Of a stretch of 34,586 nt of DNA, positions 1 to 34,586 are shown in pieces. Under the pieces are notes generated by a model, which ran no database searches, was not told the origin of the DNA, and worked only from the letters and a program-made list of their open reading frames with translations. Location of the stretch: positions 1-34,586 of the IMG/VR virus record IMGVR_UViG_3300017781_000056. One strand, 5' to 3'. Made by a program: the position numbers and the translations under genes. The DNA comes from a virus. How positions within the stretch are numbered: the stretch's first letter is position 1; each line of letters opens with the position of its first letter.

Positions 1-123
1 ACATAAACGTAAAAGGTATTGACCTCCACCTCATTGTATAATATCTTCTCTGGGTCATCAACATAATCTGTTATTCTAAGATACATTTGTTGGACTATTT
101 CATTGGCATCGTTATCCGATAAC
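1..123. repeat. Direct terminal repeat, left copy (identical to 34464-34586)
   Basis: The first 123 bases recur without mismatch as the last 123 bases. This is the signature of a circular or circularly permuted molecule cut at an arbitrary point. It falls inside a coding sequence (the sigma-like gene), which argues against a functional packaging end. The unique genome length would be 34,463 bp. Confidence 0.95.
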
Positions 124-140
124 TTAAATGACTTAGCCAT
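1..140 (-). CDS. RNA polymerase sigma factor-like protein, N-terminal part (continues at 34586-34106)
   Basis: This is the 5' part of a gene that crosses the artificial ends. The first ATG is at 140-138 (MAKSFKLSDNDANEIVQQMY). The frame stays open upstream to the stop at 254-252, and the extra residues (LERRVIDILADKHQDWIN) look like a sigma region 2 helix. A TTG start at 194-192 is therefore quite possible and would give 183 instead of 165 residues. The TTG would overlap the stop of the small upstream ORF by 16 bases. The helix with DANEIVQQMYLRI resembles sigma-70 region 2; the rest, including the C-terminal helix-turn-helix, is described under 34106-34586. Confidence 0.75.
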   Translation of the reverse strand, partial: MAKSFKLSDNDANEIVQQMYLRITDYVDDPEKILYNEVEVNTFYVY

Positions 141-178
141 ATTTATCCAGTCCTGATGCTTATCAGCTAATATGTCTA

Positions 179-310
179 TTACTCTTCTCTCCAAACGTGA
201 AATGATATTCCTATAACACCAATTAATATTTGAAATAGATGCTCGGTGTCTTCAGATTCACTCAAGTGGAAACCTTCCATATTTGAATTCCAATAATTCA
301 TTCCGACCAT
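179..310 (-). CDS. Small putative membrane protein, 43 aa
   Basis: An ORF from ATG 310-308 to TAA 181-179 fills most of the gap between rusA and the sigma-like gene. The product is acidic at first (HLSESEDTEH) and then has a short hydrophobic stretch (FQILIGVIGISFHVW) that could span or touch the membrane. I do not recognise a family. Support comes from its fit to the gap and its 16-base overlap with the possible TTG start of the sigma-like gene, an arrangement compatible with translational coupling. It could also be a chance ORF. Confidence 0.4.
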   Translation of the reverse strand: MVGMNYWNSNMEGFHLSESEDTEHLFQILIGVIGISFHVWREE

Positions 311-347
311 AAAACCATAAATAGGAAAAAATTGAACATACATATAA

Positions 348-740
348 TTATAGTTTTGTTATTATAACATCTAACCTTGGGTCCTGTCTATCAATCCCCA
401 TATAACAGGAATTAACCTCGACAACCACAGATAAATCATCACTCTCTATACAACCATATTCAACCATAGCATCCTGAAAAAACTTATCTACCACGCTAAT
501 AACATTCATTAAATCCCTCTTTCTTTTATCTGGGGCAAAGTAAAAGTACTCAATTTTTAACTTACCTTCAATAATAAAGTCTAATTTCCTAGAAATATCG
601 GATTTAAATCTACGCTTAATATCATTACTTACTTGATAATGCCAGTTTCTATAACTGTTTAGCGTCATCCACTTTCTTCTCCCCGATTTCTCTATAAAGA
701 GGGGAAGTGATATTGATTTTGTCTTTACTTTTTCTTTCAT
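348..740 (-). CDS. rusA: RusA-like Holliday junction resolvase
   Basis: The product is 130 aa, the usual length for RusA-type crossover junction endonucleases, which cut four-way DNA junctions during phage recombination and replication. Visible family features are the N-terminal LNSYRNWHY block, the acidic RDLMNV block with Asp76, Asp85 in VVDKFFQDAMVEYG, and the SDD at 100-102. These correspond to the metal-binding aspartates of RusA. Its start lies 92 bases inside the 3' end of the primase-helicase gene in another frame. The conserved LNSYRN block begins within that overlap, so the long overlap looks genuine. It belongs to the replication/recombination unit with ERF, SSB and the exonuclease. 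Confidence 0.9.
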   Translation of the reverse strand: MKEKVKTKSISLPLFIEKSGRRKWMTLNSYRNWHYQVSNDIKRRFKSDISRKLDFIIEGKLKIEYFYFAPDKRKRDLMNVISVVDKFFQDAMVEYGCIESDDLSVVVEVNSCYMGIDRQDPRLDVIITKL

Positions 741-2439
741 TGTCTATTTCAGTAAAAGGAGTTATCCCATTAAAATAATACCTTTGACATTTGACATCGA
801 ACTCAATTGAATTGATATCTTGTGGAAAACCAACTAATTTTTGCTTCTTAATCTTCTGGGAGCCAAATATAACCTTATTATCATTATGGTCCTTTGCTTT
901 ATTAGGTCTCCAGACAAATAATACGTTATCAGCCTTATTTGCAAACTCAGATCCCCCTTTTACATAATTTAAATCAGGTTTTGGGTATTTCCCACTCTCA
1001 TCCTTCCTTGGAGTAACCTGATGTGCTACTAAATGTACTGAAATCTTGTTTTCTACTGCAAAACGCTTTAATTGACCCATAAATCTTGAAATATATAGAT
1101 CTTCACGTTCTCCAGACCTCATTTTATGGTGAATTACGTTATATGGGTCTATAATTAGACTGTTTATACCTTTACTCCTAACTAAATACTTAGCTTTTTC
1201 AAATATAGTCGATAAATCATAGTTCTTTTTAGGATATATCACAAAGAAATGATTCTCAATGAATTTAATAGCATCGTTATACTCACTTTCACTCATTTGT
1301 AAGTGCTGATGACGTTTCTGAGTAGATTTACCTATATACATCTCTATAAAATCATTAAAGAAGTCTTCCATTGGAGTATTCTCAGGAGAAAAGTATCCAA
1401 ATCTCCATCCTTCTTGAGCCGCCTTTATAACTGTAAGCTGATTTAGAAATAAACTCTTACCTTCATTCTGATACCCTGTCCAAACATTAACCTCACCTGA
1501 TCTCCAAGTCCAAGCTGAATCTACTTGAGATATATAGGTTGTGGTCCCTACCTCTTGCCCATTCCTAAATGTATGGATTAACTTCTCATATACATCACTC
1601 ACTGTAAACACACCCTCTACTTTAGGCTCAGTAGCGTTTTTAAGACGTTCTAAGAGACTTTCTTTACCTTCTTGAAGCAATACCTCATTTGCATCTTTAA
1701 AGGGGCTAAAATCGACTATTTTACACCTCTCTGTTCCTAAACGTCTGATTAGCTCATCTTCAAGTATTCTCCCATTGTCATCGTTATCAGTAGCTATATA
1801 AATTGTTTTAGCTGATTCAAAAGCCTCATAACAATTACTAATACATTGGAGTTTTTTGTCCACTGTTTTATCCTGTGGGTTAGGAGCGCCCATATTTACA
1901 CTTGTATGGGAAACACAACCAGCTTCCTCCCAAGACAATGAATCTATTTCTCCTTCACAAACTATAATACTAGGCTTACCTTTTACCCTATCGTAGTTGT
2001 ATATAATTGCTTCAGCCTCTTTTGCTTGAGTAAAGAATTTATTGTTTAGACCCCTAGATTTATAATTTACAAGCTCTCCATTTCTGTAGTAAGGAAACAT
2101 AATCATACTCCCATCAACAGATGATTGAACTTTGTTTAGATCTATTACTTTATTTGAGATACCTCTACCATTAAGAAACTTCTTAGCTGGAGATGTAATT
2201 TGTTTGAGTTTATTATTGTTGGGTTTACTATAAAAAGTATTCATCAAGTTTGTTTTAAATGTTCCTTTCCAACCACACTTGTGGCAGTAATATAATGATT
2301 TTTCTAAATTTATTGCTAAACATTTATCTTTATAGTTTGTTTTACCAATCTTTCTGCATTGAGGACATTGTGTCTTTTGTTCATTTCCTCCAGAAACATT
2401 ATTTATTTCTATTCCAAGATCTCTTAATTGTGAATTCAT
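649..2439 (-). CDS. DNA primase-helicase (T7 gp4-like)
   Basis: This 596-aa protein combines priming and unwinding at the replication fork. A zinc ribbon is formed by Cys25, Cys28, Cys52 and Cys55. A Toprim domain follows, with the catalytic Glu in CEGEID (161-166) and the acidic TDNDDNG motif (217-223). The C-terminal RecA-like DnaB-type helicase has a Walker A motif in GYQNEGKS (322-329), followed by LIIDPYN as a likely Walker B region and a VAHQVTPRKD motif. The start ATG at 2439 follows an A-rich leader just downstream of palindromic array A. The gene is probably translated from the unit that begins at the ERF gene. The last 92 bases overlap rusA. Confidence 0.93.
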   Translation of the reverse strand: MNSQLRDLGIEINNVSGGNEQKTQCPQCRKIGKTNYKDKCLAINLEKSLYYCHKCGWKGTFKTNLMNTFYSKPNNNKLKQITSPAKKFLNGRGISNKVIDLNKVQSSVDGSMIMFPYYRNGELVNYKSRGLNNKFFTQAKEAEAIIYNYDRVKGKPSIIVCEGEIDSLSWEEAGCVSHTSVNMGAPNPQDKTVDKKLQCISNCYEAFESAKTIYIATDNDDNGRILEDELIRRLGTERCKIVDFSPFKDANEVLLQEGKESLLERLKNATEPKVEGVFTVSDVYEKLIHTFRNGQEVGTTTYISQVDSAWTWRSGEVNVWTGYQNEGKSLFLNQLTVIKAAQEGWRFGYFSPENTPMEDFFNDFIEMYIGKSTQKRHQHLQMSESEYNDAIKFIENHFFVIYPKKNYDLSTIFEKAKYLVRSKGINSLIIDPYNVIHHKMRSGEREDLYISRFMGQLKRFAVENKISVHLVAHQVTPRKDESGKYPKPDLNYVKGGSEFANKADNVLFVWRPNKAKDHNDNKVIFGSQKIKKQKLVGFPQDINSIEFDVKCQRYYFNGITPFTEIDNERKSKDKINITSPLYREIGEKKVDDAKQL

Positions 2440-2466
2440 TTGTTTTTTTTATATATTATATTATAT

Positions 2467-2566
2467 TATACTAAGTATATAACTATTTATTATTATTATA
2501 ATACTTAGTATATTATACTTAGTATTATACTATAGTTGTAATACTTAGTATATTGTACTAAGTATA
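2467..2566. repeat. Palindromic 13-bp repeat array A (TATACT-N-AGTATA)
   Basis: Copies or close variants of the near-palindrome TATACT(T/A)AGTATA occur at 2467-2479, 2500-2512, 2514-2526, 2540-2552 and 2554-2566. A degenerate copy (ATACTATAGT) lies at 2527-2536. The arms TATACT and AGTATA are complementary around one central base. The array fills the gap between the winged-helix gene and the primase-helicase gene and runs into the 3' end of the former. The same motif forms array B at 25375-25501. Iteron-like binding sites for a phage origin-binding or regulatory protein are the simplest reading. Confidence 0.9.
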
Positions 2567-2802
2567 CTACTAGGAATATTTAAGGTAATTTTCCTTTGCT
2601 TACCAAAGTGTCCCATAGATTTAGTTTCTCTTACTATAGCATTTTTATTCTCTAGGGAGTTTAAGGTCCTATAATAAGTCCTTTGACTTAGTGCAACAGA
2701 TGCAAGTAATTGAATATCCGTAGCAAGACATACTCCATTATTCTCAACTGCTATAGTGGCTATCTCAGTTAAGAGAATAGCCTCGTTATAAGTGAGTTCC
2801 AT
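2545..2802 (-). CDS. Winged helix-turn-helix DNA-binding protein
   Basis: The 85-aa protein consists almost entirely of one winged-helix domain. It has a first helix (YNEAILLTEIATIA), a helix-turn-helix (ATDIQLLASVALSQRTYYRTLNSLENK, about 27-53), and a beta wing containing basic residues (GKQRKITLN). This resembles the N-terminal domain of phage replication initiators and small repressors. Its 3' end runs into palindromic array A, so it is a natural candidate for the protein that binds the arrays, as origin-binding protein or autoregulator. That binding is inference. It follows a terminator at 2820-2843 and would be expressed by readthrough from the ERF/SSB unit. Confidence 0.7.
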   Translation of the reverse strand: MELTYNEAILLTEIATIAVENNGVCLATDIQLLASVALSQRTYYRTLNSLENKNAIVRETKSMGHFGKQRKITLNIPSSILSTIY

Positions 2803-2819
2803 ATTATTATATTAAGATT

Positions 2820-2843
2820 AAAAAAGGGGAGCTTTCACCCCCC
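2820..2843 (-). terminator. Intrinsic terminator behind the SSB-like gene
   Basis: On the minus strand a G6 run (2843-2838) pairs with CTCCCC (2831-2826, one wobble) and is followed by six T. It lies 25 bases after the SSB-like stop and before the winged-helix gene. Partial termination here would make ERF and SSB more abundant than the replication genes downstream. Confidence 0.7.
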
Positions 2844-2867
2844 TCTTACAAACAAACAATTTACTAC

Positions 2868-3152
2868 TTAGAATGGCATATCATCTTCTAGAACAGCCTT
2901 CTCTGGTTTGGCTGGAGCTTTTTCAGTTTTGTTTTCTGAATTATATTCATTTATCCAAGCACTGTGAGTTTTCCCATACTTATCTCTCTCTCTTAATGAA
3001 GCAACTGTGACTGCTACATAATTAACTCCATTGTACACCCAACCATTTTGGTTAAGTACGTCAAGATTTAATACAGTATTAGTTAGGTCAATTTTAGGGC
3101 TAGGTTTAACACCTTTACCAACATACAATCTTTCTTTTTGTTCTTTACTCAT
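2868..3152 (-). CDS. Single-stranded DNA-binding-like protein
   Basis: This 94-aa protein ends in the acidic DDMPF tail, the hallmark of SSB proteins that recruit partners through their C-terminus. The body has alternating beta-like segments (VYNGVNYVAVTVASL) compatible with a reduced OB fold, then a low-complexity linker rich in Glu, Lys, Ala and Pro. It is shorter than cellular SSB (about 150-180 aa). The position directly after the ERF annealing protein, with a terminator just behind it, fits a highly expressed ssDNA-binding role in phage replication and recombination. The fold assignment is inference; the tail is visible. Confidence 0.7.
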   Translation of the reverse strand: MSKEQKERLYVGKGVKPSPKIDLTNTVLNLDVLNQNGWVYNGVNYVAVTVASLRERDKYGKTHSAWINEYNSENKTEKAPAKPEKAVLEDDMPF

Positions 3153-3163
3153 AATTTCTATAT

Positions 3164-3712
3164 TTAGGTTATTAATAAATTAGCTACTTCTTTACTTACT
3201 TTATACTTCTTTCTAATATCAGTTATCTTAAAACCATCAGCTAATGCCTTCTTTGCATTTTCAAACTGTGGAGTATTCTTTTGAAGCCAAGGCTTACTAT
3301 CTAATGTTTCCTCCTCATCTTCGTGAGTATTCATAGCATCAGCATCTTTAGTATCATCGATCAAAAACAATCCATTTAACGCATACTTCCTAGCATAAGA
3401 TGAACTAGCTCCAAATGATTGAGCTATATCCATACCTTTTTTATTAGGTTGGACCCCAGCCTGTGCCTTTACAGCTATAGATTTATCTCCATCTGAAATA
3501 ACAGCATTAGCTTGTATAAAATAAATTTCTCCAATCTGCATTGTCTCATCAGTAAGATTCAATACTAAATTGTGTTCCTTTAGAAGAGGCTTAACCGCCT
3601 CAAGGATGTCTTCACAACTCCGATAATTATAGTTACCGAAACTGTTTCTTTGATTCTTAGGTGCTTTCAGTCTCCCCTGAATATTCACCAGCTTATCATT
3701 TAACGATTTCAT
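3164..3712 (-). CDS. erf: ERF-family single-strand annealing protein
   Basis: The 182-aa product resembles ERF-type recombinases, which anneal single strands during recombination-dependent phage replication. Conserved blocks are KLVNIQGRLKAPK, GNYNYRSCEDILEAVKPLL, and SFGASSSYARKYALNGLFLIDD. A C-terminal KITDIRKKYKVSKEV region looks like a small DNA-binding helix pair. An upstream in-frame ATG at 3745 would add 11 residues but lies within the promoter, so ATG 3712 is chosen. It sits 4 bases after the -7 box, which implies a very short or absent leader. The RecE-like exonuclease at 31783-32571 is its likely partner. Confidence 0.88.
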   Translation of the reverse strand: MKSLNDKLVNIQGRLKAPKNQRNSFGNYNYRSCEDILEAVKPLLKEHNLVLNLTDETMQIGEIYFIQANAVISDGDKSIAVKAQAGVQPNKKGMDIAQSFGASSSYARKYALNGLFLIDDTKDADAMNTHEDEEETLDSKPWLQKNTPQFENAKKALADGFKITDIRKKYKVSKEVANLLIT

Positions 3713-3716
3713 ATTG

Positions 3717-3746
3717 CAAATATAATAATATTCTCCAACTGACAAA
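3717..3746 (-). promoter_or_regulatory. Bacteroidota-type promoter for the replication/recombination unit
   Basis: On the minus strand a -33 TTTG (3746-3743) is followed after 18 bases by a -7 TATATTTG (3724-3717), matching the TTG/TAnnTTTG consensus. CAGTTGG lies at 3741-3735. The box ends 4 bases before the ERF ATG. A closely similar element, with the same CAGTTGG block, precedes the gene at 28658. Confidence 0.75.
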
Positions 3747-3756
3747 ACTATATAAC

Positions 3757-3786
3757 AAAAAAAGAGGAGCCTAAAAGACCCCTCCT
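3757..3786 (-). terminator. Terminator ending the late transcription unit
   Basis: On the minus strand AGGAG (3786-3782) pairs with CTCCT (3769-3765) and seven T follow (3763-3757). The stem is short. It lies between the last late gene (ending 3984) and the ERF promoter (3746), so it separates the late unit from the early unit. Confidence 0.6.
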
Positions 3787-3829
3787 AATGAAACAAAAAT
3801 AAACTGGTAATACCCCAAAGGAAAAAGGG

Positions 3830-3884
3830 TATTGAATTCACATTTACAAATATAGGGGTATTGAATTCATATCTACAAATATTA
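3830..3884. repeat. Two ~29-bp direct repeats with TATTGAATTCAyA core and promoter-like boxes
   Basis: Two units begin at 3830 and 3859. Each contains TATTGAATTC followed by (A/T)CAAATAT. On the minus strand they provide TATATTTG (3854-3847), preceded 21 bases upstream by TTG (3878-3876), a plausible additional promoter. A transcript from it would have to pass the hairpin at 3757-3786. The same 13-base core is repeated three times at 27347-27393. An operator role is inferred. Confidence 0.65.
3847..3878 (-). promoter_or_regulatory. Candidate second promoter upstream of ERF
   Basis: TTG (3878-3876), 21-base spacer, TATATTTG (3854-3847) on the minus strand. The spacing equals that of the promoter at 27232-27263. 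The terminator hairpin lies downstream before the ERF start, so an attenuated transcript is conceivable. Confidence 0.45.
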
Positions 3885-3902
3885 ACAGGTTTATTTAACC
3901 AA

Positions 3903-3943
3903 GGTTACGGAATTTGGTAACGTTTTAGGGTATGGTTACCAAA
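3903..3943. repeat. Inverted repeat TTTGGTAAC / GTTACCAAA
   Basis: Perfect 9-bp arms at 3913-3921 and 3935-3943 are separated by 13 bases. A further half-site GGTTAC lies at 3903-3908. No T tract follows on either strand, so a protein-binding site or mRNA hairpin is more likely than a terminator. The 238 bp between the last late gene and the ERF start hold this repeat, the direct repeats, the terminator and the promoters, and no gene that I can see. Confidence 0.6.
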
Positions 3944-3961
3944 AACTTTTCTCAAAACATC

Positions 3962-3988
3962 GTGTCTATCGTGACTATCTTGACTATC
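3962..3988. repeat. Three tandem 9-bp repeats (GTGaCTATC)
   Basis: GTGTCTATC, GTGACTATC and TTGACTATC follow one another at 3962, 3971 and 3980. They overlap the stop codon (3986-3984) of the small basic protein and continue into the intergenic region. Confidence 0.6.
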
Positions 3989-4118
3989 GACCTTGACCTC
4001 TATAGACTTTAGAGTAGTTTTTACTAGACTTTAAGGAGCTTTGTTTGCTTTTAGCGTGGATCCCCTTACGTTTTACTTTAGGTTTCTTATAATAATTACC
4101 TATTATTTGTTTTGCCAT
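3984..4118 (-). CDS. Small very basic protein, 44 aa
   Basis: This ORF from ATG 4118 to TAG 3986-3984 shares one base with the stop of the holin gene (TAATG contact), as expected for coupled translation. The product is rich in Lys, Arg and Ser, with RKGIHAKSKQSSLKSSKNYS and a C-terminal YRGQGR. I recall similar short basic proteins ending in RGQG(R/K) at the same lysis-proximal place in marine flavobacterial phages, but the function is unknown. Nucleic acid binding would fit the charge and is only a guess. It is the last gene before the terminator of the late unit. Confidence 0.75.
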   Translation of the reverse strand: MAKQIIGNYYKKPKVKRKGIHAKSKQSSLKSSKNYSKVYRGQGR

Positions 4119-4534
4119 TATTGATGGAGCTTATTACCCATTACCTTTTCAACACCTCTACTACCAAAATAACCTCCAATTACTACACTAAGTAACCCAG
4201 TTATTGAATCTAGTGGGTATTTTAAATACCAACCCACCACATAACTAACAGAAAAGAAAACTAATGTCAAGGGTCTTACGTTTTGAGCTAACCACCCACT
4301 TCTACTATCTGCTACCCATCTACGAGTCACACCATCCATTTCAGAGCGTTCTAAGCGTAGTTTTTCTAAGGCTATATCCTTGTCCTCACTACTCATCTCA
4401 GAGCCTCCTATAATGGCTTCTATAACGTTTCCTATTGGAGTATCTTCTGCTATTGCACCAACTACTTTTGGTATCTTCTTTAGGAGAAAAGAACCTACTG
4501 CTGTATCTTTAAACTTCTTTTTATTTCTTGACAT
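4118..4534 (-). CDS. Holin, 3-TM type
   Basis: This 138-aa protein matches the three-transmembrane holin pattern. A charged N-terminal half contains a helical EDKDIALEKLRLERSEMDGVT segment and the motif TRRWVADSRSGWLAQNVRP. Two hydrophobic stretches follow (LTLVFFSVSYVVGWYL and SITGLLSVVIGGYFG), and it ends with SRGVEKVMGN. Holins open the inner membrane so that endolysin reaches the peptidoglycan. The gene is in the lysis block together with the M15 endolysin and a lipoprotein. Its start overlaps the lipoprotein gene by 14 bases and its stop shares one base with the next start. Confidence 0.8.
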   Translation of the reverse strand: MSRNKKKFKDTAVGSFLLKKIPKVVGAIAEDTPIGNVIEAIIGGSEMSSEDKDIALEKLRLERSEMDGVTRRWVADSRSGWLAQNVRPLTLVFFSVSYVVGWYLKYPLDSITGLLSVVIGGYFGSRGVEKVMGNKLHQ

Positions 4535-4691
4535 TTACTATTTCATTATATAGATGTTGTACTAAGATTACATCTTGTTCATTATTTATAGGAATATCTT
4601 TAGTAATATCTTTAAATCTCTTTAGGTTTGTCTCCCTTACACTTACACAACTCAGAGTCGTTGCAGCAATCATCATTATCAAATATTTCAT
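4521..4691 (-). CDS. Small lipoprotein, possible outer-membrane spanin subunit
   Basis: An ATG at 4691 gives a 56-aa product with a signal peptide of MKYLIMMIAATTLSC type; the lipobox cysteine is Cys15. The mature part of about 40 residues is hydrophilic (RETNLKRFKDITKD). A start at 4724 would add 11 residues before the signal and is less likely. It begins within the 3' end of the preceding gene in another frame, an overlap of 80 bases that recalls Rz/Rz1 architecture. An o-spanin role is suggested by the lipobox, size and lysis context, but the partner would have to be the membrane protein at 5192-5452. Confidence 0.65.
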   Translation of the reverse strand: MKYLIMMIAATTLSCVSVRETNLKRFKDITKDIPINNEQDVILVQHLYNEIVNVKK

Positions 4692-4812
4692 CTTGTTGGT
4701 TTGTTTGTGCAATATGTATTTCAATCATTGCGTCTGTTAGTTTGTCAATACTTTTACGTATTTCCTTTAGTTCATTTCTAAGTCCGTTAGACTTTATTTT
4801 AATTTCACTCAT
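4612..4812 (-). CDS. Small coiled-coil protein with cysteine-rich tail, 66 aa
   Basis: The N-terminal two thirds form a likely amphipathic helix (ELKEIRKSIDKLTDAMIEIH). The end carries four cysteines (DDCCNDSELCKCKGD). No membrane segment or known domain is visible. It lies 23 bases after the endolysin stop and its last 80 bases overlap the lipoprotein gene in another frame. Position in the lysis block suggests a lysis or late function, otherwise unknown. Confidence 0.6.
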   Translation of the reverse strand: MSEIKIKSNGLRNELKEIRKSIDKLTDAMIEIHIAQTNQQDEIFDNDDCCNDSELCKCKGDKPKEI

Positions 4813-4835
4813 AGTTTGTTGTATTTCCTACTGTA

Positions 4836-5195
4836 TTAGTATAACCAAATAACTTCTTTTGATTTGGAAGAATCATTATCAACGTGAATAAATGTTTTAG
4901 CAATCCCAAATCTATTGAATCCAGCTTGTTTGAGTGAGTCAAGGATAATTGATCTATCTCTTGATGTTGTGCAATGGATATCCGCTGCTTTCCCAATAAG
5001 ATGGCTTGAATCCGATTTTCCTCCAACTCTTTCATTATGTTCTCTTGTCCTATATCCTGAGTTGATCCTAAATGATACCCCTGAAATTTCACGGGCAAGG
5101 TCGAGCATCTGTAGAAACTCACTATCCATATTAACACCACTATTAGAAAGATCTGGCGAATCAAATTCATTTATAGAGAAATAATTAAGATTCAT
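4836..5195 (-). CDS. Endolysin, peptidase M15 family (D-Ala-D-Ala carboxypeptidase-like)
   Basis: This 119-aa enzyme is a compact zinc metallopeptidase that cleaves peptide bridges of the host cell wall at lysis. The sequence NSGYRTREHNERVGGKSDSS leads to the zinc ligands His65 (SSHLIGKAAD) and Asp72, and the third ligand is His104 in FIHVDND. This is the M15 pattern and the length is normal for a single-domain phage enzyme. No signal peptide is seen, so release through the holin is expected. The start overlaps the upstream membrane protein gene by 4 bases (ATGA). Confidence 0.88.
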   Translation of the reverse strand: MNLNYFSINEFDSPDLSNSGVNMDSEFLQMLDLAREISGVSFRINSGYRTREHNERVGGKSDSSHLIGKAADIHCTTSRDRSIILDSLKQAGFNRFGIAKTFIHVDNDSSKSKEVIWLY

Positions 5196-5452
5196 TTACG
5201 TCTAAAATTCTGCTTTATATCGTCAATCTCTTTCTGGAGCATTTGCCACTTAAGATCAATTTCTTTCTCAGATATATTCTGAGGAGGCATCTCTTTTGCT
5301 TTTTCTATTTCTATCTCCATTAAATTTATTTTATTATTTAAGGAGTAGTAACTACCAACAATAGAAACTATCATTGTTACAATCATTATGATATTAGCTA
5401 TACTTAGAGAGAAATCTGCTTTATTGTCTCCATCTATATCAATTTTTGCCAT
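5192..5452 (-). CDS. Inner-membrane protein with coiled coil, 86 aa
   Basis: A hydrophilic N-terminus (MAKIDIDGDNKADFS) precedes one membrane span (IANIIMIVTMIVSIVGSYYS). Two charged helical stretches follow, with heptad-like spacing up to the basic end KQNFRRK. One TM plus a periplasmic coiled coil is the layout of an i-spanin and could pair with the lipoprotein at 4521-4691. That role is inference. It overlaps the endolysin by 4 bases and the preceding small ORF by 14 bases. Confidence 0.7.
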   Translation of the reverse strand: MAKIDIDGDNKADFSLSIANIIMIVTMIVSIVGSYYSLNNKINLMEIEIEKAKEMPPQNISEKEIDLKWQMLQKEIDDIKQNFRRK

Positions 5453-5606
5453 TCGATCTTAATGTTTTAACGATTTGTATAATTGTAAAAGTTAGCGTAG
5501 CACCCATTACAAGCATTTGTAAAAATCCATTAATATCACTCACACTAAAAGCCAAAGCAAATATGTTTGCCGAGTACAATCCAAATATTTTCATTCCGTC
5601 ATCCAT
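5439..5606 (-). CDS. Small membrane protein, 55 aa (holin-like)
   Basis: The ORF runs from ATG 5606 to TGA 5441-5439. Its start shares one base with the stop of the secreted protein gene (TAATG) and its end overlaps the next start. Two hydrophobic segments are visible (IFGLYSANIFALAFSV and LVMGATLTFTIIQIV), with a basic end (KTLRSNGKN). A second holin or antiholin is possible given the lysis context. No family is recognised. Confidence 0.7.
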   Translation of the reverse strand: MDDGMKIFGLYSANIFALAFSVSDINGFLQMLVMGATLTFTIIQIVKTLRSNGKN

Positions 5607-5938
5607 TATTTTATTTTATGAAACAACCAAGCTTTTTCAGATCTAGGTCTACAAACTACCATAGTTTCATTCCCTACATAATAACATAAGTTATAACTAT
5701 CTATTGTATCTTTTCTAATTATTCTCATTTCATTATTAACTATCTCTACAGACCCCATAGCTAAGATGTCAATATATTTAGTAGCACTTCTTTTCTTAAA
5801 TCGTGTAAAAGTATTGTCATAATTTATATCTACAAATTCACTATCTCCACTCGCCCATAACCCATATATAACAGACTGTTGAGCAAAGGTTATTGAAGTT
5901 ATTAATATAAGTAACAATATTTTTACTCCTCTACTCAT
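5606..5938 (-). CDS. Secreted protein of unknown function, 110 aa
   Basis: The N-terminus is a clear signal peptide (RGVKILLLILITSITFA, cleavage probably before QQS). The mature part looks beta-rich and resembles small lipocalin-like or bacterial surface domains (YGLWASGDSEF, YDNTFTRFKKRSATKY), but I cannot assign a family. The Trp-rich ends and two cysteines are present. It opens the lysis block directly after the tail fibre gene, two bases apart. Export to the periplasm would let it act on the envelope or on superinfection. Confidence 0.7.
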   Translation of the reverse strand: MSRGVKILLLILITSITFAQQSVIYGLWASGDSEFVDINYDNTFTRFKKRSATKYIDILAMGSVEIVNNEMRIIRKDTIDSYNLCYYVGNETMVVCRPRSEKAWLFHKIK

Positions 5939-5939
5939 A

Positions 5940-8348
5940 TCATTTGATTGCCATATATAAGTAGGTTTCGCTGTTGTTTATTGCATAGCCTGAAGCCTTT
6001 AACTCAAAACCGTTACTTAAAAAATCTATGTCGTATCCGCTACTGAATGCAGCTTCATTAGAATTTTTATTTGCTGCTAATACCGCCGTATTTGGGTTTG
6101 TGGTATCCCTTCTATTATCATAAATTACCCAATCTCCACCAGTACTTGAATTTGTTATTCTTTTTATCATAAGAAAAGAAGGTTTAAAACCATTACTTCC
6201 GCCTGATTGTCCGTTATCAGTTGTGTAAATTATTTTACCACTTGTACTTCCATCGCCTAAATAACTCCCTATCTTTTGATAACCTGCAACGCTGTGGAAG
6301 CAATAATTTATCATAGTTCCACTTGTCCTCGAATAAATATAGTCAGTAGTTGGTAGAGAAAGCGTTGAATCTCCTTTACCAGCTGAATCATTAAGAACTA
6401 TAAAATCGTTTGAACCATCAATAACAGTTGTAAATACAAACCAATTTTCAACTGCACCCGTTTGTTTATTAATAATCAGTTCAGGGGCTTGATTTAACCC
6501 GTGATAAACTGTCTGATTAACTGTACCACTTCCTGTGTATTTTACTATACTAAATCCAGCAGCCGTATTTGCACTAACATCTGCAGTAATTTGAGCATCT
6601 CCATTGTTATTAGTTGAAACAGGTGTACCCCCACCTTTCCAAACCCACGAAACAAACGATTCATTATTAGCATTTATACCAGCAGCAGATCCTAAAAAGA
6701 ATCCGTTTTTTTCAAATGAATCAACTCCACTTTCTGTAAATTCAATATTTTGTAAGTTACTATAAAGACCTTTTGTCGCACCTCTAACTGAATCAAATAA
6801 TCTGTGGTCTCTACCACTTCCATCTCTTGCTTTTAACCAAACTAATCCACCATCAGTTTCCAAGTCCATTCCTACATTAGAAATATATTGATTTGCAGCA
6901 GTACCTTTATACAATACAGCCTTAAAGTTACTTGTATCTGTTTCAGGCTTTTCATTGTAAAGACTTGTAACATTTGCAGGACTAAGTTCGTCAGCAAATA
7001 TTCTTACTTGGTCGATAGAACCGCTAAAATGATGTCTATCACCAACCGATTGGTCTTCATTTACTCCAAGTGCTAAATCTCTTGCACTATTAAAACCTTG
7101 TGTAGAATTTCCTTGTCCCGCTAAACTCCCATTCAAATATATTTTAATTCCATTGGTAACTCCACCACCTGTTACATCCCAAGTGGCTACTATATGATTC
7201 CAATTATTATTTGAAAAAGATTGTGATACTTGAGCAAAACCACCATCACCACCATTTACACTTACAAAGATATTGTGTGGACTTGAGCCTGAAATAAAAA
7301 TCCTATTTTGAGCAAGTACAGTATCATTATCTCCAATATCTAATATAGCAATATTACCGCTTGGAGAGTAATCTGTTGCTTTTATCCAAACACTCGCAGA
7401 CATTTTTACTTGAGTATTGTCAAATAAACTTTCTCTTGTTATTTTACTACTACTCCCATTAAATACCGCAGCTTGACCATAGCGACCAAAACGATATTCA
7501 ATATTTGTTTCTGTACCATCATTGGTTCCTTTACTATCCTCTGCTGAATTATCTAATTTGTAATAAGCAGCATTTATAACAGGATAATCTTTATCATCAG
7601 TTGTAGATGTATGGACACACGCTGTTTCTCCATTTCCACTATTCCATAAAGTAGATATTTGATTTGTGTCGAGTGCTGCTGTAAAGTATCGCACTTGGTC
7701 TATACTTCCATTAAAATAACCATAAGTATTACTACCAACTTCCCTTGCACCTATTCCAAAGTTGTGATTTGTTCTATAAGCTAAACTACCTCCAGTAAAA
7801 GTAAAATCTTGTTCTTCAACATTATTTAAAAAAGTCTTGCAACTTGAACCATCAACAACATAAACAAGATGCGCCCAAGTATTATCTGTTAATGAAGTAG
7901 AACCATTCCTTGTAGCTGGAGAAGTTGTGCCACCATTCCCTATAACAGAAATTTTGTCAGCATTTATACCAAATGCAGCACCACCATTTGTACCATCATT
8001 ATCATAAGCGTTGAATAAAGTTGCATTTGTTTGTGTCCAATCACTTGACTTTGCCCACAATGAAATTGTAAATGTTGTGTTTTTAAATGAATTATCTGCA
8101 AGTCGTATTATACTACTACTACCATTAAACCTTGCACCATTTAGAGTCTTTCCTGAAACTCCAAAGTCAACGTTTGTAGGTGTGCCATTATATAGACCTG
8201 AAGCGTCACTTGCATCATAATCCATTGAGTATAATGCCTTGCCATTATCGTTAGAAGTTCCTGTAAATGGGTTTACGTTTTCAGTAAAACAAGCTCCTGA
8301 AGAGGCAACAATACCTCCTGTAGTAAAGAATTTTTTGTTAAAAGCCAT
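5940..8348 (-). CDS. Tail fibre / receptor-binding protein with two LamG-like domains
   Basis: This 802-aa protein carries two concanavalin A-like (LamG/LamGL) jelly-roll domains at about 55-235 and 270-465. Both show the typical pattern FNGSSS(I/K)I, WAHLVYV or WNHIVATWD, and a closing FNGSIDQVRYF or FSGSIDQVRIF. The C-terminal half (about 475-802) has repeated WVWKGGG, IVKYTGSGTVNQTV-H-GLNQAPE and SFLMIKR segments typical of a fibre domain common in marine phages. Such domains bind glycans. It is the last large structural gene and its start shares a base with the stop of the preceding gene. Role in host adsorption is inferred from domains and position. Confidence 0.85.
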   Translation of the reverse strand: MAFNKKFFTTGGIVASSGACFTENVNPFTGTSNDNGKALYSMDYDASDASGLYNGTPTNVDFGVSGKTLNGARFNGSSSIIRLADNSFKNTTFTISLWAKSSDWTQTNATLFNAYDNDGTNGGAAFGINADKISVIGNGGTTSPATRNGSTSLTDNTWAHLVYVVDGSSCKTFLNNVEEQDFTFTGGSLAYRTNHNFGIGAREVGSNTYGYFNGSIDQVRYFTAALDTNQISTLWNSGNGETACVHTSTTDDKDYPVINAAYYKLDNSAEDSKGTNDGTETNIEYRFGRYGQAAVFNGSSSKITRESLFDNTQVKMSASVWIKATDYSPSGNIAILDIGDNDTVLAQNRIFISGSSPHNIFVSVNGGDGGFAQVSQSFSNNNWNHIVATWDVTGGGVTNGIKIYLNGSLAGQGNSTQGFNSARDLALGVNEDQSVGDRHHFSGSIDQVRIFADELSPANVTSLYNEKPETDTSNFKAVLYKGTAANQYISNVGMDLETDGGLVWLKARDGSGRDHRLFDSVRGATKGLYSNLQNIEFTESGVDSFEKNGFFLGSAAGINANNESFVSWVWKGGGTPVSTNNNGDAQITADVSANTAAGFSIVKYTGSGTVNQTVYHGLNQAPELIINKQTGAVENWFVFTTVIDGSNDFIVLNDSAGKGDSTLSLPTTDYIYSRTSGTMINYCFHSVAGYQKIGSYLGDGSTSGKIIYTTDNGQSGGSNGFKPSFLMIKRITNSSTGGDWVIYDNRRDTTNPNTAVLAANKNSNEAAFSSGYDIDFLSNGFELKASGYAINNSETYLYMAIK

Positions 8349-8905
8349 TAATCAAGTTTTACAGGAAAAAAGGTAACATCATAGCTTAAAAGACTTTCGT
8401 ATTTCTTTTTAGCGTTTACTTCTTTTTTCTTTTTATCATATTCAGCTATTATCTCTGCTCTTTTAGTTTTTACATCTTCATCTATCGCAATATCTCTTTC
8501 TGCCTTTCTTACAACTTGCCAATCTGTCGAAGATAAAAGTTTATTAGCTTGACCTTTTAATCCTTCTATAATTTGTAATTTTTTAGTATCAACATCGTAA
8601 GTGTTTTTAAACTCTCCTGTTTTAACTAATTCGCCATCTTTTTCTTCTGTTACTTCATAGGTTGCAGAAAAATCAATGTCAGTTACTTTGCGTGTAAATA
8701 CTCTCTTCTTACTATCCCATTCTATACCACCGATATTTTGAGTTTGTGAATTATAAGAAGGCTGGACCACATCATAAAACCCTTCTGACTTTAATGTCTT
8801 TTCAGAAGCATTTCTGAAGTTTATAATATGTCCCTTTTTACCATTCCAAGTATCAGGTAATGTTGGGTAAGTGGTGATGTTTCCATCTATTTGTCTTGCT
8901 TTCAT
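8348..8905 (-). CDS. Tail fibre-associated protein, possible fibre assembly chaperone
   Basis: The 185-aa protein lies between two fibre genes. Its C-terminal segment LLSSTDWQVVRKAERDIAID, followed by a charged helix (EIIAEYDKKKKEV), resembles the end of fibre assembly proteins (LL--TDW motif). The N-terminal half (PTLPDTWNGKKGHIINFRNA) is of the kind found upstream of such domains. I infer an assembly or chaperone role. Confidence 0.6.
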   Translation of the reverse strand: MKARQIDGNITTYPTLPDTWNGKKGHIINFRNASEKTLKSEGFYDVVQPSYNSQTQNIGGIEWDSKKRVFTRKVTDIDFSATYEVTEEKDGELVKTGEFKNTYDVDTKKLQIIEGLKGQANKLLSSTDWQVVRKAERDIAIDEDVKTKRAEIIAEYDKKKKEVNAKKKYESLLSYDVTFFPVKLD

Positions 8906-8907
8906 AA

Positions 8908-9912
8908 TTAAGGTGTTGTATTAGTCTCATAATTAGCTATTGCATAACTAAGAAGTGCATCAGAATCATTATCATCTAAGCAAACTACTTGAATTAAATT
9001 CTTTTTTGCAGTATCTAAACTTGTAGATCCTACTTTACTGATAGTAGAAGTTGTAAAGCTATCAGCCAAAGTAATTGCAGCACTTGATAAATCTGACCCA
9101 GATAAAATTATATCAATAACAGTTCCCTTTTTCATACTTTGAATATTAAGGGTTGCTGTTGCAACATTGCCTGTTAATTCAAATATAGCGTATAAAGAAG
9201 CATTTAAATTTATTGTTCCTGTAGTTGTAGAAATATCTAATTTTTCTGTGTATCTAGCAGCTAACTGATCGTGATCTACTCCATTATCTGATATCTGAAT
9301 ATCATCAGCATTAGCTGTTATGCCAGTTCCTCCAATTACATTAAGTGTTCTAGTAGCGGTAATATCACCTCCACCAGTTAATCCTGTACCAGCAGTAACA
9401 GTAACAGTAGAGTGGTCTATATGTTCATTTCCCACGAAATTTGAAAGAGCATCGTGATCAACTGCACTTGCATCAACTGCAACATCATTTGCATTTACTG
9501 TTATACCAGTACCAGCTCCTACAGCTAAACTTGCATCTCCTGAAGTAGCATCTCCTGTAAGACCTCCTCCAGCAACTATGCCAGTTATATCCCCATCGAA
9601 TTTCTGCTCCCAAGTAAATCCTCCAGAACTTTGGTTATAAGTTAATACATAGCCATCAATAGCATTGTTTGCATTTAAATGTGCTTCGTTAATTGCTGAT
9701 GCTTTAATATTATCTGCATCTACAAATGGAGTTTGAACCACATTGGAACTATTTTGTGATCCGTATATTTCACCAAGTCTTGCGTTTATTCTGGTGAACG
9801 ACTCCCTTATTGTAGTTCCTGTAGAATCATTGGCTGTTGAACCAACAAAAGGAGTTCCAGCATTAGTGGGAGCTGAAGCACTTGTAGGGGTTATTAAATG
9901 AATTGTTGCCAT
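8908..9912 (-). CDS. Repetitive tail fibre protein
   Basis: This 334-aa protein has glycine-rich fibre repeats: GGGLTGDATSGDASLAVGAG, then GTGITVNANDVAVD, GTGLTGGGDITATRTL and GTGITANADDIQISD, spaced about 35-45 residues apart. The start is MATIHLITPTSASAPTNAG. The C-terminal part from about 225 (LDISTTTGTINLN) is beta-rich and may be the trimerisation or receptor-proximal tip. It is a typical elongated trimeric fibre and is followed by its probable assembly protein and the LamG fibre. Confidence 0.8.
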   Translation of the reverse strand: MATIHLITPTSASAPTNAGTPFVGSTANDSTGTTIRESFTRINARLGEIYGSQNSSNVVQTPFVDADNIKASAINEAHLNANNAIDGYVLTYNQSSGGFTWEQKFDGDITGIVAGGGLTGDATSGDASLAVGAGTGITVNANDVAVDASAVDHDALSNFVGNEHIDHSTVTVTAGTGLTGGGDITATRTLNVIGGTGITANADDIQISDNGVDHDQLAARYTEKLDISTTTGTINLNASLYAIFELTGNVATATLNIQSMKKGTVIDIILSGSDLSSAAITLADSFTTSTISKVGSTSLDTAKKNLIQVVCLDDNDSDALLSYAIANYETNTTP

Positions 9913-9922
9913 ATTTTTTTAT

Positions 9923-10144
9923 TTATAATTGTGTCTTGTCTGCTTTAAATGTTGTATTATCTGCTCTTAATGTACCTCCGAAATAACTGATTATATCAGC
10001 AGTGAAAGGAGTAACAGGAACTAATCCCCAACAATCAGGAGCTGAAATATCTGGAATATAAAAAGTACTCCATTGTTCGTCACCAAATCCATTGTTATCG
10101 TGGATCTCGCAATAAGTTTTTCCCCAATCTATCGAGTTTGCCAT
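9923..10144 (-). CDS. Small phage structural-region protein, 73 aa
   Basis: The product starts MANSIDWGKTYCEIHDNNGF and contains two cysteines and a C-terminal repeat of the type LRADNTTFKADKTQL. I recall similar proteins next to fibre and neck genes of flavobacterial phages. The function is unknown; a minor virion component fits the location. Confidence 0.65.
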   Translation of the reverse strand: MANSIDWGKTYCEIHDNNGFGDEQWSTFYIPDISAPDCWGLVPVTPFTADIISYFGGTLRADNTTFKADKTQL

Positions 10145-10207
10145 CTTTCTTTTTTAAGTAACTATTTAGCTTTATTTCGTTTTCTTGTTTAGGCTTATAT
10201 ACTTGCT

Positions 10208-10711
10208 TTACAATACCCATCCTTGATAGTAGTTTTCTTTGTCTGGGTGTATGTCTTCATTATTATTACTATAATATTCTGGAAACTTAGAACTAGCATT
10301 AAAACTCATATAGTCAATAAATCTATTAGTATAATATTCTGCATAATCCCTTTCTTTTGTAATTAATATATCAATTTCCTCTTTAGATGGTTGACTAGCG
10401 TTTTCGCTATTGTGTTTAAATACCCCTCCATTCGAAATAGTATAAGAAGCAAATGGAAGATATTCTGCCATAGCGTAATGAATTAACATAGGTTGTATAT
10501 AGTCATTTACTAAAGCTAAATAGTCTCCAGCTAAAGATGAACCAATTATATCATTACTTACTTTATCATATAAATCAGTACCTAAGAAGTTGCGAATATG
10601 TATTTCTTGGGCTAACTTAACAAATTGCAAGAACTTATCAGGGTCAACTGAACCGCTTAATGCAGTGTTTTTTACGATATCCGATCTCTTAATAAATAGT
10701 GGTGTTGCCAT
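10208..10711 (-). CDS. Head-tail adaptor-like protein
   Basis: This 167-aa, mainly helical protein begins MATPLFIKRSDIVKNTALSG and contains the conserved-looking LAQEIHIRNFLGTDLYDKVS and DYIQPMLIHYAMAEYLPF. The size, helical content and position directly after the portal gene fit a connector or head-completion adaptor, and a Bacteroidota-specific family is likely. The function is inferred from context. Its start shares one base with the portal stop. Confidence 0.6.
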   Translation of the reverse strand: MATPLFIKRSDIVKNTALSGSVDPDKFLQFVKLAQEIHIRNFLGTDLYDKVSNDIIGSSLAGDYLALVNDYIQPMLIHYAMAEYLPFASYTISNGGVFKHNSENASQPSKEEIDILITKERDYAEYYTNRFIDYMSFNASSKFPEYYSNNNEDIHPDKENYYQGWVL

Positions 10712-11937
10712 TAGTCAGTTTCTTCTATTTGTTCATTTACAGTTTCTTCTACATCTTTCTTAATTCCAGTTTCTTTCTCTATTTCACTATCGCTAACCGC
10801 ATTTGTTAAATCAGTAAACTCTAAAGGTTGGAGCGTTTTGAAGTAGATGTCAAGTTCTATACCATTGTATTCTAGTATTTTTTCAAGCTCATCTATAATA
10901 GTAACTTGCATTGGTCTAATTACAGTATTGTCCATAAGTAAAGATGCTGTCATAAGCTCATCAGCATTGTTACCGAGTCCTGTGTTATCTTTTATACCAA
11001 CTAACATCGGAGAAACAATTCTATGGGATACCATAATTTTCTTCATACTCTCATCAGATAAGAATTGATATTGTTGATGAACATCTGGTATAGTTACCTG
11101 ATCAGTGGTCGCAGCAAGTTCTTTACTATCGTTAAATGCTAATATAAACTTACCAGCATTACTAGTCCCACTGAATTTATCATATATGGATCTCTCAATA
11201 GCATCCCTTTGTTCTTTATCAGGAGTACCATTGTTAAAGTTAATCAACATAGAAGGTTGAAGCCCGTTTTGAATATTACTAATATGGTAGTTAGCAACTT
11301 CCTCTTCCAATTCACAATACTGTAATCCTCCTTGATAATCTACTGGGGAGTAATAATAAAACCCAGCTCTATATGGTCTGATATATAATATCTCTATCCC
11401 ATCTTTACTAGTACCAAAAGCTGATATTCTTTTTGGTTTATCATTCTTCTTTACTTTGGTCCAATCATTACTGTAATAATATGCCTTTATTTCGCCATCA
11501 GAAGCCTTCTCCGCCCTTATCGTCTCAATAGGTAAGTGTTCTACTTGTACTATCTGAGATCGGTCCTTAGAGTAGATTATTTGAAGAGCTGATTGACCCA
11601 TCATTTTATAATCATAACACACCTTCTTCATACAATCCTTAGAGAACAATTCTTTCATTTTATTGTAATCTTCTGGCTTGTCTTTACTATCAGTTGCATC
11701 TAGTCCTCTCCCATAAATCATTTCAGCTATTCCGTTTACAGCAGCGTTGTTTGTCGGAGACCCATTATATCTATCTATAAGATATTGAAAGTATTCGTTA
11801 TCATCTCCATATTCAACCCAATCATATCTTTTTGATTCAACAACTTTTGTTGATGTATAGCTAGACAGATTAACAACGTGGACAGTGTCTTTAGGTTTGG
11901 TTGGATTTGTTCTATTTCCAGATTTTCTTCTTGACAT
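10711..11937 (-). CDS. Portal protein
   Basis: The 408-aa protein forms the dodecameric ring at the capsid vertex through which DNA passes. Typical portal signatures are FQYLIDRYNGSPTNNAAVNG near the N-terminus (conserved in phage portals of Bacteroidota), a helical stem with ERSIYDKFSGTSNAGKFILA, and a C-terminal clip/wing region with NADELMTASLLMDNTVIRPM. The end is acidic (VEETVNEQIEETD). The length is slightly below the usual 420-500 aa. It is unusually placed after the capsid and tail tube genes in transcription order. Confidence 0.85.
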   Translation of the reverse strand: MSRRKSGNRTNPTKPKDTVHVVNLSSYTSTKVVESKRYDWVEYGDDNEYFQYLIDRYNGSPTNNAAVNGIAEMIYGRGLDATDSKDKPEDYNKMKELFSKDCMKKVCYDYKMMGQSALQIIYSKDRSQIVQVEHLPIETIRAEKASDGEIKAYYYSNDWTKVKKNDKPKRISAFGTSKDGIEILYIRPYRAGFYYYSPVDYQGGLQYCELEEEVANYHISNIQNGLQPSMLINFNNGTPDKEQRDAIERSIYDKFSGTSNAGKFILAFNDSKELAATTDQVTIPDVHQQYQFLSDESMKKIMVSHRIVSPMLVGIKDNTGLGNNADELMTASLLMDNTVIRPMQVTIIDELEKILEYNGIELDIYFKTLQPLEFTDLTNAVSDSEIEKETGIKKDVEETVNEQIEETD

Positions 11938-12278
11938 TATAGTATTATAAATTCATTATCGAAACTCGCTTCCTCAGTGTACTCATTCTGATTTACGAAG
12001 TATTTTTCTTTATCTTGTTGATCAGTCCCATAAATCAACCCTCTATATATTTCAGTTGAATCATTACTCGCTTTCTCAACAACGTATCTATATAGGGTAT
12101 CTTTAGCTACTGTAAAGTCACTAGTCAATACCATATACCCATTCTCAGTTGTCTTTGTTGGAGTAACTGTAGTTGTAGTTCTAGTCTCCTTATTAGTTAA
12201 TTTAATTACTGGAGCAGTAACATCTTCTCTAGGAATGATCTTTAATATCTTACTTCCTGTTATTGGTAATATTTCCAT
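11937..12278 (-). CDS. Small virion protein near the portal, 113 aa
   Basis: A beta-rich 113-aa protein with a Thr-rich segment (TNKETRTTTTVTPTKTTENG) and a C-terminus EEASFDNEFIIL. It lies between the tail tube terminator and the portal gene, sharing a base with the portal start. I believe similar proteins accompany portals in marine Bacteroidota phages. A connector or decoration role is a guess. Confidence 0.6.
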   Translation of the reverse strand: MEILPITGSKILKIIPREDVTAPVIKLTNKETRTTTTVTPTKTTENGYMVLTSDFTVAKDTLYRYVVEKASNDSTEIYRGLIYGTDQQDKEKYFVNQNEYTEEASFDNEFIIL

Positions 12279-12324
12279 ATAACAAAATAACTAATACCCT
12301 ATTGAATTGTTTTCTCTAATATAC

Positions 12325-12352
12325 AAAAAAAGGGGGTAAAATACCCCCTTTT
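12325..12352 (-). terminator. Intrinsic terminator behind the tail tube gene
   Basis: A ten-base stem (AAAGGGGGTA / TACCCCCTTT, 12342-12351 with 12329-12338) with a three-base loop ends in seven T on the minus strand. It is nearly symmetrical but follows only minus-strand genes. It probably attenuates transcription after the abundant tail tube protein. Confidence 0.85.
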
Positions 12353-12375
12353 GAATTAGAAACCCATCAATCTAA

Positions 12376-12927
12376 CTACACAGCACGTTGAGTAGATTGC
12401 GTTTCAGTTGAAGTCCCCATACCAGCGAAAGGATCCGCAGCAGTAGCTCCAGTTACAAAATTAGGCATTGTTATTTCGTTAGCAGTAAGAGTCAAGGTAT
12501 ATCCTTGAAGATCACCCATCGCAGTTCCAGTAACAGCTGTTCCGCCAGTCACTTCAGCTCCGTGTTCTCTACCAACACATAATACACTACCATCAAATGT
12601 TTCTACAAAAACGTGAGGTCTACCATAAGCCATAAGCTTTAGTTCTTTGTTGTCCTCTTTAGTTAGTTTATGTAGCGTTACGTTTAGTACTTGCTCAAAG
12701 AAGGTAGTACCATTCTCCAAGGAAGTTTGAATATTTGTTTCTAAAGAGGAGTTCCCTTTGACATCATAAGTATGGTAGTTAAAAGAACCAGCGAAATCAG
12801 TAATTTCATCGTTGCTACCTACAGTAACAGCTCCTAAATCTCCGAAATCAACAAAGTGAATCTTTCTAACACCACCTACAGCATCTTTACAAGGTTTTAA
12901 TCTTCCTCCAGTTAAATCACAAGCCAT
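12376..12927 (-). CDS. Major tail tube protein
   Basis: This 183-aa protein has the features of tail tube subunits: an N-terminal MACDLTGGRLKPCKDAVGG-V-KIHF start common in Bacteroidota phages, alternating beta strands with a helix (TTFFEQVLNVTLHKLTKEDN), and the late GYTLTLTANE strand typical of the fold. It is flanked on both sides by strong terminators, as expected for a protein made in large amounts. The identity as tail tube is by size, fold pattern and position next to the capsid gene. Confidence 0.72.
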   Translation of the reverse strand: MACDLTGGRLKPCKDAVGGVRKIHFVDFGDLGAVTVGSNDEITDFAGSFNYHTYDVKGNSSLETNIQTSLENGTTFFEQVLNVTLHKLTKEDNKELKLMAYGRPHVFVETFDGSVLCVGREHGAEVTGGTAVTGTAMGDLQGYTLTLTANEITMPNFVTGATAADPFAGMGTSTETQSTQRAV

Positions 12928-12940
12928 ATTTTAAAGTATT

Positions 12941-12977
12941 AAAAAAGGGTAGGTAGGCACTCGGCTCACCCACCCTT
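12941..12977 (-). terminator. Intrinsic terminator behind the major capsid gene
   Basis: On the minus strand a long stem GGGTGGGTGAGC / TGCCTACCTACCC (with wobbles and one mismatch) is followed by six T. It lies 20 bases after the capsid stop and would give a short, abundant capsid transcript with partial readthrough. Confidence 0.8.
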
Positions 12978-12997
12978 CTTGATTATTCAATTATTTA

Positions 12998-13954
12998 TTA
13001 GTTAGCAGAGTTGGTGATACCATAAGTAACGATATCTTCAATTATGCCATACTGTACTCCAGCGGTAAATCTCATTACAACTCTCACATTTTGAGAACCA
13101 TCAAGATCAGCCATATCGATTACTTTAACTTCGTTGTGGTCAGATAAAAGACCAGTTCCAAAGAACAAGTTAGACTTCTCAGCAGCAATTGCTTTGTTGT
13201 CAGCAAGACCATTAGCGACAAATAGTTTTACACCATCAAAACTAAGGCTTCCGTTATTCCACCATTGAGTTCCTTGTGCGTTTGTACCAGCAGCACCAAG
13301 TCCACTTGCACCAAATCCGCCTAATGCTCTAACATAAGCTCTAGCAATATTTTGAGAAACATAAATGTAAAGATCTTCATTTCCGTAAAGTGAAGATGGA
13401 ATTGCATCGACTATAGAGCCAATCTGTGCAATTACATTTGAAGAGTCAACTGTTGTACCAGCAACTTCTTGTGCAGATGGTAAAGCAGCATCTAAAGATA
13501 CTAATTTAGTAAGACCATCAAATTGTCCGTTGTTACTTGTATTCCCATCCCAGATGTTTTGCTCAGTTTTTTGTGCAACTTTAGTAGCAACGTGTCCAAT
13601 TAAGAAGTCACTAAAAGAAGGAGGAAGACTGTCGAAAGCAGAATATCCCATTTGAACAGCTTCCCAGTCAGCTACAAAATCCTTTTTACAAAGTTGTAGA
13701 TTGACTTGTTGCTCTTCTGGAGCAAGAATTTTTTCAGTAAGTGTCAAAGTAGAAGTTGCATCAAAGTCACAAGTAGCATCCTTAACGATTCCGTCAGAAG
13801 ATACTTTCTTTATAACCTCTTTTAACTTTACATTCGGTTTTACTGTAATACCGCCATTAGCGATAGTAGACCCCTCTAGTAAAGCTGCTGCAATATATTG
13901 TCCAGCAAATTCTCCAGAATAAGTAGGGGAAGTAATGTTAGTAGTTGTAGCCAT
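12998..13954 (-). CDS. Major capsid protein (HK97-like)
   Basis: A 318-aa protein with the expected features of the shell subunit. It has an N-arm (TSPTYSGEFAGQYIAAALL), an E-loop/P-domain region (LAPEEQQVNLQLCKKDFVAD) and a long helix region around DFLIGHVATKVAQKTEQNIW. The A-domain contains LYIYVSQNIARAYVRALGG, and the closing strands contain NVRVVMRFTAGVQYGI. The scaffold gene directly precedes it and a terminator directly follows, consistent with the most abundant virion protein. The HK97 fold is inferred. Confidence 0.85.
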   Translation of the reverse strand: MATTTNITSPTYSGEFAGQYIAAALLEGSTIANGGITVKPNVKLKEVIKKVSSDGIVKDATCDFDATSTLTLTEKILAPEEQQVNLQLCKKDFVADWEAVQMGYSAFDSLPPSFSDFLIGHVATKVAQKTEQNIWDGNTSNNGQFDGLTKLVSLDAALPSAQEVAGTTVDSSNVIAQIGSIVDAIPSSLYGNEDLYIYVSQNIARAYVRALGGFGASGLGAAGTNAQGTQWWNNGSLSFDGVKLFVANGLADNKAIAAEKSNLFFGTGLLSDHNEVKVIDMADLDGSQNVRVVMRFTAGVQYGIIEDIVTYGITNSAN

Positions 13955-13969
13955 TTTTATTTAATTTAA

Positions 13970-14494
13970 TTATTGTTTATTGTTAATTCTTGCCATCACA
14001 CGATCAAATGTGGTTTGAGGCTTGTTTTGTCCGTAAGTAAAGTTTAGCTTTTTTGCTTGTCCTTCTTCTGGATTGTGTTTGATTGCTTCAGCAGCTGGTT
14101 CTTTAGAAAGCTCTTCTACTTGCTCTGATAGAGCTTGTTTTTCTTTCTTCATATAACCCATCTCTTCATCAATCATTTTCTTAATTGCGTCAATCTCAGC
14201 TTTAAGCCTTGACATATCCTCAAGATATTTTTCTTCAGAGACATAACCCTCTGCTAAATTTTCGTCTTCTTGAGTTTCTACTTCCTCAGATGCTTCTACC
14301 TCTTCGATTGCTTCGGTAGGCTCTTCTGAAAGTTCAGTAGTTTCTTCTTTGACTTCTTCTTTTGCTTGATCTTCTTTAGTTTCTATAACTTCCTCTTTAA
14401 CCTCTACCTCAGAGATATCTTGAGCAAGTTCATCTTCTTTAGTAAGAATCGACAGCTTTTGTAGAATGTCATTCAAAATAGTTGTTGAACTCAT
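13970..14494 (-). CDS. Capsid scaffolding protein
   Basis: The 174-aa protein is extremely acidic and helical in the first 95 residues (long runs of Glu with Val, Thr and Lys). It then forms a coiled coil (LEDMSRLKAEIDAIKKMIDE) and ends in a basic segment (TFDRVMARINNKQ) that would bind the capsid protein. This composition and the place between the maturation protease and the capsid gene are those of a scaffold, which shapes the procapsid and is then removed. Confidence 0.8.
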   Translation of the reverse strand: MSSTTILNDILQKLSILTKEDELAQDISEVEVKEEVIETKEDQAKEEVKEETTELSEEPTEAIEEVEASEEVETQEDENLAEGYVSEEKYLEDMSRLKAEIDAIKKMIDEEMGYMKKEKQALSEQVEELSKEPAAEAIKHNPEEGQAKKLNFTYGQNKPQTTFDRVMARINNKQ

Positions 14495-14544
14495 AATAAT
14501 TATAATTTATTAAAATAACTGGTTGAAAAGTAAGTGTTGTATTT

Positions 14545-14697
14545 TTATATTTTTCCTATACCTTGAGCCTCAAGAGTCCCATCACAACAATCAATAGAAT
14601 ATGTTGTACCATCTGGACATAGACATCCCCTTCTACCATTCTTAGGAGACGTCCTAGATACAGTTGCTTTTTTTCTTCTTCTTATAGGTTTTTTCAT
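14545..14697 (-). CDS. Small basic, cysteine-containing protein, 50 aa
   Basis: The ORF from ATG 14697 overlaps the protease stop by four bases (ATGA). The N-terminus is highly basic (KKPIRRRKKATVSRTSPKNG) and the C-terminal half carries a compact motif GCLCPDGTTYSIDCCDG with four cysteines, ending LEAQGIG. Very similar Cys motifs with a final AQGIG occur, as far as I recall, at this place in marine Bacteroidota phages. It may fold as a zinc knuckle or be a small capsid component. The function is unknown. Confidence 0.8.
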   Translation of the reverse strand: MKKPIRRRKKATVSRTSPKNGRRGCLCPDGTTYSIDCCDGTLEAQGIGKI

Positions 14698-16196
14698 TTC
14701 TTTCCTTTAGGATGTTTCTTTGGGAGTAAATCATAATCCGTGGTATATTTTGGATTCTGTGGTCTACCATTCTTTATTAAGTATAAGTAGGCATTAACCC
14801 TAGCAAAAGCCCACTGAGAAGCTGATCTAACTTTAGGACTATGACTTGTGTTAAAAGCCCCCAAGCCACGCTGAAAGACAGAAGCAAGAACGCTAACGCT
14901 AACACCATAGCCAAGTTTTTCTTTATATTTTTCATTAAACTCATCTGATTTCTTTTTTAAGGTAGCTCTATCTTTAGCAGATACTTTAGCTCCTCTTTTA
15001 CCAGAAGCGTCTCCTTTTGCAGTTCCTTTACCTTTTGGATCTTTATTCTTAGTACCAGACTTAGGTGCTTTAGGACTAGATTTAACATTTCCTTTATCAT
15101 CTACTTCAGCTAGAATATGTTTTTCACAAGCCATATACCATATCTTACCATCTAGTTCGTGTTCGTGGTAACCGCTACACCCTAAATCTTTAGCTGCTTT
15201 AATTGCCATCTCTTTATCTGAAAAAGCAAGTCTATCATCTATAACAGCGTAATCATCATCTATTACAGCTGTAGCCATTTTTATTTCACCTAAACCTCTT
15301 AACTTACCTCTACTCCATCTTAATGCAGCTTTACCGCCCCAAGCATCATACATTAATTTACCACATCCATCAGAATAGCTCTTAGAGGCTTTTAAATCGC
15401 CTTTATGACGAGAAAGGAATGAATACATCCTTTTTATTGTAGATACTGTTAAATTGCTTCTAGAAGCTAACTGAGAGGCTCTACGCTTTCCTACAGCAGT
15501 ACCACAAGATCCCCATCCATTTTTGTCAACCCAATCAAGAACTCTTTTGGCATTATTCACTACTCCATCAGGATAATCACTATATGTTTTTAGTTTAAGT
15601 AAATCCTGTTCTAGCTGGTCCTTTACCTCTAGAAGTATTTCATCCGACTCGCCTTCGTTAACATCGGCGATTTGTGCCATATTAATTTTATCAGTAAAGT
15701 ATCCCTCAATAGAGAAACCTTTGACCAAACCAGTTTTAACATAATTTTCCCAAACATTATCATTATTTACTTTCATTGAAACCATCCAAGTTCCTACAGG
15801 AAGGTCCATACCATACTTTACACTTTTATCGTGGACCTCATCTTCTACGATCCAACTCTCAACAACACTTAACCCATTAAGTTCAGCTTCGTGTTCTAAT
15901 GTAGATTTATTCTGGTTACCCCTCATTAAGAATAGTTCAGATGCTTTTCTTACAGTATCTTCAGAGAAGTATATATAATATTCTTCTTCCTCTTCAGATC
16001 TATATATATGTTTATTTGGAACTAGAGCAGCTCCCATTAGGATTCTCTTTTCCTTATCTACTTCTGCAAGTTGATGTTTTTGTTGATCTTTAAGTGCAAC
16101 AAAGTGTTCTTGAATTGCTGGTCTATCTACTATTGATATAGCTTCAATACCTGATAATAATTCGTCTTCGTCAATAAGTAATTCTATAATTCTCAT
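14694..16196 (-). CDS. XkdF-like prohead protease fused to further domains
   Basis: The product is about 500 aa, much longer than a typical maturation protease (about 200 aa). Residues 1-170 resemble the XkdF-type phage serine protease (MRIIELLIDEDELLSGIEA, VDRPAIQEHF, GTWMVSMKVNNDNVWE, KGFSIEGYF). A linker leads to a helical domain (GWGSCGTAVGKRRASQLA, YSDGCGKLMYDAWGG), then a CSGYHEHELDGKIWYMACEKH segment. A Lys/Gly-rich linker and a final helical domain (LGYGVSVSVLASVFQRGLGA) resembling DUF5824 follow. ATG 16196 is preferred; a GTG at 16214 would overlap the tape measure gene. It cleaves scaffold and capsid during maturation by inference. Confidence 0.8.
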   Translation of the reverse strand: MRIIELLIDEDELLSGIEAISIVDRPAIQEHFVALKDQQKHQLAEVDKEKRILMGAALVPNKHIYRSEEEEEYYIYFSEDTVRKASELFLMRGNQNKSTLEHEAELNGLSVVESWIVEDEVHDKSVKYGMDLPVGTWMVSMKVNNDNVWENYVKTGLVKGFSIEGYFTDKINMAQIADVNEGESDEILLEVKDQLEQDLLKLKTYSDYPDGVVNNAKRVLDWVDKNGWGSCGTAVGKRRASQLASRSNLTVSTIKRMYSFLSRHKGDLKASKSYSDGCGKLMYDAWGGKAALRWSRGKLRGLGEIKMATAVIDDDYAVIDDRLAFSDKEMAIKAAKDLGCSGYHEHELDGKIWYMACEKHILAEVDDKGNVKSSPKAPKSGTKNKDPKGKGTAKGDASGKRGAKVSAKDRATLKKKSDEFNEKYKEKLGYGVSVSVLASVFQRGLGAFNTSHSPKVRSASQWAFARVNAYLYLIKNGRPQNPKYTTDYDLLPKKHPKGKK

Positions 16197-16206
16197 ATCT
16201 ATTAAA

Positions 16207-18219
16207 TTAACCACCTAGTCCAGCAGTGTTTATTGTATTTCTATCTAACTCTTGTTGTGTTGTAATTTCTTTGCCTACTACAAAGGCTTTTATTGGTTTA
16301 GATTGTTGCCCTCCTATGGACTGTGCTAACTGACTTTCTGAGGATGCACCTACTATATTGAAATCTGGAGCTTCAACATTCACTTTAGATTGATTAGCAG
16401 AGGGTCTAGATTTACCTTCAGATGCAATAGCTTTAACGTTCGCAAGACCACTAGCTACAGCCGCTGCAGCGGCTAAAGCACCTCTTATAGGACTGTCTAC
16501 TATAGCAATAGGCATAAATTGTGACTCATATGCTTTTTGTGCGGAGAAATAAGTAGATATCAAAGCTCCTGTAATAGCTAGAGCTTTACCAGCTTTAGTT
16601 TCTTCACCAGCTAATGCAGAAAACGCAGTTAGAGCACTTCCAACTAATTCCAATTGTTTTCTTTTACCTTGAGCTTCTAGTTCTGCTATGTTTATTCTTA
16701 TGGATGATTCTTCATCTTCTACCTTACTAAGATCTTTCTGTAGTTTTACTCTTTGTTTAAAAGATATGTTATCATTATTAAGCCTTTCCTGTAAGAATAT
16801 TTTTTCAGCATCTAATTGAGATAATCTTAAATCGACAAGGTTCCTAGCTTTAATGCCTTCATTCAATATAGAAGAGTCTGCTTCTTGTTTGTTTATCTTT
16901 TCAATATCATTTTTTCTCTGTCTAAGTATTTCAAGCTCTTCTTGAGTTTGAGATAATGAAATATTTCTTAACTCATTATCTTCTTCTCTATTTAGTTGAA
17001 TTATAAAATCAGATAATTCTTTTGAAGACTGCTTTATGGATTCATTGTATTTCTTTTCTGCTTCTTCTTTTTGTTCTTTAGTTGCATTACTAGAAAGGAA
17101 ATCATCAATCCTTCTTTTTTGGTCTTCAGCAAATTCTCTTTGCGTTATTCTGGCTCTATCTCTTAATCCTTGAAAGCTTATTACAGTTAATCTTTTTTCA
17201 TCTTCAATAACACTTTCTATAATTCTTTGTCTGGATTTTTGTCTTTCTTTCTCAAAGTCTAAATCTCCCTCCTTGAAAACTCTATTTCTTTCTTTAGATG
17301 CTTTTGTGCCTTTTTTGGTTTCTATTTGAAATAACTTTTCAAGCAGTATTTTCTCTTCCAATAGCCTTTCATAGTCAGCATTAAGTTTTATTGATTTTTT
17401 TGTTTCTCCACCACTACTCATTAAACTTGCAGTATACTTTTCGTCTACCACAATAAGTTCTTTTTCTATGTTTAATAGTCTATCAAAAGACTTAATTAAA
17501 CTTGTAACAGCTTCATCATTTTGATCAAGACCCTTTTCTTTAAGGTTTTTCATCCCGTTTTCAAACGTAGAAAATGTATTAGAAAGAAGTGAAACGGTCC
17601 TGTCTAAAGCCTTTCCGTTTACAGAAAATTTAATTACACTCTTTGCTAATCTATCAAATAAATCTATCTGTTTTTGTATAGATTTAGTTAATTCATCTAA
17701 CTTTTTCTTAAAGTCATCAGCTGCTTTACCAGCTCCAAAAAAGAAATTATAAATATCATCACCAAATGCAATAAGTAATTGAATTGCTATCAATATACCT
17801 CCACTTCCTAGTAATGATCTACCTAATAACTTTAAAGAGTTTACTGCACCTCCAGCTGTTTTAGTAAAACTAAAAAACAAACTTACTATCTGACCTAAGT
17901 TGTTAGCCATCCCCTGAAATCCGTAGGAGGCATCTGAAGCTAATCTGGATGTTTCAAGAAGTATAGCATTGTTAAGACCAGATTGTGCTCTAAAATTAGG
18001 GTTAGCGGCTTGTAGTTGAGCAGCTGCTTGTGATCTAAATGATTGAGCAACCGCAGCATTGGTTATTTTTAGTTTCTCAGCTTCAACTCTTTGAGCTATC
18101 TGAGCTTGAGTAAGTTTGGTTAAGTCTTCCGCTGTTTTCTTAGTAGAATTAGATACAGCTTTTGATCCAGTTTCTTGGACCTCTATGGATATTAATATCT
18201 TCTTGTTATCTGTTGCCAT
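16207..18219 (-). CDS. Tail tape measure protein
   Basis: The 670-aa protein is predominantly helical with long charged coiled-coil stretches (about 170-520). It has a hydrophobic region SLLGSGGILIAIQLLIAFGD around 135-155 and a second Ala/Gly-rich hydrophobic region near 535-600. This is the usual layout of tape measure proteins, which set tail length and help DNA ejection. At roughly 0.15 nm per residue it would predict a tail of about 100 nm, supporting a siphovirus. The end is Gly/Ser-rich and may be trimmed. Its start overlaps the small upstream ORF by 14 bases. Confidence 0.82.
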   Translation of the reverse strand: MATDNKKILISIEVQETGSKAVSNSTKKTAEDLTKLTQAQIAQRVEAEKLKITNAAVAQSFRSQAAAQLQAANPNFRAQSGLNNAILLETSRLASDASYGFQGMANNLGQIVSLFFSFTKTAGGAVNSLKLLGRSLLGSGGILIAIQLLIAFGDDIYNFFFGAGKAADDFKKKLDELTKSIQKQIDLFDRLAKSVIKFSVNGKALDRTVSLLSNTFSTFENGMKNLKEKGLDQNDEAVTSLIKSFDRLLNIEKELIVVDEKYTASLMSSGGETKKSIKLNADYERLLEEKILLEKLFQIETKKGTKASKERNRVFKEGDLDFEKERQKSRQRIIESVIEDEKRLTVISFQGLRDRARITQREFAEDQKRRIDDFLSSNATKEQKEEAEKKYNESIKQSSKELSDFIIQLNREEDNELRNISLSQTQEELEILRQRKNDIEKINKQEADSSILNEGIKARNLVDLRLSQLDAEKIFLQERLNNDNISFKQRVKLQKDLSKVEDEESSIRINIAELEAQGKRKQLELVGSALTAFSALAGEETKAGKALAITGALISTYFSAQKAYESQFMPIAIVDSPIRGALAAAAAVASGLANVKAIASEGKSRPSANQSKVNVEAPDFNIVGASSESQLAQSIGGQQSKPIKAFVVGKEITTQQELDRNTINTAGLGG

Positions 18220-18355
18220 ACCTTACCCTTTTTAATTGTTGTCTGACATCCTCCATATTACCACAGGCTTTATACTTTCCTTTAGCAATATCTATATTCT
18301 CAGATACCCCATACCAATCATCGATTGCCAATAACTCTAATATTTGTTTTATCAT
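18206..18355 (-). CDS. Small protein between tail tip and tape measure genes, 49 aa
   Basis: ATG 18355 overlaps the upstream stop by four bases (ATGA) and its TAA lies inside the tape measure start, so it is locked into the coupled series. The product is helical (MIKQILELLAIDDWYGVSEN, MEDVRQQLKRVRYG) with one cysteine. No known family. Confidence 0.7.
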   Translation of the reverse strand: MIKQILELLAIDDWYGVSENIDIAKGKYKACGNMEDVRQQLKRVRYGNR

Positions 18356-20712
18356 TGTATTATATCTTCAGAGAATATATTTAACAGCTCTAATTCTGAT
18401 TTACCAGTTGTAAGCTCAGTCGTTATAGAATTAATCCGAAACATCTGATCTTGTATCTTAATCTGGTTATTTAATTTATAGTTTACTAATATGTTTGGAG
18501 GTAAATAAGCGGTAACTTTAAATACTCTTTTTGCTGGGTTAAATACTCCTTCAACATATTTCTTGTAGAACTTCTCATATAAAGAATTACTTTGTTGACC
18601 AGTAACTTTAGTATAATCAACTGCATTCCATTCATCAAACTCTTGGTCGAAGTTTAATGTAAAAGATGGAGCAACAGTTGTGCTACCTTCCTCGTTTGAA
18701 TTTGATGGTCTCCAATAACTAGTTATAGGAACTCCTGCATTATTGCCAAATATCCAATTTATTTTACTATTTCCTGTAAGACCAGTTTCTAATATCCCAT
18801 AGAATAATAGTGGTTTTACATTTAAAGATTCATAATCACCAGTAGGAATAGTAGGTACAGTATCTGGGTTAAAATCACCCCCAGCAGAATATCCCCATTG
18901 AATAAATGTTTCATCTGAATCAACATTTGGATCACTAACAGCAACGCTATCGATAATCCTTTCATATTTTAAATGGGTGAATGGTATCTTAATTTCGTAC
19001 TTAGTCCCTCTATCAATTTTATCAGGAAAACTTCTCCTCACATTAAATTCAGCATCCCCAAATACCTCATTAAAAGATTCTTCGTGTTGCCTCATAAGTA
19101 ATGCTTCATTTTCTTTATACTTAAATTCTATATCTGTAAAAGGTAATATAGATTCGACTGTATGTTCACTTGTGTCTAAGTATTTATCTATATCTATCGT
19201 AGCACCTAATCTATTATTAGTAGCATCAGAATAATAGTTATCCAGAGTATCAACGTATATCTGACCAAATTTAGGATCTGAAATATCATCTATAAAATAA
19301 GCGGTTAGATTAAACGTTTTGAATATACCAGTCAAAAACTCAATTACTTTCATCTTAGGCATAATAAATTCTTTGCTCAAATCAATGTCTACACTTGATT
19401 CACCAATTGAGCTTGATAAAGTTGAGTTAGAATTAACTTCAGAATAAGCTTCTATTTGTGGTGTGCCACCTGAAGGACTTGATTTCACAACAGAAATAGT
19501 TGGTGTTAAATTAAAGTGTTCATCTGATCTAACTTTTATTCGAAACCTTCTAGTCCCATTATTGGCATTAGATTCAAAAGCAGTGTATATACCATCGAAA
19601 ACTGTACCTGAAAGCACATCACCAGGCTTTGTAATAAATTCATTTATTTCCTCTCCATTATCATTAACTTCTACGAAAATCACATCAAACTCCGCATTGG
19701 AAGGAGAATATAAAGCTCTAAAAGATATTTGATATTTAAAAGCATCAGATTTTGTTATTTGTATTATGTTATTACTAAAAGTAACTTCAGAAAAATCTGT
19801 ATTAGTAAAAGAGGAACCAATACCACGAAAAGAAGTATTTGATTGATAATTTGCACTTTCTGCGTTATAAGTAAACAACTTTAAATTATCTTGATCTTTA
19901 TATTCTCCTTTCACATTACTTAACCACAAATACAAATTATTAAATGCTGTTGAACCAAAAAAGTCTCTAGTAAATGTTATGTTGTATTGGCTTTCGATAG
20001 CCTCTATAATATGGATTGTTTTTACTGCTGGTTTCAAATCAGTAAACTCAAGACCTCTTGCTATATCAGGACTAGAGGAATTATGGTATAGATTTCCAGT
20101 GCTGTTGAATTCTATGTTACTTGTATTAGACTCAGAGTTAATAAATAATCTTTTCTTAGAAGTTATAAGGGGGTATATAATTGCTTTCTCCTGTAGAGTT
20201 GAATTTACTGTGAAATCTATTCCAGCCTCAAAACCTGACTGGACTTGAATATTTGTATATTTATGGTTGTAATTAGTTAAATATGTTAGTTTGGTTAGTT
20301 CATCATCCCCTATTAAATCTTTAAGTGATACTGTCTCCCCATAAAATGTCAAGCTGTAAGAGTACGGTTTATCACCTTTCATCTTCACATTATTCAAGAA
20401 TATCTTACCTCTTCTGAACTGCATATAATTTAGATGGATCTCTGCTTTTTTCTTTTTACGAGAATCATATGCGTTGTTTGAAGTAGGATCATTTTCGTCA
20501 TTAATTATAAAATAATTATAGAAGTGACGAAATATTTTATTGTTAGTTGTGGATGCTGGAACATTAAAGGTTTGTGAGTAATCAGTAAATATCTTACCGA
20601 TGTCTTTAACGTCTTGTATAGTAGAGGTAACTTGTAGTGTTTCGTCTTGAAACAAGTCTACAAGCTGAAGATTGCTATCTTTATCCTCAACATATAATTG
20701 AACCCTTTGCAT
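18352..20712 (-). CDS. Large tail protein, probable distal tail/baseplate component
   Basis: This 786-aa, beta-rich protein starts MQRVQLYVEDKDSNLQLVDL. An N-terminal region (IFTDYSQTFNVPASTTNNKI, GKIFLNNVKMKGDKPYSYSL) resembles the distal-tail-like domain of Bacteroidota siphophages. The size and place next to the tape measure gene fit a baseplate hub or tail-tip protein that anchors fibres. No enzymatic motif is evident. Confidence 0.65.
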   Translation of the reverse strand: MQRVQLYVEDKDSNLQLVDLFQDETLQVTSTIQDVKDIGKIFTDYSQTFNVPASTTNNKIFRHFYNYFIINDENDPTSNNAYDSRKKKKAEIHLNYMQFRRGKIFLNNVKMKGDKPYSYSLTFYGETVSLKDLIGDDELTKLTYLTNYNHKYTNIQVQSGFEAGIDFTVNSTLQEKAIIYPLITSKKRLFINSESNTSNIEFNSTGNLYHNSSSPDIARGLEFTDLKPAVKTIHIIEAIESQYNITFTRDFFGSTAFNNLYLWLSNVKGEYKDQDNLKLFTYNAESANYQSNTSFRGIGSSFTNTDFSEVTFSNNIIQITKSDAFKYQISFRALYSPSNAEFDVIFVEVNDNGEEINEFITKPGDVLSGTVFDGIYTAFESNANNGTRRFRIKVRSDEHFNLTPTISVVKSSPSGGTPQIEAYSEVNSNSTLSSSIGESSVDIDLSKEFIMPKMKVIEFLTGIFKTFNLTAYFIDDISDPKFGQIYVDTLDNYYSDATNNRLGATIDIDKYLDTSEHTVESILPFTDIEFKYKENEALLMRQHEESFNEVFGDAEFNVRRSFPDKIDRGTKYEIKIPFTHLKYERIIDSVAVSDPNVDSDETFIQWGYSAGGDFNPDTVPTIPTGDYESLNVKPLLFYGILETGLTGNSKINWIFGNNAGVPITSYWRPSNSNEEGSTTVAPSFTLNFDQEFDEWNAVDYTKVTGQQSNSLYEKFYKKYVEGVFNPAKRVFKVTAYLPPNILVNYKLNNQIKIQDQMFRINSITTELTTGKSELELLNIFSEDIIQ

Positions 20713-21800
20713 TATCTAACTAGGTTTATCTCGTTATAAGCATAGTCAAAACTTACTGTGTAATTAAGAAGCTTTTCGTATAGATTGGTTTGATATTCTA
20801 CAACATTATCTTTTGGAATAATAGGAAATACTTTATTGTTTTCGTGGATCCAAACAAACTCAGATAACAGTAACTCTTGAATTACTTCATTGTAATCTTC
20901 ACAAACATAGCCAGTGTTTAGTGTTAATGATTTTTGTGCATTTACATTATGTAGTCTATCTGTTGATTTATTAGTAGCATACGAAACTCCAGTTGAAGTA
21001 GTTTCTATCGTATTTACTTTATAAGACTCCCTTGATACACTTGCTTGTTCTTTTCTTCTACCAAACATCCAGATGTCTTGTAATGTTCCAAACTTATTTA
21101 TAAACGTTATCTTATTAGGAGTATTTTTACATTCTTCTATTAAATTTATTGTCAACTCTACCTGTTTATTATCTGTAGTTGTCAGAACAACTCTATTTAC
21201 ATTTGGTGAATTGGCTATACCACTTGTATAAAATGATTGTGAGTTAGAAGAGGCTATCAGTGTTGCATCAGCTGTTATAAGTGCTGTGTCCGCTTTTATA
21301 GTATCAATATCAGCTGTTAGTGGACTCATACTTTTACCATACTGTTTACTGTCAACAAAAGTACTATCCAAGAAAAATTCTACTCCGTATAATTCAGTTT
21401 CCCTATATAACGGAACCCTTACCTTTTCATCGTGTTTCCAGTATATACAAGTGTTGGATTGTTGTAATGGAGATGTTAATAGTTGAGGATTAATTTCATT
21501 TTCAAAATATCCATATCCGTGGGTTGCTAATACTGTGTCTGATTTTATAGCAGTTGTAGAATCGCTATAAGTAGATGTTATTTCCCAAGTTGCCCAAGCA
21601 GTGAGTACAGCTGTTTCATAATTTCCATCAAAAGATATTGGTATAAAATCTTTAGCAAGTTCAGCTATTTCAAATACAATATTGTCCTCTCCAGCTAATA
21701 TATTTTTAGCTATAGTATAATTAGGTTTAGTTGGATCATAGCTATTTATCTCTCCAGTATATACCCATAGTTTTAATGTTGAACTGCTTAAAGTTGCCAT
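20712..21800 (-). CDS. Tail structural protein, 362 aa
   Basis: Beta-rich with an N-terminal LKLWVYTGEINSYDPTKPNY segment and a C-terminal LNYTVSFDYAYNEINLVR segment. The middle contains repeated TADIDTIKADTALITADATL and an IWMFGRRKEQASVSRESYKV block. I recall proteins of this type between the tail-tip and upstream tail genes in marine Bacteroidota phages. A role in the tail tip is inferred from its neighbours. Confidence 0.6.
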   Translation of the reverse strand: MATLSSSTLKLWVYTGEINSYDPTKPNYTIAKNILAGEDNIVFEIAELAKDFIPISFDGNYETAVLTAWATWEITSTYSDSTTAIKSDTVLATHGYGYFENEINPQLLTSPLQQSNTCIYWKHDEKVRVPLYRETELYGVEFFLDSTFVDSKQYGKSMSPLTADIDTIKADTALITADATLIASSNSQSFYTSGIANSPNVNRVVLTTTDNKQVELTINLIEECKNTPNKITFINKFGTLQDIWMFGRRKEQASVSRESYKVNTIETTSTGVSYATNKSTDRLHNVNAQKSLTLNTGYVCEDYNEVIQELLLSEFVWIHENNKVFPIIPKDNVVEYQTNLYEKLLNYTVSFDYAYNEINLVR

Positions 21801-21805
21801 ATTAT

Positions 21806-23476
21806 TTATGTTATATTATATCCTAAATCTTTTAAGGCATCTATAGTTTTTTGATGGTAATATGCTGAATCTTGTCGTGGCAATACATTTCTAACAAATA
21901 TAACTTCAGATCTGTCCGCTAAACCATTAGCCCCATCAAAACCATTGGCACCTGTAGATACATTATTTATAAAATGACTGAATTGAAGATATGGTCCTGA
22001 AACACCATTGTCCTGTGTTTTCTCTATACAAAATACAATAACCATCTTGTTTCCATAGTTTGTTTGATTATCTAAAGAGGTCCTTAATGCTGCTAAGTCT
22101 GTTGAGTATAAACTAAATAAAGTGTTATCTCCTAGTAAGGTTGTAGATCCGTAATGATATTGGTTTGCGGCTTCATCAAAATATATGAGGTGGACTAGTT
22201 TTGTTGAATTTGAGTTTTGTTTCTCTACTGATGCCCATTGAAAAACTCTTTCAGCGTGTACTCCACTATTTACACCTAAAGTTACTGGATCAGTATTATA
22301 TATAACTTGACTTTGATATTTTGCGATATCGTTATTATAATAACTTAAAAAAGAATTTTTTAATTCATTATTAGTCATATCTTTTAAAACATCAAGTTCT
22401 GAATTTAATGATCCTGAGTTATCAAACCAGAAAATAAATTCTGTGTTTTGATCTAATGTCTGGGTAGGAGTTCCATTAGCGAATCCTAAACTTCCCTCTA
22501 CAAAATTACCTGTTCCGCTAGTTACTGATACACTGTCTTTTTGAGCTATAACTATTGTAGGAGTATTTTGATTAAGTGTAACTGTTTGTGTTGCACCATC
22601 AGAATCATTGTATTGAAAATCAGCTGTAGAACTAGTAGATGTAAGTGTATAGTTATGGGTTGGAGTTGCTAAAGTTGTAGGGTTAGGACAATTTATAGTA
22701 AAACTGAATCTATCGTTTACAAGTGGGGTTTCAGCTGTAATCTTTACTTCTGTAGGAGTAGCTGCTGTTTTATTTATTGATAATTCTGTATTAAAGTCTT
22801 TGTTTGAATCACTACTATCTCCTTCTGCTATAGAAACTGTATTAATATCAGATGTATCTACTCCATTCGCTGTAAGCATATCGTCATACTCTGCATTTCC
22901 TATATAGCCTGTTGTTTGTGTTGTATTATTCCATTCTAAACTAAATTTAACTGGGACCTCTCTAAGAAGGCTGTTAGCGTATATATCTGAAGAAAAGTCT
23001 TTAAATGCTATCTTGACATTTCCTATCTTGTCTCCAACGTCTCCAATGTTGTATACTTTTTTACCAGTAAATGAACCTTCATTAACAGTATCTCCACAGG
23101 AAACATTTGACTCATCATTTAGTATAATATCTGGTACTTTTTGCCAACAGATTCTTTTGGTTGCATTTGCGGTATCTCCATCGTTGTCAGTAACTACAAC
23201 AAAAAAGTCAATACAGCCTTCTGAAGAGCTTGTAGCCTGTACTTGTGTGGTTGTACCTCCAGTACTCCATAGGTAACCAGCTATAGTGCCATCTGAGTCA
23301 GTTGCCACTGCATCAAGTGTTACAGTTTCTCCAACAAAAGGGTTTTCGTTAGATGCTGTAATAGTAACTGTGGGAGGAGTATTGTTTTGAACTGGGGTAG
23401 GCGGAGTTGCTTCCGTTACTGGTATTGCTCCTTCTATGTAGTAAGGACTTCTTGAATTTAGTCTGTAGTCTGGCAT
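21806..23476 (-). CDS. Tail surface protein with PKD-like and vWA-like regions
   Basis: This 556-aa protein begins with a Pro/Thr linker. A PKD-like Ig fold follows at about 35-108 (PTVTITASNENPFVGETVTL, ATDSDGTIAGYLWSTGG, VVVTDNDGDTANATKRICW). Further beta-rich regions lead to a C-terminal region from about 345 that resembles a von Willebrand factor A domain: FIFWFDNSGSLNSELDVL carries a MIDAS-like DxSxS at 352-356, and MVIVFCIEKT gives a core strand. Both modules are typical of adhesion, so an exposed tail protein binding host or surface polymers is likely. A collagen-like GANGFDGANG stretch occurs near 530. Confidence 0.7.
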   Translation of the reverse strand: MPDYRLNSRSPYYIEGAIPVTEATPPTPVQNNTPPTVTITASNENPFVGETVTLDAVATDSDGTIAGYLWSTGGTTTQVQATSSSEGCIDFFVVVTDNDGDTANATKRICWQKVPDIILNDESNVSCGDTVNEGSFTGKKVYNIGDVGDKIGNVKIAFKDFSSDIYANSLLREVPVKFSLEWNNTTQTTGYIGNAEYDDMLTANGVDTSDINTVSIAEGDSSDSNKDFNTELSINKTAATPTEVKITAETPLVNDRFSFTINCPNPTTLATPTHNYTLTSTSSTADFQYNDSDGATQTVTLNQNTPTIVIAQKDSVSVTSGTGNFVEGSLGFANGTPTQTLDQNTEFIFWFDNSGSLNSELDVLKDMTNNELKNSFLSYYNNDIAKYQSQVIYNTDPVTLGVNSGVHAERVFQWASVEKQNSNSTKLVHLIYFDEAANQYHYGSTTLLGDNTLFSLYSTDLAALRTSLDNQTNYGNKMVIVFCIEKTQDNGVSGPYLQFSHFINNVSTGANGFDGANGLADRSEVIFVRNVLPRQDSAYYHQKTIDALKDLGYNIT

Positions 23477-24060
23477 TAGGATTCCATTTTATATTCGTAA
23501 GTATCTCCCTTTTTAATATAACCTGATTTTATTAAAATGTCATCTACGTTAAGGGAAACGTCTTTTGATACTTGAGATCCTAGAGCATTTAACTCCCCCA
23601 TAGACTTTTCTATAGCATCGCTTATAAAGCCTTTAGTTTCCTTTGTTCCATATTTATCTATTTTTCTTCCTATTAAATATGCTATTCGATTTACATTCTT
23701 AGTGTCAGATAAAGAATATATTTCTCCAGTCTTAACATCAGCTAATGTAAGTCTCTTGTCTTTAATCCATTTTACTAAATCTTGTATATTAGGAAATCCT
23801 CCTTGAGGTCTACCTTTATCTAGTTTACTCCCATAACTATTTCCTAGTATTTGATAAGAGAGTCTATTTGAATTTATCTTACTAAGTTTAGATAAACTAT
23901 TGGCTAGGCTACCTGTTGTATTTATTGGATTGCTATAAGTACCAGTTGTATATCCTCTACTTCTAGAAGATTGTATTTCTGATTTTAGTAGTTTAGTTAA
24001 CTTGTTAGAATAGTTATCTAAGTATGATTGTGTATTTTTGAACTTCTCTAATACCCCCAT
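23476..24060 (-). CDS. Tail completion-like protein (HK97 gp10-like by context)
   Basis: ATG 24060 gives 194 residues; an in-frame TTG at 24069 would overlap the upstream gene. A basic, helical N-terminal region (KNTQSYLDNYSNKLTKLLKS) precedes GSLANSLSKLSK and RPQGGFPNIQDLVKWIKDKR, a pattern resembling minor tail/tail completion proteins of gp10 type. Its place between tail terminator-like and tail genes supports this. The assignment is moderate. Confidence 0.6.
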   Translation of the reverse strand: MGVLEKFKNTQSYLDNYSNKLTKLLKSEIQSSRSRGYTTGTYSNPINTTGSLANSLSKLSKINSNRLSYQILGNSYGSKLDKGRPQGGFPNIQDLVKWIKDKRLTLADVKTGEIYSLSDTKNVNRIAYLIGRKIDKYGTKETKGFISDAIEKSMGELNALGSQVSKDVSLNVDDILIKSGYIKKGDTYEYKMES

Positions 24061-24062
24061 AT

Positions 24063-24548
24063 CTAACAAGATGTTCCATCTGCCTTAGTAAGTCCCATAT
24101 CATTGTTAGGGATCTCTATGTTTAATGTTAAGGACCATCCAGCTAGTAGATTTTCGAATCTATCTTCAAACTGTGTGGCAGTTGGAGAATCATTTATCTC
24201 ATAGTTGTTCTCATTCATACCACCTCGTCTAAGGGAGGTTTGTAATCCATTGACCACACTCAACATTGTATTCAATATATCTTGCTTGTTATCATTCCCA
24301 TAAATAGGATTCAAGGTCTGTTTGTCATCTTTGAATTCATCAACCACATCCATACATATAATATTCAAAGAGAATGAAATAAAATGATCGTTAAAGGTAG
24401 CATCATTGACAATAATATGGGCTAGAGGAAACAAAGTTTGTTTGGCTAGATCAACATCAAATATATCTCCATACGTTACAGTATTGATATTATTATTGCC
24501 TTCCAGATAAGTATGGATGTTATCTATAAGATTGTAGTATTCTTTCAT
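24063..24548 (-). CDS. Tail terminator-like protein, 161 aa
   Basis: The sequence LIDNIHTYLEGNNNINTVTY, then DVDLAKQTLFPLAHIIVNDA and FSLNIICMDVVDEFKDDK, indicates an alpha/beta protein of the type found between tail chaperone and completion genes. The last part WSLTLNIEIPNNDM forms strands. The start overlaps the frameshifted T reading frame by four bases (ATGA). A terminator role at the tail-head end is inferred from position and size. Confidence 0.6.
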   Translation of the reverse strand: MKEYYNLIDNIHTYLEGNNNINTVTYGDIFDVDLAKQTLFPLAHIIVNDATFNDHFISFSLNIICMDVVDEFKDDKQTLNPIYGNDNKQDILNTMLSVVNGLQTSLRRGGMNENNYEINDSPTATQFEDRFENLLAGWSLTLNIEIPNNDMGLTKADGTSC

Positions 24549-24859
24549 CGTCTCATTGATTTTTTAATCATAGCTGCTTCTAATTCGTTTTTCTCTTTCT
24601 CAAAGGTAAGATACATCAAACACTTGAAAAGAGGTTCTGTTGTAACTTGGTCAAATTTCGAGATGTCTCCTTTAGCGAGTCCATAAATTGATTGATACCA
24701 ACCCCATTTCTTTCCAAATCCTCCTTGAGCTGAGAGGTCTCCACCTTCTTGATCTTGTTCTCCAAAGAGACTAGGGAAGCTTTCGATAACTCGATCCCTA
24801 AATCGTAAAAAAAAACCATACACCCCATAACAACACTTAGCGGCATCTCTTTCATCCAC
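24545..24859 (-). CDS. Tail assembly chaperone T-part, expressed as G-T fusion by -1 frameshift
   Basis: This overlapping frame has no need of its own start. From the slippery T run at 24814-24808 it continues the G protein as LRFRDRVIESFPSLFGEQDQ and ends in a domain (FGKKWGWYQSIYGLAKGDIS, CLMYLTFEKEKNELEAAMIK) that resembles the C-terminal region of phage tail assembly chaperones. A shift after codon 167 of G would give a 254-aa G-T fusion. G and G-T are normally made in a fixed ratio and coat the tape measure before tail polymerisation. An isolated start at 24859 is possible but unlikely. Confidence 0.8.
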   Translation of the reverse strand: MDERDAAKCCYGVYGFFLRFRDRVIESFPSLFGEQDQEGGDLSAQGGFGKKWGWYQSIYGLAKGDISKFDQVTTEPLFKCLMYLTFEKEKNELEAAMIKKSMRR

Positions 24860-25308
24860 TCTCTTAATTCCTCATTTGGTTTATATGGAGCTATTGTATA
24901 TCTATCTTTACTCTTAAAGTTTACTGGTCGATACAGAACAGCCATAGCTTTATGGATATCTTGCCAATCGGTTATGGTTGCTTCAACATCAACGTACTCT
25001 CCTAAACTCATATCATCTAACTTAGGTATAAATCCCATATTAACATCTCCTATTGCAAAATGTCTTTGTAGGGAGTATTTTTCTTCGAATGCTTTCTTGA
25101 TAATCTTTAGTACCTTATCGAATTCAACAACTGGTATCAGCTCCACTTCATTAAGGTTAACATTACAGAATATCTCTACGAGCTTCTTGTTTACGAAATC
25201 GTTGTACTCATCTCCTTTGTTATCGTCTAATATTTTTAGATACCTCTGGTATTGACCTAGCGTAATTGCTTCAAGAGATTGTGGTACTTCTAATTCTATT
25301 CTCCCCAT
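24616..25308 (-). CDS. Tail assembly chaperone G
   Basis: This 230-aa protein is the first gene of the late unit. Recognisable parts are MGRIELEVPQSLEAITLGQY, a FKSKDRYTIAPYKPNEELRE block and the PLSVVMGCMVFFYDLG helix, where the coding sequence holds nine consecutive T. The zero-frame product ends with NGVGINQFMDSLKETSRNL. Its last 244 bases overlap the T frame. Chaperone identity rests on the overlapping -1 frame, the T-domain motif and the position upstream of tail genes. Transcription probably starts about 30 bases upstream, behind the palindromic array. Confidence 0.82.
   Translation of the reverse strand: MGRIELEVPQSLEAITLGQYQRYLKILDDNKGDEYNDFVNKKLVEIFCNVNLNEVELIPVVEFDKVLKIIKKAFEEKYSLQRHFAIGDVNMGFIPKLDDMSLGEYVDVEATITDWQDIHKAMAVLYRPVNFKSKDRYTIAPYKPNEELREWMKEMPLSVVMGCMVFFYDLGIELSKASLVSLENKIKKVETSQLKEDLERNGVGINQFMDSLKETSRNLTKLQQNLFSSV
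24808..24814 (-). promoter_or_regulatory. Programmed -1 ribosomal frameshift site (T TTT TTT)
   Basis: In the G frame the codons read ATG GTT TTT TTT TAC (24819-24805). The heptamer T TTT TTT obeys the X XXY YYZ rule, and a one-base backward slip gives TTA CGA TTT and enters the T frame. The frame relation matches known tail chaperone frameshifts. The run of nine T is also prone to sequencing error, but both frames carry conserved-looking sequence. Confidence 0.8.
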
Positions 25309-25342
25309 ATAAAAAGTAATTGATTCGTTTTATTTTGTAACT

Positions 25343-25350
25343 CAAAGATA
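25343..25350 (-). promoter_or_regulatory. Candidate late promoter -7 box without a -33 TTG
   Basis: TATCTTTG on the minus strand fits TAnnTTTG and lies 35 bases upstream of the chaperone start. The expected -33 position reads CTAGG/GGGAA instead of TTG. Array B begins 25 bases further upstream (25375), so activation by a bound phage protein or by the sigma-like factor is plausible. Confidence 0.5.
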
Positions 25351-25374
25351 ATAATTTTCTTTTTCCCCTAGTAT

Positions 25375-25501
25375 TATACTTAGTATAATATACTTAGTGT
25401 AATACTATAGTAAAGTACATAGTATAATATACTTAGTTATATATATAATAAGAATAGTATAATACTTAGTATATTATACTTAGTATATTATACTTAGTAT
25501 A
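25375..25501. repeat. Palindromic 13-bp repeat array B
   Basis: Perfect TATACTTAGTATA copies lie at 25375-25387, 25475-25487 and 25489-25501. Variants occur at 25389-25401, 25402-25412, 25414-25426, 25428-25440 and 25461-25473. Copies within a cluster are 13-14 bp apart, a little more than one helical turn. The motif is the same as in array A, 9 to 12 kb away on the circle. The array separates the late unit from the gene-free island. Confidence 0.92.
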
Positions 25502-25790
25502 ATACTGGGACAAGACTTATCTTAGTGTGGCAGTTGGAAAAGATGGTTTGTGTAGAGTCGTGGTTACTTATACTATACTACTACTTACTTGGCAGAGTAC
25601 CCTTATTTCTCATTCTAAGGCTATTTTAAAGCGTTTTAATACTTATATGGTGTATTGGTATAGGTTAACGGAATTAAATTCATTACAGGGCTTTAAATTG
25701 GGTCTGAGTGGAGTGGTTAATGATATTAATCGGCTGGTTTTGATAAATCGAGCTACCAAATGAAACCTTTTTTAATTGTAACTTATTAAG
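25502..25790. other. Island without minus-strand genes, reversed strand composition
   Basis: About 290 bp between array B and the terminator of unit 3 hold no minus-strand ORF longer than 15 codons. The plus strand here is G-rich relative to C (for example GGGTCTGAGTGGAGTGG), unlike the plus strand elsewhere in the genome. It contains one plus-strand ORF with a GTG start (25527-25763). Candidates are a rightward small gene, a noncoding RNA or part of a replication origin. I see no tRNA fold. Confidence 0.55.
25527..25763 (+). CDS. Doubtful rightward small ORF, 78 aa, GTG start
   Basis: This is the only plus-strand ORF that is not the shadow of a minus-strand gene. The product has a hydrophobic segment (VVVTYTILLLTWQSTLI) followed by a mixed basic region (AILKRFNTYMVYWYRLTELN) and resembles no family I know. 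Its start is GTG, no Bacteroidota promoter is evident upstream on the plus strand, and palindromic array B lies directly before it. Strand composition speaks for plus-strand coding; everything else is open. Confidence 0.25.
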   Translation: MAVGKDGLCRVVVTYTILLLTWQSTLISHSKAILKRFNTYMVYWYRLTELNSLQGFKLGLSGVVNDINRLVLINRATK

Positions 25791-25819
25791 GATCAATAAG
25801 AATATTAAAATAAACCCAT

Positions 25820-25842
25820 AAAAAAACCCCCTGAAAAGGGGG
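25820..25842 (-). terminator. Intrinsic terminator ending unit 3
   Basis: A CCCCC / GGGGG stem (25827-25831 with 25838-25842) with a six-base loop is followed on the minus strand by seven T (25826-25820). It lies 23 bases after the stop of the gene at 25866. Confidence 0.9.
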
Positions 25843-25865
25843 CTTAACTTTAATATAAATTTAAT

Positions 25866-26192
25866 TTATTTATTCAAATCATAGGTTTTATAAATGCCTT
25901 GTTTGATGTAGCTTTCTATTTCTTTTTTACTTAGGTTAACCCCTAGAAACTGCTTTAAATACTTTAATGTAGTTTTTGAGTAGTCCCAAAAATGAGGGTC
26001 AATAATAACCTTGCCTTGGAATCCTCGATCTTTGGAATAAAAAATGCTTTTCTCTTTCATTGCTATTATAGACCCGTAACTTTGAAAGATATAAAATTTA
26101 TCCGTTTCGATTTCGTACTGATTTGCTACAGGGTTGCCACTTCTAGGGCTTTCCAAATTGTTTACTTTTATGTTTATTTTCTTTGTTCTCAT
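25866..26192 (-). CDS. Conserved phage protein of unknown function, 108 aa
   Basis: The sequence GNPVANQYEIETDKFYIFQSY, then HFWDYSKTTLKYLKQFLGVN and a C-terminal helix (SKKEIESYIKQGIYKTYDLN), recalls small proteins with the NPVANQF-FQSY-WDYS-TT-YL pattern found in many Bacteroidota phages (DUF8033-like). The function is unknown. It is the last gene of unit 3 and is directly followed by a terminator. Confidence 0.75.
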   Translation of the reverse strand: MRTKKINIKVNNLESPRSGNPVANQYEIETDKFYIFQSYGSIIAMKEKSIFYSKDRGFQGKVIIDPHFWDYSKTTLKYLKQFLGVNLSKKEIESYIKQGIYKTYDLNK

Positions 26193-26215
26193 TTTATTTT
26201 ATTTTGTTTTATTAG

Positions 26216-26356
26216 TTATTTATATTTAAGTTCAATGTATATATCTTTATAACCTTTTTCGCTCCATTCTTTTTTCTCAATTTGAGCATCGAAAAGGTTA
26301 TTGAATATGTTAGGTACTCCTCCAATCCATACATAATATTTTTTGCTTTTTTTCAT
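26216..26356 (-). CDS. Small conserved-looking protein, 46 aa
   Basis: The ATG at 26356 follows the stop of the upstream gene without any gap (TAGATG). The product contains KKYYVWIGGVPNIFNNLFDA and EKKEWSEKGYKDIYIE, a pattern I have seen in short phage proteins (V-VGG-PN-F-A--E---W--KGY-D). The function is unknown. Its stop lies 23 bases before the next gene. Confidence 0.75.
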   Translation of the reverse strand: MKKSKKYYVWIGGVPNIFNNLFDAQIEKKEWSEKGYKDIYIELKYK

Positions 26357-26743
26357 CTATTTATATCTTAGTTCAATATTACTATACTTAATGCTTTTAA
26401 TAGTATCAATATTAATTGATCGATAACCTTTCGCCCCTAGATCGTAGACTTTTAAAATACCATTCTCAAAGGGTGAAACAGTTTTTATTTTACGCCCATT
26501 CTTAATAAGGTATTTTTTAACTCCAGTTCGACAGTTCATACGTCTCAATGTATTATCCTTTTTAATAAATTCCACTGAAAAGAATTTGCCATTTAATAGG
26601 TTTATCTTCTCTAATATCTCGGATCTTTTTTTTATTTTATACCAAATTTTATTATAATGTTCCATCGTCTTTTTGTTTGCCCAAATATAAGGGGAAATTT
26701 TTCTTTTTTTTATTTTATACCAAATTGTATTATAATCTTCCAT
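26357..26743 (-). CDS. Unknown protein with duplicated start region, 128 or 102 aa
   Basis: Residues 1-15 (MEDYNTIWYKIKKRK) recur at 27-41 (MEHYNKIWYKIKKRS) because a 42-bp segment is duplicated in frame, 78 bp apart. The DNA between the copies matches the promoter element upstream of the gene at 27176, including TATATTTG. The ATG at 26665 (102 aa) may therefore be the original start and the first 26 codons a fortuitous extension. The rest is basic and beta-rich (GKFFSVEFIKKDNTLRRMNC). No family is recognised. Confidence 0.65.
   Translation of the reverse strand: MEDYNTIWYKIKKRKISPYIWANKKTMEHYNKIWYKIKKRSEILEKINLLNGKFFSVEFIKKDNTLRRMNCRTGVKKYLIKNGRKIKTVSPFENGILKVYDLGAKGYRSINIDTIKSIKYSNIELRYK
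26624..26665 (-). repeat. 42-bp direct repeat, copy 2
   Basis: Identical to 26702-26743 except for two bases. It carries an ATG and the first 14 codons of the gene. See the gene entry for consequences. Confidence 0.9.
26702..26743 (-). repeat. 42-bp direct repeat, copy 1
   Basis: Copy of 26624-26665 with two mismatches. The 78-bp offset keeps the reading frame. Confidence 0.9.
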
Positions 26744-26754
26744 TGTGTTAATGT

Positions 26755-26940
26755 TTAAGAGTTAATAATAATTTGAATGAATACCCATATAAAAAAGGGG
26801 ATAAATAAATACAAAGCGTATTTGCTCACCTTATCAATAAGGGTAATAAGTTTGTTTTTTTTTGGAGTATCATCTAAAATGCCCTGATAATCACTTTCGA
26901 AGATTTCGTTTAATACTTCTCTTTTTGTTTTACGTTCCAT
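26755..26940 (-). CDS. Small membrane protein, 61 aa
   Basis: A charged N-terminal half (MERKTKREVLNEIFESDYQG) is followed by a single C-terminal membrane span (YALYLFIPFFIWVFIQIII). No family is recognised. It lies in unit 3 between a winged-helix-like protein and the gene with the duplicated start, with gaps of about 11 bases. Confidence 0.7.
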   Translation of the reverse strand: MERKTKREVLNEIFESDYQGILDDTPKKNKLITLIDKVSKYALYLFIPFFIWVFIQIIINS

Positions 26941-26951
26941 TATAATAAATT

Positions 26952-27176
26952 TTAGTTAGTATCGTTTAAGTGGAATGAAGTTGATCCATTTGGAAACTCA
27001 CCTAACCAAACAAGATCTTTTTTTATTAATGAGGTTAAAACTCCTTTTAATTGCTGTTTAGTTCCTTTAAAACTATCCATAATGTTAGCAAAACATTCCG
27101 TAGGGGTTTCCTCGTATTCATCACCCCAACTGATGATTTCTAAAACGTTTTTTTCTAATTCTGTTAAGTTATTCAT
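26952..27176 (-). CDS. Small winged-helix-like protein, 74 aa
   Basis: First gene behind the promoter at 27232-27263. LTELEKNVLEIISWGDEYEE, then KGTKQQLKGVLTSLIKKDLV and the strand-like WLGEFPNGSTSFHL, fit a small MarR/wHTH fold: helix, recognition helix pair and wing. The protein may be a regulator, possibly of its own unit, where an inverted repeat flanks the -33 box. I know comparable short phage proteins only as hypothetical. Confidence 0.6.
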   Translation of the reverse strand: MNNLTELEKNVLEIISWGDEYEETPTECFANIMDSFKGTKQQLKGVLTSLIKKDLVWLGEFPNGSTSFHLNDTN

Positions 27177-27231
27177 TTTCAGTTATTTAAATTAATATTT
27201 GAACGATTCAAACGTTCCTTTTTTGTTTGTT

Positions 27232-27263
27232 CAAATATAAGGGGAAATTTTCGGATTTATCAA
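27232..27263 (-). promoter_or_regulatory. Promoter of unit 3
   Basis: TTG (27263-27261), 21-base spacer containing AAATTTCCCC, and TATATTTG (27239-27232) on the minus strand. A nearly identical block of about 30 bases (TTTTTGTTTG-nn-CAAATATAAGGGG on the plus strand) lies at 26671-26699, inside the gene with the duplicated start, but without a TTG at -33. Confidence 0.75.
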
Positions 27264-27265
27264 GC

Positions 27266-27298
27266 GTTTTGTTAATTAATTGTGCATTTTAACAAAAC
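27266..27298. repeat. Inverted repeat GTTTTGTTA / TAACAAAAC at the unit 3 promoter
   Basis: Perfect 9-bp arms (27266-27274 and 27290-27298) with a 15-base spacer lie directly upstream of the -33 box. This is the position of an operator or activator site. The first protein of the unit is a wHTH candidate. Confidence 0.6.
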
Positions 27299-27321
27299 TT
27301 TAACATTTACCAATACATAAT

Positions 27322-27345
27322 AAAAAAGGGGATCAACCGACCCCC
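27322..27345 (-). terminator. Intrinsic terminator ending unit 2
   Basis: A seven-pair stem GGGGGTC / GATCCCC (one wobble) with loop GGTT is followed by six T on the minus strand. It lies downstream of the SET-domain gene, the 25-aa ORF and the repeat region. Confidence 0.85.
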
Positions 27346-27346
27346 C

Positions 27347-27393
27347 TATTGAATTTACACCCCTATTGAATTCACAAGGGTATTGAATTCACA
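27347..27393. repeat. Three tandem 17-bp repeats with TATTGAATTcACA core
   Basis: The 13-base core lies at 27347-27359 (one mismatch), 27364-27376 and 27381-27393, exactly 17 bp apart. It also occurs at 3830-3842 and, with one mismatch, at 3859-3871. The core contains the palindrome TGAATTCA. Repeats at both places lie about 80-150 bp upstream of an early-type promoter, so a shared regulator is plausible. Confidence 0.85.
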
Positions 27394-27417
27394 CTGCTCC
27401 CAATTAACTAAGTTATA

Positions 27418-27472
27418 GGCGTGTATGCTGATAGTGTACTTTCGAACTTTGTCAGCAATTAAAAGTCACGCC
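27418..27472. repeat. Nested inverted repeat (structured RNA or DNA element)
   Basis: Outer arms GGCGTG (27418-27423) and CACGCC (27467-27472) enclose inner arms TGCTGA (27426-27431) and TCAGCA (27452-27457). The internal loop is asymmetric (2 and 9 bases) and the apical loop is 20 bases long. It is more GC-rich than its surroundings and lies in an intergenic stretch of about 300 bp (27177-27485), which otherwise holds the tandem repeats, the terminator and the promoter. Confidence 0.6.
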
Positions 27473-27485
27473 ATTGAATTTAAAA

Positions 27486-27563
27486 TTAGTCTTTGCCTAT
27501 CATCAAGGCGATGATCAAACAAATAATTCCAACAGTATAAAAAATTGCTATCAACTCAAACAT
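27486..27563 (-). CDS. Single-span membrane micropeptide, 25 aa
   Basis: An ORF from ATG 27563, overlapping the end of the SET-domain gene by eight bases, encodes MFELIAIFYTVGIICLIIAL and five more residues ending in GKD. Almost the whole peptide is one membrane span. Overlapping start and strong hydrophobicity support it; no homologue is known to me. Confidence 0.5.
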   Translation of the reverse strand: MFELIAIFYTVGIICLIIALMIGKD

Positions 27564-27843
27564 TATATAGCCTGTAATATACTGTTAACTCTTCTCCCTT
27601 CTTTATTGGTCTCACTGTGTATATAGAGGAACTCTCTATTGTATTATCTAATATAAAACAATTAGGAGTCTCACTATGGTTTATAAAACCTCCTAAGGGT
27701 GTTCTAAATATCTCTCCAGTTTTAAAGTGGTGATGAGATTGCCCTAGGTATTCTCCAGCAATTATATCTTCATCTGCAAATATTCCTTGACCTTGGATGG
27801 AGCTATCTTTTACTTTCAATGATTTTGGTAATGGTTTATACAT
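27556..27843 (-). CDS. SET-domain protein (putative lysine methyltransferase)
   Basis: The 95-aa protein has the core SET motifs. It starts with SSIQGQGIFADEDI and GEYLGQ, then GGFINHSETPNC (NHS--NC at 55-62, S-adenosylmethionine and fold knot region), and ends with YTVRPIKKGEELTVYY (83-90). Eukaryotic and bacterial SET proteins are usually longer; such minimal SET proteins occur in phages. The target is unknown. It ends unit 2 and overlaps the upstream gene by eight bases. It could modify host chromatin-like or ribosomal proteins, but this is speculation. Confidence 0.82.
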   Translation of the reverse strand: MYKPLPKSLKVKDSSIQGQGIFADEDIIAGEYLGQSHHHFKTGEIFRTPLGGFINHSETPNCFILDNTIESSSIYTVRPIKKGEELTVYYRLYNV

Positions 27844-28126
27844 AATTTTGTTTTCGTTCTACTTTATGTTTATAATCATTCTTAATTATCCATTCGTGGA
27901 CATATATATCGTACATCTCTTCATTCTCTAATGTGACCCAGTTAAGATATATAGATTCTCTAGCTAGGAAAAAGTACTCAGGGAGTTCTATCTCACTTAC
28001 ATCATACACTGTCTGGTCGTATATTTCTAATATCTTACCTCCAGATTCAAAAGTAATAAAGAACTCAGAATTATATTCTTTGACCTCTTCAGGTTGTAGA
28101 TAATATTTTCTAACAGCTATATCCAT
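27836..28126 (-). CDS. Unknown protein, 96 aa
   Basis: Acidic and probably alpha/beta (MDIAVRKYYLQPEEVKEYNS, GGKILEIYDQTVYDVSEIEL), ending in a basic stretch (KNDYKHKVERKQNYV). No motif is recognised. It overlaps the SET-domain gene by eight bases, suggesting coupled translation. Confidence 0.7.
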   Translation of the reverse strand: MDIAVRKYYLQPEEVKEYNSEFFITFESGGKILEIYDQTVYDVSEIELPEYFFLARESIYLNWVTLENEEMYDIYVHEWIIKNDYKHKVERKQNYV

Positions 28127-28135
28127 TGTTAGTTA

Positions 28136-28393
28136 TTATGGTATTTTAATTGATATCGTTTCTGCGTTGTCACTACTTATATTTTCGTTATCTGATCCCG
28201 CCTTAACTTTAAGGTAATTTGTACCTTCATACTCAAAATGGTGAAAATAAATTTTACCTATTTTGTCTATAGTTTTTTGAAGTCTATCTACTCTGGACCA
28301 ATTGTCATTAGATATAGCCTCACGTTTAGCATCCTCTAAAAGATAGTCTATAGTTTGTTTCTCGTCTTCTGTTAAATTGATATTGTTTCTCAT
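28136..28393 (-). CDS. Unknown protein, 85 aa
   Basis: The N-terminal half is helical and charged (LTEDEKQTIDYLLEDAKREA, VDRLQKTIDKIGKIYF). The C-terminal half is beta-like (HHFEYEGTNYLKVKAGSDN). No family is recognised. It lies in a close series with its neighbours in unit 2. Confidence 0.65.
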   Translation of the reverse strand: MRNNINLTEDEKQTIDYLLEDAKREAISNDNWSRVDRLQKTIDKIGKIYFHHFEYEGTNYLKVKAGSDNENISSDNAETISIKIP

Positions 28394-28397
28394 ATTC

Positions 28398-28658
28398 TTA
28401 TTTTTTAGCTATCCAATTCTTAGCTTCCTTTTTAAGACCAGCCACTGTCTTTTTATCAAACCATTCAAGGAATTCAAATATATCTATTTCAATAAATGTT
28501 TCTACTTTGTCGAATATATCTAATCCTTTTTTAGATTCATCATCTGCAAATTCTACCCAGCTCTCCATACATATATGGAATGATCTTGAGTTAGCTTTAG
28601 GTGGTGAAAAGCTAGTGATTTTGTCTAGTGTTAAATTTATACTTTTATCAGGTATCAT
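28398..28658 (-). CDS. Unknown acidic protein, 86 aa, first gene of unit 2
   Basis: The sequence includes SFHICMESWVEFADDESKKG and VETFIEIDIFEFLEWFDKK, Trp- and Phe-rich with an acidic middle and a basic end (LKKEAKNWIAKK). No motif is recognised. A promoter of the ERF type lies 25 bases upstream. Confidence 0.65.
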   Translation of the reverse strand: MIPDKSINLTLDKITSFSPPKANSRSFHICMESWVEFADDESKKGLDIFDKVETFIEIDIFEFLEWFDKKTVAGLKKEAKNWIAKK

Positions 28659-28681
28659 AACATTTTATTTTTGATTCGAGT

Positions 28682-28712
28682 GCAATATAATAAAAATATT
28701 CCAACTGCCAAA
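28682..28712 (-). promoter_or_regulatory. Promoter of unit 2, similar to the ERF promoter
   Basis: TTTG (28712-28709) is followed by GCAGTTGG and, after 19 bases in total, by TATATTGC (28689-28682). Aligned with 3717-3746, both share TTTG-n-CAGTTGGA, an AT-rich spacer with TTATTATATT, and GCA after the box. The -7 box deviates from TAnnTTTG by lacking one T. Confidence 0.6.
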
Positions 28713-28724
28713 TATTTATCAAAC

Positions 28725-28753
28725 AAAAATCCCCCAGAGCTATCCGAGGGATT
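28725..28753 (-). terminator. Intrinsic terminator ending unit 1
   Basis: On the minus strand AATCCC (28753-28748) pairs with GGGATT (28733-28728), with further possible pairs inside, and T follows (28729-28725). It lies between the gene at 28805 and the unit 2 promoter, repeating the terminator-promoter arrangement upstream of ERF. Confidence 0.75.
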
Positions 28754-28804
28754 AATGATATTAACTAAAAAAACTCTAATAAATGAACAGTGTAAATATA
28801 TATA

Positions 28805-29077
28805 TTATTTCTGACTTTCCAAATATAAATAGGAGTAAAATCTCCAAACCTTCTCTGAGGCTTCTATCTTACTATAGTCTTCTTTAGATATAAAAACTGT
28901 TTTCCCGTACTTCCATTCTTGATCTTTATTCTTAACTTGTTTTATGATCTTATAGTTCTTTGAGTCTTTAATCCTTTTTGGATATACCCTAATTGAATTT
29001 TCAATACACCAACGAAACCCATCGTAATGTTCTTTTGATGGAGCAAACATTTTATAAATAGGTTTTACTTTAGCCAA
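28805..29077 (-). CDS. Unknown basic protein behind terminase, 90 aa
   Basis: Basic protein with KEHYDGFRWCIENSIRVYPK and QEWKYGKTVFISKEDYSK. The start lies two bases after the terminase stop, and the last residues are aromatic (VWRFYSYLYLES). No family is recognised. It is the last gene of unit 1. A role next to packaging is possible only by location. Confidence 0.65.
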   Translation of the reverse strand: MAKVKPIYKMFAPSKEHYDGFRWCIENSIRVYPKRIKDSKNYKIIKQVKNKDQEWKYGKTVFISKEDYSKIEASEKVWRFYSYLYLESQK

Positions 29078-29079
29078 AA

Positions 29080-30294
29080 CTATCTGATTATATACATCCC
29101 TTTAGGAACGGATCTGGTTAATAGGTATTGAATTCCGTAACGACTAGCATCTATCAAGTGATTGAAGGAGTCAATCGGTTTTAGTCCCTTCACTGCCCAA
29201 ACATAATTATTGAATTCTTTGATAAGGTTCTCCCCTTCTAGATTTATAGTGTAGTCTTGCATAAGTGCTATACCTGATAATATACTCCCCTTCTTTTTTA
29301 TTGTGGGAGTAACATTAAGCGGGGGACTCTTCATCTTCATTTCGGACAAAAGCCTTGGTTCGCTGTTATCCATTACGATTAAATTCCTACCAGCATATCT
29401 AATACAGTAATCATATATCTGGGAAGTGATTAAACCTTTTTTATATAGATGTTCTTTAAGCCATATAATCTTTCGTTCTTTATCTATAGCGACTTCTACT
29501 AAAGCTGACTCATCTCTAGCGAATCCTATGTCTAATCCAAATATTGAATCTATATCATTATTGAACTCACCTATCTGCCAATCAGTAAATACAACACCTT
29601 CAGCCTGTTGTAACCATCCTCCCATTATTTGGTGGTTATACTTATCAGGTCTTCTCTCCTTCATAAGATCTATCTCATCTATAAATGAATTAGATAGATT
29701 CTCTTTGTTATCTAAGTAGGTTGTATGGAGATAGGTTACTCCTTCTTTAGTTCCGTTCCAACCATCTGGGATGGATCTGTTCTGGAAGAATCTTTGGTAT
29801 ATCCAATGTTCTTTTGTGGTAGGGTTTAGAATTAATATACATCTGTTCTTAGAGGTTTTACTTCTAATGGAGTAATCTATCTTATCAAAGGAAAGCTCGT
29901 CCTGTAGCTCCTCTGCTTCATCAAGTACAAAAGTATTTATCCCCTGAATAGATTTGAGCTTTGCAGTCTGGTCTCCACTTGCAGTCTTGATCCCACTGAA
30001 GTATATTGAACTGCCTGTTATCTTATTAGTTATTTCTGTTTTAGTTATCTCGAATTGGTCCTCTACTCCCATAAGTTCTAGTTTCTCCCTGAACTCAGGT
30101 ATAATACTCATTGAGGCTGAAGTCATAGTATATCGAGTAAATAATGTTTTGGTCCCTCTCTCATAAGTTAGGAGTACTAAGAATGTATTAACAGCAAAAG
30201 ATTTACCAGATCCTCTACCTCCAGTCATAACATAGTATCTGTCATCACTTCCAAATAGTGTTTGATACTTTGGATTGAGTTCTATCTTATTCAC
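29080..30294 (-). CDS. terL: Terminase large subunit
   Basis: The 404-aa packaging motor has a Walker A motif GGRGSGKS (25-32) and Walker B VLDEAEE (123-129), followed by the coupling motif around LILNPTT. A C-terminal nuclease has acidic residues in FGLDIGFARDES, LIVMDNSEP and FNHLIDASRYG. The pattern belongs to the Terminase_3/PBSX-type group. The start codon is GTG at 30294, within the end of the small upstream ORF; no better ATG exists before the Walker motif. It drives DNA into the prohead through the portal. Confidence 0.93.
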   Translation of the reverse strand: MNKIELNPKYQTLFGSDDRYYVMTGGRGSGKSFAVNTFLVLLTYERGTKTLFTRYTMTSASMSIIPEFREKLELMGVEDQFEITKTEITNKITGSSIYFSGIKTASGDQTAKLKSIQGINTFVLDEAEELQDELSFDKIDYSIRSKTSKNRCILILNPTTKEHWIYQRFFQNRSIPDGWNGTKEGVTYLHTTYLDNKENLSNSFIDEIDLMKERRPDKYNHQIMGGWLQQAEGVVFTDWQIGEFNNDIDSIFGLDIGFARDESALVEVAIDKERKIIWLKEHLYKKGLITSQIYDYCIRYAGRNLIVMDNSEPRLLSEMKMKSPPLNVTPTIKKKGSILSGIALMQDYTINLEGENLIKEFNNYVWAVKGLKPIDSFNHLIDASRYGIQYLLTRSVPKGMYIIR

Positions 30295-30427
30295 CTATTG
30301 GTTTTCTTGGTCCCTTCTTACTAAGGGAGTGAGGCTTAACATAATATCCTAATATTGGATTTACAATATAGTTCCAAAAGTCTTGCTGGAACTTCTTAGA
30401 ATCATTTATTATTTTTCTCTTTGCCAT
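30287..30427 (-). CDS. Small basic protein upstream of terL, 46 aa
   Basis: ATG 30427 to TAA 30289-30287, overlapping the GTG start of terL by eight bases. The sequence is basic and aromatic (MAKRKIINDSKKFQQDFWNY, then PHSLSKKGPRKPIGE). The tight overlap and composition support a real gene. The function is unknown. Confidence 0.65.
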   Translation of the reverse strand: MAKRKIINDSKKFQQDFWNYIVNPILGYYVKPHSLSKKGPRKPIGE

Positions 30428-30429
30428 AG

Positions 30430-30558
30430 TTAAGTTCTTTTTTTACTATTAATACTATGTCTTATTCTTTGACTAAATTTACCAGCTCTTCTCTTTTGAT
30501 GTTGTTTGTGGTAGATCAACTTATCTTCCTCACAGGGTATGTACTTAACTTTTTTCAT
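30430..30558 (-). CDS. Small basic protein, 42 aa
   Basis: The ATG at 30558 overlaps the upstream stop by four bases (ATGA). The product (MKKVKYIPCEEDKLIYHKQH, then QKRRAGKFSQRIRHSINSKK) is strongly basic. It ends two bases before the next start. Nucleic acid binding is conceivable; no family is recognised. Confidence 0.65.
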   Translation of the reverse strand: MKKVKYIPCEEDKLIYHKQHQKRRAGKFSQRIRHSINSKKRT

Positions 30559-30830
30559 TGTTCTAACTTTCTTTGTAGATTAGCTAAAGCTCTCCAAGCT
30601 ACCTTTGTATCGTGGAGGATTCCGTCATCGTCTAATTCACCAGCCTGTATCAAATGTCTAGTCAGTGCATCTAAATCATCAGAAGATTTATCTCTGTCCC
30701 AAGCAAGTGGTTTATCAGGGTTGTGTTGAATTTGTCCCTGTAGACTACATCTAGATATCTCCATTAAAGCATCAGGAAAGTATTTAAGGACCCCACTAAA
30801 CACAGGGTAATCTTTTCTATTTATCTTCAT
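30555..30830 (-). CDS. dATP/dGTP diphosphohydrolase-like domain protein
   Basis: The 91-aa protein (from ATG 30830; an ATG at 30848 would add six residues) contains YPVFSGVLKYFPDALMEISR, DKPLAWDRDKSSDDLDALTR and DTKVAWRALANLQRKLEQ. This is the pattern of the small phage domain (DUF5664) annotated as dATP/dGTP diphosphohydrolase in phage genomes. It may alter nucleotide pools. The annotation is by resemblance; the enzymatic role of such short forms is uncertain. Confidence 0.7.
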   Translation of the reverse strand: MKINRKDYPVFSGVLKYFPDALMEISRCSLQGQIQHNPDKPLAWDRDKSSDDLDALTRHLIQAGELDDDGILHDTKVAWRALANLQRKLEQ

Positions 30831-31182
30831 CCTCTTCGTGATTAACATCTATTGTTTTAGGTTTAGCGAAATCAATAACAGGAATATTAATTTTAGTATT
30901 AACATTTAACTCCTGTTGTTCTTTTGGTTTCCCATATCTATACTCCCATAACATCTTAGTATAATTAAAGTTACCTTCAGATGCCTTTTGAGCAACGTGG
31001 ACCCAAGCTTTCTCTTCACTACCAAAAGCCTTTTTAAGTGCCTTTAAAGTAAGAGCATTTGTTTCTCTCTCTTTTATCTTTGGAGGTCTACCCTGACCTC
31101 TTGAGATCCCCTTAACAGCTCCATTATTACGTCTGCCATCAGGTTTCTTAATACTTTCTTCGTTGTCTTCTTTTCTTTTCAT
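30817..31182 (-). CDS. Terminase small subunit-like protein
   Basis: This 121-aa protein has a basic, Gly/Asn-rich start (PDGRRNNGAVKGISRGQGRP), then a helical part (NALTLKALKKAFGSEEKAWV, GNFNYTKMLWEYRYGKP) and an acidic end. Such basic N-termini followed by a helical core occur in DNA-recognising small terminase subunits of Bacteroidota phages. It lies upstream of terL with three small genes between. The assignment is by composition and position. Confidence 0.6.
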   Translation of the reverse strand: MKRKEDNEESIKKPDGRRNNGAVKGISRGQGRPPKIKERETNALTLKALKKAFGSEEKAWVHVAQKASEGNFNYTKMLWEYRYGKPKEQQELNVNTKINIPVIDFAKPKTIDVNHEEDEDK

Positions 31183-31633
31183 CTACTAATATTTGATGTT
31201 GATCTACTAACAGTCTATAATTCCTACTCAACATATCATAAGAGTTCTTTAGATTCTCATAACTAGTTGCTATTTCAGCTAGTGTATTTTCTTCATTCAT
31301 TGGCTCCAATATACACTGGTGGTATAAAGAAAGAAGCCTTGAATATTTTGATCCTATCTGGGGGATTTGATTAATATCAAATTCAAGTTGATTGATGTTA
31401 TGGAGAACAGAAGTGTGATGTTTCCCAACAGATTCTCCTATATCGTGCAAAGTCATTTTAGTGTTATCTTTTAATAACTTAAAATACATAGCACGAGCCT
31501 CTACATAAACCCTTACCCTTGTAGGGTTCGATAAATTTATTTTATAAAACCTCTCTATAATAATCCTTGTTTTATTCTTTATATCAGATATGTCCTGTAC
31601 TTTAGTTATTAATGTTTTCTCGTTTGATTCCAT
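31148..31633 (-). CDS. DnaA domain IV-like DNA-binding protein
   Basis: The 161-aa protein contains a helix-turn-helix of the DnaA C-terminal type at about 38-80. VRVYVEARAMYFKLLKDNTK is followed by LHDIGESVGKHHTSVLHNIN, comparable to the DnaA signature (IG---G-RDHTTVLHA). No AAA+ domain is present. The C-terminal half is a coiled coil (SYENLKNSYDMLSRNYRLLV). It may bind DnaA-box-like sites or regulate replication or packaging. Similar isolated domains exist in phages of Bacteroidota. It overlaps the small terminase candidate by 35 bases. Confidence 0.8.
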   Translation of the reverse strand: MESNEKTLITKVQDISDIKNKTRIIIERFYKINLSNPTRVRVYVEARAMYFKLLKDNTKMTLHDIGESVGKHHTSVLHNINQLEFDINQIPQIGSKYSRLLSLYHQCILEPMNEENTLAEIATSYENLKNSYDMLSRNYRLLVDQHQILVDEKKRRQRRKY

Positions 31634-31793
31634 ATTTATGATCTTTATAAGCTGAAGTTATTCCTTCACAACATTCGTAATGTTCTAGTTCTTCGTAATA
31701 TTTTATTAAATCCTTTATATCCTCTTCTGATAATAAACCCAAAGATAATGAGAGGTAAATATCTTTGTAGCATTCGTTTCTACTATAATACAT
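31602..31793 (-). CDS. Small acidic protein, 63 aa
   Basis: Starts MYYSRNECYKDIYLSLSLGL, then EEDIKDLIKYYEELEHYECC, with three cysteines and many tyrosines. It overlaps the exonuclease gene by 11 bases and the DnaA-like gene by 32 bases. A helical adaptor-like peptide is possible. No family is recognised. Confidence 0.65.
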   Translation of the reverse strand: MYYSRNECYKDIYLSLSLGLLSEEDIKDLIKYYEELEHYECCEGITSAYKDHKYGIKRENINN

Positions 31794-32571
31794 CGTGTAG
31801 ACAAAATTCTTCTAGAGGTTTCTTTTTGTCGATAAAGTAGTCTCTGTATATTTGAATTGCATCCATAGTTTTTTCACGACCTCTACGATGGAAATCCTTA
31901 CCGCATCTAAATAATCCTAAACATTTGGAGCCTTTATCTATAACAGCGAACATAAAATCCTTATATGATATGTCAAACAGGGTAGTATAGATATAACACT
32001 GTACATCATAATTGAATTTATTTGCTGAATACTTAAATGATTTAAGATCCTTACCAGTTGTTTTAATATCTAATATATAGTTTTTACCTAGTACATCAGC
32101 TTTACCCCTGAAAGGAATTCCTTGTATTTCTCCAATAACAGGCTCCTCATATATTGCATCGTGCAACATTGAAGTACATATTGAATTGTTTAAGAATACA
32201 TCAGATAGGTCTTCAGCTTGATACTTCTCGTGGATAGTAAAGGTCTTCTCAGGACCATACTCACTTACAGCATCTTTATATATCTTACTAGCCTTACCCT
32301 TTATATTAATGAAGTTCATCTCACTAAACTTCTCAGGCTCTAATATCTTGTAGTGGACCAGACTTCCTATACTAAAGGCATCGCTATACTGAGATTTACC
32401 ATTTAAACTTCTCCAGTATTTTAGGGGAGAATCAAGTAAGTCAGTACAACTAGAAGAGGATAAAGCGTTCTTACCTAGATACCCATAGTAAAAGCTATCA
32501 TCTCTCATCTTTTCTTTTATCTCTTGTTGATCCCAGAATTTTCCATCAAATGTAGTTATGCTTTTATTCAT
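31783..32571 (-). CDS. PD-(D/E)XK exonuclease (RecE/YqaJ-like)
   Basis: The 262-aa protein shows the nuclease core GIPFRGKADVLGKNYILDIK with Asp159, Asp168 and Lys170. It also has the N-terminal SSSCTDLLDSPLKYWRSLNG and FSIGSLVHYKILEP blocks seen in phage exonucleases of the RecE/Cas4-like group, and a C-terminal NYDVQCYIYTTLF helix with Gln for motif QxxxY. Such enzymes resect DNA ends to produce single strands for an annealing protein, here ERF. The start overlaps the preceding small ORF by eight bases. Confidence 0.88.
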   Translation of the reverse strand: MNKSITTFDGKFWDQQEIKEKMRDDSFYYGYLGKNALSSSSCTDLLDSPLKYWRSLNGKSQYSDAFSIGSLVHYKILEPEKFSEMNFINIKGKASKIYKDAVSEYGPEKTFTIHEKYQAEDLSDVFLNNSICTSMLHDAIYEEPVIGEIQGIPFRGKADVLGKNYILDIKTTGKDLKSFKYSANKFNYDVQCYIYTTLFDISYKDFMFAVIDKGSKCLGLFRCGKDFHRRGREKTMDAIQIYRDYFIDKKKPLEEFCLHDVL

Positions 32572-32719
32572 CTAAAACTTCTTCTAGTATTCCTCTTTTT
32601 ACGTCCTCAGGAACATTCTTGTCAATTAAGTCCTCCCTTAAAGTGTCAAGGTGAGAAAGCCTCTGAAATAATTCTAATAAGCATTTTGGCAATTGTAAGT
32701 CTTTATTTAAATACATCAT
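32564..32719 (-). CDS. Small helical protein, 51 aa
   Basis: Starts at the double ATG 32719/32716, overlapping the stop of the membrane protein. MMYLNKDLQLPKCLLELFQR, then LSHLDTLREDLIDKNVPEDV, is helical and acidic. Its stop lies inside the start of the exonuclease gene. The coupled overlaps on both sides support expression. The function is unknown. Confidence 0.65.
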   Translation of the reverse strand: MMYLNKDLQLPKCLLELFQRLSHLDTLREDLIDKNVPEDVKRGILEEVLDE

Positions 32720-32886
32720 CTTAATAATTTTAATAATAGTTTTATTAACTTTCCTGTTGATCTAACAACTAATAAAAAAGGATAAGAAAGTATTTCAAAT
32801 ATACCTCCAACAATAAATAAAAACCCTATAACCATTAGTATAACTAGATAGTGTGGATTTACCAGAAGCAGTTTCAATACTTTCAT
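32716..32886 (-). CDS. Small membrane protein, 56 aa
   Basis: MKVLKLLLVNPHYLVILMVI, then GFLFIVGGIFEILSYPFLLV forms a long hydrophobic region, probably two spans, with a basic end (RSTGKLIKLLLKLLR). It is the first gene behind a strong promoter match at 32904-32935. No family is recognised. Confidence 0.7.
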   Translation of the reverse strand: MKVLKLLLVNPHYLVILMVIGFLFIVGGIFEILSYPFLLVVRSTGKLIKLLLKLLR

Positions 32887-32903
32887 TTTACCTTTGTTTT
32901 AAA

Positions 32904-32935
32904 CAAATGTATAATAAAATATTAATAATGCAAAA
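32904..32935 (-). promoter_or_regulatory. Internal promoter in unit 1
   Basis: TTTTG (32935-32931), 19-base spacer, TACATTTG (32911-32904) on the minus strand matches the Bacteroidota consensus well. The start of the membrane protein gene is 18 bases downstream. It would boost the exonuclease, DnaA-like and terminase genes. Confidence 0.7.
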
Positions 32936-32944
32936 GACTACAGG

Positions 32945-33100
32945 TTATTTTTTGGGATTGAATTGATTCTTAAAGATAGTTTGACATACAGAAAACCTTT
33001 GATCTCTATCGGAGTATTCTTCTCCCATCTTAGCATTCCCCATACATCTTCTAGTAAAGTCTTTATTTGTCTCGTACTTCTTTGGTTTTAAGAGTGGCAT
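32945..33100 (-). CDS. Small conserved-looking phage protein, 51 aa
   Basis: The product MPLLKPKKYETNKDFTRRCM, then EEYSDRDQRFSVCQTIFKNQ has the pattern P-PK--E----F--RCM-------EYPD--QR-AVC of short phage proteins that I recall often beside head or packaging genes. The spaced cysteines are kept. It overlaps the upstream coiled-coil gene by 38 bases in another frame. The function is unknown. Confidence 0.75.
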   Translation of the reverse strand: MPLLKPKKYETNKDFTRRCMGNAKMGEEYSDRDQRFSVCQTIFKNQFNPKK

Positions 33101-33194
33101 CTTCTAATCGTTTAATTTTTTCTAAAGCTACGACTAAAGCCTGTTGAGTTATCTTCAAGTCGTACTTCATTTTAAGTAACTGCGATTCCTTCAT
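33063..33194 (-). CDS. Small coiled-coil protein, 43 aa
   Basis: ATG 33194 overlaps the upstream stop by four bases (ATGA). The product (MKESQLLKMKYDLKITQQAL, VVALEKIKRLEDATLKTKEV) is one long helix with heptad spacing. No family is recognised. Confidence 0.6.
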   Translation of the reverse strand: MKESQLLKMKYDLKITQQALVVALEKIKRLEDATLKTKEVRDK

Positions 33195-33364
33195 CTGTTC
33201 ATATTCTCTAAGTTTTGTATTTCAGAATCTATATCTGAAAGCTTCTTTCTAAGTTTTGCTAAAGCCTCAGATAATTGATTTGGACTATTAACATAATTAA
33301 TCTCAGTATTAACCTTATCATTGGTATCGTTCATCTCAAAATACTTCTTTACACTATCTCCCAT
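33191..33364 (-). CDS. Small coiled-coil protein, 57 aa
   Basis: MGDSVKKYFEMNDTNDKVNT precedes a coiled coil (LSEALAKLRKKLSDIDSEIQ). The gene begins 10 bases after the nuclease gene ends and overlaps the next coiled-coil gene by four bases. The two small helical proteins may form a complex; this is inference from adjacency. Confidence 0.65.
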   Translation of the reverse strand: MGDSVKKYFEMNDTNDKVNTEINYVNSPNQLSEALAKLRKKLSDIDSEIQNLENMNR

Positions 33365-33374
33365 AATTTATATT

Positions 33375-33764
33375 TTATAATACTTCTGCTTCTACAACTG
33401 GCAACATAGCCACTTCTTTTGGTATCTTATTGTTATTGCTAAAATGGGTCGTAGTATTGTGGTATTGAATTTCCCATTCTGGATTTATCTGGAATAGATT
33501 AAATCTAAATACTCCTTTAGGTGTTGAATTAATATAAACTGGAGTATCTATATTATCACTACATTTTAGATGGAGAGCATCGTATTTCTTTTTCTCCAGC
33601 AATAATGTATCGTAATGCTTACCTCTACATTTTAATTCTATCCTATGGAATTGATCTGGGGAGTAACAATCCCATCTACTCATTGGTTTTCGACTCATTA
33701 CCAAATCTGGGTATACGTTTCTCTTCAGATAATTAAACAACTCCATTTCGCTTATGACCTTCAT
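33375..33764 (-). CDS. PD-(D/E)XK-like nuclease
   Basis: The 129-aa protein contains WDCYSPDQFHRIELKCRGKH with Asp32, Glu43 and Lys45, followed by LLLEKKKYDAL, the core of a restriction-endonuclease-like fold. The family is common in phages of Bacteroidota. It may process junctions or degrade host DNA. The gene ends 10 bases before the coiled-coil gene and follows its neighbour after one base. Confidence 0.75.
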   Translation of the reverse strand: MKVISEMELFNYLKRNVYPDLVMSRKPMSRWDCYSPDQFHRIELKCRGKHYDTLLLEKKKYDALHLKCSDNIDTPVYINSTPKGVFRFNLFQINPEWEIQYHNTTTHFSNNNKIPKEVAMLPVVEAEVL

Positions 33765-33765
33765 C

Positions 33766-34134
33766 TTAGTACTCTTTGTAAACTTGCTTTAGTTTACTCA
33801 ATACTCCATTTAAGAAACAACTAGAACAGCTTGTTGTTTGTGCCTTTTCCTTAAATACTCTATTGTATATTGAAACTAATTTAGTCTGGACCTCTGGATC
33901 TATTTTACTCCCTTTACTAGTGAAGAAGTTATCTAGGTAGTTGAATTCATCTTCAACTAAACATTCAGGCTTGTTATAGGGGAAGAGCTTATTTAAATGC
34001 TCTTTACGTTCTTGACAGCCACAGTCTTCTCCCAAAGCCCATTTGGCTAATTTATCGACACCAACAGATTTAAATATCTTTTCTACAGTGTCTCCTAATC
34101 CCTTATCAGGTTTTCGATTTTTTGTACTTTTCAT
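33766..34134 (-). CDS. Conserved-looking phage protein with cysteine motifs, 122 aa
   Basis: KGLGDTVEKIFKSVGVDKLA leads to GEDCGCQERKEHLNKLFPYN, a pattern I recall from many flavobacterial phages (GLGDTVE-F---G--K-----GEDCGC-ER---LN--FPY-KPEC). A second CSSC pair is near the end, so zinc binding is possible. The role is unknown. It overlaps the end of the sigma-like gene by 29 bases. Confidence 0.75.
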   Translation of the reverse strand: MKSTKNRKPDKGLGDTVEKIFKSVGVDKLAKWALGEDCGCQERKEHLNKLFPYNKPECLVEDEFNYLDNFFTSKGSKIDPEVQTKLVSIYNRVFKEKAQTTSCSSCFLNGVLSKLKQVYKEY

Positions 34135-34586
34135 AATGCTTTACTGTTTTATTTCTAACCTTAGTTTTACTATTACTTAACGTATTAAAAATTGAACTCA
34201 AGCTTATTCTCGTTTCTTTTGCTATTTTTCTCATACTCATACCATCGTTAAAATGTATATTAAAAACCTTTTTATCATACCAGTACCATTTATCTACTTC
34301 ATATTCTATCTTATCTATCAGTTTATCAAACTCAATCTTCTGGTTTGTTATTTCTACAGAAGTATCTATTAAGTCATCTAACTCGGAGAACCAAGCATTA
34401 TCCCAACAAATAAATCTACTTTTTATCTTATGATGATTACTAAGATACAAATTTCTCATTGTAACATAAACGTAAAAGGTATTGACCTCCACCTCATTGT
34501 ATAATATCTTCTCTGGGTCATCAACATAATCTGTTATTCTAAGATACATTTGTTGGACTATTTCATTGGCATCGTTATCCGATAAC
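34106..34586 (-). CDS. RNA polymerase sigma factor-like protein, C-terminal part (starts at 140 or 194 across the ends)
   Basis: Joined over the 123-bp repeat, the protein has 165 residues from the ATG at 140, or 183 from a TTG at 194. The N-terminal helices (DANEIVQQMYLRI, then DPEKILYNEVEVNTFYVYVT) resemble sigma region 2. The end carries a region 4-like helix-turn-helix: WYDKKVFNIHFNDGMSMRKI and AKETRISLSSIFNTL. This is typical of short sigma-like proteins of Bacteroidota phages and could redirect host polymerase, for example to the late promoter that lacks a -33 box. Binding to polymerase is inferred. Confidence 0.8.
   Translation of the reverse strand, partial: LSDNDANEIVQQMYLRITDYVDDPEKILYNEVEVNTFYVYVTMRNLYLSNHHKIKSRFICWDNAWFSELDDLIDTSVEITNQKIEFDKLIDKIEYEVDKWYWYDKKVFNIHFNDGMSMRKIAKETRISLSSIFNTLSNSKTKVRNKTVKHYEKYKKSKT
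34464..34586. repeat. Direct terminal repeat, right copy (identical to 1-123)
   Basis: Exact copy of the first 123 bases; see the left copy. One of the two copies should be removed when the circle is closed. Confidence 0.95.

Follow-up and report, generated by a model that had tools for sequence, protein, structure and literature searches.

Two palindrome arrays in the genome of an uncultured phage look like a paired-origin system with a candidate winged-helix initiator

The phage genome analysed here carries two arrays of a 13-bp palindrome, A and B, which, judged from their sequence and surroundings, look like a paired-origin system. According to the reading that we consider rather probable, the phage's own winged-helix initiator would act on A and B as two origin-like sites located on easily melted DNA, in a manner reminiscent of oriL and oriR of phage SPP1. 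We infer the winged-helix protein as the reader of the arrays, the nature of A and B as origins, and the role of B from gene content, conservation among relatives and computed DNA stability.

The window, i.e. the whole stretch of DNA analysed, comprises 34,586 bp (IMG/VR record IMGVR_UViG_3300017781_000056) and is regarded as a complete phage genome with a circular map because of a direct terminal repeat of 123 bp. All larger genes lie on the minus strand, among them the genes for a primase-helicase (Toprim plus DnaB_C; 649..2439, minus strand) directly downstream of array A, and for late1 (230 aa; 24616..25308, minus strand), the first gene after array B and the start of the run of structural genes. 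The small gene ending in array A codes for a winged-helix protein of 85 aa (2545..2802, minus strand). Upstream of it are encoded an ERF-family single-strand annealing protein and a 94-aa protein, whose position and C-terminal tail suggest an SSB; a RusA-like resolvase is encoded downstream of the primase-helicase, and an exonuclease further along. A 161-aa protein encoded just before the terminase genes (31148-31633) has a DnaA domain-IV-like DNA-binding domain (PF08299, 8.7e-9), and no ATPase domain was found in this protein. Similarity of terminase and primase to those of Nonlabens and Tenacibaculum phages points to a host among the Bacteroidota, as does the box TATCTTTG (25343..25350, minus strand), which matches the Bacteroidota -7 box TAnnTTTG. 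A scan of GTDB genomes with the primase found no relative and thus gave no clue to a host or prophage, and an Rfam search of the window gave no match. The primase-helicase of Tenacibaculum phage JQ matches that of the window at 48%, but another gene lies immediately before it.

Allowing at most one mismatch, the palindrome TATACTWAGTATA occurs ten times in the 34.6-kb genome, and all ten copies are located inside A or B. Array A (2467..2566) contains five of them, starting at 2467, 2500, 2514, 2540 and 2554; it reaches into the final codons of the winged-helix gene, and about 27 bp separate its end from the primase-helicase start codon. Array B (25375..25501) sits between an intrinsic terminator and late1 and also contains five copies (25375, 25389, 25461, 25475 and 25489), along with three degenerate ones (25414, 25428 and 25444). 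Adjacent copies are 14 bp apart and form pairs or triplets, with 25-33 bp between the groups. The initial annotation had described palindrome arrays at these two places, one of them preceding the primase-helicase gene, with about eight copies in B and no comparable cluster elsewhere, and all of this was borne out: no site with at most one mismatch was found outside A and B in the whole genome. The reversed control pattern was not found in the genome at all. Dinucleotide shuffles of the whole genome gave on average 0.3 sites, at most 2, and never more than one within 130 bp, and local shuffling of each array, which allows for its AT-richness, yielded five sites in none of 2000 trials with A or with B. 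Chance or pure AT-richness as the cause of the arrays is ruled out by these local shuffles. With looser matching (3 mismatches), the motif was not enriched genome-wide, and the signal is therefore the clustering of near-exact copies.

For comparison, IMG/VR was scanned for relatives, which yielded 12 primase-helicase loci and 80 late1 loci, and 17 relatives were compared as whole contigs. These relatives are metagenomic contigs, some of them fragments, and, since they are related by descent, counts of genomes given here are not counts of independent events; as far as can be read from the sequences, the independent evidence is the change of the motif between clades at both sites. The relatives have a common order of genes and sites, running from ERF, the SSB-like gene and the winged-helix gene through site A to the primase-helicase, the resolvase, a sigma-like gene, terminase, site B and late1. 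In eleven genomes, late1 follows the primase start at 10.6-12.6 kb along the direction of transcription, and the two arrays are about 11.5 kb apart in the window. In two related contigs, G007 and G011 (L211 and L210), the reading frame of the primase-helicase is interrupted by a single TAG stop.

The initial annotation had named absence or lack of conservation of the arrays in close relatives as the finding that would refute it; examination of the IMG/VR relatives did not refute it and showed the arrays to be conserved as a pair by their place, A where the winged-helix gene ends, ahead of the primase-helicase, and B immediately upstream of late1. In the wider clade of the window (type I), the exact TACTWAGTA 9-mers TACTTAGTA and TACTAAGTA are restricted to A and B in each of the six type-I contigs tested. 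A second clade (type II) of 18 genomes, found through the winged-helix protein, has a different motif at the same places: exact TACATAGTGTA is confined in these genomes to A-type and B-type clusters, the A-type cluster following the winged-helix gene and the B-type cluster lying just upstream of late1 in all 15 type-II genomes that encode late1, while the reversed control pattern is absent from type-II genomes. Both half-sites of the palindrome have thus changed, across the copies, at A as well as at B. When B was compared to all windows of the same genome, A came out as its best match in all 14 genomes when scores were summed and in 12 of them when the best single match was taken, and A exceeded shuffled A in all 14 by at least one of two measures, most weakly in G002 and G003. 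The similarity between A and B is block-diagonal, i.e. high within clades and near background between clades. The clades around G002 and G025 have no clear palindrome array common to A and B, and only the element E1 described below and AT-richness are common to the two sites there. The simplest cause of such a concerted motif change is one phage-encoded DNA-binding protein that reads both sites, which supports the earlier proposal of one phage protein acting at two places.

Similar words also form tandem arrays in other viral contigs that are not recognisably close to the window phage, namely L119 (1509-1591, with six copies of ATTACTTAGTATA at 14-bp spacing), L097 (3594-3712), L149 (4834-4939) and L146 (8590-8759). 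A TACTWAGTA pair is present in many unrelated viral contigs, most of which hold a single pair that may be due to chance.

The candidate reader of the arrays is the 85-aa winged-helix protein, which resembles the DNA-binding domain of O-like and DnaD-like initiators. All ten family members searched matched the PHROG replication-initiation (O-like, DnaD-like) families phrog_428 and phrog_270, with a best value of 3.7e-12, the window's own copy matching the initiator families weakly (8.8e-4), and the family also matches Pfam HTH_36 (best 2.1e-11). The predicted fold is a plain winged helix (pLDDT 84.8); structures close to the model include plasmid initiator domains, phage replisome organisers and DnaD as well as MarR-type/RovA regulators. 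The proteins of the family are 85-106 aa long and end after the winged helix, without a C-terminal domain contacting a helicase or loader, and we therefore class them as a stand-alone domain related to O and not as full O proteins. A search of cultivated phages found no relative of the winged-helix protein. Its gene is present in all 12 genomes with arrays and in none of the 13 late1 relatives lacking arrays, several of which are fragments. This co-occurrence, in which a site in the late region tracks a gene of the replication region, is the best evidence that the protein, or the module to which it belongs, acts on B; together with the matches to initiator families, it upholds the choice of this protein as first candidate in the initial annotation.

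DNA stability was calculated from nearest-neighbour energies in 60-bp segments of 18 genomes. A and B contain the two least stable segments in 16 of these genomes, and in the other two A ranks first and B third. In the window, the least stable 60 bp of the genome (2444..2503) are the candidate unwinding element of A, and the second least stable 60 bp (25419..25478) that of B. Low stability is expected of AT-rich arrays; what matters is that no other place in these genomes scores so low. Averaged GC skew has only a mild step at A and lacks one at B in genomes whose larger genes are all on one strand; it is not diagnostic for origin mapping and was dropped for this purpose.

Most relatives outside the clade of the window carry a further element, E1 (CCAACTGYC-N5-GRCANAT), which with at most two mismatches is found only at A and B, often as two facing copies at B. 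At A, E1 is at the same time the coding end of the winged-helix gene, as in L259 (near 650-700) and L331, where it encodes, e.g., PTVKATYH, such that protein and DNA site are written in the same bases. In most relatives E1 is intact at both sites, but in the clade of the window it has been lost at A, and the window retains only a remnant with 3 mismatches at B (CCAACTGCCACACTAAGATAA; 25517..25537, minus strand). The winged-helix protein thus has two candidate elements, and the presence of E1 in addition to the palindromes would be compatible with two readers or with one reader whose site has altered.

The surroundings of B contain candidate transcription signals. A promoter-like bipartite element, TACA-N16-TTA, lies 8 bp before the ATG of late1 (25317..25339, minus strand; TACA at 25336-25339, TTA at 25317-25319) and is present in all 39 matched array-bearing late1 loci, 8-14 bp before the start codon. 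A matrix derived from these 39 loci found its best site at the late1 element in every genome scanned, the next site being much weaker in most of them. More distant late1 loci lack both the arrays and TACA-N16-TTA. The box TATCTTTG is confined to the nearest relatives of the window, and TACA-N16-TTA is the conserved element. If this element is the promoter, the late mRNA would be nearly leaderless. A 147-aa protein resembling sigma region 4 (34106-34549), conserved in the family, is a candidate late sigma factor for it. In most loci, the right-hand copy of E1 ends 10-13 bp before the late promoter-like element, and the distance from the last array copy to this element varies between genomes from 36 to more than 160 bp. 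At A, no conserved promoter element was found, and the stretch between array and start codon consists of AT repeats. The transcript upstream of B is closed by the intrinsic terminator (25824..25845, minus strand), in one stem pair of which a relative has both bases changed and the pairing kept. About 310 bp (25510-25820) separate the terminator from array B; they are highly conserved in near relatives and apparently non-coding, the first ~90 bp being nearly identical in three contigs. A coding role for this stretch was rejected, as its 78-aa plus-strand ORF (25527-25763) is not open in the near relative L177; it could be an RNA or a decayed gene.

According to the preferred reading, the arrays would be two copies of one kind of site, each a cluster of palindromic sites on an easily melted stretch, and both would be read by the phage's winged-helix initiator protein. 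A, which lies over the 3' end of the initiator gene shortly ahead of the primase-helicase, would be the likely main origin: initiator dimers would load on the palindromes, the AT-rich DNA would open, and the primase-helicase encoded by the neighbouring gene would enter. B would be a second site bound by the initiator, about 11.5 kb further along the direction of transcription between terminator and late promoter, and, by analogy with oriR of SPP1, might function either as a late origin or as a fork barrier aiding the switch from theta to concatemer replication. The ERF annealing protein, the RusA-like resolvase and the exonuclease are recombination-replication partners and are counted in favour of this reading. 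The initial annotation had offered, as its other option, two parts of an origin, and this suggestion stands in the form of two origin-like sites, given the low stability at both and the match to initiator families. Rather unlikely is an extension in which B, as an initiator-bound second origin, would also switch on the adjacent late promoter. If this were true, late transcription would start only after the replication initiator has accumulated or a fork has arrived, and a widespread lineage of uncultured phages would couple replication directly to late genes through two co-evolving sites of origin type.

The winged-helix protein could instead be a transcription regulator that times early and late expression by controlling the primase-helicase from A and the late operon from B. 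We regard this as not very likely, although a strictly conserved late promoter-like element directly follows B, the right-hand E1 is found in most relatives at a spacing from that element typical of operators, and the fold also resembles MarR/RovA regulators. The family is annotated as replication initiation, and the interval between the final array copy and the late element varies in a way unlike a phased activator site; since the promoter-like element is seen only beside B, at a variable distance from the array, and only AT repeats separate the array at A from the start codon, an initiator with two origins is a better fit than one regulator with two promoters. A and B have their core parts (E1, AT-rich DNA, palindromes) in one order and orientation and lie at a steady distance from each other, which would also suit a single origin of which A and B are halves, both having to be bound, and perhaps joined by looping, for initiation. 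This arrangement appears quite unlikely, as each site has its own melting element and the sequence demands no cooperation between them.

Very unlikely, in our view, is a different reader, be it from the host or one of the phage's own sigma-like or DnaA-like proteins, with the winged-helix gene as a mere neighbour of the site. The family also encodes sigma-like and DnaA_C-like proteins widely, and the two elements, E1 and palindromes, suggest two readers, but a clade-by-clade change of specificity is not expected of a host factor, and the winged-helix gene both overlaps site A and tracks the B arrays by its presence. The arrays might also be AT-rich repeats without function whose similarity is maintained by recombination between them, in agreement with the long near-identical stretch common to both arrays of G001 (best score 49). 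We consider this extremely improbable in view of positions that are fixed over wide divergence, of symmetrical half-site changes in all copies at both places, and of the absence of the arrays from genomes with another replication module. The preferred reading of an initiator with two origin-like sites lends itself to experiment: with an 85-aa protein and two short pieces of DNA, a bench test of the role of the second origin, including the timing of late genes, is feasible.

Several known replication systems resemble the one proposed here. The initiator O of phage lambda has a winged-helix DNA-binding domain, and its repeated sites lie just downstream of the region coding for that domain. The window phage is similar in having a winged-helix domain with sites just downstream and in matching the O-like PHROG families. 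It differs in that lambda has one origin and a second domain of O that contacts P, whereas the window phage has two sites and its protein lacks a second domain. In the satellite phage P4, ori and crr are separated regions that share repeats for one replication protein, the primase-helicase alpha, which itself binds these repeats. For P4 (ori and crr) and plasmid R6K, it is reported that both sites must be bound, perhaps with looping, for initiation. With P4, the window phage has in common two separated regions with common repeats; it differs in its candidate reader, which is the winged-helix protein and not the primase-helicase.

Two distant origin sites served by one phage initiator are well studied in SPP1. 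Its oriL is located within the initiator gene 38, and oriR lies between genes at a distance of 12-13 kb, with transcription signals on either side; both contain repeats and an AT-rich unwinding region and are bound by gp38, which at oriR has been proposed to stall the fork and thereby trigger concatemer synthesis (PMC6316719, PMC3485210). The window phage likewise has two distant, genome-unique sites with common repeats, about 11.5 kb apart compared to the 12-13 kb of SPP1, and an AT-rich unwinding element at each, here predicted from computed stability. One site is in the initiator gene near the helicase, the initiator role being assigned here by family match, the second is intergenic among transcription signals, and an SSB (a probable one here), an annealing protein and a resolvase are encoded as well. 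In SPP1, binding and origin function are known, whereas here both are predicted from sequence. The window phage further differs in its initiator, which would be a lone winged-helix domain, in its fused primase-helicase in place of helicase plus loader, in the predicted late promoter that adjoins its second site, and in its 13-bp palindrome arrays, which change in concert between clades. The lineage may therefore be seen as a natural record of the co-evolution of an initiator with its sites, in which the layout of SPP1 is made of other parts and the motif changes in concert at both sites.
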